From positions 744,001 through 808,000 of the forward strand of contig JAEINU010000001.1 of assembly GCA_016342685.1 (NCBI GenBank): a DNA stretch of 64,000 bases. The letters run 5' to 3'. Both the position numbers and the translations under genes were made by a program. The DNA comes from Bacteroidales bacterium. Its GTDB lineage: Bacteria > Bacteroidota > Bacteroidia > Bacteroidales > UBA12077. Below the pieces are notes generated by a model. That model was not told the DNA's origin and made no database searches. It saw only the letters and a list, made by a program, of their open reading frames with translations. The stretch's first letter is position 1. Every line of letters starts with the position of its first letter. Positions 1 to 64,000 of this stretch are shown piece by piece.

Positions 1-1617
1 TATCCTGCACAAACAAATTACCTGTATCTTACTTATAATGGAGCAAAGAATGATGTTGAATTCGAAAAGGATGAAAAATCCGTAGTTGTGTTGGGATCAG
101 GTGCTTATAGGATTGGAAGTAGCGTTGAATTTGATTGGAGTAGTGTAAATGCCATAAATACGATTAAAAAGAACAATTTACGTTCTATCATGATCAATTA
201 TAATCCTGAAACGGTGAGTACCGATTATGATGTGTGTGATCGATTATATTTTGATGAGTTAAGCTTTGAAAGGGTTATGGATATTATTGATTTGGAAAAT
301 CCAAAAGGGACAATTGTTTCTGTAGGTGGGCAGATTCCAAATAATCTGGCTATGCGATTAAATGGAAGTGATGTCAAAATCCTTGGCACATCGGCTGATA
401 ATATTGATAATGCCGAAGATAGACACCGATTCTCAAGTATGCTCGATGATCTAAAAATTGATCAGCCACGATGGAAAGAACTATCAAGTATGGATGATAT
501 TTATCGTTTTGTTGATGAAGTGGGTTTTCCCGTACTTATTCGCCCATCTTATGTTTTGTCAGGTGCCGCTATGAATGTGGTTTCGAATAAAGATGAATTA
601 GAGCATTTTCTTACACTAGCTACGAATGTTTCTAAAAAATATCCTGTTGTAGTTTCCGAGTTTATTCAGGAAGCTAAGGAAGTTGAAATGGATGCCGTTG
701 CTAATAATGGTGAAATGATAGTTTATGCTATTTCTGAACATGTTGAGTTTGCTGGAGTTCATTCGGGTGATGCTACTATAGTTTTCCCAGCACAAAAGAT
801 TTATATTGAAACTATAAAACGAATTAAGAAGATTACAAGACAAATAGCTAAGGAGCTCAATATTACAGGACCTTTCAATATTCAGTTTTTAGCAAAAGAT
901 AATGATATAAAGGTTATCGAGTGTAATCTACGTGCTTCAAGAAGTTTTCCTTTTGTATCGAAAGTATTAAAAACAAATTTTATTGAGTTAGCTACTGAAG
1001 CAATGTTAGGATTAAACGTAGAAAAACCACAGAAATCAATTTTTGATTTAGATTACGTGGGAGTAAAGGCTTCTCAATTTTCATTCTCACGTTTATTAAA
1101 GGCTGATCCAGTTTTAGGTGTCGAGATGGCATCAACTGGAGAAGTGGGATGTATTGGAGAGAGTTATTATGAAGCAATTCTGACTGCAATGCTTTCGGTC
1201 GGTTATAAAATTCCTAAAAAGAATATCCTTATTTCGTCGGGTCCCCCAAGAGCTAAAGTGGAATTATTGCAAAGTGCAAGAATGCTTCATGAAAAAGGAT
1301 ATAATTTATATGCTACTGGTGGAAGTCAGAAATTCTTGGAATTACACGGTATTCCTGCAACTAAATTACATTGGCCTGACGAAAATCAAAAACCAAATGT
1401 TCTAGATTTCTTAAAAGCTAAAGAAATTGATATGGTAATTAATATACCAAAAAATCTTTCGAAAGATGAACTGTATAATGATTATACTATACGTAGGAGT
1501 GCTATTGATTTTAATATTCCACTAATTACGAATGCTCGATTAGCAAGTGCATTTATTTATTCATTCTGTAAAATCGATTTAGATTGTCTTGAAGTAAAAA
1601 GTTGGGATGAGTATTAG
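1..1617 (+). CDS. carB: Carbamoyl-phosphate synthase large subunit, C-terminal half (5' partial)
   Basis: This is the 3' part of carB, whose product makes carbamoyl phosphate for pyrimidine and arginine synthesis in the cytoplasm together with the small glutaminase subunit CarA. The reading frame is open from base 1, so the start lies outside the window; about 538 residues of a protein that is normally near 1070 are present. The visible part starts at the second synthetase half: the 'VLGSGAYRIGSSVEFDWS' PreATP-grasp motif, then 'YNPETVSTDYDVCDRLYFDEL', an ATP-grasp domain with 'IRPSYVLSGAAM' and 'ECNLRASRSFPFVSK', and finally the MGS-like allosteric domain with 'YATGGSQKFL'. The frame is intact to the stop. 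A rho-independent terminator follows at once, so carB ends its transcription unit. Identity is certain from the motif order. Confidence 0.97.
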   Translation, partial: YPAQTNYLYLTYNGAKNDVEFEKDEKSVVVLGSGAYRIGSSVEFDWSSVNAINTIKKNNLRSIMINYNPETVSTDYDVCDRLYFDELSFERVMDIIDLENPKGTIVSVGGQIPNNLAMRLNGSDVKILGTSADNIDNAEDRHRFSSMLDDLKIDQPRWKELSSMDDIYRFVDEVGFPVLIRPSYVLSGAAMNVVSNKDELEHFLTLATNVSKKYPVVVSEFIQEAKEVEMDAVANNGEMIVYAISEHVEFAGVHSGDATIVFPAQKIYIETIKRIKKITRQIAKELNITGPFNIQFLAKDNDIKVIECNLRASRSFPFVSKVLKTNFIELATEAMLGLNVEKPQKSIFDLDYVGVKASQFSFSRLLKADPVLGVEMASTGEVGCIGESYYEAILTAMLSVGYKIPKKNILISSGPPRAKVELLQSARMLHEKGYNLYATGGSQKFLELHGIPATKLHWPDENQKPNVLDFLKAKEIDMVINIPKNLSKDELYNDYTIRRSAIDFNIPLITNARLASAFIYSFCKIDLDCLEVKSWDEY

Positions 1618-1622
1618 AAGAA

Positions 1623-1670
1623 TTTCACCCTATATGATTTAGTATCACGTAGGGTGAAAATTATTTTTTT
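1623..1670 (+). terminator. Rho-independent terminator after carB
   Basis: A 10-bp stem (TTTCACCCTA paired with TAGGGTGAAA) with a 17-nt loop is followed by a T-rich tail. It starts 6 bases after the carB stop codon. Confidence 0.8.
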
Positions 1671-2136
1671 GAAAGTATATCAATTTTGTTTTAAATATTT
1701 TACAAGCGTTGCTAACTTTAAACACTGCATGGTCTTGTTCTTCAGTTGTATGTCCTGAATAATCGTCATCTTTTTATAATAATATCTGGTTGCAACCATG
1801 CTACCTTCTGGATTTATCATAGTATTAGCAATCAGAGTTTACTTTAAGCAATTAGTGTGATAGAATAGGATATAGGCTAATGGGCAATAAAATAGTATAT
1901 AATACCATTGTAGATATTATTTCATCTAGAAATGCTTTTGGTACTGTTCAATTTTTTGTTCTAGGTTAGCCGATAATTATGATGTACGATAGACATACTA
2001 GAGGAGGATATACTCAAAATGCTAATATGGTTTCGAAAGATTTACCTGATGATAAGATTAATTTTGAAGAGGTTAAATTAAAGTTAATACAGAGAAAATA
2101 ATAAAAAAACATTGTATTTATTCGTTAATTTGAATC
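1671..2136. other. Gene-poor stretch with short decayed ORFs
   Basis: No convincing gene is present in these roughly 470 bases. Two short open frames can be read: 1680..1820 on the minus strand (46 codons) and 1979..2101 on the plus strand (40 codons, running into a double stop). Neither has a recognisable start context or domain. The minus-strand stretch is also open in a second frame (about 'DDDYSGHTTEEQDHAV'), which may mean a decayed coding sequence. The plus-strand frame ends about 35 bases before the next gene and may be the tail of a lost gene. Both readings are inference. Confidence 0.35.
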
Positions 2137-2799
2137 ATGAAAAAGAGATTTATAATCATATTGGTACTTTTCTTAAATTTTAATAGTTTGTTACTAGCTC
2201 AAGGTTGTGGGCCAAATTGCCCTGCTTGTTCAGGAACAACAGATGGAAATCTTACTTCACTAAGATCAATATCAGTTCAAGGATTATATATGCCTACAGG
2301 AGAAGAAGAATTTGGTGTGTTAGGACTTAAATATGGTGCATTCGATTGGTTTGATTTAGGAATTGCGTATACTTTTAAGTCTGAAAAAATAATTTGGAAT
2401 GCTCGATTGCAAGCAATAAAACAAAATGAAGAGAATTGGAAGCCTAGTGTTATTATAGGAACTGGAAGTATTAGAACTGATGGAACTGATCAATCAATTT
2501 ATTTGAATATTCTTAAATCTAAGGAGTTTTCTGAAAACTTTGCAATAAGTCTATCCGGAGGTATAGCAAGCCTTACTTCTGATATAGAAAAAATTTATGG
2601 TATTGGTAATGTTTCTTTTATTTTCATGGAAAAAATTACTGCATTCGTAAACTTTGATGGTATTAGTTTTCATGAAGGAGTAATGTGGACTGTGAATGAT
2701 TGGTTTACTGCTGGTATTATGATGATTGAAAGTAAAGACCCAGCTATTTCTGTCAATATTACTGCACCTTTATTTAAAAGTAAGAAAAAAGGAGATTAA
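2137..2799 (+). CDS. Secreted protein of unknown function with Cys-rich N-terminus
   Basis: I do not recognise this 220-residue protein. It begins with a clear signal peptide (MKKRFIIILVLFLNFNSLLLAQ, cleavage near residue 21-22), directly followed by a 'GCGPNCPACSG' motif whose three cysteines could bind a metal or form disulfides. The remainder alternates aromatic and hydrophobic residues with Gly turns ('VQGLYMPTG', 'YGAFDWFDLGIAYTF'), the pattern of a small outer-membrane or periplasmic beta-barrel, ending in a basic tail (KSKKKGD). It stands alone on the plus strand and converges with the metal-efflux operon on the minus strand. A role in metal handling is possible from the cysteines and the neighbourhood, but that is inference only. 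Confidence 0.75.
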   Translation: MKKRFIIILVLFLNFNSLLLAQGCGPNCPACSGTTDGNLTSLRSISVQGLYMPTGEEEFGVLGLKYGAFDWFDLGIAYTFKSEKIIWNARLQAIKQNEENWKPSVIIGTGSIRTDGTDQSIYLNILKSKEFSENFAISLSGGIASLTSDIEKIYGIGNVSFIFMEKITAFVNFDGISFHEGVMWTVNDWFTAGIMMIESKDPAISVNITAPLFKSKKKGD

Positions 2800-2832
2800 A
2801 TAATTCGTGGTTATAATTAATTTAACATATGG

Positions 2833-2863
2833 ATAAAAAATAAGGGGCTTTCAACCCCTTATT
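2833..2863 (-). terminator. Terminator of the metal-efflux operon
   Basis: A 9-bp perfect stem (AATAAGGGG / CCCCTTATT, loop 7 nt) lies between two converging genes. Read on the minus strand it is followed by six T residues, so it mainly ends the efflux operon; it may also act on the plus strand. Confidence 0.75.
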
Positions 2864-2880
2864 AAACTATTATACAAGTG

Positions 2881-4800
2881 CTATTTTAATTTTCTTTCAT
2901 ATTTACAACATTCTGGCAAGGCATTGTAAACATCATCGTTAGCTTTTACCATTTTTGTATCATGCCCAACTTTTGCAATTGCCTGATGGATTTCCATAAG
3001 TTTAATTTTCGAATTATATGAAACTTGAATTATTTTCGATTCTTCATTCCATTCAGCAGATTGTACTCCATTAACTGATAAGGCAGCTTTTTCGATTCTT
3101 TCTTTACACATGCCACAAGCTCCGTTTACAAAAAACTCGGAAGATTCTGCTGAGCTTTTTACTTTTCCGTAAGTCAATCGTTCATATAAACAACATCCTG
3201 GCAGTTCATTATAAATATCATCTGATGCTTTTTCAAGCTCTGTATCGTGACCTGCTTTTGCAATTGCTTTATGAATATCAGTTATTTTAACTTTTTTAGA
3301 ATCGAACGAAAGATGTAAAATATGATCTTCGGTACTCCATTTTGCATGTTCAACTCCATTTATAGAAAGGGCAGTTTCTTCAATTCTTGCTTTACACATT
3401 TCGCAAGCACCACCAACTTCAAACATTGTACGCTCTAAGTTTTCAGAAATTTGTGAATGCGTTGAATGATCTTGTTTAGAATTTGTATTGCCATGATTAT
3501 GACCTGTAGAAACTTTTCCCCCATCAGGGTTCATCATGCTGGGTAAGCCAATTAACTGAGCTGAGGCATCGATTTTAAATACTCCGTTTGTGGCAATTTC
3601 TTCGCCTTCATTTAAGCCTTCTTTTACAACGAAAAATAAACCTGCTTCTGGACCTAGAACTATTTCGCGATATAAAAACGATGGTGTTTCCCGATTTGGA
3701 ACTTTAACATATACAACAGATCTTTTTCCTGTCCATAAAACAGATGATTTAGGCACAAGAATCTCATTGCTTGATTCAGCAATTTTCGATTCCAGTATCC
3801 CTGTTGTAAACATTTCAGGTTTTAAAGTTAGTTTCGGATTTTGGATATCTACTCGAATGCTGGCAACTCGGGTTTTACCATTAATAAAAGGATCAATATA
3901 GCTTACCTTTGCACTAAAGTTCTTCCCGGGCAATGCTTGAATAGTAAAATCTATTTTATCACTTATTTTAATCCAGGGCAAATCACTCTCGTAAGCATCA
4001 AACATAGCCCAAACCTTGGTTAAATCAACCACTTTAAATAATGCAGACCCTTCTTTTATATAATCACCTATTGCAACGTGACGCATCATTACCGTTCCGC
4101 TTATTGGTGAAAGCACATCAAAATAAATCTGAGGCTCACCTTTTTCTTCAATTTCCGCGATTTGTTTATCACTTAAGTCCCATAACTTAAGTTTACCTTT
4201 GGCGGCAGTATAGAGTGAAGGACGACTTTCTTTTAACGAAATTGCCTCTAATAATTCACGCTGAGCTGCTACCAGTCCGGGTGAATATATTGTTGCTAGT
4301 TTTTCTCCTTTGCTTACATTTTGTCCGGTGAAATTAACAAATAGCTTTTCGATCCGCCCACCAAACCGAGCAGTTAATTCGGCAATATTTCGTTCATCAA
4401 CATGTATCTTCCCTTGTAGGTAAATAGTTTTACTTGGAATCCCTTTTTTTGCAATCATTGTTTGAATAGAAGCAAGCTTAATTGCCGATTCTGTCATTAC
4501 AATTTCGTTTGGATCCACATCGTCGCCACCTGAACTTATAATTGTTAACGGAATTAAATCCATTGCACAAATAGGGCATTTACCTGGTTTATCTTGTTTA
4601 ATTTGTGGGTGCATTGAGCATGTCCAAGTTGTAGGATCTTCTGACTCATGATTGTGTCCTTCGTGCCCTTCAATATGAGTTTCTTGTGAGACCATTTCGC
4701 CTGATGAGTGAAAAAATATCCACCCAATTAGAATTCCTACAATTAGAACTCCAATAACTAACCTGTAGTTTTCTTTTATATTTTGAATTATATTTTTCAT
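2881..4800 (-). CDS. RND efflux periplasmic adaptor (CusB-type) with HMBD and two C-terminal HMA modules
   Basis: This is the membrane-fusion (HlyD-type) adaptor linking the inner-membrane RND pump to the TolC channel encoded just upstream. Reading from the N-terminus there is one membrane anchor (about residues 14-31), a His/Glu-rich linker, a heavy-metal-binding domain (about 57-87, 'WTCSMHPQIKQDKPGKCPIC'), the barrel-sandwich and beta-barrel domains of CusB (about 130-400), a His-rich linker, and then two heavy-metal-associated (HMA) modules. Each HMA module has a CxxC motif ('GACEMC', 'GACGMC') and ends in a near-identical tail of type LPxCCxYER. CusB proteins are usually about 400 residues, so the 639-residue length comes from these added domains. 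The gene is 11 bases downstream of the TolC gene and last in the operon. Copper or silver is the likely substrate; zinc, cobalt or cadmium cannot be excluded. Confidence 0.93.
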   Translation of the reverse strand: MKNIIQNIKENYRLVIGVLIVGILIGWIFFHSSGEMVSQETHIEGHEGHNHESEDPTTWTCSMHPQIKQDKPGKCPICAMDLIPLTIISSGGDDVDPNEIVMTESAIKLASIQTMIAKKGIPSKTIYLQGKIHVDERNIAELTARFGGRIEKLFVNFTGQNVSKGEKLATIYSPGLVAAQRELLEAISLKESRPSLYTAAKGKLKLWDLSDKQIAEIEEKGEPQIYFDVLSPISGTVMMRHVAIGDYIKEGSALFKVVDLTKVWAMFDAYESDLPWIKISDKIDFTIQALPGKNFSAKVSYIDPFINGKTRVASIRVDIQNPKLTLKPEMFTTGILESKIAESSNEILVPKSSVLWTGKRSVVYVKVPNRETPSFLYREIVLGPEAGLFFVVKEGLNEGEEIATNGVFKIDASAQLIGLPSMMNPDGGKVSTGHNHGNTNSKQDHSTHSQISENLERTMFEVGGACEMCKARIEETALSINGVEHAKWSTEDHILHLSFDSKKVKITDIHKAIAKAGHDTELEKASDDIYNELPGCCLYERLTYGKVKSSAESSEFFVNGACGMCKERIEKAALSVNGVQSAEWNEESKIIQVSYNSKIKLMEIHQAIAKVGHDTKMVKANDDVYNALPECCKYERKLK

Positions 4801-4811
4801 AATAAAGTATT

Positions 4812-6044
4812 TTAATTGCCCATTAAATAATTGATGAATGATATGGCTGCTTGTTTATCAGCTCGAGATTTCTCAAGTTCCAGATTGTATTTTAATAGTC
4901 TACGTTCCATTCTCAGAACTTCTTCGAAATTTTTGCTTCCTGTTGAGTATTCCGTTTCCAACATTTTAAGTGATTTTTGAGCCAGATTTAATTGTGAGGT
5001 AAACAAATCTATCCTGCGGTCTGCATCCAAATAATCTTTCCATCCATTTTCAAAAAGGGTTTCTAAAATATTGATTTTATTTATTTTCTCGTTTTCTTTC
5101 GCAACTTCCAGATAAACTACTTCCTGCACCATTGCTTTATACTTGTTGCGATAAAGAGGAATGGTAATTCCAATTTTTGGAAACATAAAAGCATCGGTAC
5201 CTGCTAGGTTATTTTCTCCTTTGCCAATAAAAGTGTAGTCAAAACCGATGTTAAAATTTGGTTTCCCGTTTTTCTGAGCTATATCTTTTCGAAAACGCAA
5301 AGCTTCTGTTTGAAAATCTATACCTAGCAACTGATGATTTTTAGTTAGGATTGAATCCAAAGCTGCCTGTTTTGAATGGCTAAAGTTATCGGTAGCTAAA
5401 AGTTCGGGTATTACAACAGGATCTTCATTATCAACATTCAAAAAATTATTAAACATGACTTGTAAAACATAATGTTTATCCTTTAAAAGAGCCAATTGGT
5501 TTTCTAAATCACCAATTTCCATTTCTATTCTAAATTCATCAACCGCTGAAACCAATCCAGATTCAACCTTTATATAAGCCAATTTCTGAAATACATTTAA
5601 AATTCCAATATTTTCGTTTGTAATTGAAATGGCTTTTTTATTAAAATATAAATTAAAATAAGTTGATCTTACTTCATTAAAAAGTTTAGACTTAGCCTCT
5701 TCAAAAACTTCATATTTTGCTTTAGCTGATTGAATGGAAGCATTCTCCTTAGCTTTAAGCGTACCAAACCACGGAAACATCTGCGAAGCGGATATTTTAA
5801 ACTCTTGTGGTCCTACGCGGGTTTCCACTGGCTGAATAAAATACGCAAAAGCTATTTGGGGATCGGGCAAGGCTTTCACCTGTGGTGCTATTTCCAAAGC
5901 AGACATATATTCATTGAATTTAGACTTAAGTCCAGGATTGTTTTCTGCGGCCAATTGCAAATAACTACCCAGCTCTTCTTGTGCAGTAACTATTGAAGAA
6001 ATAGACAACAAGAAGATTCCTATTATGATTTTATATTTTTTCAT
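4812..6044 (-). CDS. TolC-family outer membrane channel (CusC-type)
   Basis: This is the outer-membrane exit duct of the tripartite metal pump. The chosen start (6044) gives a typical signal peptide (MKKYKIIIGIFLLSISSIVTAQ) and sits 4 bases after the pump gene's stop. Two upstream in-frame ATGs (6056 and 6119) would overlap the pump gene and bury the signal peptide. The roughly 410-residue mature protein has two repeats of long amphipathic helices typical of the OEP family, for example 'AENNPGLKSKFNEYMSALE' and a closing coiled-coil helix ending 'AAISFINYLMGN'. Bacteroidota CusC-like proteins are of this length. Its order after the RND pump and before the adaptor supports the assignment. Confidence 0.92.
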   Translation of the reverse strand: MKKYKIIIGIFLLSISSIVTAQEELGSYLQLAAENNPGLKSKFNEYMSALEIAPQVKALPDPQIAFAYFIQPVETRVGPQEFKISASQMFPWFGTLKAKENASIQSAKAKYEVFEEAKSKLFNEVRSTYFNLYFNKKAISITNENIGILNVFQKLAYIKVESGLVSAVDEFRIEMEIGDLENQLALLKDKHYVLQVMFNNFLNVDNEDPVVIPELLATDNFSHSKQAALDSILTKNHQLLGIDFQTEALRFRKDIAQKNGKPNFNIGFDYTFIGKGENNLAGTDAFMFPKIGITIPLYRNKYKAMVQEVVYLEVAKENEKINKINILETLFENGWKDYLDADRRIDLFTSQLNLAQKSLKMLETEYSTGSKNFEEVLRMERRLLKYNLELEKSRADKQAAISFINYLMGN

Positions 6045-6048
6045 AGTT

Positions 6049-9000
6049 CTAAGCATTTTTCTTTTTAAGTTCTCTATTGATCTTACTTTCCTGCCACATA
6101 CTGTATAAAACAGGAACAACTAACATGGTAAGCACTTCGATTGTCATCCCACCAAATAATGGAATAGCCATAGGAACCATAATATCGGAACCTTTACCTG
6201 TTGATGTTAAAATTGGGAGTAAAGCAATAACCGTTGTTGCGGTTGTCATAATTGCGGGACGAACTCGCTTTGAGCCGGCATCAAGAACTAAAGCACGAAC
6301 TTCTTTAATAGATTTAGGCTGGAGTTTATCTTGCAATTGTTTTATGTATGTACTAATTAATACACCATCATCGGTAGCAACACCAAATAATGCAATAAAT
6401 CCAACCCATACTGCCACGCTTAGATTAATTGTTTGTACCTGAAACAAGTTTCTAAGTTCTATTCCTGCAAGTGATCCATTCATAAACCAAGGCTGACTAT
6501 AAAGCCATAACATGATAAATCCGCCAGAAAAGGCCACAATAATTCCAGTGAAAATTAGTGATGTAGATATAACCGAGCGGAACTGGAAATAAAGAATAAG
6601 AAAGATTATTAATAGTGAAATCGGTACAACAATCAATAATCGTTTTGTAGCCCTAATTTGATTTTCATAATTTCCAGTAAAAACATAACTAACTCCAGCG
6701 GGTATATTAAACAACCCTTGATCCACCTTATCTTTTAAATATACTTGGGCGTTTTCCACCACATCAACCTCTGCAAATCCATCCTTCTTGTCGAAAATTA
6801 CGTATCCTACCAAGAATGTATTTTCGCTTTTAATTAATTGTGGTCCACGAGTATAATGTATTGTTACCAGTTCGCCAAGTGGAATTTGCGTTCCAGTAGG
6901 GGTAGGAATTAGAATTTTTTTCAGATCTTCAGGATTATCTCTATACTCTCTTGCATATCTTAATCGTACAGGGAATCGCTCACGTCCTTCAACCGTAGTT
7001 GTAAGTTTCATTCCACCAATAGCACTACTTAAAACATTTTGCAGGTCTCTAACTGATAAGCCATAACGGGCAATTGCATCTCTATTGATTTCCATTTCAA
7101 GATATGGTTTTCCAACAACACGGTCTGCAAAAACAGACATTGCTTGTACTCCTTCGACTTGTTTTAAATGTTTTTCAATTTCGTAGCCTACTTTTTCGAT
7201 ACTTTCCAAATCGGGTCCGAAAACTTTTATTCCCATTGGTGCCCGCATACCAGTTTGTAGCATAACCAATCGAGTTTGGATAGGTTGCAATTTAGGAGCA
7301 GAAGTTAATCCAGGAATGGTTGATTGCTTAATAATCTCATCCCAAATATCATTTGGTGATTTTATTTCATCACGCCATTGTCTAAAATATTTACCGTTTT
7401 TAAATTGAGTAAGATTTTCCTTGCTGATTAATCGAAAATCTTCTTTCTCTGGATTGTAAGGGCTTCCGTTTTTTAGAATAAAAGCCCCTTGTTTATTCAC
7501 TTTAAAACGTAATCTATGTCCATTGCCATCCAATATATATTCCGATTTGTAATTAATTACATTTTCGAACATAGAAGTAGGAGCAGGATCAAGTGCCGAA
7601 TTTACACGACCCCATTTTCCGACAACACTTTCAACTTCGGGTATGTTATTCAATTTCTTATCTAATATTCTAATTACTTCAAGGTTTTCTTCAATGCCTG
7701 AGTGTGGCATTGTTGTTGGCATAAGAAGAAATGAACCTTCGTCTAATGAAGGCATAAATTCTTTTCCAATTCCGGGAAGCAAGGCATTCAAACTCTGATA
7801 GGTATTTGTCTTTTTAACAAAATCGGGCATGAAACCAAAAAGCTTATCAAAACCTTGCCAGGTAGAAATTCCAAATACTACAATAAAAATAGGTAGGGTT
7901 AAAAACTTCCATTTATTTTCTAAACACCAACTTAATATTTTAGGATAAAAGATAACAAACAAGCTCATAAATCCTAATACACCGCCAACTATTGCAATTA
8001 CAAACAGATAGTTAGCAAATAAAGAATTTTGTGCCCCTAACGGAACCCATGCTTTGGCAAGAAAAAATGTAATGACAACTATTGTAATTCCTATGTTTAT
8101 TAAGTTTGCTCGTTGTTTAGTAATAATATCTGACCATAAATCCGAAGCAAGACTATTAAATCCATATGCGGTTAATGCTAAAGCAACATAATTACCAGAA
8201 AAAACTGATAACACGATTCCTGCAATTATTAAAATGCTACCACCAGTTTTTTTGTATTTATTTTTATCAAAACGAATTGAAAAAATAAGGTGGGCAAGAG
8301 TTGGTATAATTATCAGGCCAATTATTAAAGCAGAAAGCATGGTGAAAGTTTTTGTAAAAGCTAAAGGCTTAAAAAGTTTACCTTCGGCAGCTTCCATAGC
8401 AAAAACAGGCAAGAAACTAACAATTGTGGTAGACAAAGCGGTTATTACTGCACCTGCAACTTCGATTGTTGCTTCGTATACAACATTTAGCAATTGCTTT
8501 CCTCGCGCCCCAATGTTTTTGGGTAAGTCTATATGCCGAATTATATTTTCGGTAAATACAACCCCCACATCTACCATTACTCCAATTGCAATTGCTATGC
8601 CCGATAATGCAACAATATTAGCATCAACACCAAATCTACGCATGGTGATGAAAGTAATTAACACACCGATTGGTAATAGGCTGGAAATAAGGAAAGAAGC
8701 TCTTAAATTTAGAACTAACACAATTACCACCAGAATACTTATTAATAACTCAAGCGTTATAGCTTCTTCTAATGTCCCTAAGGTCTCTATTATTAGGCTA
8801 GTACGGTCATAAAAAGGAACTATGGTTACTTTAGAGACTGTGCCATCGCTAAGTATTTTTGATGGTAAGCCTGGTTCTATCTCAGAAATTTTTAATTTAA
8901 CATTTTCTATGGCTTCAAGGGGATTAGCGCCAAATCGTGCAACAACAACTCCGCCAACCGCTTCGGCGCCACCTTTATCTAATCCACCTCGACGTGTTGC

Positions 9001-9858
9001 CGGACCAAAGTTTATTTTTGCCACATCTTTTAATCGGATAGGCACATTATCTCGCACTGCAACAACACTTTTCTCTAAATCTTCGAGATTTTTAATATAA
9101 CCAAGAGCCCTTATTAAATACTCCACACGGTTAAATTCTATTGTTCGTGCGCCAATATCTAAATTGCTGTTTTTTACAGCCGCCATAATTTGTGATACAT
9201 TTACTCCATGCGCTTTCATAGCGTTCGGATCAATATCTATTTGGTATTCTTTTACAAATCCACCGACAGAAGCTACTTCGGCAACTCCTTTAGCTGATGT
9301 TAATGAATATCGCACATAAAAATCCTGAATAGTTCTTAGTTCGTGTGGATCCCAGCCACCGGCAGGTTTTCCATCTTTATCTCGTCCTTCCAGAGTGTAC
9401 CAGTAAATTTGCCCTAAGGCAGTAGCGTCTGGACCTAATGTTGGGGAAACTTCTTCAGGTAATGTCCCTGTAGGCAATGAATTTAGTTTTTCTAGTATTC
9501 TGGTCCGGCTCCAATAAAATTCAATATCTTCATCGAAAATGATGTAGATACTAGAAACTCCAAATATGGAATTGCTTCGAATAGTTTTTACACCCGGAAT
9601 ACCTAGTAATGATGTTGTTAATGGATAAGATATTTGATCTTCAATATCTTGGGGTGATCGTCCGGGCCATTCTGTATAAACAATTTGTTGGTTTTCACCA
9701 ATGTCAGGAATAGCATCAACAGGAACTGGATCAGATGGTAATATTCCGGTATCCCATCCAAATGGTGAATTTACAATTCCCCAAGCGATGAAAATAGTAA
9801 GCACTAAAAAAGTTACTAACTTATTCTCTAAAAAGAATTTTATAGTTTTATTTAACAT
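6049..9858 (-). CDS. Heavy-metal RND efflux pump, CusA/CzcA family
   Basis: This is an inner-membrane proton-driven transporter exporting metal ions from the periplasm or cytoplasm through the adaptor and channel encoded downstream. Family marks include 'PVDAIPDIGENQQIVYTEWPGRSPQDIEDQI', 'GVMVDVGVVFTENIIRH' with the proton-relay Asp in TM4, 'SSAIGGMKLTTTVEGRERF', where the Met aligns with a metal-binding Met of E. coli CusA, and 'ATDDGVLISTYI' in the second half. At 1269 residues it is over 200 longer than E. coli CusA. Extra material sits between the halves (hydrophobic segments after about residue 520) and in a periplasmic loop ('YKSEYILDGNGHRLRFKVN'). Similar long forms are usual in Bacteroidota. 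The gene is first of the pump-channel-adaptor operon and is preceded by a palindrome at 9902-9922. Metal specificity cannot be fixed, but the HMA and HYC_CC_PP neighbours favour copper. Confidence 0.95.
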   Translation of the reverse strand: MLNKTIKFFLENKLVTFLVLTIFIAWGIVNSPFGWDTGILPSDPVPVDAIPDIGENQQIVYTEWPGRSPQDIEDQISYPLTTSLLGIPGVKTIRSNSIFGVSSIYIIFDEDIEFYWSRTRILEKLNSLPTGTLPEEVSPTLGPDATALGQIYWYTLEGRDKDGKPAGGWDPHELRTIQDFYVRYSLTSAKGVAEVASVGGFVKEYQIDIDPNAMKAHGVNVSQIMAAVKNSNLDIGARTIEFNRVEYLIRALGYIKNLEDLEKSVVAVRDNVPIRLKDVAKINFGPATRRGGLDKGGAEAVGGVVVARFGANPLEAIENVKLKISEIEPGLPSKILSDGTVSKVTIVPFYDRTSLIIETLGTLEEAITLELLISILVVIVLVLNLRASFLISSLLPIGVLITFITMRRFGVDANIVALSGIAIAIGVMVDVGVVFTENIIRHIDLPKNIGARGKQLLNVVYEATIEVAGAVITALSTTIVSFLPVFAMEAAEGKLFKPLAFTKTFTMLSALIIGLIIIPTLAHLIFSIRFDKNKYKKTGGSILIIAGIVLSVFSGNYVALALTAYGFNSLASDLWSDIITKQRANLINIGITIVVITFFLAKAWVPLGAQNSLFANYLFVIAIVGGVLGFMSLFVIFYPKILSWCLENKWKFLTLPIFIVVFGISTWQGFDKLFGFMPDFVKKTNTYQSLNALLPGIGKEFMPSLDEGSFLLMPTTMPHSGIEENLEVIRILDKKLNNIPEVESVVGKWGRVNSALDPAPTSMFENVINYKSEYILDGNGHRLRFKVNKQGAFILKNGSPYNPEKEDFRLISKENLTQFKNGKYFRQWRDEIKSPNDIWDEIIKQSTIPGLTSAPKLQPIQTRLVMLQTGMRAPMGIKVFGPDLESIEKVGYEIEKHLKQVEGVQAMSVFADRVVGKPYLEMEINRDAIARYGLSVRDLQNVLSSAIGGMKLTTTVEGRERFPVRLRYAREYRDNPEDLKKILIPTPTGTQIPLGELVTIHYTRGPQLIKSENTFLVGYVIFDKKDGFAEVDVVENAQVYLKDKVDQGLFNIPAGVSYVFTGNYENQIRATKRLLIVVPISLLIIFLILYFQFRSVISTSLIFTGIIVAFSGGFIMLWLYSQPWFMNGSLAGIELRNLFQVQTINLSVAVWVGFIALFGVATDDGVLISTYIKQLQDKLQPKSIKEVRALVLDAGSKRVRPAIMTTATTVIALLPILTSTGKGSDIMVPMAIPLFGGMTIEVLTMLVVPVLYSMWQESKINRELKKKNA

Positions 9859-9901
9859 ATTTGTATGTTTGTCGGTTATGATTTATTAAATACATCATTA
9901 T

Positions 9902-9922
9902 ATTATCTGTAATACAGATAAT
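9902..9922. promoter_or_regulatory. Perfect palindrome upstream of the RND pump gene, probable operator
   Basis: A 10-bp inverted repeat (ATTATCTGTA and its exact complement TACAGATAAT) with a single central base lies 44 bases before the pump start. It has no T-tract, so it is a better fit to a repressor or activator site than to a terminator. The inner CTGTAnTACAG core is of the type bound by dimeric winged-helix metal or BlaI/CopY-like regulators, but no such gene is in the window; the binding factor is inference. Confidence 0.55.
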
Positions 9923-9945
9923 TAACTATTATATCATAAACAATA

Positions 9946-10326
9946 TCAACACAAATATGTTTGTAGTCTTGAAAGTTTGGATTGAGTTGTAAGTGGTGGT
10001 GGTGATTCCGAAATGGGGGAATCATTAATTAATTCGATATGAAAATTAATATCTAATACAATGTAAAAAACAGCAAATAGCTCAACACTATTTACTAAAT
10101 CATTTTCAAGAATAGAGGAGATTACAAAATTTTCGTCAAGCTGAAATGATTTTGTTTCATTTCTACAACATCCCTTTTCACCCATTAAATCACAACAAGT
10201 TTCTGCTTCTTGTGTAATTGAGACTGATACTAAATTGCTTTTACAGTAATGTTTAGAAACAGAAAATCCAGCTGTTACAGTTAACAGTAAAATAGAAAGG
10301 CTAATATGTAATAGTTTTCTAAACAT
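9946..10326 (-). CDS. HYC_CC_PP family protein
   Basis: This is a small exported Bacteroidota protein of a family named after its conserved residues, all visible here: 'KHYCKSN' after the signal peptide, a 'TCCD' and a 'CC' pair in the middle ('EKGCCRNE'), and 'SPPPL' near the C-terminus. Residues 1-22 form a signal peptide. The conserved His and Cys residues suggest metal binding. Family members commonly sit beside copper-type RND pumps, as here, where the gene is directly upstream of the pump on the same strand. The biochemical function is not established; a periplasmic metal-binding or sensing accessory is an inference. Confidence 0.85.
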   Translation of the reverse strand: MFRKLLHISLSILLLTVTAGFSVSKHYCKSNLVSVSITQEAETCCDLMGEKGCCRNETKSFQLDENFVISSILENDLVNSVELFAVFYIVLDINFHIELINDSPISESPPPLTTQSKLSRLQTYLC

Positions 10327-10402
10327 CCAATCTAATTATCTATACAAATAAACGAATTAAATGATAAAAGGTTTATAGATAAAAGGTTAATGTAATGTTA
10401 AA

Positions 10403-11176
10403 TTAATTCTTTAGACTAAAATAAGTTTTACTAATTGATTCGTTTCTTAAAATTTTAGGGTATAAATCATTTTTCACCCAATCAAAGTTTGGTTCTAAGG
10501 TTAATATCTTATTAAGTAAGTTCTTAGATTCAATACTTTTACCATTTCTATCTAAGGAAATTGCTAACCAAACCATTGTATTTATATATTGCCAATTGTG
10601 TTTTATTTGATTGGTTAATTCAAAAAGTTGTATGGCTGATTTATAATATTTAATGGCTTCGTCAATATTACCACCAAGTAGGGAAGGTGTATGGTATTTA
10701 TAATTGGCCATTTCTACTATAATTGATGGTGAAATATCGTTGTATGAGCTTGCTTTCTCTAGATAATCTTTTCCTTTTGGACCATTAAATATTACATGGG
10801 TAGGGAAGAGTATAATTTTGAAACCATAAATGCCTGCTTTAAGGCCATGGGCATCTGCCCAATCTGGATTGTACTTCAGCAGGGTTTTGATATTTTTTTC
10901 TGTTTCGGGTAATATTCTTTTTGCCTTTTCAAATTCTCTGCGATCAATTAAAACTCCCATATATCCATACTGACTTTTAGTAAGTTCAAATAACTCGAAT
11001 ATATTATTGGATATATTATAGGAATCTTCTAAATCGTCCATAATGATTGTCCATAAAGCGTTGTTACCTGTAATATATGCTTGATAGAGTTTTTCTTTTG
11101 TTTTTCCTAGATCACTGGAAAGCACTGTAAATATTGGAAAAAGTAAGACTGCAAGTATTGTTGTAAGTTTTTTCAT
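10403..11176 (-). CDS. Exported TPR-like protein of unknown function
   Basis: The start at 11176 is chosen because it opens a signal peptide (MKKLTTILAVLLFPIFTVLSS); an in-frame ATG ten codons earlier would put a basic extension in front. The mature part, about 235 residues, is mostly helical with tetratricopeptide-like spacing ('YGYMGVLIDRREFEKAKRIL', 'NIDEAIKYYKSAIQLFELT', 'SIESKNLLNKILTLEPNFDW'). Proteins of this size with TPR-like repeats usually act as periplasmic scaffolds. It is 76 bases upstream of the HYC_CC_PP gene on the same strand and could be co-transcribed with the metal genes, but nothing in it points to metal binding. Confidence 0.7.
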   Translation of the reverse strand: MKKLTTILAVLLFPIFTVLSSDLGKTKEKLYQAYITGNNALWTIIMDDLEDSYNISNNIFELFELTKSQYGYMGVLIDRREFEKAKRILPETEKNIKTLLKYNPDWADAHGLKAGIYGFKIILFPTHVIFNGPKGKDYLEKASSYNDISPSIIVEMANYKYHTPSLLGGNIDEAIKYYKSAIQLFELTNQIKHNWQYINTMVWLAISLDRNGKSIESKNLLNKILTLEPNFDWVKNDLYPKILRNESISKTYFSLKN

Positions 11177-11257
11177 CTTTAAAAGTTTTATTATTAAACA
11201 ACGCACAATGAAAAATGTTTAATAAAAAACTAAAAAAAATAAACAAAAATTATATTA

Positions 11258-12200
11258 TTATGGTAATGTAACATAAAAGGTAGATCCTTCTCCTTTAATT
11301 GATTTTACCCAAATTTTACCACCTAATAATTCGGTAAAAGACTTTGCTATTGTTAAACCGACACCTTACACCATCATAATTTTTGGTGAATTCAACTTCT
11401 TCTTGATGGAAATGCTTAAATATATTGCTTTTTATTTTTGGGTCAATACCAATTCCTGTATCTTGAATAGCGAATTGTATAAAATTATTGATTTGATCGA
11501 CTACAATAAAAAGATATCCATTTAAAGTAAATTTAATTGCATTATCAATTATTGATTGTAATACCTGTGATAATTTTAATTTATCGGAATCTAATGTTCT
11601 TAAAACCTAAAACTCAATACCCTTCTCGTTAGCCAAATTGCTATAACTCTTTTCTAATTCGGAAAGAACCTGATTAATAGAGAATTTACTTTTTATTAAA
11701 TCAATCTGACCAGTTTGTATTCTTGATGTTTGTAAAATATTTTCAACAACTTTTAATAATTGATTTCCACTTTTTTGGACTGTATTAGAATATAATATTC
11801 TTTTTTCGGGACTTATGTTTTCTTTAGCAAGAAGTTTCGTGAAAGGTCTCGTGCTAAACCAATAATTCCATTTAACGGGGTTCTAATTTCGTGACTCATA
11901 TTAGCTAAAAATGCAGCTTTTAACAAATCACTTTCTTCGGCTTTTTCTTTAGCTACCATGTGTTTTTGGTTCTCTTCGTTAATTTCTTTTTTGTATTTTT
12001 CAAGATAATAAGCACCAATTATTGCAAGAACACTTGCTGAGATAAGAAAGAAATTATTGCCTAAGAACTAAGCAAATCCTTTAGGTTGAATGGGTTGAAT
12101 CAGAAGATCTTGAAAGAAAATGGCAACTATATTATAGAATGTAACAGTTGTAATAAAAAACAGAATTGTTTCAAATGCTATTTTTATGTAGCTGTTAATC
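11258..12200 (-). pseudogene. Decayed membrane histidine kinase
   Basis: On the minus strand a sensor kinase can be followed across several frames. It starts with hydrophobic segments ('AFETILFFITTVTFYNIVAIFF'), has a second membrane stretch, a coiled coil, then an intact H-box ('[19 protein letters not shown]'), a dimerisation helix, an N-box ('LQSIIDNAIKFTLNG'), a G1 box ('IQDTGIGIDPKIKS') and the usual end 'GSTFYVTLP'. The frame is broken by an in-frame TAG near 12068-12070, a frameshift just after the H-box near 11830-11850, another stop near 11608, and a frameshift before the G2 region near 11365. With at least four lesions it cannot make a kinase. It sits directly downstream of an intact PAS kinase, possibly a former partner. 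Confidence 0.85.
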
Positions 12201-12220
12201 AAATTAGAAAGATAAAGTAA

Positions 12221-14077
12221 TTATCTTTTTAACTGCAGTTTAAAATAGAATGTACTTCCAGTACCTTCTTCACTTTCTACACGAATTGTTCCTCCATTCT
12301 TTTTTATAAGCTCTGAACAAAGAATGAGTCCCATCCCGGTTCCTTTTTCTTTATCGGTTCCGTAGGTGGAAAAGCTAGTTTCAATTTTAAATAATTTGTC
12401 AATGTTTTCGGCGGGGATTCCTACCCCTTGATCTTTAATTGCAATTTCAATACAATTATTTTCAGAATTAATAAAGGCAATTTTAATGGTACTTTTTCTA
12501 TCAGAGAATTTGATTGCATTTGTTAATAAATTCCTGAAAATTGTTTTAATAGAGTCTTTATTTGCATGAATTAAAAGATCATCATTTAACTTAGTTTCAA
12601 TTTCAATTGTAATATTCTTTTCGTTTGCTCTTTCTTCAACAATGCTAAGAGATTCAATTATTATTGGTTTTAAACCAATGTTGCTTGTTTTAAAATCAAC
12701 AATATTCATTTGTATTTGAGCCCACAGCAAGAGATCTTGCAATAAATTGTTTGTTTTGGATGATAAGCCAATCAGTAAATTTATATAATCTAATTTTTCT
12801 TGGTATGAAATATCATTAAAACTGTCTTTTAATAAATTTAAAAGTTGAAGAAAATTTCCAATCGGGCTTTTTAAATCATGAGCCATAATTGAAAAGAACA
12901 TATTTTTTGTTGCGTTCGCTTCGGTTAATTCTTTTTCCGATTTTATTAAGGCATCTTCAGTCTTCTTTCGCTCCGTAATATCTTCTTTTATTGCAAGATA
13001 TTTAATTGTATTTCCATTGTCATCTATAATTGGGGATATGGAAGCTAGTTCCCAATAATGTTCACCATCTTTTCTTTTATTAAGAAACTCACCTGTCCAA
13101 GTATTGCCAGATGAAATGGCATTCCATAATTCTTGATAATCGTTAGAACTTGTATGTTCTGTTTTTAAGATTCTTGGATTTTTGCCAATTACTTCTTGGT
13201 TTGAATATCCTGTAACTTCATTAAATTTAGGATTTACATATTCTATATTTCCTTTTAAATCAGTAATAATTACTGATACAGGACTTTGCTTTATTGCAGT
13301 TGATAATGTTAATATTTCCTTTTCGACGGTTTTACGTTTAGTAATATCTCTAAGCGCAACAACCCTGTATTCTTTGTTATTAATAAATACATTGTTTGCT
13401 TCAATTTCAACCGTAAGATTTGTATTGTCGGCACAAATAATGATTATCTCGTGTATGCCAGATTGCCTTGTTCTTAATTTCGATTTTGCCAGCTTTGTAT
13501 AGTTTGGATGAATGTAATCAAGAATATTTTTCCCAATAATAAACTCTGCTGTATATCCTGTTATCTTGAGCGCCGAAGGGTTAATATCTTTGATAATACC
13601 ATTTTCATGAACAATTATACCTTCAACCGTTAAATTTGTAAGAACTTTATATCTATCTTGACTTTCTTGTAAAGCCTCTTTAGCTTTTTTCTGTTCTGTT
13701 ATATCTTCTAATATACCATCGAAATAATCAATGCTCCCATTAATATCTCTTATAACATTTATGGTTCCTTTTACAGTTATTGTTTTACCTGATTTTGTTT
13801 TAAGCGATTGTTCTTTTGTAATGTCTTTAACGGATGTTTCTATTAGTAGCTTTATTTCTGAATCACGATCTTCCTTCTTTAGAAATAAATCGTATGCACT
13901 TATCTTATAAATTTCCTCAAGCGAATATTCGAACATTTTCGCCAAAGTTGGGTTTGCATATAAAATAGCACCTTTAAGCGATGTTCTGAAAATCCCAATT
14001 GGAAGTTGATCCGTTAGGTTTCTTATCATGTCTTTATCATCTTTTAGATGATTTATATATTTTAAATGATCGGCCAT
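12221..14077 (-). CDS. Soluble multi-PAS sensor histidine kinase
   Basis: This 618-residue cytoplasmic kinase has no membrane segment. It has three PAS domains (about residues 12-130, 135-250 and 255-375, each closing with a PAC motif such as 'GILEDITEQKKAKE' or 'AIKEDITERKKTED'), a HisKA domain with H-box 'FFSIMAHDLKSPIGNF' near residue 395, and a HATPase domain with N-box 'FRNLLTNAIKFSD', G1 'KDQGVGIPAENID' and G2 'KGTGMGLILCSEL'. All catalytic motifs are intact. The signal would be an internal one (redox, small ligand or light) through PAS; the ligand is unknown. No receiver or regulator is adjacent, so it is an orphan kinase. It resembles the kinase at 21678-24026 in domain order and motif wording, so the two are probably paralogues. 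Confidence 0.92.
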   Translation of the reverse strand: MADHLKYINHLKDDKDMIRNLTDQLPIGIFRTSLKGAILYANPTLAKMFEYSLEEIYKISAYDLFLKKEDRDSEIKLLIETSVKDITKEQSLKTKSGKTITVKGTINVIRDINGSIDYFDGILEDITEQKKAKEALQESQDRYKVLTNLTVEGIIVHENGIIKDINPSALKITGYTAEFIIGKNILDYIHPNYTKLAKSKLRTRQSGIHEIIIICADNTNLTVEIEANNVFINNKEYRVVALRDITKRKTVEKEILTLSTAIKQSPVSVIITDLKGNIEYVNPKFNEVTGYSNQEVIGKNPRILKTEHTSSNDYQELWNAISSGNTWTGEFLNKRKDGEHYWELASISPIIDDNGNTIKYLAIKEDITERKKTEDALIKSEKELTEANATKNMFFSIMAHDLKSPIGNFLQLLNLLKDSFNDISYQEKLDYINLLIGLSSKTNNLLQDLLLWAQIQMNIVDFKTSNIGLKPIIIESLSIVEERANEKNITIEIETKLNDDLLIHANKDSIKTIFRNLLTNAIKFSDRKSTIKIAFINSENNCIEIAIKDQGVGIPAENIDKLFKIETSFSTYGTDKEKGTGMGLILCSELIKKNGGTIRVESEEGTGSTFYFKLQLKR

Positions 14078-14187
14078 ATTTCAATTATCTATTTGCAGAT
14101 TATACGGCTTTGTAAAGATAACGGTTTTTGTGTATATGTAACAAAACCACCTGTTCATCAAAAATATACAGGACTTTGCAGTGTTTT

Positions 14188-15510
14188 TTAAGGGAATCTT
14201 AGAATAAATATGGATCCTTTTGTCGGTTCTGAAATCACTTGCACATTTATTTTATGATAGTCACAAATCTTTTTCGATAAAGCTAATCCTAAACCATAAC
14301 TATCTTTTGTTTCATTTGAGTTTTTAAAACGAGAAAATATATCTGGGATTTTTTCTTTTTGAATTCCTATTCCCGTATCAGAAATTTTAATAGTAAACGA
14401 GTTGTTTTCTAGATAGCTTTCTATCTTAATATGTCCTATTTCTGTGTATCTAATCGCATTATTAATAAAATTATAGAAAAGTGTAAACAGTAGATTTTCA
14501 TTTCCATCAGTAATAAAGTTTAAAGGACTTAACTCTATTATTGATTGAAGTTCTTTTGCTTGCATCTTATCTTCAATTTCTTCGATTACATTCTTTAAAG
14601 TCTTATTAATATCAACTTTTTCGGTTAATATATATTCTTCATTTTCGATTCTCGACATCATTAAAAGAGTTCGAACTAAATTAGTCAATCGACGAAGTGT
14701 TTTTTTCGATTCAAAGATTTTAATCATGTCCTTTTCGGGAAGTTCACCTTCATGTAGAATGTTATCGAGTTTACTCTGAATAATACTTACAGGTGTAAGT
14801 AGTTCGTGAGAAACATTACTAATATAATCACGTTCATCGTTAAATGCAGTTTCGATTTTTCGCATAAGCGAATGTATTGTATCATCGAGATACGCAAAAT
14901 CGGATGTTGACGTTTTTACAGGTTCATAATTAAATGAGGATGGATGATTTGTTGATTTGAGTTTTTTAACGATTTTTTCAAAGGGCAAAAGTAGATATTG
15001 AATAAATGATAAATCGAAAATAAAAGTTAATGAAATAATAATGATTAAAAATATAAAAGCCAGTCGTTTAAGATTTTGTTCAAAACGATATATGGTCGAT
15101 ATGCTTTTCCCAATTTCAATTACATAATTGTTTTCATTTTCTTCAATTGAATAGCTTAGAACTCTGTAGTCGACTAATTCTTCTTCGATAATACGTTGCG
15201 AAAATTGAATTTCATTAAGCGTGGTATCCTTGTTAACTTGCTCAATAGATATATATTCTTCTTTTAAGATGTTATAACTTCCAAATGCTTGAAATTCAGC
15301 ATCCATATCGATAAATGATTCCATTCCTAAACTATCAACCAGTTCAATAACCTGATCGAGTTTTTGAATTAATACTTCGTCGGTTTCTTTTATCGAAATT
15401 TTACTTACAAACCAAGGTATTATTAATAATAACAAGGTTATTATGAGCGCTTTCGAAAAAGCATTAAAAATAGCAAGTTGACTTTTTAACTTTAGCTTAG
15501 GTAAAATCAT
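14188..15510 (-). CDS. Membrane sensor histidine kinase of an OmpR-type two-component system
   Basis: The kinase partner of the regulator encoded just upstream. Starting at 15510 gives 'MILPKLKLKSQLAIFNAFSK', the usual opening of this Bacteroidota kinase group, and leaves 1 base after the regulator stop; an upstream ATG at 15540 would overlap it. Transmembrane helix 1 is near residues 17-35, a periplasmic sensor of about 110 residues follows, then transmembrane helix 2 near 145-170, a linker resembling HAMP, the H-box 'YISNVSHELLTPVSII', and an HATPase domain with N-box 'FYNFINNAIRYTE', G1 'ISDTGIGIQKEKIPD' and G2 'SYGLGLALSKKI'. All motifs are intact. It senses an envelope signal. The operon (secreted basic protein, barrel, regulator, kinase) suggests the signal is linked to those envelope proteins. 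Confidence 0.92.
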   Translation of the reverse strand: MILPKLKLKSQLAIFNAFSKALIITLLLLIIPWFVSKISIKETDEVLIQKLDQVIELVDSLGMESFIDMDAEFQAFGSYNILKEEYISIEQVNKDTTLNEIQFSQRIIEEELVDYRVLSYSIEENENNYVIEIGKSISTIYRFEQNLKRLAFIFLIIIISLTFIFDLSFIQYLLLPFEKIVKKLKSTNHPSSFNYEPVKTSTSDFAYLDDTIHSLMRKIETAFNDERDYISNVSHELLTPVSIIQSKLDNILHEGELPEKDMIKIFESKKTLRRLTNLVRTLLMMSRIENEEYILTEKVDINKTLKNVIEEIEDKMQAKELQSIIELSPLNFITDGNENLLFTLFYNFINNAIRYTEIGHIKIESYLENNSFTIKISDTGIGIQKEKIPDIFSRFKNSNETKDSYGLGLALSKKICDYHKINVQVISEPTKGSIFILRFP

Positions 15511-15511
15511 A

Positions 15512-16186
15512 TTATATCTCGAATTTATATCCAATTCCACGAACCGTTTTTATCCAGTTAGAGTCATCAAAGGATGAAAGTTTTTTGCGAATATTTTTAA
15601 TATGTACATCGATGTAATTTGAATCGAAATCATCTTCGAAAAAATCGCCCCAAATATGCTCTGTTAATTGCAACCGATCTAGAACTCTGTTTTTATTTAG
15701 TACCAGATAACTGAGTAATTTGTACTCTTTTTTTGTTAAATCGATGTTTTTATCGCTATACTGCAAATGTTTTTTTGTTGTATCTAATGCAAAGTCACCA
15801 AAGTTTATAATTGATGATTGATGTCCAAATTTTCTTCTGGTAATTGCTTGTATTCTTGATAATAATTCTAGCAATGAAAATGGTTTTGGCAAGTAATCAT
15901 CGGCACCAAGATCAAATCCTTTTATTTTATCTTCTAATTCGCCACGAGCTGTTATTACAATAAAGTACGCTTCGGAATTATATTCTTTAGCTTCTTTAAT
16001 AAGATCCAAGCCATTGTAATCCGGGAGTCCTATATCAAGTAAGATAAAATCGTATGGGTTAACAGCAATAAGTTCAGAAGCTTCTGTTCCGGTATATGCT
16101 AAGTCGCAATTATATTCTTCTTTTTCAAGAAAATGTTTTATTTCTGATGATAAGCTTTTTTCGTCTTCTACAATTAAAATTCTCAT
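15512..16186 (-). CDS. OmpR/PhoB-type response regulator
   Basis: A 224-residue DNA-binding response regulator. The receiver domain (1-115) shows the acidic pocket 'VEDE', the phospho-acceptor Asp in 'FILLDIGLPDYNG' (residue 51), the Thr in 'VITARGE' and the Lys in 'LPKPFS'. The C-terminal winged helix (about 125-222) ends with 'VDVHIKNIRKKL' and 'IKTVRGIGYKFEI', typical of the Trans_reg_C family. It is 10 bases downstream of a barrel gene and followed at once by its kinase. Regulators of this class bind tandem half-sites spaced 11 bp apart, and two promoters nearby (18773-18807 and 20412-20446) carry exactly such repeats, so they are candidate targets; this link is inference. Confidence 0.95.
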   Translation of the reverse strand: MRILIVEDEKSLSSEIKHFLEKEEYNCDLAYTGTEASELIAVNPYDFILLDIGLPDYNGLDLIKEAKEYNSEAYFIVITARGELEDKIKGFDLGADDYLPKPFSLLELLSRIQAITRRKFGHQSSIINFGDFALDTTKKHLQYSDKNIDLTKKEYKLLSYLVLNKNRVLDRLQLTEHIWGDFFEDDFDSNYIDVHIKNIRKKLSSFDDSNWIKTVRGIGYKFEI

Positions 16187-16196
16187 CTATGGTAGT

Positions 16197-17123
16197 TTAA
16201 AAAATAAATGATAAAGAAATAAGAAATCCAGATTGATCTTTCATTCCAAAAGCTTTTAGTTTATCTGACGGTATGTAATACATCCAGGAAAAAGTAGCCG
16301 ATACACTATTAATTCCATAGCTTATTGGAATTAAGAAATCAACTCCTTGATATGTATATGTGTTGGTTGATAAACCATTATTTCTTAGATATCTTTCTAC
16401 AATATCTTCGGTTGTTATGTTTTCGGTTTGATATCCTCTGAACTTTAGAATAGGCAATAATACATTCTGTATATAGGGCTCGTAGAGATCGTATAACCAA
16501 TAATCGGTTCCTTGATTTACAGAGACTGTTGGTTGAATAAAAAGGAAATCATCTTTTGTAAGGACATTTTCAAAGTCAAGTAAAATTCCCACAGAAAAAC
16601 TTGTAAAATAATTTTTGTTATCGAGATAAAAATTACCATCGCCCGAAAGGTAGAGCATTTCGTAGGTTATTCCTGTCGATGCATTAATGGTATGATTGTA
16701 ATCTATTCCATTAAAATCAGACATCCCGGCATATTTATGATATGTATAATTAAGATCTATATCCCAAAAATCATCAAAGAAGTATTTTTGAAACCCGGCT
16801 TGTAAATCAATGTCGTAGCTCGATGTATCGGCTTTTAGGTAGCTGGTATACATAAAACTGGCATACAATCCTGTTTTATGAAGAAATGTAGCATCACCAA
16901 TAAAAGCCGGAATTGTTTCGTTTGCTTGATCTTTTGATTTTATTCTGTTATTCGTATAGTTGAGATCAAACATGAAAAAATTGAATTCATAATCTGTTTC
17001 TGTTAAAGTATCAGATAGTTGAGTGGAATCATTAGATTCTACCTGACTCCAAATTAAGTTAGGAGTTAAAAAAAACAAAAATATAAATCCTGCTATGGCT
17101 ATTTTACAGGAACTTAATGACAT
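16197..17123 (-). CDS. Outer-membrane beta-barrel protein, copy B
   Basis: I do not recognise a named family. Residues 1-27 form a signal peptide, and the mature protein of about 280 residues is made of alternating aromatic and hydrophobic strands ending in Phe ('SGFLISLSFIF'), the usual end of an outer-membrane barrel. It is a paralogue of the protein at 18958-19830: shared segments include 'YTNN', 'FHKTGLYASF' against 'FHKSGVYGGF', 'YTYHKYAG' against 'YTWHKYSG', 'GTDYWLY' against 'GTDFWLY', 'LPISYGI' and 'TFSWMYYIPS' against 'TFSWLYTIPS'. In copy B it lies 30 bases after a secreted Lys-rich protein and 10 bases before the regulator. A pore or receptor whose state is read by the two-component system is a guess. 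Confidence 0.8.
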   Translation of the reverse strand: MSLSSCKIAIAGFIFLFFLTPNLIWSQVESNDSTQLSDTLTETDYEFNFFMFDLNYTNNRIKSKDQANETIPAFIGDATFLHKTGLYASFMYTSYLKADTSSYDIDLQAGFQKYFFDDFWDIDLNYTYHKYAGMSDFNGIDYNHTINASTGITYEMLYLSGDGNFYLDNKNYFTSFSVGILLDFENVLTKDDFLFIQPTVSVNQGTDYWLYDLYEPYIQNVLLPILKFRGYQTENITTEDIVERYLRNNGLSTNTYTYQGVDFLIPISYGINSVSATFSWMYYIPSDKLKAFGMKDQSGFLISLSFIF

Positions 17124-17153
17124 TTAGTTAGTTTTTGAGTTTTTGTTGAAATA

Positions 17154-17405
17154 TCAACCCTTGCGTTTTCTTCGAATCGCTTTGCTTTTTCGTATTATTT
17201 GTTTTTTCTTTTTATTTTGAATTTGCGCTTTCTTTATCTGTGCTTTTTTTATTTGTGTTTTCTTTTGAGTTGTTTTCGGCACAGTCTTTACTGTTTCTTT
17301 TTTAGACGGATCAGTAGTTTTCTTTATTTGAGATTTGTTGTCTGTCTGTCCAAATGAAACTATGGCAAATAAAACTAAAACAAAAACAATTGCTAATCTT
17401 TTCAT
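17154..17405 (-). CDS. Small secreted Lys-rich low-complexity protein, copy B partner
   Basis: An 83-residue protein with a clean signal peptide (MKRLAIVFVLVLFAIVSFGQ) and a mature part of about 63 residues built almost only of K, Q, T, I and R. It includes a repeated unit ('KKTQIKKAQIKKAQIQ') and a strongly basic end ('KAIRRKRKG'). No fold is expected. It starts the operon that continues with the barrel, regulator and kinase. Its counterpart in the other copy of the module is the K/T/Q-rich protein at 19925-20359, which shares the architecture (signal peptide ending in FGQ or FAQ, basic repeats, K/R/G-rich end). Binding to polyanionic surface polymers such as LPS or DNA is an inference from charge. 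Confidence 0.75.
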   Translation of the reverse strand: MKRLAIVFVLVLFAIVSFGQTDNKSQIKKTTDPSKKETVKTVPKTTQKKTQIKKAQIKKAQIQNKKKKQIIRKSKAIRRKRKG

Positions 17406-17481
17406 AATTTCATATTCATGTTTTTCGCAGTGAAAGTTAACAAAATAATCATATAATATAAAGTGCTAATTTATGATTGAC

Positions 17482-17697
17482 TTATACAACTAGTTTAATA
17501 ACCATAGATTTTGTCTTAATACCATTCTTAAAATAATTAATATTAAGTTTTGTAGAGAATACCGATGCATTATATAAATCTTCGAAAGATTGAATAATTG
17601 TGACGTTTTCACGAATAACACTATACGGTTTGTTGTCAATATCGTTCATATTGCTTTTCCGTTTTGAGTTGTTTCTATTTTTAAGGATTTTTAGCAT
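17482..17697 (-). CDS. Small hypothetical protein
   Basis: A 71-codon frame with no recognised domain and no signal peptide. An internal ATG at 17649 (MNDIDNKPYSVIRENVTIIQ) may be the true start and would give 55 residues. The sequence 'SVIRENVTIIQSFEDLYNAS' is of normal composition for a small globular protein. It lies between the terminator of the upstream lipoprotein gene and the promoter region of the Lys-rich gene, so it would need its own promoter. It may equally be a chance frame. Confidence 0.4.
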   Translation of the reverse strand: MLKILKNRNNSKRKSNMNDIDNKPYSVIRENVTIIQSFEDLYNASVFSTKLNINYFKNGIKTKSMVIKLVV

Positions 17698-17710
17698 AAA
17701 TCATAGTTTT

Positions 17711-17772
17711 AAAAAAGTCCCAAAAGCATTTAATTAATAATCTTAATTATAGCTTTTTGCGCTTTTGGGACT
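17711..17772 (-). terminator. Long-loop terminator after the lipoprotein gene
   Basis: A 12-bp perfect stem (AGTCCCAAAAGC / GCTTTTGGGACT) encloses a 33-nt loop that holds a smaller hairpin. On the minus strand it is followed by a T run, so it ends the gene at 17794-18678. Confidence 0.75.
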
Positions 17773-17793
17773 ACTCAAATCTAAACTAACCAA

Positions 17794-18678
17794 CTACCAA
17801 ATTGGTTTTCTTCTTTTTATTTCGATGATTGTTGTAACTCCATCCTGAGTTAACTCAGCAAGGTTATCGCAAGTTCCATCGCCATAATCAATAGTAATTT
17901 CGGGTTCTTCACCTTTTATAATTTTTCGAACTCCAGACACAAAATATCTGTAGCATCCAATTTCGTTGATACGAATTAATGGAGTTATTATTTCGCAAGA
18001 AATTGCTGTTCCGTCTGCTAATGTACCATTCGAAAACCCCGTAACTTCAATAACATCATCACTCTTATCTCTGGTATCCGATCCTTCTATTACTTCGCGC
18101 ATTCGTTCTGCATACCAAGTAATTGTTCCTGCATTATTGGCTAAAATCATTGCTCCATCTACAAGAATATCGCTCTGTCTGTTTCCTGTTTCGTTAATTG
18201 TTCTAATTACATTCTTAGTACCTGTTAACTGGTTGTCGTCAACAAAGTAGTTTTCGAATGAATAATCAATTTCAACATCGCCAGCCCAATAATATCCATA
18301 ATGATTTATGAAGATTTTTCCACGTCGTTCGCGTCCATCATTACATAGGCAATTTTCTTCGCCAAAATCGATTGTTGTACTTACCATATCAACATCATAT
18401 ATGCGTGTAATTGTAGCGCAAGGACTTAATCGATTGTATCTCCAGTTAGATTCTGTTCCGGATTTACTAACACTGGCATTGTCAAGATAATCAACTGCTT
18501 CATCTCCGATATCTTCAATTTCATCGAATACTTCCGATGCATAGGATTCATCAATAATGTCGGAATAATCGCTTTCCGGTGTTGCAGTATCATCATTATT
18601 ACAAGACATTATTACAAACGCAAATAATGCCATTGTAATGAATGCTGCTAATTTTTTGTTAAAGATTTTAGTTTTCAT
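17794..18678 (-). CDS. Lipoprotein of unknown function
   Basis: A 294-residue protein with a lipoprotein signal (MKTKIFNKKLAAFITMALFAFVIMSC, lipid Cys at about residue 26) followed by an acidic linker rich in D, E and S. The mature body is beta-rich with several Cys ('GEENCLCNDGRERRG', 'GCYRYFVSG', 'DYGDGTCDNLAEL') and ends in a basic patch ('KRRKPIW'). The motif 'ITIDYGDGTCDN' is common in uncharacterised Bacteroidota lipoproteins; I cannot name a family. It has its own promoter with the same direct-repeat element as the gene at 19925-20359, so it is probably part of the same regulon as the barrel modules. Confidence 0.8.
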   Translation of the reverse strand: MKTKIFNKKLAAFITMALFAFVIMSCNNDDTATPESDYSDIIDESYASEVFDEIEDIGDEAVDYLDNASVSKSGTESNWRYNRLSPCATITRIYDVDMVSTTIDFGEENCLCNDGRERRGKIFINHYGYYWAGDVEIDYSFENYFVDDNQLTGTKNVIRTINETGNRQSDILVDGAMILANNAGTITWYAERMREVIEGSDTRDKSDDVIEVTGFSNGTLADGTAISCEIITPLIRINEIGCYRYFVSGVRKIIKGEEPEITIDYGDGTCDNLAELTQDGVTTIIEIKRRKPIW

Positions 18679-18772
18679 AATGTTACTATTTTTAGAGATT
18701 TCTTAATTATTTATTTACTGATCAGTGTAAATTAAAAGGAGTAGATAAATTCTAATACTCACTTTCTAAAAA

Positions 18773-18807
18773 CAAATCTAGTTTATCAAGATGAAGTGAA
18801 AATGAAG
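18773..18807 (-). promoter_or_regulatory. Promoter with 11-bp direct-repeat activator site (lipoprotein gene)
   Basis: Read on the minus strand, the site CTTCATTTTCACTTCATC (18790-18807, two TTCAT half-sites 11 bp apart) is followed by 9 bases and then TAGATTTG (18773-18780), which fits the Bacteroidota -7 consensus TAnnTTTG. There is no TTTG -33 element, so the repeat probably binds an activator. The same arrangement with the same spacing occurs at 20412-20446. Confidence 0.65.
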
Positions 18808-18957
18808 ATGATGAGTAATCAGGTGAAAGTTTTTTAAAGGTTTATTAAAAAATGTGAATAATAGATTTCAAGAAAAGAAAATATACATAGTATAGTTTGA
18901 TCTAATCAGGAAAAGATCATTCTATATTATGTATAGTTCACTAATAAATAATGGCTG

Positions 18958-19830
18958 TTATTTCTCCGAAAAATCTAGAAAATAACTGAGAGATAACATG
19001 AAACCAGATTGTTTTTGCCAACCGATATATTCGTATTTTTTTGATGGAATAGTATAAAGCCAAGAAAAAGTAATGTAGGTATTTTTAATCCCATAACTAA
19101 TAGGCAAATAGAAATTGAAGCTTTCGTACGAAAATGTTTCGTATGAATATCCTGATTGTTTTAAACTTGATAATAAACTGGTTTTTTCTGAACCCGACAA
19201 GCCTTCATATAACCAAAAATCTGTTCCAAAAGATAATGCTAAGCTTGGACTAATATATAGAGCATCATTTTTAAACAGAATTTTATTTATAGTGAAAAAT
19301 CTAGAGAAATTTAAGTCAAAAGCGTAATTTTTGGTTTCTCCTAAATAATAGGTAAGATCGGCAGTAAAATAAAAATTATTGATATCGTATGCTAATATAA
19401 AATTTATTGCGTGATCGTAATTAAATCCTTCCAAAATAGTATCGCCCGAGTATTTATGCCAGGTATAGCTAAGGTCAAAATCGAATCCGTTCTTAAAATA
19501 TTTTTGATAACCAGCAGCGATATCATAATCATAGGAGGTCGTTTGATCTCCAAAATAATTAGCATATCCGAAACCACCGTAAACTCCCGATTTGTGAAAA
19601 TAGGATATGCTTGAAAATAAGCTTGGTATATTTTCCGATTCTCCTGTTAAATATTCAATATTGTTGTTTGTATAGCTTACATTTAGTATAGCTGAACTAT
19701 AGTTCTCTTGATTAGAGTCTTGTTCAATTGATGTTTTACTGGTGTCAATTTGACTTTTTACATGATTTGGGAAAAAAAGCAATAGAATTAGTAAAACAAT
19801 TAAAGGTATTGATTTTATTGTTGAAGTCAT
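18958..19830 (-). CDS. Outer-membrane beta-barrel protein, copy A
   Basis: A paralogue of the barrel at 16197-17123. It has a signal peptide (MTSTIKSIPLIVLLILLLFFPNHVKSQ), a short Ser/Thr/Gln-rich linker and then some 240 residues of alternating beta strands ('SSAILNVSYTNN', 'GFDFDLSYTWHKYSG', 'GFMLSLSYFLDF'). It lacks the roughly 20-residue loop near 'TTEDIVERYLRNNG' found in copy B. It follows the K/T/Q-rich secreted protein gene by 94 bases with a terminator-like hairpin in between, so it is probably expressed at a lower level by read-through. No named family is recognised; an outer-membrane channel or receptor is likely from the pattern alone. Confidence 0.8.
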   Translation of the reverse strand: MTSTIKSIPLIVLLILLLFFPNHVKSQIDTSKTSIEQDSNQENYSSAILNVSYTNNNIEYLTGESENIPSLFSSISYFHKSGVYGGFGYANYFGDQTTSYDYDIAAGYQKYFKNGFDFDLSYTWHKYSGDTILEGFNYDHAINFILAYDINNFYFTADLTYYLGETKNYAFDLNFSRFFTINKILFKNDALYISPSLALSFGTDFWLYEGLSGSEKTSLLSSLKQSGYSYETFSYESFNFYLPISYGIKNTYITFSWLYTIPSKKYEYIGWQKQSGFMLSLSYFLDFSEK

Positions 19831-19874
19831 CTTTGGTAATTTGGATATGAGTTTAGAAAATGATTGTGAGATAA

Positions 19875-19915
19875 AAATGTACTAATCCCTAACAGTAAAA
19901 TTGATAGGGATTAGT
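19875..19915 (-). terminator. Intra-operon hairpin between K/T/Q-rich gene and barrel gene
   Basis: An 11-bp stem (ACTAATCCCTA / TAGGGATTAGT, loop 13 nt) followed on the minus strand by ACATTTTTATC. It is probably a partial terminator that lets the small protein be made in excess over the barrel. Confidence 0.6.
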
Positions 19916-19924
19916 ATATGTAAT

Positions 19925-20359
19925 TTATCTTCCACCTTTCTTTTTGCTTACAGCACCTTGATTGCTTTTAGCCATTTTTTTGGCATTTTTCTTTTGTACT
20001 TTTGATTGCTCTTTTTGAGTTTTCTTTAATTGTTTTTGCTCTTTTGTTTGAGTTTTCGCTTGATCACCGGATTGTACCTTTGTTTTTGTTTGGCTTTTTA
20101 CTTGTTCTCCAGTAGGTTCAGACACTTGTTCTTGTGTTTTGGTTTGAGTTTTTACCTGAGTTTCGGCGTTAACGTTTTCTTTAGACTGAGTCTTTGTTTG
20201 AGTTTGAGTTTGAGTTTGAGTTTGGGTTTTAACCTGTTCTTGAGTTTTTACTTGCTCTTGAGTTTGGGTTTGTTGTTTCTTTTGCTCTTTAATTTCTTCT
20301 TGAGCGAAACCGGCAACTGATATTGCCATTGCTGTTAAAATAATAATAACTTTTTTCAT
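19925..20359 (-). CDS. Secreted K/T/Q-rich repeat protein, copy A partner
   Basis: A 144-residue protein with a signal peptide (MKKVIIILTAMAISVAGFAQ) and a mature part made almost wholly of K, T, Q, E and V in irregular repeats (units like 'QVKTQ' and a run of TQ dipeptides), turning strongly basic at the C-terminus ('KKNAKKMAKSNQG', 'KKKGGR'). No fold or catalytic residue is seen. The gene is the first of the copy A pair and carries the shared direct-repeat promoter. The DNA is repetitive too (reiterated gttttg/gtttga hexamers on the plus strand), which would allow length change by slippage. A cell-surface or periplasmic polyelectrolyte is a reasonable guess; the function is unknown. Confidence 0.8.
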   Translation of the reverse strand: MKKVIIILTAMAISVAGFAQEEIKEQKKQQTQTQEQVKTQEQVKTQTQTQTQTQTKTQSKENVNAETQVKTQTKTQEQVSEPTGEQVKSQTKTKVQSGDQAKTQTKEQKQLKKTQKEQSKVQKKNAKKMAKSNQGAVSKKKGGR

Positions 20360-20411
20360 AATTAATTTTTGTATTAGTTAATAACATGTATTCTATATTA
20401 ATTCTCAAAAA

Positions 20412-20446
20412 CAAATTTAGACTATAAAGATGAAGTGAAAATGAAG
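20412..20446 (-). promoter_or_regulatory. Promoter with 11-bp direct-repeat activator site (K/T/Q-rich gene)
   Basis: On the minus strand CTTCATTTTCACTTCATC (20429-20446) is followed by 9 bases and TAAATTTG (20412-20419), a match to the TAnnTTTG element. The 18-bp site is identical to that at 18790-18807 and the spacing is the same. The element also lies upstream of the plus-strand lipoprotein gene and might act on both. Confidence 0.65.
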
Positions 20447-20470
20447 AGATGCTTTTTTGAATAAATATTG

Positions 20471-20478
20471 TAAATTTG
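20471..20478 (+). promoter_or_regulatory. -7 element of the lipoprotein gene at 20503
   Basis: TAAATTTG matches the Bacteroidota consensus TAnnTTTG and lies 24 bases before the start codon, giving a short leader. No -33 element at the usual 19-base spacing is seen. Confidence 0.5.
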
Positions 20479-20502
20479 AATAAATCATAAAACTAACTTA
20501 TC

Positions 20503-20868
20503 ATGAAAAAACTTATTTTCTTCATTACTCTAACAAGTTTTTTAGGTTTATTATCGTGCAATAGTGGTACAGATAAAAAACCAAATGAATCAAAAGTTGA
20601 AAAATCAGAATTAATAAAAGATTGCGATGATTTTTTAACTCATTATGAAGAGTGGGTTGATGAATACATAGAGGCTATTGATAGTTATCTTAATAATCCT
20701 GACGATGAGACTATTGCGACGAGTTATATGGATTTAATGCAAGAAGCAATGGTGTGGAGCACTAAATGGGTAACTTTGGTAGATTGCGCCGAAAACGAAG
20801 AGTACGAGCAAAGATTTGAAGATATTGCAAAAGAAGTTGAAAATAAACTTCAAGAAATCGGATTGTAA
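20503..20868 (+). CDS. Small acidic lipoprotein of unknown function
   Basis: A 121-residue protein with a lipoprotein signal (MKKLIFFITLTSFLGLLSCNSG; lipid Cys at residue 19), a lysine/glutamate linker, and a helical domain with a Cys pair ('LIKDCDDFLTHYEEWVDEYI' and 'TLVDCAENEEYEQR') that could form a disulfide. Trp and Glu positions resemble small helical lipoproteins common in Bacteroidota, but I cannot name the family. It is divergent from the K/T/Q-rich secreted protein gene and shares its regulatory region. Confidence 0.8.
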   Translation: MKKLIFFITLTSFLGLLSCNSGTDKKPNESKVEKSELIKDCDDFLTHYEEWVDEYIEAIDSYLNNPDDETIATSYMDLMQEAMVWSTKWVTLVDCAENEEYEQRFEDIAKEVENKLQEIGL

Positions 20869-20905
20869 AATTGTCTAAAAAGTACTGTGTTGTAGTTCAA
20901 ATTTA

Positions 20906-21274
20906 CTACACCATATACTTTCTAATTATTCCGAATAGTTTTTCTTCTTCAACAGGCTTTGATAAAAAATCTGTAAATCCAGATTCTATTATTGCTTTTT
21001 GTTCTGGAATAAGAGCAAATGCAGTTTGTGCAATAATTGGGACATCAGCATTAAATTCACGAATTTTTTTTGTTGCATCATAACCATTTAATATTGGCAT
21101 TCTAATATCCATTAAAACTAATTGAATATTAGAGTGTTCTTTTACCATTTCAATTGCAATTTGCCCATTTTTTGCATGGAGAATATTTAAATCTAGTTCT
21201 TCGAGTCGAATTTTGTACAACTCAAAACTAATTTCATCATCCTCAGCAATTAGCAGAGTAAATTTATTTTTCAT
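20906..21274 (-). CDS. Stand-alone response regulator receiver
   Basis: A 122-residue protein made of one receiver domain and nothing else. The acidic pair 'AEDDE', the phospho-acceptor Asp in 'LVLMDIRMPILNGYD' (about residue 56), the Thr in 'IAQTAFA' and the Lys in 'LSKPVEEE' are all present. Without an output domain it must act through protein contacts or as a phosphate sink, as CheY or Spo0F do. It is the last of three genes with a near-duplicate receiver (17 bases upstream) and a multi-PAS kinase. Confidence 0.92.
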   Translation of the reverse strand: MKNKFTLLIAEDDEISFELYKIRLEELDLNILHAKNGQIAIEMVKEHSNIQLVLMDIRMPILNGYDATKKIREFNADVPIIAQTAFALIPEQKAIIESGFTDFLSKPVEEEKLFGIIRKYMV

Positions 21275-21291
21275 ATTTAAAATATTAGCTT

Positions 21292-21666
21292 CTAATTCTT
21301 TGTTCTGTATTTGTCTATAATTGTTCCAAGTATAGTTTCATCTAATGGTTTTTCAAAAAAATCAGTAAACCCCATTTCTAAAATCTTTTGATGTTCTGGT
21401 ATTGCTGCAAATGCCGTTTGTGCAATAATTGGAACCTGACGGTTTATTTCGCGAATCTGTTTGGTTGCTTCGTAACCATCTAATATTGGCATTCTAATAT
21501 CCATTAGAATTAAATCAATCTTATTATTCTCTTTTACTTTTTCAACAGCAACTTTACCGTTTGGAGCATGTATTATGTTTAAATTAAAATTCTGAAGTCG
21601 AGCTTTGTACAATTCAAAACTAATTTCATCATCCTCTGCTATTAACGTTGTAAATTTATGTTTCAT
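21292..21666 (-). CDS. Stand-alone response regulator receiver, duplicate
   Basis: A 124-residue single receiver domain, a close paralogue of the next gene downstream: both start with the same 'TLIAEDDEISFELYKARL' type of opening and share 'LMDIRMPI' and 'IIAQTAFA'. The phospho-acceptor Asp, Thr and Lys are intact. It lies 11 bases downstream of the multi-PAS kinase, which is its likely phosphodonor. Tandem duplication is clear; whether the two copies have different partners cannot be told. Confidence 0.92.
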   Translation of the reverse strand: MKHKFTTLIAEDDEISFELYKARLQNFNLNIIHAPNGKVAVEKVKENNKIDLILMDIRMPILDGYEATKQIREINRQVPIIAQTAFAAIPEHQKILEMGFTDFFEKPLDETILGTIIDKYRTKN

Positions 21667-21677
21667 CTTAATTAATT

Positions 21678-24026
21678 TTAAATAGATAATGGAAAAGAAA
21701 AAGTAAATGTGGAGCCTTCGTTAACTTTGCTTTCTACCCATATTTTGCCACCGTGTTTTTCTACAAACTCTTTGCATAAAATTAAACCTAACCCTGTTCC
21801 TTTTTCTTTGTTGGTTCCTTCGGTAGTTATATTGTGATCTAATTTAAAAAGTTTATTAATTGTTACTTGATCTATTCCTATGCCTGTGTCTTTCACAAAA
21901 AACTTCACTTCATTGTTTGTGGTTTTACCGCAGCCAATAAATATTTCACCTCCTTCATTCGTAAATTTAATTGCATTGGAAATAAGGTTTCTAAATATTG
22001 TTTTAAACATATCTTTATCAATTTCCAAAGTATACGTTTTTGCATTTGTGTTTGAATTAATGCTTAAGTTTTTTGCAATGGCTAAATGTTGCATTTCATC
22101 CAAAACTTCATAAATCAATTCTTTACATTTATACGTTTGTGGATTAAAGGATATTTTGTCTCGTTGACTTTTCGACCATATCAATAGATTTTCTAAAAGT
22201 GTATATGTTTTATTTGCAGAAATATTCATGAGTTTAATAATCTGCGATAGTTTTTCATGCGTATATTTTAGATGATTTTCTTCTAGTAAATCTGAAAAAC
22301 CTACTATATTATTAACAGGACCTCTAAGATCATGTGCGATTATTGAAAAGAATTTATCTTTAGTTGCATTAAGATCCTTAAGTTGAATATTATTTTCTTT
22401 TAATTCTTCTTCTGTTTTTTTTCTCTCTGTTATGTCTTGAAAAATTACTGCAAATTGATTTTTTTGAGGACAAAATGCTAGTGTGTCGTAATGTTTTTCT
22501 AATTCCTGAGAATAGTTCTCAAAATGTATTGATTTTCCAGTTAATGCTACACTACCATACTTTTCAATCCATTCTTTTTCAATGTTAGGTAAGATTTCTA
22601 ACACTGTTTTGTTTATAATATCTTCTTTCTTAAGACCTGTTAATTTTTCAAATTCTGGATTTATATCAATAAACCTATAATCAATAGGCTTGTTATTTTT
22701 ATCAGTTATAATTTCATTCAAGGCAAATGCTTCTTTCATATTTTCAAAAAGCAATCTGTATTTTTTTTCACTTTCAACCAATTCAATTTCAGCTTTCTTT
22801 CGTTCTGTTATATCTCTAAAAGCTGCAACTCTTATGTTTTTTTTATTTACAGTAAAATTTCTTGCTACAATTTCTATTGGAACTTCTTTACCATTTTTTC
22901 TAATGATAACAATTTCATAAGTTTTCGAAATTTTATTTATAATATATTCAGTAACCATACTTTGATAGAATGGATGAATTAATTTTAATACATTGCATCC
23001 AATAATTTCTTCTCTACTATATCCGGTAAGCTTTAAGAAGCTCTCGTTGCAATCAGTAATGTTTGTATTTACATGAAAAACAATACCTTCAAATGTTAGT
23101 TTTGATAGGTTTTTAAAACGTTCCTCACTTTGTTGTAATTGTTCTTGTTGTAGCTTCCTATTCGATATATCTCTAATAATCCCAACAGAATGCCAACTAT
23201 TATTTAATCTTAAAGCAGAAAGGGATAATTCAATAGGTATTTCTACCCCATCTTTACGAATTGCGGAAAGTTCAATTATTTTATTTAGCGCATTTCCTTT
23301 ACCTGTTTTAACAAATTTCTTAAATGCCTTTGAGTGACTGGGCATGTATTGATCGGGAGTTATTAGTTTATGAAGATTTTTACCCTGTATTTCTTTTTCT
23401 TTGTATTGAAATATTTTTTCAGATGCTTTATTCCAAAAAACAACATTGCCTTTATCGTTTATAAGTATTATTGCATCTTGTGCCGTATTGGTTATTGCTT
23501 TAAATTTACTTTCGCTTTCTTTTAGTTTATTTTCAATCTCCTTTTTAGAAGTAATATCGGATATTCTGCCTTCAGCAATCGTATCTCCATCTTTTTCATA
23601 AACATTAAATATTCGATCGTTAAACCAATGAAGATTATTTTTGACATCAAAAATTCGATATTCTAATTCATAGTTTTCGCCAATTTTAATATGTTTTAAG
23701 AAATCTTGGATTTTCTCTTGATCATTTTTATGAATTGCTTTATCCCAATTTACAGTATCCTTTTTTAAGTTATTAGGATCGAAGCCTAGTAGTTTTTTAA
23801 CTCCGGATGACCAATATAAAGCGCCTTGATTCAAAGAGTATATGTATGTAATATCAGGTGAGTTTTCAGTCAGTTTGCGGTACTTTTCTTCACTTTCTTT
23901 TAAACTTTTTAAAACATCATCATTACAATTATTATTAGATATAAGTATGTCATTCAAATCTTTCAGAAGTTGTTCCGAAGATTTTATCTTATGTTTTTTG
24001 AGTACATCTTTAAATGATTTCATCAT
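21678..24026 (-). CDS. Soluble multi-PAS sensor histidine kinase
   Basis: A 782-residue cytoplasmic kinase without membrane segments. Four PAS units follow one another (about residues 42-165, 165-290, 295-410 and 410-535), with PAC ends such as 'GIIRDISNRKLQQEQ' and 'AAFRDITERKKAE'. The HisKA domain has the H-box 'FFSIIAHDLRGPVNNIVGFS' near residue 560, and the HATPase domain has N-box 'FRNLISNAIKFTNEGG', G1 'VKDTGIGIDQVTINK' and G2 'KGTGLGLILCKEF'. All catalytic motifs are intact. It is first of an operon with two output-less receivers, so signalling probably goes through a phosphorelay or protein contact. A second ATG follows the first directly; either may start the protein. Confidence 0.93.
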   Translation of the reverse strand: MMKSFKDVLKKHKIKSSEQLLKDLNDILISNNNCNDDVLKSLKESEEKYRKLTENSPDITYIYSLNQGALYWSSGVKKLLGFDPNNLKKDTVNWDKAIHKNDQEKIQDFLKHIKIGENYELEYRIFDVKNNLHWFNDRIFNVYEKDGDTIAEGRISDITSKKEIENKLKESESKFKAITNTAQDAIILINDKGNVVFWNKASEKIFQYKEKEIQGKNLHKLITPDQYMPSHSKAFKKFVKTGKGNALNKIIELSAIRKDGVEIPIELSLSALRLNNSWHSVGIIRDISNRKLQQEQLQQSEERFKNLSKLTFEGIVFHVNTNITDCNESFLKLTGYSREEIIGCNVLKLIHPFYQSMVTEYIINKISKTYEIVIIRKNGKEVPIEIVARNFTVNKKNIRVAAFRDITERKKAEIELVESEKKYRLLFENMKEAFALNEIITDKNNKPIDYRFIDINPEFEKLTGLKKEDIINKTVLEILPNIEKEWIEKYGSVALTGKSIHFENYSQELEKHYDTLAFCPQKNQFAVIFQDITERKKTEEELKENNIQLKDLNATKDKFFSIIAHDLRGPVNNIVGFSDLLEENHLKYTHEKLSQIIKLMNISANKTYTLLENLLIWSKSQRDKISFNPQTYKCKELIYEVLDEMQHLAIAKNLSINSNTNAKTYTLEIDKDMFKTIFRNLISNAIKFTNEGGEIFIGCGKTTNNEVKFFVKDTGIGIDQVTINKLFKLDHNITTEGTNKEKGTGLGLILCKEFVEKHGGKIWVESKVNEGSTFTFSFPLSI

Positions 24027-24242
24027 TATAATATTGCTATTTAATGAATGACTTTATAATACAACAACCATTGTGCTTAAAATATGTTGAAAATTATGAA
24101 ATTATGATATGCAAAAAATAGGTGTTTATACGGGATTATTACACAAACACGAGGTTTTTATCAATAGTTTTAAAAGACAAAAATTGGAAATTCAATAAAA
24201 GAATTATTTTTATGTTTTTAATTTTATTAACCCTTTTGTATT

Positions 24243-25538
24243 ATGAGAAAGATAATTTTATCAATGATATTTGCTTTTAGTGTTTTATTATGCAAATCTC
24301 AATCCCAAATTGACCAGATAAACTTGCTTATGTTAACATCTAAATATCAAGATGCACTGAGTTTATGCGATGAAGTAATAAAACAAAGTCCACAAAATGC
24401 ACATTTCTATTATGTAAAGGCAATAATATGTAAACAGTTATTTAAGTATCCCGATGCAAGCCTTGCTATAAAACAAGCAATTAGTATTGAACCTGAGAAT
24501 ATTGATTATTTGGCAGAGTATGCATCTGTTCTTGTAAAGCGTAATTTGAAGAATGATGCCATAAAAGTTTATAAATCTGTTCAAGAGAAAAATAAGTATA
24601 ATGTAAGCTCTGGCTTGTATTTAAGTAATTATTATTTAAAAGAACGCGAATTTGAACAGGCAAAAGATATTTTGTTAAGTCTATATGAAAAAGATACCAC
24701 AAACTCATATTTTGCGCGTAATATTGGTTTATGTTATATTAAACTTGGAAAAAAAGATGAGGCTCTCCACTGGTTAAGTCGCACCATAAAATTAGATAGT
24801 ACAGATGTAAAGGCTTACGAGTTATTTTCTCTGGTTTATAGTGCGCTGGAAGAGTTTGATTTATCATTAGAGTATATTGAAAAGGCAATCAAATTGGATT
24901 CTTTAAACAAGAACCTTTATATCGAAGCAGGAAATATTCATGTATTAAGAAATCATAATTATCTGGCTATTCCTAAATTCTTAAAAGCTTTTGAAATTGA
25001 CCCAAACGACGAATCGATTGCCAGGAGTCTAGGTTTTTGTTACTATAAAATTAAGAAAAATGATAAGGCAAAGTACTATTTAAATATTGCGAAAATTATT
25101 GGTTCGATGGATTTGCAAATCTATTTATGTTTAGGAGGAATTTATAAGCAGGAGAATAGCTTAGATTCAAGTCTTTTCTATTACGATGAAGCACTAAAAA
25201 TAATAAAACCTGATTATGAATCTTTTTTCGCTATTTATAAGAATAAAGCAGAAAATTATTATTATTTGAATGAATTCGACAAAGCAATTGAAAATTATAA
25301 TATGGCTCTGGATACAGATATTGAAATGTTCTGGGGAACATATAAAAAGAATGAAGTAAAGGTTGATATAGCAGCTATATATGCAGAAAAGTTAAACGAT
25401 AAACAAAAAGCGATTGAATATTTAGAGAAAGTTAATAAATCAACTATTTCATTAAATAAAAATTACTTTGATTACGCCCAACAACAAATTAACAGACTCA
25501 AAGAAGAGCTATTTTTTGAAAGGAAACAAAACATGTGA
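24243..25538 (+). CDS. Exported tetratricopeptide-repeat protein
   Basis: A 431-residue protein with a signal peptide (MRKIILSMIFAFSVLLCKSQ) and about ten TPR units, recognised by recurring patterns such as 'AHFYYVKAIICKQLFKYPDA', 'NIGLCYIKLGKKDEALHWLS', 'LYIEAGNIHVLRNHNYLAIP' and 'NKAENYYYLNEFDKAIENYN'. TPR arrays are protein-interaction scaffolds. The signal places it in the periplasm or envelope. It stands alone between the kinase operon and a convergent small gene, so no specific role can be read from context. Confidence 0.85.
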   Translation: MRKIILSMIFAFSVLLCKSQSQIDQINLLMLTSKYQDALSLCDEVIKQSPQNAHFYYVKAIICKQLFKYPDASLAIKQAISIEPENIDYLAEYASVLVKRNLKNDAIKVYKSVQEKNKYNVSSGLYLSNYYLKEREFEQAKDILLSLYEKDTTNSYFARNIGLCYIKLGKKDEALHWLSRTIKLDSTDVKAYELFSLVYSALEEFDLSLEYIEKAIKLDSLNKNLYIEAGNIHVLRNHNYLAIPKFLKAFEIDPNDESIARSLGFCYYKIKKNDKAKYYLNIAKIIGSMDLQIYLCLGGIYKQENSLDSSLFYYDEALKIIKPDYESFFAIYKNKAENYYYLNEFDKAIENYNMALDTDIEMFWGTYKKNEVKVDIAAIYAEKLNDKQKAIEYLEKVNKSTISLNKNYFDYAQQQINRLKEELFFERKQNM

Positions 25539-25542
25539 TTTT

Positions 25543-25884
25543 TTAGTTCATAACTAATAATTCATCTATAAAATCACCTTTTTCGTTAAAAATATGAGAG
25601 TAGGTTCCCAATTCATAATTAGGCTTACTTAAGAAAATATCAAGAATAACTTCGATAGATAGTTGTGTTGTTTTAAAACCTTCAATATAAATCACAACTT
25701 TGTCTAATTTTATTTTCAGATCGTTTGGTTGGGTATTCTCAGGAAATTCTTTTTTTAGAGATTGCCTACTATCTTCTGAAAATGTATTGTGTAGTAAGAC
25801 TTGAAGACTAATTATAGTTTCGTCTATAAGTTCGGTTTTACTTTTCTGTGCGAATACAAGCTTTTCAATTACATCATTTTTCAT
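25543..25884 (-). CDS. Hypothetical protein
   Basis: A 113-residue cytoplasmic protein without a recognised domain. It has helical N-terminal and beta-like C-terminal parts ('KLDKVVIYIEGFKTTQLSIE', 'YELGTYSHIFNEKGDFIDEL'). The stop lies 4 bases from that of the convergent TPR gene. Normal amino-acid composition and an intact frame favour a real gene; no function is proposed. Confidence 0.6.
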   Translation of the reverse strand: MKNDVIEKLVFAQKSKTELIDETIISLQVLLHNTFSEDSRQSLKKEFPENTQPNDLKIKLDKVVIYIEGFKTTQLSIEVILDIFLSKPNYELGTYSHIFNEKGDFIDELLVMN

Positions 25885-26000
25885 AGTAGAATGTTTTTAA
25901 TATTAAGATATTAATATAATTACATATTATTGAAAAATAGAGTATAGGATTATGTGTTATCTAATACGAAAAATGATATTGATTTATTACTTTAAAGCAT

Positions 26001-26029
26001 AAAAAAACCTACTAAAATTTAGTAGGTTT
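26001..26029 (-). terminator. Terminator of the aldehyde oxidoreductase operon
   Basis: A 10-bp perfect stem (AAACCTACTA / TAGTAGGTTT) with a 5-nt loop, followed on the minus strand by a run of T residues. It begins about 20 bases after the stop of the oxidoreductase gene. Confidence 0.85.
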
Positions 26030-26048
26030 AATGTTATTATAAATTACT

Positions 26049-27803
26049 TTAACAAATTAAGTTCGTTGCGTAATCTAAACCCTCTTTGATATATTCCTTT
26101 GTAATTTTTCCAGTCGGATCTTTTGTTTCATAAATACGTTCTGGAATTTCTAATTTATCGAAGCTAAAACCTTCTCGTATTTTAAATCTGTACTTATTTA
26201 AATGGATTTGTTTACCCAATTCCATAAGCTGATCTTCTGTATAATCAAACCCAAGTAATTTTATAGCATCACTAACAAGGTTTAAATTATAAATTCCTCT
26301 TGCGAAAAAGCATACAGCAATACTCGATAATATCTGTCTAATAGCTTCTTCTTCTAGGAGTTTATCAACAACTTGTTTCGGCGACAAATCATTTTTTATC
26401 AATTCTTTCTGATCTAACGAATAACCAGCATTATCTAGATGACTGTGGCGTGCACCTAGAAGAAATCCTAAATATCCCGATGGACCTGTATGGTAGCCCG
26501 GCATTTCGTTTTTACCAAATTGCATGGCAAATTCTTTGCCTCCATATACCGACGAAGCGTAACTGACACCTTTTGCTGCGGCTTTTAAGAATTCTGTTGT
26601 TGGGTTTGCAATGTTTTTAACTAATTCAATATATTCATTTGATTTGCCCCAATTAATATCTATTCCGCATATATCTTCTTTTGTGATCATTTTCTTTTCA
26701 AACATCTCGGTTATCCATGATAAAACCACACCCATGCTCATGGCATCAACACCAACTTGTTCAACAATATCAATTAATTTTAACATTGCCTTAGGCTCAG
26801 TAATTCCAACCATTGTACCTAATGAATAAATTAATTCAAAATCGTAACAAACAGGAGTTGTTTTGTAAAAATAAGGATCATCATCGTATGGTTCACGCAA
26901 ATACGCTAGGTGTATGCAGGCGACTGGGCAATGAGCACAGGCAACGCGACGAGCTAAATGATTTTTTGCAATTTCTTCACCGGTTACTTGTTCAATTTCG
27001 TCTGTAGAACTGGCCTGAAGATTCCTAACCGGAAGGGCTTTCAATGAGTTCAACGATTTTATATTAATTGCTGTTCCAACATCATGATATTTTTTCATTG
27101 CTGATGACTCAGTTGCAGCATTGTATATCTTATCATAAAGTGTTCTATATTCTTTTTTATTTGCAACTTCAATAGCTTGTTTTCCAGAGATTACAATCCC
27201 TTTAAGAAATTTACTCCCGAAAATTGCACCCAATCCCAATCTACCAAAATGGCGATAGGTTTCGGTTGTAACATTAGCAAATGTCGACATATTTTCTCCA
27301 GCCTGACCAATTCTAAAAATAGCTCTAAGTCCTTCGCCTTTCTCATTCTGACGCATTACACGCGCAGCAATGGAGCCATCTTTCATTCCCCAAAGAGTGG
27401 TAGCATTTTTAAATAAAACCTTGCCATTGCTTATTGAAAGATAGATTGGCAGCTCACTTTTTCCTTTAATTACAATAGCGCCATAGCCTGCCATTCGAAT
27501 GGCAATAGCACTTCTTCCTCCTGCATGACTTTCGCCTAAATCGCCTGTATGCGGAGATTTAAACATTGCACAAGTTTTAGATGCTAAAGGAAAAACTCCG
27601 GTTAGTGGTCCAATAGCAAATATAATTGGCGATTCCTCCGCAAATGGATCAATTCCTTCGGGACATTCTTCGTGCAATAATGCTGTTGCAACACCCGTTC
27701 CACCTAAGTATTTTTCAAAAAGATCTTTTCGATCTCTTGTAGTAAATTTCTTTTTAGATAAGTCTATATATAAAACTTTTGATAGCGTATCATTATCAAT
27801 CAT
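26049..27803 (-). CDS. Aldehyde ferredoxin oxidoreductase family protein
   Basis: A tungsten- or molybdenum-pterin enzyme of the AOR family, which oxidises aldehydes to carboxylic acids with ferredoxin or runs in reverse at low potential. The N-terminal domain has 'LGGTGVATALLHEECP', 'IFAIGPLTGVFPLASKTCAM' and 'AGGRSAIAIRMAGYGAIVIKG', which match the pterin-binding fold. The [4Fe-4S] ligands are C289, C292 and C296 ('VACAHCPVACIH') plus a C-terminal Cys in 'SSIAVCFFARGI'. At 584 residues it is of normal AOR size (about 600). It overlaps the preceding ferredoxin gene by 8 bases, so both are translated together. The exact substrate is unknown. Confidence 0.93.
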   Translation of the reverse strand: MIDNDTLSKVLYIDLSKKKFTTRDRKDLFEKYLGGTGVATALLHEECPEGIDPFAEESPIIFAIGPLTGVFPLASKTCAMFKSPHTGDLGESHAGGRSAIAIRMAGYGAIVIKGKSELPIYLSISNGKVLFKNATTLWGMKDGSIAARVMRQNEKGEGLRAIFRIGQAGENMSTFANVTTETYRHFGRLGLGAIFGSKFLKGIVISGKQAIEVANKKEYRTLYDKIYNAATESSAMKKYHDVGTAINIKSLNSLKALPVRNLQASSTDEIEQVTGEEIAKNHLARRVACAHCPVACIHLAYLREPYDDDPYFYKTTPVCYDFELIYSLGTMVGITEPKAMLKLIDIVEQVGVDAMSMGVVLSWITEMFEKKMITKEDICGIDINWGKSNEYIELVKNIANPTTEFLKAAAKGVSYASSVYGGKEFAMQFGKNEMPGYHTGPSGYLGFLLGARHSHLDNAGYSLDQKELIKNDLSPKQVVDKLLEEEAIRQILSSIAVCFFARGIYNLNLVSDAIKLLGFDYTEDQLMELGKQIHLNKYRFKIREGFSFDKLEIPERIYETKDPTGKITKEYIKEGLDYATNLIC

Positions 27804-28212
27804 GGCTAACTCCTTTCTTATCTTTAATTAACTCAAGAACCTCGTAAGGGCAATATTCTACACAATAACCACACTGCACACAAATTACAGGTTTATTGTC
27901 TTGTTCGTTCCAGAAAACAGCATCAATTATACATGCATCTTTACACATTCCACATCCTATACATTTAGATGATTTTAACCGAACACCACCACCTTCTTTG
28001 GGTTCAAGTGCTCCGGTCGGACATACATTCGCACATGGAGGATTCTCACATGAACGACAAACAACTACAGTGTATCCACGAGAAATACCTCCTGCAGATT
28101 TTACTCCAATACAGGTGTTCGACAAACCTGCATTTCCACTTCTTCTTGAACAAGCAAACATGCAACTTTGGCAGCCCACACATCGCATAGCATCTTTTAC
28201 GGCAAGTTTCAT
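27796..28212 (-). CDS. Ferredoxin-type electron-transfer subunit with multiple [4Fe-4S] clusters
   Basis: The start at 28212 (MKLAVKDAMRCVGCQSCMFA) is chosen; the in-frame ATG 25 codons upstream would add a hydrophobic stretch not seen in the family. In 138 residues there are four Cys clusters: 'CVGCQSCMFAC', 'CRSCENPPCANVCP', 'CIGCGMCKDAC' and 'CVQCGYCVEYCP', enough for about four [4Fe-4S] clusters, as in HycB/DmsB-type subunits. It is the electron-transfer partner of the AOR encoded directly downstream, with an 8-base overlap. It passes electrons between the oxidoreductase and a cellular ferredoxin or another acceptor. Confidence 0.9.
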   Translation of the reverse strand: MKLAVKDAMRCVGCQSCMFACSRRSGNAGLSNTCIGVKSAGGISRGYTVVVCRSCENPPCANVCPTGALEPKEGGGVRLKSSKCIGCGMCKDACIIDAVFWNEQDNKPVICVQCGYCVEYCPYEVLELIKDKKGVSHD

Positions 28213-28440
28213 ACGTTTAAATTTTTGAATAGTAAAAAAGAATACTAAATAATAAATAAATAACGAATAAATTACAATAAAAATCAAGGATTAAATACTA
28301 TAATTGGATTGATGATGAGAAAAATATACTGCACAATTGCATAATGACTAATAAAAATAACCATTAAATACAGATATTCGTAGGAATATTTTTATTAGTT
28401 TTCTATAATTAATACATTTATAAGAATTAAACTTTACGTA

Positions 28441-29115
28441 ATGGAGTTAAATCTAATTCAGAAATTTATCCTTTTGGCAATTGATCCTAAAACAGGGAAG
28501 TTATTAATCGATTCTCTTTCATTAAACTACGGAATCGCTGGATCTATTCTCCTCGAAATGTCGGAGATAAATAAGATTACAATTAAGAATAAAAGAATTA
28601 TAGTTTCAGATACTAAGCTAACAAACAATTCAATTATCGATGAATGTGTTAATTTAATTAGTAGATCAAGAAAACCACGTAAAGCAAAATTCTGGATTAA
28701 TAAAATAGGGAATAGAGCAAATCGATTTAAAAAAGAGATACTTGCTGATTTAAATGTTAAAAGGATTGTCATTATAAAACAGAAAACATTTTTGTGGGGA
28801 TTAATTTCCTTAAAAAGATATCCATCAAGTAATATCAAAATTATTACTGATTTAAAGCAAAAACTAAAAGGTATTGTTTTAGAAAATCAAAAAACAGATA
28901 TCGATGGTTTAATGATTTTAAGTTTAATGAATAGTTGTAAACTTTCACATGTTCTATTTGCAAACAAAAAGGAGTATCGAAAATCAAATAAACGAATAAA
29001 GGAATTGGTGCGCGAAGTTGAAATCAGTAATGATGTAGGTCTTGCAATAAAAGAGATACAAGCGGCCGTTTTAATTGCCACAACTTCTTCGTTTATTGGT
29101 TCGTCGTCTGTATAA
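28441..29115 (+). CDS. GPP34 (GOLPH3-like) family protein
   Basis: A 224-residue cytoplasmic protein that matches the GPP34/GOLPH3 fold: 'LNLIQKFILLAIDPKTGKLL' at the start, 'YGIAGSILLEMSEINKITIK', a central 'FWINKIGN' segment and a C-terminal helical bundle 'GLMILSLMNSCKLSHVLF'. Eukaryotic GOLPH3 binds PI4P at the Golgi; bacterial members are common in Bacteroidota and actinobacteria but have no settled role, with membrane-lipid binding as the usual suggestion. It is divergent from the AOR operon and its stop abuts that of the MFS gene. Confidence 0.85.
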   Translation: MELNLIQKFILLAIDPKTGKLLIDSLSLNYGIAGSILLEMSEINKITIKNKRIIVSDTKLTNNSIIDECVNLISRSRKPRKAKFWINKIGNRANRFKKEILADLNVKRIVIIKQKTFLWGLISLKRYPSSNIKIITDLKQKLKGIVLENQKTDIDGLMILSLMNSCKLSHVLFANKKEYRKSNKRIKELVREVEISNDVGLAIKEIQAAVLIATTSSFIGSSSV

Positions 29116-30294
29116 CTAGTTTTTTGTTTTTTTTATTTGAAAGAATAAGGCTACTAGGGCAAGAATCAAAAATAAAACACCTGAAATAAACAAGGCTTCT
29201 TGTATACTGTATTTATCTGTTCTCCATCCTACAAAAGGCCCAATAATGGCAAAGAAAATTCGAATTACAAAATTTCTAACAGAAAGTACGGTAGCTCTTA
29301 TATCCGAAGTACATAAACGATTTATGTAATCCTTTAAAATTGGTGTTGCGAAACCTCTAAAGATATAAAAGATAAATAAAATCAGTAATCCCCAATAGTT
29401 AACAGCTTGACTTAATGCAATATATCCTAAAGGAATAAAAAATGAGATTAATATTAGAGACTTGTTTTTATTAAGCTTACGCTCAATTTTATAGGCGAAT
29501 AAAGCAACAATACCAACAGTTATATTTAGAGCTGGCCAAACAATTCCAAAATAGAAAAGTGGGATTTCAATTTCTAGTAAGAACGGCTGAACAATTAAAG
29601 TTGCCATTGTTAATGTTGCTGCTCCAATAATTGATGAATGTATTATGTTCCAACGCAATTCTTTATTATCATAAAGAGCATATTTCACAATTTTGAGAAT
29701 ATACTTTATTCCTGAATTTAAAATTTTGGTATTTCTTTTAGGTTCAATTAAAGTTAAAGAAGCAGGTATTGCAATGAATGCGACTCCAGTTTGTACAAAA
29801 TATGGAAAACGTAAGCTAATTCCTATGAGTAAACCGCCAGCAATTGCGGCGAGAGTTTCCGATAAGTTTCCAATAGAGATAACTCTACCTTCGTATTTTG
29901 TATATTGATCTTTCTTTCCTAAATCATCTAATGTGTCATATAGCATGGCGGAGTCGGCACCTGAAATTAAACTTTGTCCAAATCCAAGAATAATCTCTGC
30001 AATCAAGAAACCAACAATCCCATAAGAAATACTATAAGTGAAGAAGCCAATAAATCCTAAAATAGAGCCAATTATTAATGTTTTTTTTCTTCCTAAAACA
30101 TCAGCTAAATAACCAGACGGGATTTCTAATACTACTATTGAAATGGAATAGATTGCCTTAAGAATGGAGATTTGACTTAAAGTTAATCCGTTATCTTGAT
30201 AAAAAGGAATCATAAATGGCATAAATAACATAAACCACTTAGCAATTTTAATAAGATAAAGCTTGATTATGTTTGATTGTAAGGATTTCCCCAT
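29116..30294 (-). CDS. MFS transporter
   Basis: A 392-residue inner-membrane transporter of the major facilitator superfamily with about 12 predicted helices. The loop motif between helices 2 and 3 is recognisable ('GYLADVLGRKKTLIIGSI'). The second half ends with 'DYINRLCTSDIRATVLSVRN' and 'FVGWRTDKYSIQEALFISGV', which resembles drug or sugar efflux MFS proteins of Bacteroidota and Firmicutes. The substrate cannot be inferred. It converges with the GPP34 gene (stops adjacent) and has no other partner. Confidence 0.9.
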   Translation of the reverse strand: MGKSLQSNIIKLYLIKIAKWFMLFMPFMIPFYQDNGLTLSQISILKAIYSISIVVLEIPSGYLADVLGRKKTLIIGSILGFIGFFTYSISYGIVGFLIAEIILGFGQSLISGADSAMLYDTLDDLGKKDQYTKYEGRVISIGNLSETLAAIAGGLLIGISLRFPYFVQTGVAFIAIPASLTLIEPKRNTKILNSGIKYILKIVKYALYDNKELRWNIIHSSIIGAATLTMATLIVQPFLLEIEIPLFYFGIVWPALNITVGIVALFAYKIERKLNKNKSLILISFFIPLGYIALSQAVNYWGLLILFIFYIFRGFATPILKDYINRLCTSDIRATVLSVRNFVIRIFFAIIGPFVGWRTDKYSIQEALFISGVLFLILALVALFFQIKKTKN

Positions 30295-30621
30295 ATGTTA
30301 AAAAATATAAGTTGCAAATATAACTTTGTTCCTTATCAATTGGAATTATTTTTTTATAAAACAATAATTAAAGCGCAATAACGTTTCGCTTTCATGGCAA
30401 GAAGATGCTTTGTAATAGTTATCTGACAAGGTGTTTAGAGATAGTTTGGGTGCGCAATGCTTTAGTGTTGAATTGATTTCGTGCAAAAAAAAGTGATGTT
30501 TGCATTGTGATTTAATGTGGATATTTTGCCGAAAATGATTTTTAATATATATATTGCATTTCTAAAATCACTTTCCCATATGTCTAAATAAGTAAAATTT
30601 AATCCTAAATATTTTAATATT
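30295..30621. other. Intergenic region, no gene seen
   Basis: About 330 bases between two divergent genes. No open frame, tRNA or strong hairpin was found. It must hold the promoters of the MFS gene and of the coiled-coil membrane protein gene, but no clear TAnnTTTG match was located for the latter. Confidence 0.4.
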
Positions 30622-31812
30622 ATGGTAAAACAAAACAATGAATCTATGACTGTAGATTTTTCTAAAGCGGTTCATGAAACTGAAAGAGTAAACCTTTATA
30701 ATTTTGGATATGAAAAATCAGGAACTGTAAAAGGAGACCCTGAAATATACATATCATTTCTTAACAGAATAGTTAACGGTGATTTGGTTGAAGAGAATTA
30801 TAAAGGAGTTTCTGATGATGAAAAAAAGGAACGTAGAGAAAAAATAACACTATTGGAAAAAGAACTTGAAGAAGTTGGTGTGAGCAATAAAAAATTTGAA
30901 GAAGAAATTAAAGCCAAAGAAAAGAAAGCTGATGATTATAAACAGGATTTATTGCAATTGAGAGAATCCCATAATGAAAATCCAGAAAAGATTAAAAGTG
31001 AATCTTTTAGTCCTTTTAAATTTAGTATTAACTTGTTTATTCTTATTATGCTGTCTATTTACTTATTTTTCTTTTATGTATCTGCTACATATAAAGCATT
31101 ATATATAGATTTTGAAAAAGTAGCAGATAATATAGCACAAGGTATAGGCACCGGAAGCGTTATGCCAGGACCATATGAGTTAGCAGAAGCATTACAGTAT
31201 AACTATTTATTGTTTTTAGTTCCTTTTGTGTTTTTTGCATTTGGTTGGGCATTTCATATTATATTAGAGTTAAAGCACAAAGTAAAATTTGTATTTATCG
31301 GATTATTAGTAACACTTACTTTTATCGTTGATTTCCTTTTAGCAATGCTTATTCATAATAATACTGAAGCGGCCAAAGAATTAATGGGCTTGCAAACTGC
31401 TGAATGGTCAAGTAGTGCTTCATTTTATATTATTCTTTCTTTTGGATTTCTAGTTTATATTTTATGGAGCGTGTTATTTGATACTTTGCTTAGGGAATGG
31501 GATAAGCGTAAAATTTCTGCAAATATCAAAAAAATAATAAAACATTTGAATAAAGATATTAAAACCTTAGAAGCAAAAGTAACACCTGTAATAGAAATCA
31601 AAGAGCAGATTAAAAACTATAGGGAAGATATTAGTACCGTAATGCACGGTAACCTTAAAAAATATATTGATCAATTTTCTTCAGGCTGGATATCATTTTT
31701 GGTTCCGGCAAATATGAAAGCTGTTAAAGAAAGATGTATTAATTTAAAGAAAGATTTTGAAGAAAAATATCAAATAAAACCAGGGATAGTCAAAGTAATA
31801 AGTAGACGATAA
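30622..31812 (+). CDS. Four-helix membrane protein with flanking coiled coils, unknown function
   Basis: I do not recognise this 396-residue protein. It has a cytoplasmic-looking N-terminus, a coiled coil at about residues 65-117 ('LEKELEEVGVSNKKFEEEIK'), four transmembrane helices (about 134-155, 193-216, 221-244, 266-288), and a second coiled coil from about 292 to 340 followed by a basic C-terminal tail ('GIVKVISRR'). The loop between helices 1 and 2 is Gly-rich ('GIGTGSVMPGPYEL'). It is 35 bases upstream of a lipoprotein with VWA-like features and is almost certainly co-transcribed with it, so a two-component envelope complex is likely. Defence, stress sensing or surface assembly are all possible; nothing in the sequence decides. 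Confidence 0.8.
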   Translation: MVKQNNESMTVDFSKAVHETERVNLYNFGYEKSGTVKGDPEIYISFLNRIVNGDLVEENYKGVSDDEKKERREKITLLEKELEEVGVSNKKFEEEIKAKEKKADDYKQDLLQLRESHNENPEKIKSESFSPFKFSINLFILIMLSIYLFFFYVSATYKALYIDFEKVADNIAQGIGTGSVMPGPYELAEALQYNYLLFLVPFVFFAFGWAFHIILELKHKVKFVFIGLLVTLTFIVDFLLAMLIHNNTEAAKELMGLQTAEWSSSASFYIILSFGFLVYILWSVLFDTLLREWDKRKISANIKKIIKHLNKDIKTLEAKVTPVIEIKEQIKNYREDISTVMHGNLKKYIDQFSSGWISFLVPANMKAVKERCINLKKDFEEKYQIKPGIVKVISRR

Positions 31813-31847
31813 GAAATAAATCAATCTAATATTGAAAAATTAATATT

Positions 31848-32627
31848 ATGAAAAAAAATAGTATTTTAAAATGCATAATAGCTTTATTAGTGATAGCTGT
31901 TTCATGTGCTCCTCCTCCTAAAAAGGAAAAAGTTGTTCATGTAAAGCACAACTATATTATTTTGCTTGATCTTTCAGATAGGCTTATTATTCAAGATAAT
32001 CAGCCCGAACGTGATAAAGAAATAATAAAGCATCTGTATTCGCTTTTTGAAGACAAAGTAATGAAAGAACTGTATGTTAAATCAAGAGACGAAATAAAAG
32101 TTGTTATTGCGCCGCAACTTGGATCTGGATTAGCTACCGAAATTTACGAAGACAGGCTTTACATTAATATGGAAAATATTAAAAATATTTTCCGAAAGTC
32201 AAAAGAAGGTGAACGTCACAAAATGTTTTATGAAAATTTAGATACTCTGTATAAAGAAGCAGTGTTTAGTAAAGATCCAAAAAAATATTATGGTGCAGAT
32301 ATCTGGAAATATTTTTATGAAGATCTTAAAACTGATTTTGTTAAAGATTCACTTACTGAAAATTTCCTATTTATATTAACAGACGGTTATCCAATTGTTG
32401 GAAAGGATAAAAGTAAGTTGCAACCATTAAATAATAAATTTCCAAATTTGAAAGTAGCAATTATAGAAGCCAGTCCGCGAGAAACTGATATGGAATGGGA
32501 TCGTATAATGAGCACGTGGCAAGAGTGGTTTACAGAAATAGGAGTTACCGATTATACATTAATAAAAAGGAAAGCAATTACAAAAGAAAAAGAAGAGCTA
32601 AAAGATCTTATTAATGAAAACCAATGA
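31848..32627 (+). CDS. VWA-like lipoprotein, unknown function
   Basis: A 259-residue protein with a lipoprotein signal (MKKNSILKCIIALLVIAVSC, lipid Cys at residue 20) and a Pro/Lys linker. The body looks like a von Willebrand factor A fold: a first strand with Asp ('YIILLDLSDR'), helical segments, and a later strand ending 'FLFILTDGYPI' as at the third MIDAS loop. The MIDAS motif is degenerate because DxSxS reads D-L-S-D-R. Metal binding is therefore uncertain. It is the second gene of the pair with the coiled-coil membrane protein and precedes a strong terminator. Confidence 0.75.
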   Translation: MKKNSILKCIIALLVIAVSCAPPPKKEKVVHVKHNYIILLDLSDRLIIQDNQPERDKEIIKHLYSLFEDKVMKELYVKSRDEIKVVIAPQLGSGLATEIYEDRLYINMENIKNIFRKSKEGERHKMFYENLDTLYKEAVFSKDPKKYYGADIWKYFYEDLKTDFVKDSLTENFLFILTDGYPIVGKDKSKLQPLNNKFPNLKVAIIEASPRETDMEWDRIMSTWQEWFTEIGVTDYTLIKRKAITKEKEELKDLINENQ

Positions 32628-32649
32628 TTTGGTAATAGATAAAATTTGG

Positions 32650-32680
32650 AGAGCGAGGCATTTTTGTCTCGCTCTTTTTA
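32650..32680 (+). terminator. Terminator after the VWA-like lipoprotein gene
   Basis: An 11-bp stem (AGAGCGAGGCA paired with TGTCTCGCTCT, one G-T pair) with a TTTT loop and a following T run. The remaining 330 bases up to the next gene hold no gene. Confidence 0.9.
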
Positions 32681-32973
32681 TTAGTTTTCCTAGTTGCGTT
32701 AGAATAATAAGCAAGTTTTTTGTGTAAAAATATTTTGTTTGTATTTCAATTATTTTATTCAAAAATACTAGTTTTAACATTTTAAAAATGTTCTTTTTTA
32801 ATGTCACTATATTAATGAATAATTACTTTATATATCCAAAATTCTAAGAACTGTTAGAGTTATGATTAGAATATTGAACTTAGGAAGTTTTTATTAAGGT
32901 ATCTTTAAATAATTTTGTGAAATAAATATGTTATAAAGTATTGTGTATTTTTTAACTAGAATATTAAATATTG

Positions 32974-32981
32974 TAAATTTG
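32974..32981 (+). promoter_or_regulatory. -7 element upstream of the aconitase-family gene
   Basis: TAAATTTG matches the TAnnTTTG consensus and lies 32 bases before the start codon. No clear -33 element is seen. The A/T-rich stretch from 32681 to 33013 is otherwise without recognisable features. Confidence 0.5.
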
Positions 32982-33013
32982 TTAATTAAATAAACTAAAA
33001 AAAACTCTTTGCT

Positions 33014-34825
33014 ATGGGAATGACATTAATTGAAAAAATTCTGGCGAACCATTCAAATAAGGATGTAGTTAAACCAGGGGATATTACTGATGTTTATATG
33101 GATGTTAGAGCTGCCAGAGATTTTGGTGGAGCTAATGTAGTTAAGAATATAGTTGATAATGGATTAAGCCTTGAAGATCCATCACGTACATTTTTCACCT
33201 TTGATTGTAATCCAACGGGTTCAGATCAGAAATATGCTGTGAATCAACAGGTTTGTAGAGATTTTGCTCGTGACAATGGCATAAAGATTTATGATATTGA
33301 TGCTGGTATAGGAACTCATTTATTAATTCATGAAGGATTATCGTATTCTGGATCTACAGCTGTTACAACAGATTCACATGCAAATATTTTGGGTGCTGTT
33401 GGTGCTTTTGGACAAGGAATGGGAGATCAAGATATTGCGGCTGCATGGGCTAATGGTAAATCATGGTTTAAAGTTCCTGCATCTGTAAAGCTTAATTTCA
33501 TTGGCTCAAAACCTGCAAATGTTACAGCTAAAGATATTGTACTTAATCTACTTAAAAAGTTTGGTGCAAATACATTATTAGGTTATGCTGTTGAGTTTCA
33601 TGGCGAAGCAATCGATAAGCTAAGTCTTGATGAGAGAATTACAATAGCTTCAATGGGAACTGAAATGGGCGCTATTATTTTATTATTAACTCCAAACGAG
33701 GAAGTAATGAGATTTAGCGAACTTAAAGCGGGAAGAAAGCTTGATTTGGTTGCTGCTGATGCAGATGCAAATTACGATCAAGTAATTGATATTGATATTT
33801 CAGAATTTATTCCAAGAGTTTCTCGTCCGGGTGCTCCTCACGATACTGTTGATGTAGCAGAAGTTCGTAAAACAAAAATCGATTCTGCATTTATTGGCAG
33901 TTGTACGAATGGTCGTATCGAAGATTTAAGAGCTGCTGCAGTTGTTTTAGATGGACGTCAGGTTGCACCGGGAGTTGTATTAAAAATTGTTCCATCTACA
34001 GATCAAGTTTGGAATCAAGCTTTAGAAGAAGGACTAGTTCAGGTTTTTAAAAATGCAGGAGCTTTACTTTCTAATGCTGGTTGTGCTGGTTGTGCAGCTG
34101 GTCAGGTAGGACAAAATGGAAAAGGTGAGATAACAATAAGTACAGGAAATAGAAACTTCCCTGGTAAACAAGGTAAAGGTGAAGTTTATTTAGCATCGCC
34201 TGCTGTTGTTGCAGCATCTGCTGTTGCTGGATTTATTACTACTCCTGATGATATTCCTGAAGAACCAATGGTATTTATGCCTAGTGGTAAAAATACGACT
34301 AGTGCTTCAAAAGCTGAAAAGAAAGAAGTTATAGATCGTCCTAAAATTGTTGAAGGTAGAGTTTGGTACATAAAAGAAGATAATATCGATACTGATATGA
34401 TTTATCATAACAGATATCTTGCTATAACAGATATTAACGAAATGGGACAATATGCATTCGATAACTTAGAAGGTTACGAAAACTTTGCAAAAGAAGCTCA
34501 GCCAGGCGATATTGTGTTAGTTCAGAAAAATTTTGGTAGTGGAAGTTCTCGTCAGCAAGCAGTTGATTGCTTTGTTCCACTCGGTGTTCAGGCTGTTGTT
34601 GCAGAATCATTTGGTGCTATTTATGAGCGTAACGCAATTAATGCAGCTTTCCCAATTATGTCTTATGACTCATTAGAAGGATTAGATTTAAAACATTTTG
34701 ATAAAATCAAAGTTAATTTTGAAACAGGTGAGATTTCTAATCTAACAAATGGAAAAACTGTTCAAGGAAATCCATTCTCTGAAGTACAGTTAGAGATTTA
34801 CCAACGTGGGGGAATTTTCAACTAA
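33014..34825 (+). CDS. Aconitase-superfamily hydro-lyase, fused large and small (swivel) domains, first copy
   Basis: A 603-residue iron-sulfur dehydratase joining the LeuC/homoaconitase-type large domain (1 to about 420) and the LeuD-type swivel domain (about 445-603) by a short linker. The Fe-S ligands are the Cys in 'IGSCTNGRIEDL' and the CxxC in 'NAGCAGCAAGQ'. The swivel loop reads 'FGSGSSRQQAVDCF', where most family members have Arg-Glu-His. Such enzymes isomerise or dehydrate 2-hydroxy-di- or tricarboxylates (citrate, homocitrate, isopropylmalate, dimethylmalate); the substrate cannot be fixed. A second fused copy with different active-site wording follows at 35298, with an inserted four-helix-bundle gene between them. 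They probably form one operon serving related substrates. Confidence 0.88.
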   Translation: MGMTLIEKILANHSNKDVVKPGDITDVYMDVRAARDFGGANVVKNIVDNGLSLEDPSRTFFTFDCNPTGSDQKYAVNQQVCRDFARDNGIKIYDIDAGIGTHLLIHEGLSYSGSTAVTTDSHANILGAVGAFGQGMGDQDIAAAWANGKSWFKVPASVKLNFIGSKPANVTAKDIVLNLLKKFGANTLLGYAVEFHGEAIDKLSLDERITIASMGTEMGAIILLLTPNEEVMRFSELKAGRKLDLVAADADANYDQVIDIDISEFIPRVSRPGAPHDTVDVAEVRKTKIDSAFIGSCTNGRIEDLRAAAVVLDGRQVAPGVVLKIVPSTDQVWNQALEEGLVQVFKNAGALLSNAGCAGCAAGQVGQNGKGEITISTGNRNFPGKQGKGEVYLASPAVVAASAVAGFITTPDDIPEEPMVFMPSGKNTTSASKAEKKEVIDRPKIVEGRVWYIKEDNIDTDMIYHNRYLAITDINEMGQYAFDNLEGYENFAKEAQPGDIVLVQKNFGSGSSRQQAVDCFVPLGVQAVVAESFGAIYERNAINAAFPIMSYDSLEGLDLKHFDKIKVNFETGEISNLTNGKTVQGNPFSEVQLEIYQRGGIFN

Positions 34826-34834
34826 TAAAGAAGT

Positions 34835-35227
34835 CAGAATTCAGGAATCAGAAGTCGGAAAAAATGAGTAGTTCTTTTAAAGATTTATTAGTTTGGCAAA
34901 AGGCGCATCAATTTGTTTTGGAAGTTTATAGAATTACTAAAGATTTTCCAAAAGATGAACTTTATGGTTTGACTTCACAATTTAGAAGAGCTTCAGTTTC
35001 GATTCCTGCAAATATAGCTGAAGGTTTTACTCGAAAAGGAGAAAAAGATAAGTTGAGATTTTATAATATTGCTCAAGGTTCTCTTGAAGAGTGCAGGTAT
35101 TATATCATACTGTCGAACGATTTGAGTTATATGAAGAATGTAGAGATTATTAAGTTGTTGGAAGAAATTAGTAAAATGTTAGTTTCTTACATGAACAAGA
35201 TAAGGCAAAACTGATATCTGAATTCAG
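34835..35227 (+). mobile_element. Inverted-repeat-bounded unit carrying a four-helix-bundle gene
   Basis: The left border CAGAATTCAGGAATCAG (34835-34851) and the reverse complement of the right border, CTGAATTCAGATATCAG (35211-35227), agree at 14 of 17 positions. The unit sits exactly between two paralogous metabolic genes. The right border overlaps the stop codon of the enclosed gene. Flanks of this EcoRI-like GAATTC type are a recurring sight around this gene family. That the unit has moved is inference, since no transposase is in it. Confidence 0.55.
34864..35214 (+). CDS. Four-helix-bundle protein (23S rRNA intervening-sequence protein family)
   Basis: A 116-residue protein with the family pattern 'FKDLLVWQKAHQFVLEVYRI', 'FPKDELYGLTSQFRRASVSI', 'PANIAEGFTRKGEKDKLRFY' and 'GSLEECRYYIILSND'. 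Family members form pentamers of four-helix bundles and were first found in intervening sequences of 23S rRNA genes, but they occur widely as single genes with no known function. Here it interrupts an apparent operon of two aconitase-type genes and is framed by inverted repeats. Confidence 0.93.
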   Translation: MSSSFKDLLVWQKAHQFVLEVYRITKDFPKDELYGLTSQFRRASVSIPANIAEGFTRKGEKDKLRFYNIAQGSLEECRYYIILSNDLSYMKNVEIIKLLEEISKMLVSYMNKIRQN

Positions 35228-35297
35228 AATACTTTATTCTTATTAATTAGAACTAATGATTTAACAGTTTGGAAAGAAATAAATAAAAAGTAAAAAT

Positions 35298-37076
35298 ATG
35301 AATCCAAGAACATTCGTTGAGAAAATATTTGATGCAGAATGTGGAAGTATCGTTTTTAAAAAACCGAATATTGTTTTAACGCACGATAATACTGCAAGTA
35401 TCAAGAAAACATTTGAAAAGATGGGGGGCGATAAAGTTGCCGATCCTAATCAATTATTAATTGTATTAGATCACAATGCTCCACCTACAAATGCAAAATT
35501 AGCAACTCAGTATCAAGAAGTTCGCGATATTGTAAAATATCAAGGAGTTGATAAATTTTACGATGCAGGAAAAGGTATTTGTCATCAGATTATGTCGTAC
35601 CATGCAGAGCCGGGAATGCTAATTGTTGGTAGCGATAGTCATACTTGTACTGCAGGAGCATTTAATGCAATGGCTGCAGGTATTGATCGAACAGAAGCTG
35701 CAGGTTTATGGAAACGTGGCGAAACTTGGTTTCGTGTTCCAGAAACCATGAAAGTTACTTTAAAAGGCAAATTGAATCCTGGAGTTTATGCCAAAGATAT
35801 TTCTTTATGGATTATCGGTATGATAAACTCTGATGGTGCTGACTATATGTCAATTGAATATCATGGTGAAGGAGTTGAATCATTAACTATTTCTCAAAGA
35901 ATGACATTGGCTAACTTGGCATCGGAAATGGGAGCTAAGAATGCTGTTTTTCCTGCTGATAAAGTTTTGGCAGAATTCTATGGTAAAGATTCTGTTGAAG
36001 GTGTTTGGGCCGATGAAGGAGCAAAATATGCAAAAGAATTTGAGATTGATTTAGGACAAATTTATCCATTAGTTGCAGCTCCACATCATGTAGATAATGT
36101 AAAAGCGGTTTCCGAAGTTCAAGGAACAAAATTAAATCAAGGTTTAATCGGAACTTGTACAAATGGTCGTTACGAAGATATTAAGATTGCAACTGAAATT
36201 TTGGATGGAAAACAAATAGCCGACGGATTTCAGTTGTTGGTAATTCCGGCGTCACAGAAAATTTATCTTCAAATGATTGAAGAAGGTTTAATTACGAAAC
36301 TAATTAAGGCTGGAGCAACAGTATTAGGTTCTTCTTGTGGACCATGTTTAGGCACAGGACAAGGGATTCCTGCTGATGGATTTACCGTAATATCTACTGC
36401 AAATAGGAACTTTAAAGGAAGAATGGGAAATAAAGAGTCTGAAATTTATTTGGCTTCTCCAGCTACTGTTGCTTATAGTGCACTTGCTGGTGAGATTTCT
36501 GACCCACGTGGTGAAAAATATAACGACAAGTTTCCATATAAGAAAGAATCAGCTTCTACCGTAGAGATTGCGGCTAATGATAATAGAAAATTAGGAGATG
36601 TTTGGAATTACTCAGATGCAGATAATATTAATACAGATCAGATGTTTGCAGGTAATTTAACATATAACGTGTTAAGTTCAGATGCAGAAGCTATTATGCC
36701 ACATTTGTTTGCTGGATTCGATGAGAATTTCCCTAAGAGCGTTACTGAAGGAGATATCTTAATTGCAGGCGAAAATTTTGGTTGTGGAAGTTCGCGAGAG
36801 CATCCAGCAGTTGGTTTAGCTCATGCGGGAGTAAAAGCTGTAATTGTAAAATCTTCAAATAGAATTTTTTATCGCTCATGTATTAATCAGGGATTGGCAT
36901 TAATTGTAAATCCTGAAATTGTTGATGCATATAAAGCAGGCGACAATGTTGAGATTAATTTTAATCAGGGTTTTGTGAAGATAGCAGATAAAGAAATTAA
37001 GTTTGCTCCACTTCCTGAAAAATTGATGGGAATTATTGAGAAAAAAGGTTTAGTAAATTGGATGAAATCGTATTAA
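35298..37076 (+). CDS. Aconitase-superfamily hydro-lyase, fused large and small domains, second copy
   Basis: A 592-residue fused enzyme, paralogous to the gene at 33014 but well diverged. The large domain has 'LDHNAPPTNAKLATQYQEVR', 'VGSDSHTCTAGAFNAMAAG' and the Fe-S Cys in 'IGTCTNGRYEDI' and 'GSSCGPCLGTGQG' (CxxC). The swivel domain has the usual 'FGCGSSREHPAVGL' loop, so this copy keeps the canonical Arg-Glu-His. It resembles 3-isopropylmalate or homoaconitate/dimethylmalate dehydratases; the substrate is unclear. A strong terminator follows. Confidence 0.9.
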   Translation: MNPRTFVEKIFDAECGSIVFKKPNIVLTHDNTASIKKTFEKMGGDKVADPNQLLIVLDHNAPPTNAKLATQYQEVRDIVKYQGVDKFYDAGKGICHQIMSYHAEPGMLIVGSDSHTCTAGAFNAMAAGIDRTEAAGLWKRGETWFRVPETMKVTLKGKLNPGVYAKDISLWIIGMINSDGADYMSIEYHGEGVESLTISQRMTLANLASEMGAKNAVFPADKVLAEFYGKDSVEGVWADEGAKYAKEFEIDLGQIYPLVAAPHHVDNVKAVSEVQGTKLNQGLIGTCTNGRYEDIKIATEILDGKQIADGFQLLVIPASQKIYLQMIEEGLITKLIKAGATVLGSSCGPCLGTGQGIPADGFTVISTANRNFKGRMGNKESEIYLASPATVAYSALAGEISDPRGEKYNDKFPYKKESASTVEIAANDNRKLGDVWNYSDADNINTDQMFAGNLTYNVLSSDAEAIMPHLFAGFDENFPKSVTEGDILIAGENFGCGSSREHPAVGLAHAGVKAVIVKSSNRIFYRSCINQGLALIVNPEIVDAYKAGDNVEINFNQGFVKIADKEIKFAPLPEKLMGIIEKKGLVNWMKSY

Positions 37077-37090
37077 AATAAATTTTTCAC

Positions 37091-37123
37091 AAAAGCCTTT
37101 CTGTTTTCAGAAAGGCTTTTTTT
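37091..37123 (+). terminator. Terminator of the aconitase-family operon
   Basis: A 13-bp perfect stem (AAAAGCCTTTCTG / CAGAAAGGCTTTT) with a TTTT loop and a following T run, 14 bases after the stop codon. Confidence 0.93.
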
Positions 37124-37238
37124 GTCATCCCCAACTTGATTGGGGATCTCATAATATTCAGTTTTACAGTTAGGTATAAGATTTCCTTTTTATTCACTTC
37201 TTTCATGAACGAAGTGACTAAACGGAAATGACAGTTTT
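37124..37238. repeat. REP-like intergenic palindromic repeats
   Basis: The stretch opens with GTCATCCCCAACTTGATTGG, where the pair ATCCCC/GGGGAT forms a short hairpin. It continues with a second imperfect palindrome around 'TCACTTC...GAAGTGA' and ends in GGAAATGACA, the complement-like partner of the opening GTCATnnCC. This is the pattern of REP-like elements scattered in Bacteroidota genomes. The rest of the 37239-37411 gap holds nothing recognisable. Confidence 0.5.
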
Positions 37239-37411
37239 TGGTTTTTTTGTGCAGTCTCTTTTTTGTTTACACTTCAACAGTCTCGTTTTAACAATTGGTA
37301 TTCCTAAAAGTTGTTATGCTGAGTTTATTAAAGCATGAATAACTTTCTTAGTTATAATAAGAGTAAGCTCAAAAACATATATTATAAATGGCTGTTTAAA
37401 TTATATACATC

Positions 37412-37419
37412 TACCTTTG
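37412..37419 (+). promoter_or_regulatory. -7 element of the sigma-54 activator gene
   Basis: TACCTTTG matches TAnnTTTG and lies 22 bases before the chosen ATG, so the activator itself has a housekeeping-type promoter. Confidence 0.55.
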
Positions 37420-37441
37420 TATTAAATTTAATAATAGAGAG

Positions 37442-39331
37442 ATGCCTGTTACTGATAAAGATATTATTATTAAAAGATCGCATGATCGAAGTAAATCCTT
37501 TGGTATTGATCCTAATAGACAATTTCCAAAACATATCATTGAAGGATTGGAGTTTCAGCATCAACTAGAAGAAAATAAGGAGTTATTAGATATTGCAGAT
37601 CCCATAATTTCACAACTATTAGCTACTGTAGAAAAAAACGGTTTTGTTATTGTGCTAACTGACAGTGAAGCTGGTATTCTAAAAATTGTAGGTGGTAAGG
37701 AAACTTTGAAAGCAGCAGGAGACCTAAATATGGTTGAAGGTGCTTCTATGAGTGAAAAAAGCATTGGTACCAATGCAATGGGAACAGCAATTAGTGAAAA
37801 TGCTTCGGTTCAAATTACCGCAAAAGAGCATTTTATTTCGGCCTATCACCAATGGACTTGTTCAGCAGCTCCAATTCATTATAATAATAAAATTATTGGT
37901 ACACTAAATCTTACTGGTAAAGCCGAAAATGTGCATCCACATACTTTAGGCTTAGTAATGGCAGCTGTATCGGCAATTGAAAATAAACTTGTCAATAATC
38001 AAATACTACATGAATTATATGCATCAAGGCAATATGCATGGGCAATGATGAATAATCTTGCATATGGTGTTTTTGCAATCGATTTAAATGATGAAATTAA
38101 ATGGGTTAATGATTCAGCTTGCAGAATTATAAATGTGCGTCGTAAAAAACTTCTTGATAAAGCGATTAGTGAAATTCTTCCAGAATGGATGAAAATTAAA
38201 AGAATTGTACTGCATGATTTAAGTTTTTTAGATCAGGAAAGTTATTTTGGTTTATCAGAAATTCAAGAAAATTTTCTTTTTAATACTTATTTAATAAAAA
38301 ATGATGAACAGGAAATATTAGGTTTTCTGGTAACGTTCAGACCATTAAGTCGGATGTTGAATTTAGTAAAGAAGTATTCTGGTTTACATGCATATTACAC
38401 TTTTAATGATATTATTGCAAGAAGTCCTCAAACAATTAAAATAATAAAGTACGCACAAAAAGTATCTAACAGTCCATCTACTATTTTAATTACCGGCGAA
38501 AGTGGAACAGGAAAAGAAGTCTTTGCACAAGCAATGCATAATGCAAGCGAACGTCACGATTCGGCCTTTGTTGCGGTTAATTGTGGTGCAATATCACCCA
38601 CATTAATCGAGAGTGAAATGTTTGGTTATGAGGAAGGTGCATTTACAGGAGCTCGAAAAGGTGGATGCCCGGGAAAGTTTGAATTGGCGGATGGTGGAAC
38701 AATTTTCTTAGATGAAATAGGAGAGATGCCAATTGATATGCAAGTAAAATTGTTGCGTGTTCTGCAGGAAGGAACTATAACACGGGTTGGTTCGCAAGAA
38801 AGCAAAAAGATTGATGTTAGAGTAATTGCCGCAACAAATAAGGATTTAGAAAAAGAAGTGGATAAGGGAGAATTTCGACTTGATTTATTTTATCGATTAA
38901 ATGTTATACCAATTCATATTCCTGCATTAAGAGAACGAAAAGAAGACATAATTCCTTTAGCTCGCAATTTCATGGCATCAAAAGGAGAGAAGTTAAATAA
39001 GCCAATTCCTGAATTCACTAAGGCTATTGAGGAAAAAATTTTAAATTATCCTTGGCATGGCAATGTGAGAGAGTTGGAAAATTATATTGAAAAACTAGTA
39101 AATCTAGGTGATAGTATAGATTTTATTGATATTAGTGATAATGAAAAGCAACAACCCAGTGCTGAAATCTCGGTAAAAAAGGAGCTAAAATCACTTGATC
39201 TTGTCGAAAAGGAAACTATTATTTTTACTATTAATGAATTGGATGGAAATATTAGTCAGGTTGCAAAATCATTAGGAATTGGACGTAATACATTATATTC
39301 AAAATTAAAAAAGTATAATATTAAGATTTAA
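37442..39331 (+). CDS. Sigma-54-dependent transcriptional activator (AcoR-like)
   Basis: A 629-residue enhancer-binding protein. The N-terminal part (about 1-185) holds a GAF-like sensor with 'SEKSIGTNAMGTAI' and 'HFISAYHQWTCSAAPIHY', as in AcoR-type regulators; a PAS-like segment follows (about 195-300). The AAA+ domain has Walker A 'GESGTGKE', the sigma-54 contact loop 'GAFTGARKGG', Walker B 'FLDEIGEM' and the sensor 'RVIAATNKDL'. A Fis-type helix-turn-helix ends it ('VAKSLGIGRNTLYSKLKKYN'). All motor motifs are intact, so it should activate at -24/-12 promoters. A -24/-12-like site with an array of palindromes at 41241-41389 is the obvious target nearby. The ligand of the sensor domain is unknown. 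Confidence 0.95.
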   Translation: MPVTDKDIIIKRSHDRSKSFGIDPNRQFPKHIIEGLEFQHQLEENKELLDIADPIISQLLATVEKNGFVIVLTDSEAGILKIVGGKETLKAAGDLNMVEGASMSEKSIGTNAMGTAISENASVQITAKEHFISAYHQWTCSAAPIHYNNKIIGTLNLTGKAENVHPHTLGLVMAAVSAIENKLVNNQILHELYASRQYAWAMMNNLAYGVFAIDLNDEIKWVNDSACRIINVRRKKLLDKAISEILPEWMKIKRIVLHDLSFLDQESYFGLSEIQENFLFNTYLIKNDEQEILGFLVTFRPLSRMLNLVKKYSGLHAYYTFNDIIARSPQTIKIIKYAQKVSNSPSTILITGESGTGKEVFAQAMHNASERHDSAFVAVNCGAISPTLIESEMFGYEEGAFTGARKGGCPGKFELADGGTIFLDEIGEMPIDMQVKLLRVLQEGTITRVGSQESKKIDVRVIAATNKDLEKEVDKGEFRLDLFYRLNVIPIHIPALRERKEDIIPLARNFMASKGEKLNKPIPEFTKAIEEKILNYPWHGNVRELENYIEKLVNLGDSIDFIDISDNEKQQPSAEISVKKELKSLDLVEKETIIFTINELDGNISQVAKSLGIGRNTLYSKLKKYNIKI

Positions 39332-39567
39332 ATTTTCAATTAGCAGATTCAAATAATTACTAAAATCAGTAATATTTCATCTCTTTTTATTCAATACAGA
39401 TGTTCTGAAACCCCAGAATGTCTGAGCCAGTGGAGTAATGAATTGATAATTGGTATTCTGTTAAAAGATTATAAAAACTGCGAATCTGGAAAATTAAATA
39501 CAGGTATAAAAAATAGATAAATGTTACATATCATAATGCAAAAGTATCTGTATATAGTTAGCTTTAT

Positions 39568-39575
39568 TAATTTTG
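39568..39575 (+). promoter_or_regulatory. -7 element of the amidohydrolase gene
   Basis: TAATTTTG fits the TAnnTTTG consensus and lies 19 bases before the start codon. Confidence 0.5.
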
Positions 39576-39594
39576 AAACAAAGATTCATATCCA

Positions 39595-40914
39595 ATGAAT
39601 AAACATTTTTCTTTCTTGCCAAAAAGTTTTAAAAATTATCTTGAAAAGCAAATCATTGTATGGCGACGACAATTTCATCAATACCCCGAACCAGCCTGGT
39701 GTGAGTTTAATACAGCCTCGGTGGTTGCCGGGTTATTAAAGGATTTTGATTATCAGTTGGTTTTAGGAAAAGATTTGTTAAGTTCGTGTGAAAGAATGGG
39801 ATTGCCCGATGAGGATGTATTAAATGATTTCTTTACTAGTGCACAAAACCAGAAAGATTCCCATAGAGAATTATTGCAACAAATGAAAGGGGGTTATACT
39901 GCTGTTGCCGGTATTTTAAAAAATGGAGAAGGGCCAACTGTTTTGTTTCGATTTGATATGGATGCTTTGCCTTTAAGAGAGTTAGATCAAGCAAATCATT
40001 TCCCCGTGCAACAAGGTTTTAGGTCTACATACGAAAACTATATGCATGCTTGTGGACACGATGGACATACAGCCATTGGTTTGGGTTTGGCTTTTACATT
40101 AAAGGAGTTAAAAGAGCATATCAGAGGTAAAATTATTCTATTATTTCAACCAGCCGAAGAGGGATTGCGTGGGGCTACAGCTTTGGTAAATAATTCATTG
40201 TTTGCTAATATTGATTATGGCTATGGTTTTCATTTATGGGCCAACAAACCTGTCGGACAGCTTATATGCGGAACTAACGGGCAGTTGGCGAGCTCTAAAT
40301 TTGATGTTTTTATCACAGGAAAAGCAGCTCATGCAGGTTTAAATCCCGAAGATGGTATTAATGCTATGCTACCGGCAGCAGAAATTGTACTGGTTCTTGA
40401 AGAACTTAAGAAAAGCTACAATAAAGATATTAAGCTAAATGTTGGTATGCTTGAAGGTGGATCGGGACGCAATATTATTTGTTCACATGCAAAATTATGT
40501 ATCGAAACTCGCGCTATTAATTCGAAACTAAATCAAAAGCTTTACACTGAAAGCGTCGCTATAATTGAAGAAAAAGCAAATAAATACAACTGTAAATTTG
40601 AAATTAAGGCAATGGGCTATGCCGATGCTGCTAATTGCAATAAAAAACTGGCCGAAAAAATTCAAATTACTGCACAACAAATACCGTATTTCTCTGATAT
40701 ACGTTTAATAGAACAAGCAGGGGGAAATAGTGAGGACTTTACAGTTTTTATAAACCATATTCAGGAAAGTGGTGGACAAGCAACTTATATGGGAGTCGGA
40801 GCCGGTAAAAATGCTGGCGCACACCATACTTCAAATTTCGATATTAACGAAAAAACGTTTATTCATGTAGTGGACTTATTGACTGGAATTTGTTTTAATG
40901 ATAGTCACGTGTGA
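39595..40914 (+). CDS. M20-family amidohydrolase (AbgA-like)
   Basis: A 439-residue cytoplasmic metallohydrolase of the M20 peptidase/amidohydrolase group. Metal-site motifs are present: 'FRFDMDALPL', 'MHACGHDGHTAIGLG', 'LFQPAEEGLRGA' and a late His in 'NAGAHHTSNFDI'. The dimerisation domain sits in the middle ('FITGKAAHAGLNPEDGINAM'). The length and the N-terminal 'WRRQFHQYPEPAWCEF' resemble the AbgA subunit that cleaves p-aminobenzoyl-glutamate, but the substrate could be another N-acyl amino acid. It follows the sigma-54 activator on the same strand after a 260-base gap with its own promoter. Confidence 0.9.
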   Translation: MNKHFSFLPKSFKNYLEKQIIVWRRQFHQYPEPAWCEFNTASVVAGLLKDFDYQLVLGKDLLSSCERMGLPDEDVLNDFFTSAQNQKDSHRELLQQMKGGYTAVAGILKNGEGPTVLFRFDMDALPLRELDQANHFPVQQGFRSTYENYMHACGHDGHTAIGLGLAFTLKELKEHIRGKIILLFQPAEEGLRGATALVNNSLFANIDYGYGFHLWANKPVGQLICGTNGQLASSKFDVFITGKAAHAGLNPEDGINAMLPAAEIVLVLEELKKSYNKDIKLNVGMLEGGSGRNIICSHAKLCIETRAINSKLNQKLYTESVAIIEEKANKYNCKFEIKAMGYADAANCNKKLAEKIQITAQQIPYFSDIRLIEQAGGNSEDFTVFINHIQESGGQATYMGVGAGKNAGAHHTSNFDINEKTFIHVVDLLTGICFNDSHV

Positions 40915-41056
40915 ATTTTATGTAAATTTCCTAAGTTTTTTTTAAAATCTAACATGCTATTATAGCAATTCACGCTGTGGTTCATTGAAAAAAAGAATAA
41001 AATAATAGACTAATCTAAGATAATCGTAATATAACAAACTAAATTTAATTCGATAG

Positions 41057-41096
41057 AAGTTCGGCATAGTTTTAAACTATGTCGAACTTTCTTTTT
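41057..41096 (+). terminator. Terminator downstream of the amidohydrolase gene
   Basis: A long stem (AAGTTCGGCATAGTTT paired with AAACTATGTCGAACTT, one G-T pair) is followed by TTCTTTTT. It lies about 140 bases after the stop codon. Confidence 0.75.
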
Positions 41097-41240
41097 GTAG
41101 CCCTTTTGTATCGTAATTCAGTTTGTATTTTCTCATTTTAATATGGAAAAGATAAATCTCAATTTGATTTTTATTTTGAAGATGTTTTTTAACAATTTTT
41201 GAAAAGCATTTTTAATAATTCCTTCGGTATAAAATTAAAT

Positions 41241-41335
41241 TGTTCGAAAAACTAACATTGTTCATTTATCGAACATGGTAAAATTGAAGACCTGTTCTTT
41301 AATTGAACAGAAGTATTGTGTTCGATTTTCGATTT
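41241..41335. promoter_or_regulatory. Array of TGTTC-N7-GAACA palindromes, probable enhancer sites
   Basis: Four copies of one dyad occur: 41241-41257 (TGTTC-N7-TAACA), 41259-41275 (TGTTC-N7-GAACA, perfect), 41293-41309 (TGTTC-N7-GAACA, perfect, extended by C/G at the ends) and 41319-41335 (TGTTC-N7-GATTT, half). They lie about 40-130 bases upstream of the -24/-12-like site at 41373. That is where sigma-54 activators bind. The binding protein is inferred to be the activator at 37442-39331. Confidence 0.7.
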
Positions 41336-41372
41336 AATCTGTAACCATCAACAAATCAACCTTTAATGAAGT

Positions 41373-41389
41373 TTGGCAAGCATATTGGA
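41373..41389 (+). promoter_or_regulatory. Candidate sigma-54 promoter of the alcohol dehydrogenase/hydrogenase region
   Basis: TTGGCAAGCATATTGGA matches the -24/-12 consensus TTGGCAC-N5-TTGCA with the correct 10-base gap between the two key dinucleotides; the second reads GG instead of GC. It lies 48 bases upstream of the ATG of the alcohol dehydrogenase gene. No TAnnTTTG element is seen between it and the gene. Confidence 0.6.
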
Positions 41390-41436
41390 ATGCAGATAGC
41401 AAATAATTATTAATAACAAACTAAATAATTAACGCT

Positions 41437-42603
41437 ATGAATAGATTCACATTACCAAGAGATTTATACTTTGGAAAAGGTTCCATGGAAGTATTGAAAA
41501 GTTTAAAAGGAAAAAAAGCTACAGTTGTTGTAGGTGGAGGTTCCATGAAAAGATTTGGATTTTTAGATACTGTGGAAGAGTACTTAAAAGAAGCAGGTTT
41601 AGAAGTTCAAATTATTGATGGTGTTGAGCCAGATCCTTCTGTTGAAACAGTTATGAAGGGAGCAAAATTAATGCTAGAGTTCTGTCCTGATTGGATTGTT
41701 TCTATAGGCGGAGGTTCTCCAATTGATGCTGCAAAAGCAATGTGGGTATTTTATGAACATCCAGAAGCAAAATTCGAAGATATTGCTAAACCATTTAATA
41801 TTCCTGAATTACGAAATAAAGCAAGATTTGTGGCTATCCCTTCAACAAGTGGAACTGCAACTGAAGTAACAGCATTTGCTGTTATTACAGATTATAACGA
41901 AGGAATTAAATATCCAATGGCTGACTTCGAGATTACTCCTGATATTGCAATTCTTGATCCTACAATTGCATATAAAATGCCTGAAAAATTAACTGCTCAC
42001 ACAGGAATTGATGCCTTAACACATGCAACTGAGGCAATAACTGCATGTTTAGCATCCGATTTTTCTGATCCTTTAGCTTTAAAAGCTATTAAAATGATTA
42101 CAGAAAATCTCGAAGCTTCATATAAAGGCGATGAAACTGCTCGTGATAAGATGCACATTGCACAATGTTTGGCAGGAATGGCTTTCTCAAATGCTTTACT
42201 AGGGATTAGTCATAGTATGGCTCATAAAACAGGAGCTGTTTTTGGAATTCCTCACGGTTGTGCAAATGGTATTTATTTACCATATGTAATTCAGTATAAT
42301 AGAAAAGTATCTGAATCTAAATACGCAGAAATTGCTAGATATATTGGTTTAGAAGGTAACAACGATCAAGAGTTATGCGATGCATACATCAATTACATTC
42401 GCACTTTGAATGAAAAATTAAATATCCCTGCTACACTTAAAGAGTATGGAGTTGATGAAAGGTTCTTCAATGAAAACCTTGAAAGAATTTCTAAAAATGC
42501 AGCTTTAGATGCTTGTACGGGTAGTAATCCAAGAGAAACAAAAGCCGAAGATTTTGAGCAAATTTTTACTGCTGTTTACTACGGTAAAACTATAAACTAC
42601 TAA
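41437..42603 (+). CDS. Iron-containing alcohol dehydrogenase
   Basis: A 388-residue group III alcohol dehydrogenase that interconverts aldehydes and alcohols with NAD(P)H. The cofactor loop 'SIGGGSPIDAAKAMWVFYEH', the mid-domain 'IPSTSGTATEVTAFAVITD' and the iron ligands in 'GIDALTHATEA' and 'GISHSMAHKTGAVFGIPHGC' are intact. Its length is typical. In fermenting anaerobes such enzymes regenerate NAD+. It is the first gene after the sigma-54-like promoter and may be co-transcribed at some level with the hydrogenase genes downstream, although a hairpin lies between. Confidence 0.95.
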   Translation: MNRFTLPRDLYFGKGSMEVLKSLKGKKATVVVGGGSMKRFGFLDTVEEYLKEAGLEVQIIDGVEPDPSVETVMKGAKLMLEFCPDWIVSIGGGSPIDAAKAMWVFYEHPEAKFEDIAKPFNIPELRNKARFVAIPSTSGTATEVTAFAVITDYNEGIKYPMADFEITPDIAILDPTIAYKMPEKLTAHTGIDALTHATEAITACLASDFSDPLALKAIKMITENLEASYKGDETARDKMHIAQCLAGMAFSNALLGISHSMAHKTGAVFGIPHGCANGIYLPYVIQYNRKVSESKYAEIARYIGLEGNNDQELCDAYINYIRTLNEKLNIPATLKEYGVDERFFNENLERISKNAALDACTGSNPRETKAEDFEQIFTAVYYGKTINY

Positions 42604-42611
42604 ATATCAGT

Positions 42612-42660
42612 AGGGCAGGCATTCTTGATTTTTGCCAAAATTCTTTGCCTGCCCTTAATT
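42612..42660 (+). terminator. Hairpin after the alcohol dehydrogenase gene
   Basis: A 10-bp perfect stem (AGGGCAGGCA / TGCCTGCCCT) with a 24-nt loop and a weak T-rich tail. It may be a partial terminator that lowers the expression of the downstream genes. Confidence 0.65.
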
Positions 42661-42697
42661 TAAACAATCTATAATTTATTAATTAACCAATAAAACG

Positions 42698-42952
42698 ATG
42701 GTGATGAAAGAGAAAACAAAACTTATTCTATGTTTGGGAAGTTCTTGCTACAGTCGTGGAAATCAGTATGTGTTGGAGATTGTTAAACAATATATTAAGG
42801 ATCATAATTTAAAAGATGAAGTTGATTTCAGGGGGCAATTATGTACAGGAAACTGTTCTCATGGTCCGGTTATGAAAATTAATGATGTTAAGCACGAAAA
42901 CGTAGATATAAATAATATTCAGAAGATTCTTGATCAGTATTTTTCTAAATAA
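42698..42952 (+). CDS. Small thioredoxin-like [2Fe-2S] ferredoxin
   Basis: An 84-residue protein of the NuoE-like, thioredoxin-fold [2Fe-2S] family. The four ligands are visible as 'LCLGSSCYS' (Cys-x4-Cys) and 'LCTGNCSHG' (Cys-x3-Cys). Either of two close ATGs may start it. Such proteins carry electrons to or from [FeFe] hydrogenases and NADH-linked subunits. It opens the cluster with the sensory hydrogenase 18 bases downstream. A second member of the same family is at 45873-46145. Confidence 0.9.
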   Translation: MVMKEKTKLILCLGSSCYSRGNQYVLEIVKQYIKDHNLKDEVDFRGQLCTGNCSHGPVMKINDVKHENVDINNIQKILDQYFSK

Positions 42953-42970
42953 TAATTAATACCACAGAAC

Positions 42971-44704
42971 ATGAATTTGCACAGTATATATACAGAGAAA
43001 AATAATTGTCAGGATTGCTATAAATGCATCAGGCGCTGTCCTGTAAAGGCCATAAAAATTGACGATCATAGAGCATCTATCGTTCAAAACCTTTGTATTT
43101 ATTGCGGTAAATGTGTTCAGGTTTGTCCTGCTGAAGCAAAAAAAGTAAGAAATGATCTTTCATCTGCCAAATTTCTTCTACAAGAGAAAGACCCCGTAAT
43201 ATTATCTTTGGCTCCATCTTTTAGATCCGAATTTTCAGATTATACCGACAATCAATTTTTAAATGCTTGTAATTCATTAGGGTTTCATGCAGTTTCTGAA
43301 ACAGCCTTGGGGGCAGAGATTGTAAGTAAAGTAACTGCTGATTGGTTAAAAAATCAAAAAAAGGGAGTGTACTTATCTTCTTGTTGTCCTGTTGTTGTTC
43401 AATTAATTTCAAAATATTATCAGGATGAGATGGCAAGCTTAGCTCCATTTGATTCGCCAATGCAAGCTCATGCAAAGTATTTAAAGCAAATATATGGTAA
43501 TAACACTAAAGTGATTTTTGTTGGCCCTTGTATAGCTAAAAAGCAGGAAGCAGATGAATTTAATAACGGGGTTGATGTGGCACTTGGGTTTAATGAGTTT
43601 CGAGAATGGTTGCAAGGTGAAGCTCTCGATTCTGAATACTTGCCAGAGAATATATTAAAAAACTTAAAATTTGAACCTGAACTAGCAGGTTCTGGAGCTT
43701 ATTATCCAGTTGATGGTGGAATGATTGCGACTCTGAAAGATAATATATCGGTTACCGATACTTCATTTATGAGTTTTTCCGGCATTCAAAATGTTAAAGA
43801 CATTTTAGAGAATCTACCTAAAGATATTAATGATAAATTGTTTATTGAGTTATTAGCTTGTGATGGAGGATGCATAAACGGTCCTGAATTTACTCAAAAG
43901 CAATCTTTGGCCGAAAATCGTTATAAAACTTTAAGTCTCGCAAATAAAAATTTAGTAGAAAAAAAATCTGAAACAGAAATTAATGATATTCATATTGAAG
44001 CTAATTATAAAACAATCGCACCTGTCTTAAAATGCATGTATAGTGAACAAGATATAAAAGATGCTTTAAAAATTGTTGGAAAATTATCTGAAAAGGATGA
44101 GCTTAATTGCGGTGGATGTGGTTACGAAACCTGCCGTCATTTTGCAAAAGCTATTTTAGATGGAAAAGCAGAGCGTCACATGTGTGTATCTTATATGCGT
44201 AAAGTTGCGCAAAATAAAGCGACTGTATTGCTTCAAAAAATGCCTTATGGTGTTGTCTTGGTTGATGAAAAATTAAAAGTAATCGAATCTAATAAGCATT
44301 TTGCTGATTTATTAGGTGATGAAGTTCGAAGAATATACGACATCAAACCGGGCATGGAAGGAGCCGATTTTAAAAAACTAACATCGATTTACAAGCTGTT
44401 TGCAAATGCATTAGAAAAAGGTATTGAAGAAATTGAAAAAGATATCCGACTTGATGGAAAATTATTTCATCTCTCCATTTTTACAATCCATAAATTTAAA
44501 ATTGTTTGTGGCATAATTTATCCTTTAAACGAAGAATCTATGAGCAAAGACTATCTAATTGGTAAATTAAAAGATGTAATAAGCGATAATTTGGCTATGG
44601 CACAAAAGGCAGCTTTTCTATTGGGTGAGAATGCATCAAGAACGGAAACAAAACTAAATACTATTATCGATTCTTATCATCAAAATGATATTGAAAATGA
44701 ATAA
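42971..44704 (+). CDS. PAS-bearing sensory-type [FeFe] hydrogenase
   Basis: A 577-residue multidomain protein. It starts with two [4Fe-4S] motifs ('CQDCYKCIRRCP', 'CIYCGKCVQVCP'), followed by the H-cluster domain with L1 'SSCCPVVV', L2 'VGPCIAKKQEADEF' and L3 'ELLACDGGCINGPEF', all active-site cysteines kept. Then comes an extra Fe-S motif 'CGGCGYETCRHFAKA' and a C-terminal PAS domain (about 415-520). This order is that of the group C (HydS-type) hydrogenases, thought to sense hydrogen and signal to an output protein. The next gene encodes a PP2C/SpoIIE-type phosphatase, the partner reported for part of this group. The maturation genes hydE, hydF and hydG are not in the window. Confidence 0.92.
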   Translation: MNLHSIYTEKNNCQDCYKCIRRCPVKAIKIDDHRASIVQNLCIYCGKCVQVCPAEAKKVRNDLSSAKFLLQEKDPVILSLAPSFRSEFSDYTDNQFLNACNSLGFHAVSETALGAEIVSKVTADWLKNQKKGVYLSSCCPVVVQLISKYYQDEMASLAPFDSPMQAHAKYLKQIYGNNTKVIFVGPCIAKKQEADEFNNGVDVALGFNEFREWLQGEALDSEYLPENILKNLKFEPELAGSGAYYPVDGGMIATLKDNISVTDTSFMSFSGIQNVKDILENLPKDINDKLFIELLACDGGCINGPEFTQKQSLAENRYKTLSLANKNLVEKKSETEINDIHIEANYKTIAPVLKCMYSEQDIKDALKIVGKLSEKDELNCGGCGYETCRHFAKAILDGKAERHMCVSYMRKVAQNKATVLLQKMPYGVVLVDEKLKVIESNKHFADLLGDEVRRIYDIKPGMEGADFKKLTSIYKLFANALEKGIEEIEKDIRLDGKLFHLSIFTIHKFKIVCGIIYPLNEESMSKDYLIGKLKDVISDNLAMAQKAAFLLGENASRTETKLNTIIDSYHQNDIENE

Positions 44705-45860
44705 TTATTTTATCGAAATAGGAAATAAAAGCATTCAAAAAAACGGACAGCAAGTTTGTGGCGATGTGTTTATGAGCCGCAAATTGCAGGAAGAAGGAAG
44801 ATCTGTAGCGGTACTTTCCGATGGTCTTGGAAGTGGAATTAAAGCAAATGTTTTAGCTACTATGACAGCCTCAATGGCTATGAATTTCACTGTTGAGAAT
44901 CAACCAATTGAACGTAGCGCGCAATCGATTCGAAATACTCTTCCTGTTGATAACGATCGTAAAATAAACTATGCAACTTTTACAATACTCGATATAGAGT
45001 ATGATGGGGAAACCACTATTCTTGAATATGGAAACCCTCAGTTTTTGGTTTTTAGAGCAATTAATTCATTAGAATTAAAAGATATTAAAGAATCAACTGA
45101 TTCTGAATTGAGAATTAGTCATTTCAAAGCACAGAAAGAAGATCGAATTATTCTTTTCTCTGATGGAGTTTCTCAATCAGGAATGGGTAGAGCCGACATG
45201 CCCTTTGGTTGGGATTGGGATGATTTAAAAGAGTTCATTTCAAAGAAATTGGAAAGTGATCCTCAGATTTCAGCACAAAAACTATCCGATATTATTGTTA
45301 ATAGGGCCTATTTAAATGATTCATTAAAGGCAAAAGATGATATTACATGCTCTGTAATATACTTTAGAGATCCACGGAATATGATTATTTGTACTGGTCC
45401 TCCATATAAAATGGATCGAGATAAATCTATGATAAAAATACTTGAAGATTTTAATGGTGCAAAAATTATTTGTGGTGGAACAACAGCTCAAATTGTAAGT
45501 CGTGAGCTTGATAGAGAAATCGAAGTTGATATTTTTTCGGGAGATGGGGATTTACCTCCGGTTTCTGAAATTGAAGGATTTGATTTAGTAACAGAAGGAA
45601 TTTTAACCTTAGGTAGAGTCTCAGATTGGTTAGAAAATAGAAGTACAGATTCTATAAATTATAAAAGTCCAGCAGGCAAAATAATAAAATTATTTTTAAA
45701 AAATGATATTATAAATTTTTTGGTTGGCACAAAAATTAATGAAGCGCACCAAGATCCTGCTTTACCAGTTGAGTTGGAGATTCGACGAAATGTAGTTAAG
45801 AAAATAGCAAAGATTTTAGACGAGAAATATTTAAAAGAAGTTCATATTCAATACATATAA
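44697..45860 (+). CDS. SpoIIE/PP2C-type serine phosphatase
   Basis: A 387-residue cytoplasmic phosphatase. The start at 44697 (MNNYFIEIGNKSIQK) overlaps the hydrogenase stop by 8 bases; an ATG 4 codons earlier is possible. Metal-site motifs of the PP2C fold are present: 'AVLSDGLGSGIKAN', 'RIILFSDGVSQSGMG' and 'KAKDDITCSVIYF'. The extra C-terminal 150 residues ('IICTGPPYKMDRDKSMIKIL' onward) are not part of the catalytic domain and may contact the hydrogenase or a target. It removes phosphate from a Ser/Thr phosphoprotein, perhaps an anti-sigma-factor-type protein; the target is unknown. The overlapping coupling to the sensory hydrogenase suggests hydrogen-controlled dephosphorylation. Confidence 0.9.
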   Translation: MNNYFIEIGNKSIQKNGQQVCGDVFMSRKLQEEGRSVAVLSDGLGSGIKANVLATMTASMAMNFTVENQPIERSAQSIRNTLPVDNDRKINYATFTILDIEYDGETTILEYGNPQFLVFRAINSLELKDIKESTDSELRISHFKAQKEDRIILFSDGVSQSGMGRADMPFGWDWDDLKEFISKKLESDPQISAQKLSDIIVNRAYLNDSLKAKDDITCSVIYFRDPRNMIICTGPPYKMDRDKSMIKILEDFNGAKIICGGTTAQIVSRELDREIEVDIFSGDGDLPPVSEIEGFDLVTEGILTLGRVSDWLENRSTDSINYKSPAGKIIKLFLKNDIINFLVGTKINEAHQDPALPVELEIRRNVVKKIAKILDEKYLKEVHIQYI

Positions 45861-45872
45861 ATTCTAATTGTA

Positions 45873-46145
45873 ATGACCGAAGAAAAAATTTATAAAGTTC
45901 AAATATGTACTGGCACATTGTGCCATGTAATGGGTGGTGCCGAATTACCGGCCTTAGAAGATCATTTACCCGAAGAGATCAAATCTAAGGTTAAGGTAAA
46001 GGGAATGGTCTGTGCAAATTATTGTACAGAAACAAACCTGAAACCTCCCTTTGTTTTAATTAATGGAGAATTAATGTCAGAAGCATCAATCGATAAGATA
46101 ATTCATTACATTCAAAATTGCGAAAAGAATGACACATTCAAATAA
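45873..46145 (+). CDS. Small thioredoxin-like [2Fe-2S] ferredoxin, second copy
   Basis: A 90-residue [2Fe-2S] protein with ligands in 'QICTGTLCHV' and 'MVCANYCTE', a thioredoxin-like fold as in NuoE. It lies 12 bases after the phosphatase and overlaps the next gene by 17 bases, so it is tightly coupled to the second hydrogenase, whose electron partner it probably is. It is related to the protein at 42698-42952 only at the family level. Confidence 0.9.
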   Translation: MTEEKIYKVQICTGTLCHVMGGAELPALEDHLPEEIKSKVKVKGMVCANYCTETNLKPPFVLINGELMSEASIDKIIHYIQNCEKNDTFK

Positions 46146-47556
46146 TGCAACGCTAACGCGCAGAGAATTATTGATTCAACTATGTAAGTTACTTAAAGAA
46201 GATACAATTGAAGAGCAAATTGATCGAATTCCTTTAAACATGAGACCAAAAGGAAATCAATCTTTACGCTGTTGTGTTCATAAGGATAGAGCTGTTTTAA
46301 AATATAAGATTATGGCTTTATTGGGTTTCAATATTGATGATGAAACCGATGAATTAACGAGTCTGCAAGATTATCTTCATCTAGCAAAAGAAAGAAAAAC
46401 ACTCACACCCAAAGTTATGACTGTTGTTGATGAAGCGTGCAGTAGTTGTCAACAGGGAAGCTATAATGTAAGTAATATGTGTAAGGGGTGCGAAGCTCGA
46501 CCATGTGCTGTAAATTGTCCAAAGGATGCTGTTCATTTTGTAAAAGGACAAGCAGAAATTGATCATGATGTTTGTGTGAACTGTGGAAAATGTTTACAAG
46601 AATGTCCTTTTCATGCAATTATTTACAGCCCTGTTCCATGCGAAGAAGCTTGTCCTGTAAAAGCTATTTCTAAAGATGAACAAGGAATTGAGCATATCGA
46701 TTATGATAAGTGCATATACTGTGGGAAATGTATGGCCGCTTGTCCATATGGTGCAATTATGGAAAAATCTCATATAATTGAGATATTTCAGGCTTGGGAA
46801 AGTAAAAAAGAAATAATTGCACTCGTGGCACCATCAATCATAGCGCAGTTTCGACAATCTGTACCCAAGATTTATAATGCAATTAAAAAAATGGGTTTTT
46901 CCGATATCATAGAAGTTGCAGAAGGAGCCGAAATGACTATTGAACACGAAACTGAAGAATGGTCGGAAAGAATGCATGCAGGATGTCAATTAATGACAAC
47001 TTCTTGCTGTCACGCATATACAGAGTTGGTTAAAAAACACATTCCAGAATTAGAGGGTAAAGTCTCCGAAACACCTTCTCCAATGGTTTATGCCGGTAAA
47101 CTAGCAAAAGAACGTTTCCCTAACGCAGTTACAGTATTTATTGGACCATGCACAGCTAAAAGACATGAAGCATTTTTTGTAGAAGATATTGATTATACTT
47201 TATCCTTTGAGGAATTGGGAGCTTTATTGGTTGCGAATAATATTGAAGTAGAAGAAATGAATAATGAGATTGACATAAAATATGCAAACTCAGATGCACA
47301 GTTTTTCGCACAATCAGGTGGCGTTAGCCGGGCAATTATAAATAAAGCAGACGAATCTTTAAAAGAAGAAATTATTAATGGAATTGATAAAACATCAATT
47401 CGACAACTAAAACAAATTGCAAAGGGCAAAACAGAATCAAATTTCATTGAAGTAATGAGCTGTGAAGGAGGTTGTTTGGCTGGTGTAAATTCTCTTATAA
47501 AAGGGAAGCAGGCCGTAACTGTTTTTCAAAAAAATCAAGAAGAAATTTCTTCTTAA
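46129..47556 (+). CDS. [FeFe] hydrogenase, group B-like
   Basis: A 475-residue hydrogenase with an N-terminal helical region, Fe-S motifs ('CSSCQQGSYNVSNMCKGCEA', 'CVNCGKCLQECP', 'CIYCGKCMAACP') and the H-cluster domain: L1 'TTSCCHAYTEL', L2 'IGPCTAKRHEAFF' and L3 'EVMSCEGGCLAGVNS'. All ligand cysteines are kept. Domain order and length agree with the group B1/B3 proteins, found in anaerobic Bacteroidota and Clostridia, whose physiological role is not settled. The L1 loop has His after the CC pair, where most [FeFe] hydrogenases have Pro. It is the last gene of the cluster. Confidence 0.92.
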   Translation: MTHSNNATLTRRELLIQLCKLLKEDTIEEQIDRIPLNMRPKGNQSLRCCVHKDRAVLKYKIMALLGFNIDDETDELTSLQDYLHLAKERKTLTPKVMTVVDEACSSCQQGSYNVSNMCKGCEARPCAVNCPKDAVHFVKGQAEIDHDVCVNCGKCLQECPFHAIIYSPVPCEEACPVKAISKDEQGIEHIDYDKCIYCGKCMAACPYGAIMEKSHIIEIFQAWESKKEIIALVAPSIIAQFRQSVPKIYNAIKKMGFSDIIEVAEGAEMTIEHETEEWSERMHAGCQLMTTSCCHAYTELVKKHIPELEGKVSETPSPMVYAGKLAKERFPNAVTVFIGPCTAKRHEAFFVEDIDYTLSFEELGALLVANNIEVEEMNNEIDIKYANSDAQFFAQSGGVSRAIINKADESLKEEIINGIDKTSIRQLKQIAKGKTESNFIEVMSCEGGCLAGVNSLIKGKQAVTVFQKNQEEISS

Positions 47557-47631
47557 TTAAATTGTTTACTAAAATTTGTAATTTAGTGGAAATAAAAAGC
47601 GGATTAAATTTTCAATTTAAAGATATTTTTT

Positions 47632-47639
47632 TACTTTTG
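47632..47639 (+). promoter_or_regulatory. -7 element of the tRNA-Arg gene
   Basis: TACTTTTG matches TAnnTTTG and lies 18 bases before the tRNA 5' end. Confidence 0.65.
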
Positions 47640-47657
47640 CATTCGCTAAAACATAAT

Positions 47658-47731
47658 GGTCTCGTAGCTCAGTTGGATAGAGCAATAGCCTTCTAAGCTA
47701 TGGGTCGAAGGTTCGAATCCTTCCGGGATCA
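47658..47731 (+). tRNA. tRNA-Arg (anticodon TCT)
   Basis: A 74-nt cloverleaf: the acceptor stem GGTCTCG pairs with CGGGATC (two G-T pairs), followed by discriminator A. The D arm contains AGCTCAGTTGGATAGAGC, the anticodon stem ATAGC/GCTAT encloses the loop CTTCTAA with anticodon TCT, and the T arm reads GAAGGTTCGAATCCTTC. CCA is not encoded. Confidence 0.95.
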
Positions 47732-47743
47732 CTAAATTAGCTA

Positions 47744-47770
47744 AGCCACTACACTTTGTAGTGGCTTTTT
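47744..47770 (+). terminator. Terminator of the tRNA-Arg gene
   Basis: A 10-bp stem (AGCCACTACA / TGTAGTGGCT) with a 3-nt loop and a T run. Confidence 0.93.
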
Positions 47771-47880
47771 GTTTTTATACAAATATTGTAATGATTTGAT
47801 AAAACTTAATTCATCATTTGCGTGTTAATTTAAAAATGACGGTATTTGTGTGAATTATGTTATGATTTATAATCAATATA

Positions 47881-50121
47881 GTGAATAGAAAAATTGAATT
47901 ATTAGCACCTGGTGGAGATATTGATTCCATAAAAGCCGCAATTCTTGCAGGAGCAGATGCTATTTATCTGGGACTTGATAAATTTAATGCAAGAAATAGA
48001 GCCACAAATATAAACTTTGAGAATTTACAGGGAGTTCTTCGACTTGCACACAAAAATAACTGCGAAGTTTTTCTAACACTTAATATTATAATTGTTGAAA
48101 GTGAAATCCCTGCTCTTATAAGCTTGTTGAATAAATTGGTTAATACGAATATAGATGGTGTAATTGTTCAGGATTTAGGTTTAGTTTATCTTTTATCAAA
48201 CTATTTTAAAGGATTTAAAATTCATGTTTCTACTCAACTCACAACCCATAATAAAGGTCAGATAAAGTTTTTAAGTATACTAAAAGCTTCCCGTATTAAT
48301 TTATCAAGAGAGTTAAATATTGATGAAATAAAAGCATTAACATCAGTTGCTCATGAGAATAATGTTTTAAGCGAGGTATTTGTGCATGGTTCCTTTTGTA
48401 TTTCATTTTCTGGTATTTGTTACATCAGCTCTGTTCATGGAGGAAATTCAGGAAATCGTGGAAGGTGCAGTCAACCATGCAGGGATAGATATTTAACCAC
48501 TGATGCAGGTGTTGATTATCCACTTAATTTGAAAGATAATTCAGCATATTTTGATCTTGAAGAACTTGCAGATGCGGGTGTTGATTCTTTAAAGATTGAA
48601 GGGCGAATTAAGAAATTCGATTACGTTTATACTGTTGTCCATACTTGGAGAAAACAACTTCAAAGTTTCTATAATCAGAAAAAATTGATTAACGATAATA
48701 GTGATCTATATAAGGTATTTAATCGTGACTTTACAAATTCATTTTTAAAGGGAGATATTAATAAAGATATGTTTATTGATAATCCCAGAGATCATTCAAT
48801 TAAACATCTTTCCGAAATAAATAATTATTCTTCGCAAAATGAATTAGAGAAAGATCAATTAGCACTTTACGATGAAAAGGAAAATCTGAAAGCGGATCTT
48901 GAAAATAAGCTTAAGCAAATAAGTATTGCAAAAGCATTTTTGGTAATCAATATTTCAGGAAAATGTGGTGTTCCTTTAAAGGTATCTGTGACATCTTCTG
49001 ATGTATCATTTGATATCTTATCAGAAGTTAACCTTATGGATAAAGGCACCGAAGCCTTAAGTAATGAGCTGGTTTTAAAAAGATTTAAAGCCTTTAACGA
49101 TACTGAATTTTTTATAAAAGAACTAAATCTAGATCTTCAAGGAGAAGTTTTTATTCCCTTTAAAGAACTTACTTCGCTTAAAAAAAGAATCTTATTTATT
49201 TTAAATGGTTCAAAAGAAACTATTGTTCCTGTTGATGTTCCTATTATCCGAAAACAAGCTGTAATAAATACAAAACCTTTTCTTTCGGTATTAATATCAT
49301 CAATTAGCGATGTATATCTTTGTAAAGAAACGAATGTGAGCGTTTATTTTCAGCTTCCCAGTTGTATTAAAGGTGAGTTGGAGAAATTTATTGATCTTTT
49401 TACAACGAATAAAAAACTTATTCCGTGGTTTCCTTCAGTTATAATAGGTGAGGATTACATTGCAGCGTTAGAATTTCTTCAAAGAGTTCAGCCAGCAAGT
49501 ATTGTAACAAACAATACAGGAATTGCATATGAAGCTTATAGGAAAGGAATTGCTTGGATTGCCGGACCTTATCTAAATATTGTTAATTCATTTAGTTTGA
49601 TATCCTTAAAAGAAAATTTTAATTGTTCTGGCTCTTTTATTTCAAACGAAATCAATAAAGAACAGATAAGAAGGATTAACAAACCGGATAATTTCAACTT
49701 GTATTATAGTATTTATCATCCAATTGTACTTATGACAAGTAGACAATGTCTTTTTCATCAGGTAACGGGCTGTGATAAAAAACGAATTGATGATTCTTGT
49801 ATTCAAGATTGCGAAAAATCTTCATCAATTACTAATTTAGAAAAGAACTCCTTTTTTATTGAAAAGAGTAATGGAAATTACCATGAAATATATAATGAGA
49901 ATAATTTACTGAATACAGATATTGTTGCAGATATTCCAAATATGTTTTCTAGTTTTTTTATTGATTTAAGGAATGTAAAAACAAAAACTAAAGTTGGGCG
50001 GAATAAATTGGGAATAATTATGCTTTTTGAGGATTTTGTAAATGGAAAACCAGATACAAAAAAGGAGCTTGATAAAAATATTTATCCATCTAATAATACT
50101 CAGTATAAAAAGGGAATCTAG
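47881..50121 (+). CDS. U32-family peptidase-like protein
   Basis: A 746-residue protein that starts with GTG: 'MNRKIELLAPGGDIDSIKAA' matches the family opening at this position and no ATG fits. The N-terminal half is the U32 catalytic-like barrel with 'ILAGADAIYLGLDKFNARNR' and the Cys-rich signature 'GRCSQPCRDRY', with further Cys in 'GSFCISFSGICYIS'. The C-terminal half (about 330-746) is more divergent and carries further Cys ('SCIQDCEKSS'). Members of this family such as RlhA and TrhP take part in hydroxylation of rRNA or tRNA and bind an Fe-S cluster; a protease role is seen in few. The length points to the RlhA-like branch, but this is inference. Confidence 0.9.
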   Translation: MNRKIELLAPGGDIDSIKAAILAGADAIYLGLDKFNARNRATNINFENLQGVLRLAHKNNCEVFLTLNIIIVESEIPALISLLNKLVNTNIDGVIVQDLGLVYLLSNYFKGFKIHVSTQLTTHNKGQIKFLSILKASRINLSRELNIDEIKALTSVAHENNVLSEVFVHGSFCISFSGICYISSVHGGNSGNRGRCSQPCRDRYLTTDAGVDYPLNLKDNSAYFDLEELADAGVDSLKIEGRIKKFDYVYTVVHTWRKQLQSFYNQKKLINDNSDLYKVFNRDFTNSFLKGDINKDMFIDNPRDHSIKHLSEINNYSSQNELEKDQLALYDEKENLKADLENKLKQISIAKAFLVINISGKCGVPLKVSVTSSDVSFDILSEVNLMDKGTEALSNELVLKRFKAFNDTEFFIKELNLDLQGEVFIPFKELTSLKKRILFILNGSKETIVPVDVPIIRKQAVINTKPFLSVLISSISDVYLCKETNVSVYFQLPSCIKGELEKFIDLFTTNKKLIPWFPSVIIGEDYIAALEFLQRVQPASIVTNNTGIAYEAYRKGIAWIAGPYLNIVNSFSLISLKENFNCSGSFISNEINKEQIRRINKPDNFNLYYSIYHPIVLMTSRQCLFHQVTGCDKKRIDDSCIQDCEKSSSITNLEKNSFFIEKSNGNYHEIYNENNLLNTDIVADIPNMFSSFFIDLRNVKTKTKVGRNKLGIIMLFEDFVNGKPDTKKELDKNIYPSNNTQYKKGI

Positions 50122-50144
50122 TTTTATATTAGCATCAAATTAAT

Positions 50145-50321
50145 AAAGGGGGTGTCCAAAAAAATCTTGTTTTGTCATTCTGAGCTTGTCGAAGAATCTC
50201 TTCTAATTAACAATGAGATATATAGATGGATTTAATATTGCAAGTGGTTGAAAATCAAGATTTCACACTAAGCTTATCGAAGTGTAGTCATTAAAAAAGG
50301 GACTTCTTGGACAGTCCCTTT
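50145..50321. repeat. 177-bp MITE-like element with REP-type internal repeats
   Basis: The left end AAAGGGGGTGTCCAA (50145-50159) and the reverse complement of the right end AAAGGGACTGTCCAA (50307-50321) match at 13 of 15 positions. Inside are two related motifs, GTCATTCTGAGCTTGTCGAA (from 50174) and CACACTAAGCTTATCGAAGT (from 50264), a type widely repeated in Bacteroidota genomes. There is no coding frame. It fits a non-autonomous element that moved with help from elsewhere. Confidence 0.6.
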
Positions 50322-50324
50322 TTT
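50293..50324. terminator. Bidirectional terminator at the element's right end
   Basis: A 12-bp stem (AAAAAAGGGACT / AGTCCCTTTTTT) with an 8-nt loop has T runs on both strands. It lies between the converging U32 and methyltransferase genes. Confidence 0.75.
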
Positions 50325-50345
50325 ATAAAAAGTGTTCGTTAGAAC

Positions 50346-51113
50346 TTATTTTTTAAGAACATAGCTATAATAAACATATTTACCCGAAGCAAATTGATCA
50401 TAAGTTTCCGATCCAACAGTTCCAGCAAAGTTTAGAGCTATTTTGTGCAAGAATTTCGGTGCTAATTTTTTTATTAATTCACGTCTTCGTGCGTCATCCT
50501 TTTCTAATGCAGTCACAACTTCTTTTGTAATCATTCTTTCTTTAAGAATAGTTAATCCACTTGCGTCAAGTTCTTTTTTAAGATCTTCCATCTCATAATC
50601 ATAACGGAAATCAGTATAAAGAAAATGCCCGTCAGGACGTAAAATGCGAGAAATTTCTCCTAAGAAGGCCATCATATCAGGGTATCGGTGCGAAGATTCT
50701 ACGTTAAAAACTACATCATATGCATTATTGTCAAGGCTTAAATTCTGCGCATCTCCTTGTAAAAAAGACATTTTATTATCATTATAATGGCGATTTCCAA
50801 AGGAAACAGCTATGGAATCCAGATCGACTCCTTTAGCCGAAGCTGGAGAAAAATTATTAGTTATGTATGATAATCCGCCACCTCTACCGCAACCAATTTC
50901 TGCTATATCTTTATTTTTAATTTCTGTTTCTACAGCTAAATGATGATATAATTGAATTGAATATCTATTTGGTTCGTTTTGCACATTTAATGAAACTTTT
51001 TGGTCATTGTCTGAATAACCATAATTCATAAATAATACCTCGGCATTCTTGTCAACTTTATTAACGTACCAATACCAAATTCTAAACATGCTTTCGCGAA
51101 TATTAAACTTCAT
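50346..51113 (-). CDS. SAM-dependent methyltransferase, lipid-type
   Basis: The start at 51113 (MKFNIRESMFRIWYWYVNKV) leaves 10 bases after the acyltransferase stop; an ATG 13 codons upstream would overlap that gene. The 255-residue class I methyltransferase has motif I 'DIAEIGCGRGGGLSYI', motif II 'GVDLDSIAVSF', the post-I loop 'MSFLQGDAQNLSL' and 'YDVVFNVESSHRYPDMMAFL'. The N-terminal segment and these motifs resemble phthiotriol/sterol-type C- or O-methyltransferases. Adjacent to an acyltransferase, it may modify a lipid, but the substrate is not known. Confidence 0.88.
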   Translation of the reverse strand: MKFNIRESMFRIWYWYVNKVDKNAEVLFMNYGYSDNDQKVSLNVQNEPNRYSIQLYHHLAVETEIKNKDIAEIGCGRGGGLSYITNNFSPASAKGVDLDSIAVSFGNRHYNDNKMSFLQGDAQNLSLDNNAYDVVFNVESSHRYPDMMAFLGEISRILRPDGHFLYTDFRYDYEMEDLKKELDASGLTILKERMITKEVVTALEKDDARRRELIKKLAPKFLHKIALNFAGTVGSETYDQFASGKYVYYSYVLKK

Positions 51114-51123
51114 ATATGTATAA

Positions 51124-51972
51124 TTAAATGTTATTATTTGATTTTCTGTCACCTAAATTATAAACTTGAGAACGAACTTTTTGAGCCCATTCGGCATGTG
51201 TTGATTTTTCAGTGAATGTCTTATGTGATATTGGTTTTCCAATTACAACTCGAATCGTCTCGTTTCTTTTTCGAAACATCTCACGAGGGAGAAGTAATAG
51301 CTCTATATTAATTTTAATACCAAAAATTTGCCTCATTCTATTTATAAAATAAAAAAGCCTGGAGTTACGACCAAAAAAATGCAATGGTACAATATCTCTT
51401 TCACTCGATATAGATTTTGTAATAAAGCTTTTTTGCCATTTGTTATCTTGGATTTTCCCATTATATTTTCTTGAAACTTCTCCAGCAGGGAAATGTGTTA
51501 TTGGAATATCTGAGTTATACACTGCATCAAGAGCTTTTACATATTCTTTTGATGATTGCCCATAAACATTTACAGCAGCAATCAATGGGCGTAACTGAGG
51601 TAAAAACATAAATGCATCGTTCCCTATTGCTTTTAAGATCCCATATTTGCTAGAAACAATATGAGTAATTATTAATCCATCTATTACACCAAATGGATGA
51701 TTTGCAGCAAAAAAACACTTTCCACTATCGGGAAGATTTTCCGTTCCTTCTATTTGTAATGTTAAATTAAACTCTTTTATTATTTGAGGAAGAAAGCTAA
51801 CGCCAGTGTGTTCAGAATACTTATTAAGAATCCTATTCATTTCATCTTGCTTGATTATTTTCGCTACCCATTTAATAACAAGTCTAGGAAGTTTTTTCAA
51901 TATAGATGAATTACTATCTTTAATAATTTTGGCAATATCAATATACTTAATATCTATGTTTGGACTTTCCAT
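51124..51972 (-). CDS. PlsC-like acyltransferase
   Basis: A 282-residue membrane-associated acyltransferase. The active-site block is 'FFAANHPFGVIDGLIITHIV' (His-x5-Asp, where most PlsC members have His-x4-Asp), followed by 'THFPAGEVSR' with the acyl-acceptor Gly/Glu motif and 'IVPLHFFGRNSRLFYFINRM'. This form is found in haemolysin-like and GlsA/OlsA-like acyltransferases that make ornithine or glycine lipids, rather than in the phosphatidate pathway. It heads a two-gene unit with the methyltransferase. GlsB is not in the window, so glycine-lipid synthesis is only a possibility. Confidence 0.85.
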   Translation of the reverse strand: MESPNIDIKYIDIAKIIKDSNSSILKKLPRLVIKWVAKIIKQDEMNRILNKYSEHTGVSFLPQIIKEFNLTLQIEGTENLPDSGKCFFAANHPFGVIDGLIITHIVSSKYGILKAIGNDAFMFLPQLRPLIAAVNVYGQSSKEYVKALDAVYNSDIPITHFPAGEVSRKYNGKIQDNKWQKSFITKSISSERDIVPLHFFGRNSRLFYFINRMRQIFGIKINIELLLLPREMFRKRNETIRVVIGKPISHKTFTEKSTHAEWAQKVRSQVYNLGDRKSNNNI

Positions 51973-52204
51973 TTATTATATTAATTATTAATTCTTTTAG
52001 TTATTTGTTAATAGAAAAAGCATTAACGTAAGATTGAAAGAATATCTTATAAAAATAAACAATAAAAAGAAATGTGTGTTATAAAATTAAATTATTCTCA
52101 CGAGGCATATAATATAATGGATTATTGTAATTAGGAATCTATTTGAATTATTCCTTAAAAAGTGATATCTTGTTAATCAAGGGAACAATGTAAATACTTA
52201 AACT

Positions 52205-52897
52205 ATGACAAACATACTTTTAAAATATCTTGAAGAAAGATACAAATATAATATCCCCAAACAAGAACCTCTAGTTCCAGGCCCAGTTATTACTATTTCG
52301 AGAGAGTTTGGTTGTCCAGCTAATTTGTGTGCTACAGATTTAGCAGAACTATTAACAAAGATTGATGGTAAAGATAATGAACCTTGGAAAGTTATAAGTA
52401 AAGAAATATTAGAACAAGCGGCAAAAGAATTGGGTTTAACACCTGATAAAATTGAATTTGTTTTTAAGTTTGAGAAAAGAAGTGCGGTTGATGAGATCTT
52501 AGAAGCCTTATCAAGTAAGTATTATAAAAGTGAGCGCAAAATCAAAAATACGATTCGAGAGGTTATTCGCTCAATGGGAGAGAGGGGGAGAGTAATTATT
52601 GTGGGGCGAGCAGGTTCTACAATATTAAGAGATATTCCAAATTCGTTGCACATTCGATTAATAGCTCCAGTAGATTATAGAATTGATGGTGTAAGCCGTA
52701 GACATGAAATATCGCATAGCGAAGCGAAGAAACTAACTCTTGAAATGGATAAGAAAAGAGCACAATTAAGAAATGATTTTGCAGGTCGTAAAGTCGACGA
52801 TGTTGATTATGATTTAATAATAAATACTAAAGTATTAAAGTCAGAAGAGATTGTTGAGCTTATTGCAAAAGCTGCAAGTTCAAAAGGAATGGTTTAA
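52205..52897 (+). CDS. Cytidylate kinase-like family protein
   Basis: A 230-residue P-loop-type protein with 'PGPVITISREFGCPAN' at the start, a central 'ERGRVIIVGRAGSTIL' and a 'HIRLIAPVDYRIDGVSRRHE' region, and a C-terminal 'DYDLIINT' block. This matches the cytidylate-kinase-like family common in Bacteroidota and Clostridia. The Walker A motif is changed (ISREFGCPA instead of GxxGxGKS), so nucleotide kinase activity is uncertain. It is monocistronic, ended by a perfect palindrome. Confidence 0.88.
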   Translation: MTNILLKYLEERYKYNIPKQEPLVPGPVITISREFGCPANLCATDLAELLTKIDGKDNEPWKVISKEILEQAAKELGLTPDKIEFVFKFEKRSAVDEILEALSSKYYKSERKIKNTIREVIRSMGERGRVIIVGRAGSTILRDIPNSLHIRLIAPVDYRIDGVSRRHEISHSEAKKLTLEMDKKRAQLRNDFAGRKVDDVDYDLIINTKVLKSEEIVELIAKAASSKGMV

Positions 52898-52923
52898 GAC
52901 AGAAGATTACAATAAAAAATTAT

Positions 52924-52953
52924 AAAGTCCGGTTTTAAAACCGGACTTTTTTT
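52924..52953 (+). terminator. Terminator after the cytidylate kinase-like gene
   Basis: A perfect 26-base palindrome (AAAGTCCGGTTTT and its complement) followed by T residues. It starts 27 bases after the stop. Confidence 0.9.
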
Positions 52954-53011
52954 ATCTATGCAAAATTAAGGCAAATAAACCAAAGTGAGTTAATGGTAGT
53001 GTGCATAGAGT

Positions 53012-53046
53012 TTAAGAGAAAATCCTCAAAGAGGATTTTCTCTTAA
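53012..53046 (-). terminator. Strong hairpin downstream of the M4 protease gene
   Basis: A 16-bp perfect stem (TTAAGAGAAAATCCTC and complement) with a 3-nt loop, 8 bases beyond the stop codon of the protease gene. There is no long T-tract, so it may also protect the 3' end of the mRNA. Confidence 0.75.
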
Positions 53047-53053
53047 ATAGTTA

Positions 53054-56000
53054 TTATTTCTTAATAAATTGTCTAGTTATTGCTTCTTTTTTAGTATCAA
53101 TTGAGATAAGATATAAACCAGATGGAAGTTCAGAGATATTAATTTCTCTTTCGCTTTCTTCTATTTCAACAACTTTAACCAATGATCCAGTTGCACTATA
53201 TATGCTAATCACACCATGTGCTGTAGCATTTGTAACTTGTACATTTATATAAGTACTCGCTGGGTTAGGATAAATGTTAATAATTGGTTTAGTGCTTACA
53301 TCACCAAAACTAGTAGTTGTAGGGGCAAAACCATAAGTTGTATTTGGAAGACAGAAATTAGTTACTTCTGATGATCCAAATGAACCTCCTGTTTTTATAG
53401 TTGCTCCACCGGTTACTTCTAATGTATATGAACCGTTTCCGTATGAACAACACATTCCATCACCATAAACATCTGAAATAGTGAAATCATAACAGCCATC
53501 TGCTAAATCATTAATAGGAATAACAAGAGTTGATCCATCAGCTTGTGAAGCATATGTTCCACCTGAGGCAACTGTTGATCCACCACTATTCTTAAGTGTC
53601 CAGCTTGTTTCTTCTGGATAGTTATCGAATGTGATTGTTAAAGTTAAGTTGTTAGCAGTTGGAGTAGTTCCTCCAGTAGTAACACTAATATCATCAATAG
53701 CGAAATCACTTCTATAACTAGTTGATGTTGTAGCAACATAACGAAGCTGAACTGAAGTACCATAGTAAGCACTTAAGCTAACAGTAGCGTTATACCAAGA
53801 ATTTCCTTGATCTCCAGATTTTGTCCATAATGTTGTCCATGATGTTCCGTCTGTACTAGCCTGTAACTCAATAGTTCCCATACTTGATCCATACATGTGA
53901 TAAGCAAAATTGTAGTTTGCATTTGATTCCGTGGTAAGATCGAAACAAGGGCTATTTATAATACCAACTTTACTTGGATAATTTGGACTTGAAGATTCAA
54001 CAAATATATAATACGTTCCTTCGTCAGCAGCAGATGGTCCTGTGCTTGATGAAGGTGTTCCATTTGCATCAACTGTCCAGTCAAAATCATCACTAGCATC
54101 TTGTGTCCAAGTACCAATTCCACTTTCAAATCCTTCAGAATATGGGAAAGAACTTATTCCACCTGTACATCCACCACCTGTTTGGTCAGCAGTTGTAACA
54201 TTTAAAGTTGAACTTATAGTTGAAATATTTCCTGCAGCATCTTTAGCTTTAACTGTCATTGCATAAGTTGTTGAAGCAGTTAAGCTAGTTATGTTAGCAG
54301 AAGTTCCTGTAACAGATCCAATTGAGCTACCATTTTGATATACATCATATCCAGTTACAGCAACATTATCAGAAGCAGCATTCCAACTTAATGTAAATGA
54401 AGTTTCGGTAATGCTAGAAGAAGATAATCCTGTTGGAGCAGTTGGAGCTTGTGTATCAGCAGTAGCGGAAGTTGTAACATTTAATGCAGTACTTGCAACA
54501 GAAACATTACCTGCAGCATCCTTAGCTTTAACTGTCATCGCATAAGTTGTTGAAGCTGTTAAACCGGTAATATTTGCAGATGTGCTTGTTACAGATCCTA
54601 ACAAACTACCATTGCTATAAACATCATATCCAGTTACAGCAACATTATCAGAAGCAGCATTCCAACTTAATGTAAATGTAGTTTCTGTCACACTAGAAGA
54701 AGATAATCCAGTTGGAGCAGTTGGAGCTTGAGTGTCGCCACCAGAAGTTCCAATATTTACATGGTAATCTTCAACTTCACCATAGCTAAGAGTTTGGCAA
54801 GCATCTTGTTCAGCATTGTAATTCATAGAAACTCGCATTCTTCTGATGCCAGAGATGCCTGTTGGGATAGTAATTGTTCCGTTAACAGCAACTTTGCTTA
54901 ATGCACCAGCGTCATATGCTAATTCATTCGCATCAAATACAGTATCATTATTATAATCAATCCAGATTTTCCAGTACTCATCGTAAGTTGAACTTGCAAA
55001 ACCAGGAGTTAATGTTACATTATAAGTATCGCCTGCATTTACATCAATAACAGAACTTGTATAATCAGAATAAGCAGTTCCTGCTGATGTTTTTGTAAAA
55101 GCACCTATTTCAACACTTGCGATCCATTCGTAACTAAAATCATTACTTTTAGATTCACAGTATGTAGCTGAAACAGGAGGAGTAACTCCACCGTAAGCAT
55201 CACCCACACCAACTGCATACATTGCATTTGTTACAGAAATTTCTTCTTGAGAACCAGCTCCATAAAGATCTATAGCAGCTTGAATAACAAATGTTCTTGC
55301 ATTGTTGTAGTTTGATGTAGAAGTCATATATTGACTTTCAACACGGAAAGTGATTTGTTCTGCTTTATCAATACCAATAGCAGTAACATTATATGCATCG
55401 TTATTGTCATTAGTTCCTGATCCACCAGCTGAAATTAAATAAAACCAGTAGCAAAAAGGACCATTGTTTGTGTGAACTCCACCGTAATCATTGTATTGAG
55501 AAGGACTACTTGATAAAGAAGCCCAATTTGTTCCCTGATATGTGTCAGGTAAACCTTTAGATTTAGGATCACTAATAGAACGTAATGCAGAACCTAAATC
55601 TTCACCCATTAACCAAGTGTCTTTTTCAGGAGCATATTTGTATTCGATTGCACAACCCCAAATGTCAGAAAAAGCTTCGTTTAAGGCACCTTCTTCGTTT
55701 TGATAGTTTAAATCAGCAGTATAAGAACAAACAGCATGACCAAATTCATGACCAAAAACATCAAGAGATGTTAAAATGTCAAAAGAAGAACCGTCACCAA
55801 AAGTAAAAACAGATCCATTCCAATATGCATTGTCATAATTTCTATCGAAATGAACATACGTTTTCATTAAAGCACCATTACCGTCAAAACTATTTCTTCC
55901 ATGAACATTTTGAAAATAATCATATGTCATCATTCCAGCCCAATGTGCATCTAAAGCACCATTGTCTTTTGCTGAATTGTCATATTCTGCTGCAGTCCAG

Positions 56001-56815
56001 CTATTGTTTGCATCAGTAAAGTCTACAGCACTTGTATAACTTGTTGAAGTGTTGCAATCATAAGTAATAATACCATTACCTCTAGTGTAATCTCTTAATC
56101 TGTAAGAGCTATTGTAACTATCAGTACTAATAGATTTTGTTCCACTATATCTTGTGTCTGCAGTTCCTGTTGCAGCTACATTCTTAATAAGAGTGTTAAT
56201 ATGTACAACTTCACCAGTATTTGCATCAATATATATGAAAGCACGACTTACTGGCTGTGTAGCATAAACATCAATTTTATATGCCAATACCATTTCGTGA
56301 ACATCTTTTGGATGTTTTCCATAATCATGTGCTACAACAACTAATTCAGGTGCAGTATGAAAAGCTTTGTTATCAGTACCCATATATTGGTCTGCATTAA
56401 CAAAAGCTTTTGCTTTTTTAGTTGCATTCTCTGATGAAATGCTTGGAGCAACACTAATTTCTTTAATCAATTTGTATTCACCGCTTAATGATTCAATTAC
56501 ACCATTGCGGCTGTGTACAATGTAAACACCGTTTTCTACCTTGATTCCTTTATAGTATTGTTGAAATCTCTCATGAGTAAATCCTAAACGATCATCTTCT
56601 GATCTTAAGGTTTTGAACTCATCACTTTTTGTCATTTTTAAGATGCTTGACAAAACAGCCTTAGTTTCAGACTTAGAAGCAGCTTTTTGTTTCGCATCAA
56701 ATTTAACGAAAGTTGGATAACCGTTTCGGTCTAATTGTTCTTTTTCGATTTCCTGCGCAAAAGTTGCAACAGCTAAAAACAGAAAAAGGGTAAGAAAAGT
56801 AAAGATTCTTTTCAT
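53054..56815 (-). CDS. Secreted M4 (thermolysin-like) metalloprotease with FN3 repeats and T9SS sorting domain
   Basis: A 1253-residue exported protease. Residues 1-20 are a signal peptide. The propeptide (about 25-215, FTP and PepSY type) is followed by the M4 catalytic domain with the zinc site HEFGH at 356-360 and the Glu of 'GALNEAFSD' at 380. Then come a GEVED-type domain near residues 550-690, two fibronectin type III domains ('APTGLSSSSVTETTFTLSWN' and a near-identical second copy), a MAM/jelly-roll-like domain, a Cys-containing beta domain, and a T9SS type A sorting domain ('IYPNPASTYINVQVTN', ending 'EAITRQFIKK'). The sorting domain directs it across the outer membrane through the type IX system. 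It probably digests extracellular protein. It stands alone. Confidence 0.95.
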   Translation of the reverse strand: MKRIFTFLTLFLFLAVATFAQEIEKEQLDRNGYPTFVKFDAKQKAASKSETKAVLSSILKMTKSDEFKTLRSEDDRLGFTHERFQQYYKGIKVENGVYIVHSRNGVIESLSGEYKLIKEISVAPSISSENATKKAKAFVNADQYMGTDNKAFHTAPELVVVAHDYGKHPKDVHEMVLAYKIDVYATQPVSRAFIYIDANTGEVVHINTLIKNVAATGTADTRYSGTKSISTDSYNSSYRLRDYTRGNGIITYDCNTSTSYTSAVDFTDANNSWTAAEYDNSAKDNGALDAHWAGMMTYDYFQNVHGRNSFDGNGALMKTYVHFDRNYDNAYWNGSVFTFGDGSSFDILTSLDVFGHEFGHAVCSYTADLNYQNEEGALNEAFSDIWGCAIEYKYAPEKDTWLMGEDLGSALRSISDPKSKGLPDTYQGTNWASLSSSPSQYNDYGGVHTNNGPFCYWFYLISAGGSGTNDNNDAYNVTAIGIDKAEQITFRVESQYMTSTSNYNNARTFVIQAAIDLYGAGSQEEISVTNAMYAVGVGDAYGGVTPPVSATYCESKSNDFSYEWIASVEIGAFTKTSAGTAYSDYTSSVIDVNAGDTYNVTLTPGFASSTYDEYWKIWIDYNNDTVFDANELAYDAGALSKVAVNGTITIPTGISGIRRMRVSMNYNAEQDACQTLSYGEVEDYHVNIGTSGGDTQAPTAPTGLSSSSVTETTFTLSWNAASDNVAVTGYDVYSNGSLLGSVTSTSANITGLTASTTYAMTVKAKDAAGNVSVASTALNVTTSATADTQAPTAPTGLSSSSITETSFTLSWNAASDNVAVTGYDVYQNGSSIGSVTGTSANITSLTASTTYAMTVKAKDAAGNISTISSTLNVTTADQTGGGCTGGISSFPYSEGFESGIGTWTQDASDDFDWTVDANGTPSSSTGPSAADEGTYYIFVESSSPNYPSKVGIINSPCFDLTTESNANYNFAYHMYGSSMGTIELQASTDGTSWTTLWTKSGDQGNSWYNATVSLSAYYGTSVQLRYVATTSTSYRSDFAIDDISVTTGGTTPTANNLTLTITFDNYPEETSWTLKNSGGSTVASGGTYASQADGSTLVIPINDLADGCYDFTISDVYGDGMCCSYGNGSYTLEVTGGATIKTGGSFGSSEVTNFCLPNTTYGFAPTTTSFGDVSTKPIINIYPNPASTYINVQVTNATAHGVISIYSATGSLVKVVEIEESEREINISELPSGLYLISIDTKKEAITRQFIKK

Positions 56816-56951
56816 AATAAAATTGTTTTAGGTTAAAAATTAATTTTGAGTGTTAAATCAGTGCAGAAAAATATAGTAAAAAATATTATTATTATTTTAA
56901 AATCGACAAACGACAATTATCTACCTATGAAAATAAAATATGAACTTATTT

Positions 56952-56980
56952 TTTGAATTGAATTAAACGAAATATATTTG
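56952..56980 (+). promoter_or_regulatory. Promoter of the C1 peptidase gene
   Basis: TTTG (56952-56955) and TATATTTG (56973-56980) are 17 bases apart, close to the Bacteroidota -33/-7 pattern (usually 19). The ATG is 40 bases downstream. Confidence 0.6.
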
Positions 56981-57020
56981 ACGTCATCTAATATTAAATT
57001 AATTTAAAATCTAATTAAAT

Positions 57021-58217
57021 ATGAAAAAGGGGATTAGTATACTAGTTGCTCTAATTTTTGGAGTTACTACTTTAGTAATGGCTCAAACCGAAGAGATTAC
57101 AAATGGTTACGAGTTTAAGATTAAAAAAGAAATTAAAACTACATCAATTAAGAATCAGTTTAGGTCGGGTACATGCTGGAGCTTTTCAGCATTGTCATTT
57201 TTAGAATCAGAAATGATTCGTATAGGAAAACCTGAAGTTAATTTATCGGAAGCTTGGATTGTTAGACATTCATATTCTGATAAAGCTCTTAGTTATGTTC
57301 GATGGAATGGAAGTTTAAATTTTGGCGGAGGGGGAGCTTTCCACGATGTTACAACTTGTATAAAGAAATATGGAATTGTTCCTGAAGAAGTTTATGCAGG
57401 ATTAAACTACGGCACAGATAAATTTGTTCATGGTGAATTTGATGCAGTTCTGTTAGGTTATATGGAACAGGTAATCAAAAATAAAAATAAGAAGCTAACT
57501 ACTGCATGGCATGATGGTTTGAATGGAATTCTTGATGCTTATTTAGGTGAAAAAATAGAAAAATTCACTTACGAAGGTAAAGAATATACTCCTAAAACTT
57601 TTGCGGCAGAATTTACAGGAATTAATCCTGATGATTACATAGAATTTAGCTCATTTACACATCATCCATATTATTCAAAATTCATTCTTGAAGTTCCTGA
57701 TAATTGGGCAATGCATGAAGTGTATAATGTAACATTAGATGATTTTATTGAAATAATCGATAACTCAATTGAAATGGGTTATACCGTAGCTTGGGGTGGT
57801 GATGTTAGTGAAAAAGGATTTTCTTGGAAAAAAGGTGTTGCAATTGTTCCTGATGTAGAATTTGAAGAAACAAGTGGAACCGATAAAGAAAGATTAACAG
57901 GATTAACTACCAAAGAAAAGAATGAGATATTATATTCTTTCGAAAGACCAATTAAAGAGTTAGAAATTACTCCTGAGTTGCGTCAAGCGGAATTTGATTC
58001 ATATAAGACAACGGATGATCACGGAATGCATATTGTAGGAATTGCGTATGATCAAACAGGCAATAAATTTTATAAGGTAAAGAATAGCTGGGATACTAAT
58101 AATATATACGACGGTTTTATATATATGTCTGAAGCTTTTATTAAATATAAAGTTACCGATATAATGATTAATAAAGTAACTGTTCCTAAGAGCATTGCAA
58201 AGAAGATACAACTGTAA
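57021..58217 (+). CDS. Secreted C1-family cysteine peptidase (bleomycin hydrolase/PepC-like)
   Basis: A 398-residue papain-fold peptidase. A signal peptide (MKKGISILVALIFGVTTLVMAQ) puts it in the periplasm or outside, unlike the cytoplasmic PepC of lactic acid bacteria. The catalytic Cys lies in 'FRSGTCWSFSALSFLESEMI', the His in 'DDHGMHIVGIAYD' and the Asn in 'KVKNSWDTNN'. The helical insertions typical of bleomycin hydrolases are present ('VVPEEVYAGLNYG'-type segments). It acts as an aminopeptidase on short peptides, which would fit with the adjacent secreted M4 protease in peptide use. Confidence 0.93.
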   Translation: MKKGISILVALIFGVTTLVMAQTEEITNGYEFKIKKEIKTTSIKNQFRSGTCWSFSALSFLESEMIRIGKPEVNLSEAWIVRHSYSDKALSYVRWNGSLNFGGGGAFHDVTTCIKKYGIVPEEVYAGLNYGTDKFVHGEFDAVLLGYMEQVIKNKNKKLTTAWHDGLNGILDAYLGEKIEKFTYEGKEYTPKTFAAEFTGINPDDYIEFSSFTHHPYYSKFILEVPDNWAMHEVYNVTLDDFIEIIDNSIEMGYTVAWGGDVSEKGFSWKKGVAIVPDVEFEETSGTDKERLTGLTTKEKNEILYSFERPIKELEITPELRQAEFDSYKTTDDHGMHIVGIAYDQTGNKFYKVKNSWDTNNIYDGFIYMSEAFIKYKVTDIMINKVTVPKSIAKKIQL

Positions 58218-58237
58218 ATAGGAAATAATAAAATAGA

Positions 58238-58275
58238 TCCGTCAGAGAGTTTTTCTTTGGCGGATTTTTTTTTAA
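58238..58275 (+). terminator. Terminator after the C1 peptidase gene
   Basis: An 8-bp stem (ATCCGTCA / TGGCGGAT, one G-T pair) with a 13-nt loop and a run of T residues. Confidence 0.85.
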
Positions 58276-58317
58276 CCTTTTTTTGATTCTTTTGTTATAA
58301 GTCAAAAAACTAGAAAG

Positions 58318-59094
58318 ATGAATTTAGATATTAAAAATCAGAACTTTATTGTTACTGGTGTTACAAGTGGATTTGGAAGAGCTGTGGCAGAACTTTTAAT
58401 GGAAGAAGGAGCGAATGTTTATGGAATAGCTCGAAGAAAAGAATTACTGAGCGAGTTAAAATATAAATACGATTCTCGGTTTGAATACCTTGTGGCAGAT
58501 GTTATCGAAGAAGGGTCGGTAAATAAGATTATTGATTTTATTGGTGTTACTACAATTCAAGGAGTATTTGTGAATGCGGGCGGACCACCTGCAAAATCAT
58601 TTTTAGAAACTGAAATTAATGATTGGGATGATTCTTATAAAAAGCTTTTGCGTTGGAAAGTTGATTTGACGAAGAAACTGCTCCCTCATTTTATTTCCAA
58701 TAATTATGGTAGAATAGTATTCTTAGAAAGTTCATCGGTAAAACAGCCAATTGAAAATTTGGTTTTGAGTACATCACTGCGAATGTCGGTTGTTGGTTTA
58801 GCAAAAACAATATCGCAAGAAATAGCTGATAAAGGAATAACAGTTAATGTGCTGGCTCCCGGTTCACATAATACAAGTGCTATAGAGCGCTTAATTCAGA
58901 AAAAAAGTGAAACCGATGGTATTTCGTACGAGAATGCAAAAGCTTTATTTGAAAAAAACACAAAACTGGGATTCATGGGCGACCCCGAAAACCTTGCATC
59001 AATGGCTGTTTGGTTATTGTCTCCAGGATCTAAATTTGTTACGGGTCAGACAATATCTATTGCAGGAGGTGCAATTAGCGGAGTGTTTGGTTAG
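58318..59094 (+). CDS. SDR-family oxidoreductase
   Basis: A 258-residue short-chain dehydrogenase with the cofactor motif 'TGVTSGFGRAVAELL' (TGxxxGxG), 'VFVNAGGPPAKSF' in place of the usual NAG loop, the Ser of 'VFLESSSVKQP' and the segment 'VNVLAPGSHNTSAIERL'. The catalytic Tyr-x3-Lys is not in the usual form: the expected position reads 'LSTSLRMSVVGLAKTI', so Tyr is missing. This matches a branch of SDRs with the 'GGP' motif of unclear substrate. It is followed by the tag gene with its own promoter. Confidence 0.88.
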   Translation: MNLDIKNQNFIVTGVTSGFGRAVAELLMEEGANVYGIARRKELLSELKYKYDSRFEYLVADVIEEGSVNKIIDFIGVTTIQGVFVNAGGPPAKSFLETEINDWDDSYKKLLRWKVDLTKKLLPHFISNNYGRIVFLESSSVKQPIENLVLSTSLRMSVVGLAKTISQEIADKGITVNVLAPGSHNTSAIERLIQKKSETDGISYENAKALFEKNTKLGFMGDPENLASMAVWLLSPGSKFVTGQTISIAGGAISGVFG

Positions 59095-59121
59095 TAAAAA
59101 CTAGAATAAATTCGCATACAT

Positions 59122-59152
59122 TTTGTACTCAATGCTTATTGCTTTAATTTTG
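59122..59152 (+). promoter_or_regulatory. Canonical -33/-7 promoter of tag-mnmE
   Basis: TTTG (59122-59125) and TAATTTTG (59145-59152) are separated by exactly 19 bases, the Bacteroidota consensus. The ATG of tag is 18 bases downstream. Confidence 0.8.
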
Positions 59153-59170
59153 CGTACAATATAAAGTATT

Positions 59171-59743
59171 ATGGATAAGAATCGATGTGGTTGGGCAAAA
59201 AAGCCTTTAGATATTGAATATCATGACAAGGAGTGGGGAGTGCCCCTTCATAATGATGATAAACTGTTTGAATTTTTGATTCTCGAAGGATTTCAAGCTG
59301 GATTAAGTTGGAGTACGATTTTAAATAAGCGTGAAAATTTTAGAAAGGCTTTTGATAATTTTGATTATCAGAAAATTGCCAAATATGATCAAAAGAAGAT
59401 TGATAATCTTTTAAATGATGCAGGAATTATTCGAAACAAACTTAAAATTAATGCAGCAATTACGAATGCGAAAGCTTTTATGCAAGTTCAAAAAGAGTTT
59501 GGGTCTTTCGATAAATATATATGGTCATTTACAGGAGGAAAAACGATTATTAATCGTTGGGATGAAATGAGCCAGGTTCCAGCTACATCAAACGAGTCGG
59601 ATGCAATGAGTAAGGATCTAAAAAGGCGAGGTTTTAAATTTGTTGGATCAACAATATGTTATGCTAATATGCAAGCAACAGGAATGGTTAACGATCATTT
59701 GGTAAGTTGTTTTAGATACGATAAGATTAATTATGATAAATAA
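59171..59743 (+). CDS. tag: DNA-3-methyladenine glycosylase I
   Basis: A 190-residue base-excision repair enzyme that removes 3-methyladenine from alkylated DNA. Family motifs are clear: 'RCGWAKKPLDIEYHDKEWG', 'LFEFLILEGFQAGLSWSTIL', 'GIIRNKLKINAAITNAKAF' and the late Cys/His zinc-snap residues ('GSTICYANMQATGMVNDH', 'SCFRY'). The length is that of E. coli Tag (187). It overlaps mnmE by 11 bases, so both are translated from one mRNA. Confidence 0.95.
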   Translation: MDKNRCGWAKKPLDIEYHDKEWGVPLHNDDKLFEFLILEGFQAGLSWSTILNKRENFRKAFDNFDYQKIAKYDQKKIDNLLNDAGIIRNKLKINAAITNAKAFMQVQKEFGSFDKYIWSFTGGKTIINRWDEMSQVPATSNESDAMSKDLKRRGFKFVGSTICYANMQATGMVNDHLVSCFRYDKINYDK

Positions 59744-61121
59744 CGATATAATTTGTGCCATTTCAACAGCGCAAGGAAATGGTGCAATTGCTGTAGTTCG
59801 ATTAAGTGGAAATGAATCTATTGCATTGTGCGATAAGGTTTTTAAATCTCCAACCAATAAGCGTTTAATAGATCAAGAAGCAAATACACTTCATTTCGGC
59901 ATTTTGTACGATGGCATTAAAATAATTGATGAAGTTGTTGTTTCCATTTTTAAAAATCCCAGATCATATACAGGTGAAGATATTGTTGAAATATCTTGTC
60001 ATGGCTCTGTTTTTATTCAGCAACAAATATTACAACTGTTAACTAAAAATGGAGCGCGATTAGCAAAACCTGGTGAATTTACTTTGCGTGCATTTATTAA
60101 CGGTAAAATGGATTTGTCGCAAGCAGAAGCTGTTGCCGATTTAATTGCTTCATCGTCGGCTTCGTCGCATAAAGTGGCTATGCAACAAATGCGTGGTGGT
60201 TTTTCTAGTGAGATTGCTAATCTTCGCGATCGATTATTGCACTTTATTTCATTATTAGAATTAGAACTTGATTTTAGTGAAGAAGATGTTGAATTCGCCG
60301 ATCGAAAACAGCTGAACGAGCTACTTACGAATATTCAAACTTTAATTCATAAACTAATAAAATCGTTTGATTTAGGAAATGTAATTAAGAATGGTGTTCC
60401 AGTTGCAATTGTTGGACATACGAATGTTGGGAAATCTACTTTATTAAATAAAATTCTAAACGAAGAAAAAGCTATAGTTTCTGAAATAGCAGGAACAACT
60501 CGTGATGTTATCGAAGATGTTATAAATATTGAAGGCGTAAGCTTTCGATTTATCGATACAGCTGGAATTCGAGAAACCTCAGATACGATCGAAACCATTG
60601 GTATTGAACGTACTTTCGAGCGAATTTCAAAAGCTTCAATTGTTTTACTTCTCGTTGATGCTTCCGAAGGGAAAGGGAATATTGAAAAAGCAATTAAGAC
60701 TGTTAAAGAAAAATTAGGTCAAGCAGATAAGAAATTAATTGTTGTTATTAACAAGATTGATAAATCTACCGAAGAATTTGATATTAAACATTTGCTACAT
60801 GCGGAGGATATTCAATTAAAAATATCGGCGAAAACTGGCGAAAATATTGATCAGTTGATTAAGGAACTTCTTTCTGTAGTTAATTTAAGTGCTCTTGATC
60901 AGGATGATGTAATTGTTACAAATGCTCGACATTTCGAAGCATTAGAAAGTGCATCTATAGCCCTGCAACGTTCCATTGATGGAGTAAATACAGGAATTTC
61001 AGGTGATTTTCTTGCTCAAGATATTCGAGAAACTTTACATTACTTAGGTGAAATTACAGGAGAAATAACTACAGATGAGGTGCTTGGGAATATATTTAAG
61101 AACTTCTGCATTGGAAAGTAA
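59733..61121 (+). CDS. mnmE: tRNA-modification GTPase MnmE
   Basis: A 462-residue GTPase that, with MnmG, makes the 5-carboxymethylaminomethyl group on U34 of some tRNAs. The N-terminal folate-binding domain ('AISTAQGNGAIAVVRLSGN') is followed by a helical domain, the G domain with P-loop 'GHTNVGKSTLLNKIL', switch 'IAGTTRDVIED', 'DTAGIRETSD', 'NKID' and the C-terminal 'CIGK' motif essential for modification. All are intact. It overlaps tag at the 5' end. Confidence 0.97.
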   Translation: MINNDIICAISTAQGNGAIAVVRLSGNESIALCDKVFKSPTNKRLIDQEANTLHFGILYDGIKIIDEVVVSIFKNPRSYTGEDIVEISCHGSVFIQQQILQLLTKNGARLAKPGEFTLRAFINGKMDLSQAEAVADLIASSSASSHKVAMQQMRGGFSSEIANLRDRLLHFISLLELELDFSEEDVEFADRKQLNELLTNIQTLIHKLIKSFDLGNVIKNGVPVAIVGHTNVGKSTLLNKILNEEKAIVSEIAGTTRDVIEDVINIEGVSFRFIDTAGIRETSDTIETIGIERTFERISKASIVLLLVDASEGKGNIEKAIKTVKEKLGQADKKLIVVINKIDKSTEEFDIKHLLHAEDIQLKISAKTGENIDQLIKELLSVVNLSALDQDDVIVTNARHFEALESASIALQRSIDGVNTGISGDFLAQDIRETLHYLGEITGEITTDEVLGNIFKNFCIGK

Positions 61122-61186
61122 TATATTTAAGCCGATTTTTTGATTTGTGTTAATACAATTTTTCGATATGATAAATTGAAAATATA

Positions 61187-61459
61187 ATGGATAAACAAAA
61201 ATATATAAAGCTAAAAGAGCTCCTGTCTAAGAATAAAAATTGGCCAATGTTATATATGTTTAAATGCATAGTGCCAAATAGTAAAGATCTTATAAATAGG
61301 GTAGTTGCGTTGATGCCCTTTCAAGGGAAGTTTGAATTTAAAACTAGTAAAAATAAGAAATTTGTTTCTATTAGTTGTGTGGCTCCAATGAGTGATGCTC
61401 AAAAAATTGTAGATATTACTCAAAGTATTGCTGAAATTCCAGATGTGATGATTCTTTGA
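61187..61459 (+). CDS. DUF493 family protein (YbeD-like)
   Basis: A 90-residue protein with the DUF493 pattern: 'WPMLYMFKCIVPNSKDLI', 'VALMPFQGKFEFKTSKNKKF' and 'SISCVAPMSDAQKIVDITQS'. The fold is an ACT-like ferredoxin fold. E. coli YbeD lies beside the lipoate genes, but the function is not established. It follows mnmE by 65 bases and may be co-transcribed. Confidence 0.85.
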   Translation: MDKQKYIKLKELLSKNKNWPMLYMFKCIVPNSKDLINRVVALMPFQGKFEFKTSKNKKFVSISCVAPMSDAQKIVDITQSIAEIPDVMIL

Positions 61460-61761
61460 TAGGATAGATTTGTGTGCAGTGTAATTATTTAGCTTTAAGC
61501 CTTAGTTTATAGGTGTTTAATATGGTAATTAGTCCATGAATATATTGTTTGGACAGGTTTATGAATTAATCCGCCAAAGATTAATGCTAGCATGTACTTG
61601 ATATTAGTGTACAAAGAATAAAAGTGTAAGTTTAGATGGGGCATTATGTCAAAGCCTATTTTTTTATTTTTTGTGTAAATTTGTAAAAGTCACGACAATA
61701 TATTTGAACCGGTTATAAGTTTTAAGAATAAGTGACAATTAATAATTTTTAATAAATAATC
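61460..61761 (+). promoter_or_regulatory. Intergenic region with one -7 element
   Basis: About 300 bases without a gene. The only feature is TAAATTTG at 61676-61683 (TAnnTTTG type), 78 bases before the next start codon. No stable hairpin is seen. Confidence 0.45.
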
Positions 61762-62271
61762 ATGAAAACAGGTATTTATATTTCGCGTAAGTTGGAAAAG
61801 TTGATTCCTAAAAAGTTTATTCGGGAATCGGTTCAAGTAATAGAAAATCCTTTAGGTACATGGAGTGCAAACATATTTTATGTGAGTCGCAAGAAATGTT
61901 GGATATTAACGAATTCTGTTAGTTTTTACACTGTAATTTTGCAGGATATTTCTACCGCCGCAATCAAAAATATAAACGAAATTTTCACACATACTTTATT
62001 TCATCAATTACAAACAGATGAGATTGCTATTGACATACAGGAGGTACAAAACCTTTTTGGTGAAGTAGATCTGTTTACTACCAATAATGATAGGCGTACT
62101 ATTGGCGTTCAAAATAGTTTGAGTATTAACTTTGATGATTGGAAATACGAATTCGGAGATTTTTCGAACTGGCCTTTTCGAGATCTAAATCGAAGAATTA
62201 ACGGTATTCCCTACAAACAAATTGGCTGGAAAAAGCCTAAAGAAAAGATGAAAGAAATTTTAGGCAAATAA
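61762..62271 (+). CDS. DUF6933-like protein
   Basis: A 169-residue cytoplasmic protein that resembles the DUF6933 family: 'YISRKLEKLIPKKFIRE', 'WSANIFYVSRKKCWILTNSV', 'FYTVILQDIS' and the C-terminal 'NRRINGIPYKQIGWKKP'. Function is unknown; members are small stand-alone proteins. Name assignment is from memory of the pattern, so it is given with caution. Confidence 0.7.
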   Translation: MKTGIYISRKLEKLIPKKFIRESVQVIENPLGTWSANIFYVSRKKCWILTNSVSFYTVILQDISTAAIKNINEIFTHTLFHQLQTDEIAIDIQEVQNLFGEVDLFTTNNDRRTIGVQNSLSINFDDWKYEFGDFSNWPFRDLNRRINGIPYKQIGWKKPKEKMKEILGK

Positions 62272-62348
62272 GAGTTTAGAATTCAAAAACAATGTTTCCT
62301 TTTTTTTTAGTTTGATGCTGACTTTTTGTAATAATCGTATTGGATAAT

Positions 62349-62384
62349 AATATAAAGCCCTCTTTTGAGGGCTTTATATTTTTT
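62349..62384 (+). terminator. Terminator between converging genes
   Basis: A 14-bp perfect stem (AATATAAAGCCCTC / GAGGGCTTTATATT) with a TTTT loop and a T run. It may also serve the minus-strand gene ending at 62426. Confidence 0.9.
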
Positions 62385-62425
62385 GCTAAGCTTAATGTTT
62401 ATTTTGTGATGCTTATTGTTCAATT

Positions 62426-63556
62426 TTATAAATCATCAACAATACTTAGTAATGTATTTACAAGTGATTCTCCTAACTTTATTGAACGCTCCGAACTCCA
62501 ACCAACAATTGGATCCGGAATATTATCATTTTGTTTAAAAGGCATTTCTAAGGTTTGAGATAGGCAGTGAAACTCTTCCCCCAAATTCTTTGAACAAATT
62601 TTTAGATTAGCAGCTCCGGGTTCATTCTTAGGATAACCGTGCTCATCCTGAATATCAGGATTTACAGCCTTCCAATTCTTCATAAAGTTGTCCGTTAATT
62701 GACGTAAGTTTTGATCGAAAGAAGGAATGCCCTCTATTCCTGAGATAAAAACATATGGAAGTCCTTCATCACCATGCACATCAAGGTTAAAGTCCATACC
62801 TATTTCTTTCATCTTCATTTTTACATAAAAAACTTCAGGGCTATTTTCGATACTAGGTTCTGCCCATTCTCTGTTTAGATTTACTCCTTTAGCATTTACT
62901 CTAAGGTTACCCAAAATACTACCGTCAATATTCATATTAGGAACAAGATAAAGATTGGCTTTATTAAGCAAGCTGATGGAAGATGAATCTTCTTCATCCA
63001 ATAACCTACTTATAAGACCTAGCATAAACCATTCGGCCATAGTTTCTCCAGGGTGTTGTCGCGCAATTATCCATAGTTTTTTCTTGGAACTATCGTCATC
63101 TCCAATTCGAAGAAAATCAATCGATCTTCCTTGTATAGTTTGTCCGATAGATTCTAAAGTGCAAATAGGAGATTGTTGTGCATCGTTTACTAAATCCAAA
63201 TGCTGTTCATAAGAAAACGGCGCAAAATAAGCAATGTAAACAGAATCGCATTCCGGCGTAAATTCCATACTTAAAACGCCGTTAACATATTTTGTTGGTA
63301 CTTGGAACCATGTTTCTCGATCGTACGAAGCTCTTGCCTGATAGTTTTCCCAGCCTTCAGGGTAGGCTGCTTCTCCAGCATTAATTAGATTTAATTTACA
63401 TTCTTGATTTTTAGCTCCTTGTAGTCTGAAATAGAACCATTGTAAAAAATCAGAATCTGTGTCTTTTCTTATTTTTAGCTGAATGTTTTCAGGCTTATCT
63501 GCGTTGATGACTTCAATGTTTCCAGCATCAAAAGTCGTTGATATACTTAGCTTCAT
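62426..63556 (-). CDS. M14-family zinc carboxypeptidase (cytosolic type)
   Basis: A 376-residue protein without a signal peptide. An N-terminal beta domain ('GNIEVINADKPENIQLKIRK') is followed by the M14 catalytic domain, with zinc ligands in 'IIARQHPGETMAEWFM' (His and Glu) and 'NLDVHGDEGLPYVF' (His), and the substrate Arg/Asn segment 'VNAKGVNLNREWAEP'. The catalytic Glu is probably in 'SQTLEMPFK'. This two-domain form is the cytosolic carboxypeptidase (CCP/Nna1-like) type; bacterial substrates are not known. Confidence 0.93.
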   Translation of the reverse strand: MKLSISTTFDAGNIEVINADKPENIQLKIRKDTDSDFLQWFYFRLQGAKNQECKLNLINAGEAAYPEGWENYQARASYDRETWFQVPTKYVNGVLSMEFTPECDSVYIAYFAPFSYEQHLDLVNDAQQSPICTLESIGQTIQGRSIDFLRIGDDDSSKKKLWIIARQHPGETMAEWFMLGLISRLLDEEDSSSISLLNKANLYLVPNMNIDGSILGNLRVNAKGVNLNREWAEPSIENSPEVFYVKMKMKEIGMDFNLDVHGDEGLPYVFISGIEGIPSFDQNLRQLTDNFMKNWKAVNPDIQDEHGYPKNEPGAANLKICSKNLGEEFHCLSQTLEMPFKQNDNIPDPIVGWSSERSIKLGESLVNTLLSIVDDL

Positions 63557-63577
63557 GGTTATTTATTTTAAAATGAT

Positions 63578-64000
63578 TTAGATTAATGGATTTTTATTTG
63601 TTAACTCTTTTATTTCAGATTCGTAATTATAAGCTTTGAGTATATGTAACACAACCTTAAAGCAATTTGTTGAAGAAAATAGAATGTTTTTATCAGCAAG
63701 TTCAAACGTATAACTACAAGCCGTTCTAGTATTTAATATAGATGAAGGATAGCTGTGGCAATTTTCTGGGCGCTTATCATAATCATTACAATAATTATTT
63801 AACCCGAGATTTTTACATTCAAAAACCCACGGGGTATCAGAATTTGATTTGTTTTTTATCCAACATTTATTCCTAGAATCATTATTCATTAATAGATTAA
63901 AACTATTTTCATCTTTAACTGATTTACCATCAATTCCGGTTAAAATAACCGCTTTACAACAAGTGTCAACGCAATTTTCATAATCGCATGTTCCGGTTCT
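63578..64000 (-). CDS. YkgJ-like cysteine-cluster protein (5' partial)
   Basis: The frame is open to the window edge, so the start is missing; 140 residues are visible. The Cys pattern is 'TCDYENCVDTCCKAV' near the edge and 'CKNLGLNNYCNDYDKRPENC' further on, which fits the zinc/iron-chelating cysteine-cluster family (YkgJ, related to flagellin N-methylase FliB). Function in most members is unknown, perhaps metal binding. It lies 21 bases upstream of the M14 gene on the same strand and may be in one operon. Confidence 0.75.
   Translation of the reverse strand, partial: RTGTCDYENCVDTCCKAVILTGIDGKSVKDENSFNLLMNNDSRNKCWIKNKSNSDTPWVFECKNLGLNNYCNDYDKRPENCHSYPSSILNTRTACSYTFELADKNILFSSTNCFKVVLHILKAYNYESEIKELTNKNPLI

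Follow-up and report, generated by a model that had tools for sequence, protein, structure and literature searches.

The window, that is, the whole stretch of 64,000 nucleotides that was analysed, carries on its minus strand two gene pairs with the same order, in which a small secreted basic protein precedes a predicted outer-membrane barrel. Copy A comprises basA (19925..20359), a K/T/Q-rich protein of 144 aa recognised by its ORF and charge, and, after a gap of 94 bp, barA (18958..19830; 290 aa). Downstream of it lies a block that opens with a lipoprotein gene (17794..18678, assigned from family alignments and a structure model), followed by a small ORF of 71 aa with no Pfam family (17482..17697; several congeners have an ORF of 82–96 aa at this position) and by copy B, namely basB (17154..17405; 83 aa, recognised by its ORF, its charge and the core motif VKTVP) and barB (16197..17123; 308 aa). 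The block ends with an OmpR/PhoB-type response regulator (15512..16186) and a histidine kinase (14188..15540; Pfam HisKA and HATPase_c). The gaps are 30 bp between basB and barB and 10 bp between barB and the regulator, and regulator and kinase overlap by 29 bp if the GTG start is taken for the kinase, although alignment with relatives makes the ATG at 15510 the likelier start. From this spacing, copy B, the regulator and the kinase form one apparent operon. Both the duplicated pair and this operon had been proposed in a preliminary description of the locus, and the ORFs lie where it had placed them.

The two barrels are paralogues, as had also been proposed, with 34% identity over 287 columns (E 7e-54); barB falls in a B group of five rows (100/99), and a search of the genome with barA (E ≤ 0.01) returned only barA and barB. 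Since most relatives have a single pair, the unit is a single operon, and the duplication of the pair is local to the genus. The window barrels and basic proteins fall below every Pfam and NCBIfam cut-off (the barrels had no Pfam family match), in agreement with the earlier statement that no named system with this layout was known. An Rfam scan of positions 13500–21000 gave no match, and no relative was present in the viral contigs searched. The results below on gene content and order, on conservation, on the operator with its promoter geometry, on the candidate regulon and on the predicted barrel fold were all obtained by computation.

Pairing of basic proteins and barrels across relatives

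To describe the pairing, we tabulated 65 barrel rows: 33 with a regulator directly downstream, 7 further close-family rows (second copies, or barrels with no adjacent intact regulator) and 25 distant barrels. One locus (L186) was dropped because it was broken into fragments of <150 aa, and class-level places in G719, G886, G564, G1095, G447 (two), G774 and G892 lie outside the set. A basic signal-peptide ORF (45–260 aa, net charge ≥ +5, thresholds that were fixed after the first loci had been inspected) stood just upstream of 30 of the 33 regulator-linked barrels, compared with 42 of the 564 control genes drawn from these 61 loci, a set that itself contains the other module genes. The three misses were L036, where a homologue is present with a net charge of +4, L049, where a truncated homologue lies at a contig edge, and copy B of L042, which has its regulator and no basic gene ahead of the barrel. 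All 7 close-family rows had the basic ORF. The regulator-linked pairing spans seven families (f1, f23, f82, f95 and f113 of the order; f117 and f125 of the class), and the order lipoprotein, basic protein, barrel, regulator, kinase was found in 8/8 strong new loci of the order (L073–L080), with an L075 regulator ORF of just 81 aa that is broken or misassembled. The preliminary description had proposed to check whether barrel homologues always follow a basic gene, and had named their occurring mostly without one as evidence against the module. With a regulator, the pairing nearly always held. Among the distant barrels without a regulator it did not (9/25), so that the adverse outcome would apply to those.

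Beyond residue 22, basB has a net charge of +23 and basA of +17. The core motif [VIA]KxV[PA], a pattern picked once the sequences had been inspected, occurs in 30/38 partners compared with 24/317 other ORFs. The eight partners without it are basA of the window, copy A of L034, L035, L036 and L042, and the partners in L046, L155 and L174. The length and charge of basA differ widely among species, and in several it is rich in acidic residues and only weakly polycationic (net +4 to +9). Both window proteins look disordered. We rejected chance low complexity as an explanation because the position is conserved and 30/38 carry the core motif.

A conserved putative operator

The sequence CTTCAT, repeated with a step of 11–12 bp, precedes both transcription units. 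The operator CTTCATTTTCACTTCATCTT lies before the lipoprotein gene (18788..18807) and before basA-barA (20427..20446), on the minus strand and perfect at both, and each copy is followed after 10 bp by a -7 box (TAGATTTG at 18773..18780; TAAATTTG at 20412..20419). A tandem direct repeat with a period of about one helical turn, beside a promoter, is the layout of OmpR/PhoB-like sites, and the CTTCAT repeat shows it. The window holds three matches to CTTCATTTTCACTTCATCTT with up to 3 mismatches (two of them perfect) compared with 0.02 expected, and across the whole genome there are three perfect copies and a further four at 3 mismatches, compared with 2 matches for a control pattern. Exact matches to CTTCATnTTCnCTTCAT numbered 46 in 24 genomes (control, 0), and by our own count 38 of these were at the module. 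Eight lie away from it, and three of the eight look like chance: those in G105 and G201 each fall within a gene and have a poor -7 box, whereas that in G315 (L226) has a perfect -7 box with no recognisable gene behind it.

The promoter geometry is regular. TAnnTTTG stands exactly 10 bp past the operator at 37/37 module-locus sites (31 perfect, 6 with one mismatch), compared with a background of 1.1% when at most one mismatch is allowed. TTCAT-N6-TTCAT was present ahead of 19/19 lipoprotein genes and 16/16 basA genes tested, but ahead of 0/6 basB genes and, without mismatch, ahead of 0/8 basic genes that follow the lipoprotein in L073–L080. As no site precedes basB, the site at the lipoprotein promoter probably governs all genes of the block, the kinase included. 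The shared, regulator-like site that the preliminary description had noted is thus conserved in relatives, and its idea of one regulator over both copies is plausible given the same conserved operator at both promoters. In the ten class-level operons we recognised no such operator upstream by eye, and the proposed regulon therefore holds for the order only.

Regulator, kinase and lipoprotein

The regulator is of the OmpR/PhoB type, with a receiver and a winged-helix Trans_reg_C domain (Pfam 6.2e-26 and 1.5e-25), and shares 76–91% identity across 13 aligned relatives. The kinase has two transmembrane segments and an acidic periplasmic sensor of about 111 residues (net charge −14). Within the order, the sensor charge ranges from −4 to −19 (21 of 22 kinases; the L077 sensor could not be delimited), compared with −6 to +2 in ten more distant class members. 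An electrostatic contact between sensor and basic protein would thus be plausible within the order, but not for the ten distant members.

The best NCBIfam model for the kinase was T9SS_HK_PorY (218 bits; cut-off 350), along nearly the full length of which it aligns. We rejected an identification as PorXY, given kinase scores of 218 to 230 bits against that cut-off and a regulator of another type: PorX is not an OmpR-type regulator, whereas the window regulator is.

The lipoprotein model is mostly antiparallel sheet (pLDDT 81.9), and the protein falls below all Pfam cut-offs. Its fold matches are weak (Osh4, E 0.02; the highest Z, 11.3, was to a barrel at 4.7 Å), which leaves lipid binding as no more than a lead. 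It occurs in 48/392 genomes of the phylum draw (own genome counted). We rejected it as the defining gene of the system: 20 loci with the lipoprotein, mostly the better matches, have no barrel or regulator of this family among the roughly five neighbouring genes viewed per side, and the only kinases there are distant ones (50–60 bits), in L140 and L147.

Barrel fold and possible channel functions

AlphaFold predicted barA as a closed 12-stranded transmembrane barrel behind a signal sequence (pLDDT 80.6), as expected of an outer-membrane beta-barrel. Comparison of the model with the PDB gave 227 matches at E ≤ 0.001, and all of the 50 listed were barrel proteins.

One alternative to a role in envelope maintenance is that the barrel exports the basic protein to the surface or outside, the two forming a dedicated secretion pair. 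The tight placement of the basic gene upstream of the barrel (30/33) would suit such a pair, as would the nearest folds, which include autotransporter barrels of 12 strands (EspP, Z 17.6; NalP, 17.1) and FapF, an amyloid exporter (16.8). However, the model lies just as close to passive porins (KdgM, 17.8; NanC, 15.9; OmpG, 15.1), so the fold does not decide the matter, and the modelled barrel starts at residue 46, behind a short low-confidence stretch that leaves no space for a POTRA domain. We consider this alternative unlikely. The same comparison bears on a second one, in which the barrel would be a nutrient or ion channel of the KdgM/NanC/OmpG kind under two-component control, and the basic protein would act in the periplasm as adaptor for some anionic substrate. 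The acidic-oligosaccharide porin KdgM was indeed the best structural match (170 residues, 2.1 Å), and the small barrel fold is like that of these monomeric porins. Yet identity to KdgM is 13% (10–13% for the three porins), the barrel has no Pfam family to place it with them, and we saw by eye no conserved sugar-utilisation genes in the neighbourhoods viewed; this reading appears rather improbable to us.

Candidate regulon

Weaker distal sites point to further targets. The composite pattern of operator and -7 box, at 3 mismatches, gave 56 hits in 18 genomes compared with 11 for a control. Sites with 1 to 3 mismatches precede genes for secreted, basic DUF6515 proteins (Pfam-confirmed in L233, L235, L236 and L239, and for a fragment in L234; matched by eye at other loci). 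A word search of an open-access library returned DUF6515 in one plant paper. Another distal site, found in 8/10 genus genomes searched (own genome counted), precedes an operon that encodes an 82-residue protein together with a C_GCAxxG_C_C redox protein, the latter Pfam-confirmed in the window's own genome alone and matched by eye at other loci. The DUF6515 proteins and this small redox operon are probably also under the regulator, judging from these sites. The redox operon fits poorly with a pure role in envelope charge.

Its recurrence raises the alternative that the system responds to redox state or oxygen and that envelope proteins are some of its targets. We regard this as quite doubtful, considering that the exact sites cluster at the basic protein, barrel and lipoprotein module and that Pfam finds no redox domain in the kinase or the regulator. 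Least probable, and very unlikely in our view, is that the basic protein serves as a secreted signal or antimicrobial precursor with the kinase as its receptor: a small secreted product is encoded beside a kinase, with likely feedback through the operon's operator, but basA varies widely in length and charge from one species to another, and the same kind of site precedes the unrelated DUF6515 proteins.

Comparison with known systems

The system resembles the CpxP, Asr and OprH modules and belongs to none of them. In oprH-phoP-phoQ of Pseudomonas aeruginosa, an outer-membrane barrel gene likewise stands ahead of an OmpR-type regulator and its kinase. OprH, however, has 8 strands, compared with 12 predicted here, the window barrel has no Pfam or NCBIfam match to the OprH family, and to our knowledge no small basic gene precedes oprH. 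Asr of E. coli is a basic, low-complexity protein regulated by RstA; we know of no barrel partner for it, and of no barrel in the cpx unit. No Asr model appeared among Pfam and NCBIfam matches of basA and basB up to E 1, and these matches indicate no common sequence family. Asr is described as a chaperone of the periplasm that is intrinsically disordered and supports the integrity of the outer membrane (PMC10746267). E. coli CpxP, like the window proteins, is small, exported and positively charged, and meets the negatively charged sensor of CpxA via its positive charges (PMC4160245). The same paper describes CpxP as a folded helical dimer, whereas basA and basB appear disordered and have no match to Pfam LTXXQ up to E 1. 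In QseG-QseE, an outer-membrane lipoprotein is an accessory protein of the kinase, and the window operon is also headed by a lipoprotein. A few word searches of one open-access library returned no paper whose title or opening abstract lines describe such an operon.

Proposed role of the operon

Our preferred reading, at about even confidence, is that of an autoregulated two-component operon of the envelope, with secreted polycations and a barrel as its main products. Under this reading, the kinase would sense a disturbance of the periplasm or the outer membrane, and the phosphorylated regulator would bind the tandem CTTCAT repeat just upstream of the TAnnTTTG -7 box. Binding would activate transcription, a sign that we infer from geometry because the site is placed just upstream of the -7 box. 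The regulator would control the operon that encodes it (with the lipoprotein, basB, barB and the kinase), the duplicate pair basA-barA and probably, at other places in the genome, the DUF6515 proteins and the small redox operon. Once exported, the basic proteins would most likely act as disordered polycations, either in the periplasm or at the anionic outer membrane; the barrel would be their partner in that membrane, and by analogy with CpxP and CpxA they may also damp the kinase. The preliminary description had suggested that the two partners of each pair may interact as polycation and pore or receptor, while the kinase reads the state of the envelope.

More tentatively, and with less than even confidence, we suggest a hitherto unnamed Bacteroidota envelope-stress system in which the two-component pair runs a "polycation regulon", the 12-strand barrel anchors or senses the basic proteins, and the kinase reads back the charge buffering.

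In contrast to Cpx, Rcs or sigma-E, the systems by which Bacteroidota meet envelope stress are poorly charted. The operon described here is conserved, its small secreted basic proteins are unnamed in the family libraries searched, and its operator (17-bp repeat, 10-bp spacer, -7 box) is regular enough for a regulon to be proposed from sequence. The operon probably helps the cell to sense and maintain its outer envelope. This raises the question of whether bacteria employ secreted basic proteins as chaperones of the envelope or, under regulation, in place of divalent cations, and whether a barrel partner holds them. If the polycation regulon is real, outer-membrane charge would be buffered by made-to-order polycations, several unrelated secreted basic proteins among them.

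Organization of the module

The window (C9:744001-808000) is part of a 4.77 Mb draft genome. Its minus strand carries a closely spaced block that runs from a lipoprotein gene and a small ORF through basB and barB to an OmpR-type regulator and a kinase. A separate pair, basA-barA, precedes this block on the same strand; in each pair a small secreted basic protein (basA, basB) accompanies an outer-membrane barrel (barA, barB). The barrels are paralogues (34% identity, E 7e-54), and a barrel search of the own genome returned these two only. Both barrels, both basic proteins and the lipoprotein fell short of Pfam and NCBIfam cut-offs. The preliminary description had noted a duplicated module of basic protein and barrel, plausibly under one two-component system; the observation was correct and understated, with the gene pairs, paralogy, apparent operon and shared site all found.

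A PAS-domain kinase (window 12221-14077) lies directly downstream of the operon, as in many congeners, and the opposite side of the module holds two CheY-like receivers and a second PAS kinase (20906-24026). A small divergent lipoprotein (20503-20868), DUF6591-like (26.2 bits vs. a cut-off of 27.1), has its intergenic region in common with the basA operator and is also a neighbour in several congeners.

The AlphaFold model of the barrel, built with an alignment of 20 relatives (mean pLDDT 80.6), predicted, from a reading of the strand list by eye, twelve strands (residues 46-286). Turns on one side are short (2-6 residues), and loops on the other reach about 29 residues. Structural comparison using VIA-align put the model with small transmembrane barrels, KdgM being the best match (Z 17.8; 170 residues, 2.1 Å), followed by EspP (17.6), NalP (17.1), FapF (16.8), NanC (15.9) and OmpG (15.1). 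These matches support the outer-membrane barrel assignment, and the predicted fold leaves channel, exporter and anchor undistinguished.

A shared operator and promoter

The regulator-like site said to be common to the lipoprotein and basA promoters, CTTCATTTTCACTTCATCTT, is real and occurs in three perfect copies in the genome. Among relatives, TTCAT-N6-TTCAT was found without mismatch before 19/19 lipoprotein genes and 16/16 basA genes tested, and before none of six basB genes or of the eight basic genes that follow the lipoprotein gene in L073-L080 (loci from the order). With up to one mismatch it was present in 36/52 regions; 200 mononucleotide shuffles averaged 2.1 and never exceeded 7. 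The longer CTTCATnTTCnCTTCAT gave 46 sites in 24 genomes (reversed control, 0), 38 of which were assigned to the module. TAnnTTTG, the -7 consensus described for Bacteroides and Flavobacterium (PMC7366714), starts exactly 10 bp after the site in 37/37 cases in module loci (31 perfect, 6 with one mismatch; background at the same test, 1.1%), and is also perfect at the 38th site, before another basA on a separate contig (L222). Since the site occupies the place of the -33 element, we infer the sign of control from position, which suggests that the regulator is an activator.

The third perfect copy lies 219 bp before a gene pair that encodes a protein of 82 residues and a C_GCAxxG_C_C redox protein (Pfam 1.9e-33); 22 bp away, a gene for a secreted protein runs divergently on the opposite strand. 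This redox operon and its site were found in 8/10 genus genomes searched, own included; the operator is exact in G000, G006 and G016, and the composite pattern of operator and -7 box has two mismatches in four further genomes and three in G010. In the own genome, a two-mismatch site also precedes, by 30 bp, the gene of a DUF6515 protein that is secreted and basic (E 2e-34, net +18), and DUF6515 genes follow such sites in G017 and G229 (two mismatches), G105 and G201 (three) and, as a fragment, G012 (one). A second secreted basic family thus appears to share this operator across three families of the order, a claim that is weaker because its sites are weaker. Single cases behind sites were a DUF2202 lipoprotein (L223) and a TPR protein (L225).

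Linkage of basic proteins and barrels

All barrels of 150 aa or more in 61 loci were tested for an upstream partner. To qualify, an ORF of 45-260 aa had to lie on the barrel's strand, end no more than 400 bp before or 120 bp past the barrel start, have a hydrophobic N-terminal segment and carry a net charge of +5 or higher past residue 22. The expectation that a basic partner always lies upstream was largely borne out for barrels with the regulator directly downstream (30/33, from seven families, although related species are not independent events; control, 42/564 other genes of the same loci) but failed for distant barrels without a regulator (9/25). In one of the three misses, copy B of L042, the partner is truly absent.

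The motif [VIA]KxV[PA] occurs in 30/38 partners vs. 24/317 other ORFs; in the window, basB has it but basA does not. In many partners the motif leads into a basic stretch at the C terminus. What sets basA apart from basB is a K/T/Q/E-rich repeat run of variable length, and basA ranges from 132 to 234 aa among complete ORFs with right-looking starts. The B copies group together among the genus sequences of the barrel tree (100/99 for five rows; 94/93 with L042), so the duplication appears to be local to the genus.

Distribution among relatives

A first draw matched 16/59 genomes: the own, 14/19 congeners and one of another family. Profile searches at E<=1e-5 matched 19/393 genomes in the order, 31/396 in the class draw (many weak and without regulator) and 13/392 in the phylum draw; a contig search turned up three records with names, each from uncultured Bacteroidetes (e.g., GWF2_33_16). 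In the eight newly found order loci that match strongly (L073-L080), the lipoprotein gene comes first, followed by basic secreted protein, barrel, regulator and kinase; in L075 the regulator ORF is short and probably broken. Class-level loci L151, L153-L155, L172-L176 and L179 run from basic secreted protein through barrel and regulator to kinase, and the operon's lipoprotein family was not seen near them. No such operon accompanies the five distant barrels found in the order (L081-L085). The lipoprotein family, present in 48/392 genomes of the phylum draw, occurs alone outside the operon: barrel and regulator were absent beside it in the 20 loci inspected. L142 (G560) carries this family three times in tandem, with no such barrel or regulator among the neighbouring genes inspected.

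In the draft-genome locus L035 (4176-8173), regulator and kinase are separated by a 755-aa ORF whose start looks signal-like, and a stop interrupts barA. Highly basic secreted proteins with RDY-IV-KGNNH and R/Q-rich tails occur near weak barrel relatives in another gene order (L082:10128-10460; L084:6780-7097). Other distant barrels (L156:5694-8263, L157, L189) cluster with an ECF sigma factor (Sigma70_r2 in L156, 2e-18), a small gene and an LTXXQ/Spy-like protein (L189: 9.5e-5, 23.5 bits, just below the Pfam cut-off of 24.3). This again points to envelope stress and is possibly a second such setting for the barrel superfamily. In L190 (5606-7726), the gene for a 242-aa secreted protein lies upstream of a distant barrel that lacks the regulator, and the LSxxQ-like segments of this protein are surrounded by basA-like QTQTQTQ runs; no Pfam match was found for this protein, which is a possible bridge between basA and the LTXXQ proteins.

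A putative envelope-sensing system

From the present data and the known behaviour of OmpR-type systems, the kinase would read an envelope state, and the regulator would control its own operon and the basic-barrel pairs, whose products would work beyond the inner membrane. The polycationic nature of several products suggests that they act on the anionic outer membrane, where they may replace divalent cations or serve as disordered chaperones, as described for Asr (PMC10746267). The basic proteins may also damp the kinase, a possible parallel to the damping of CpxA by CpxP (PMC4160245). Sensor net charge is -14 in the window kinase and -4 to -19 in 21/22 order kinases (those measured), acidic values that fit damping; the fit is lost in ten class members, whose sensors are near neutral (-6 to +2). 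Envelope two-component systems that have a secreted accessory and an outer-membrane partner are a known kind, and the system described here is best read as an unnamed variant of them.
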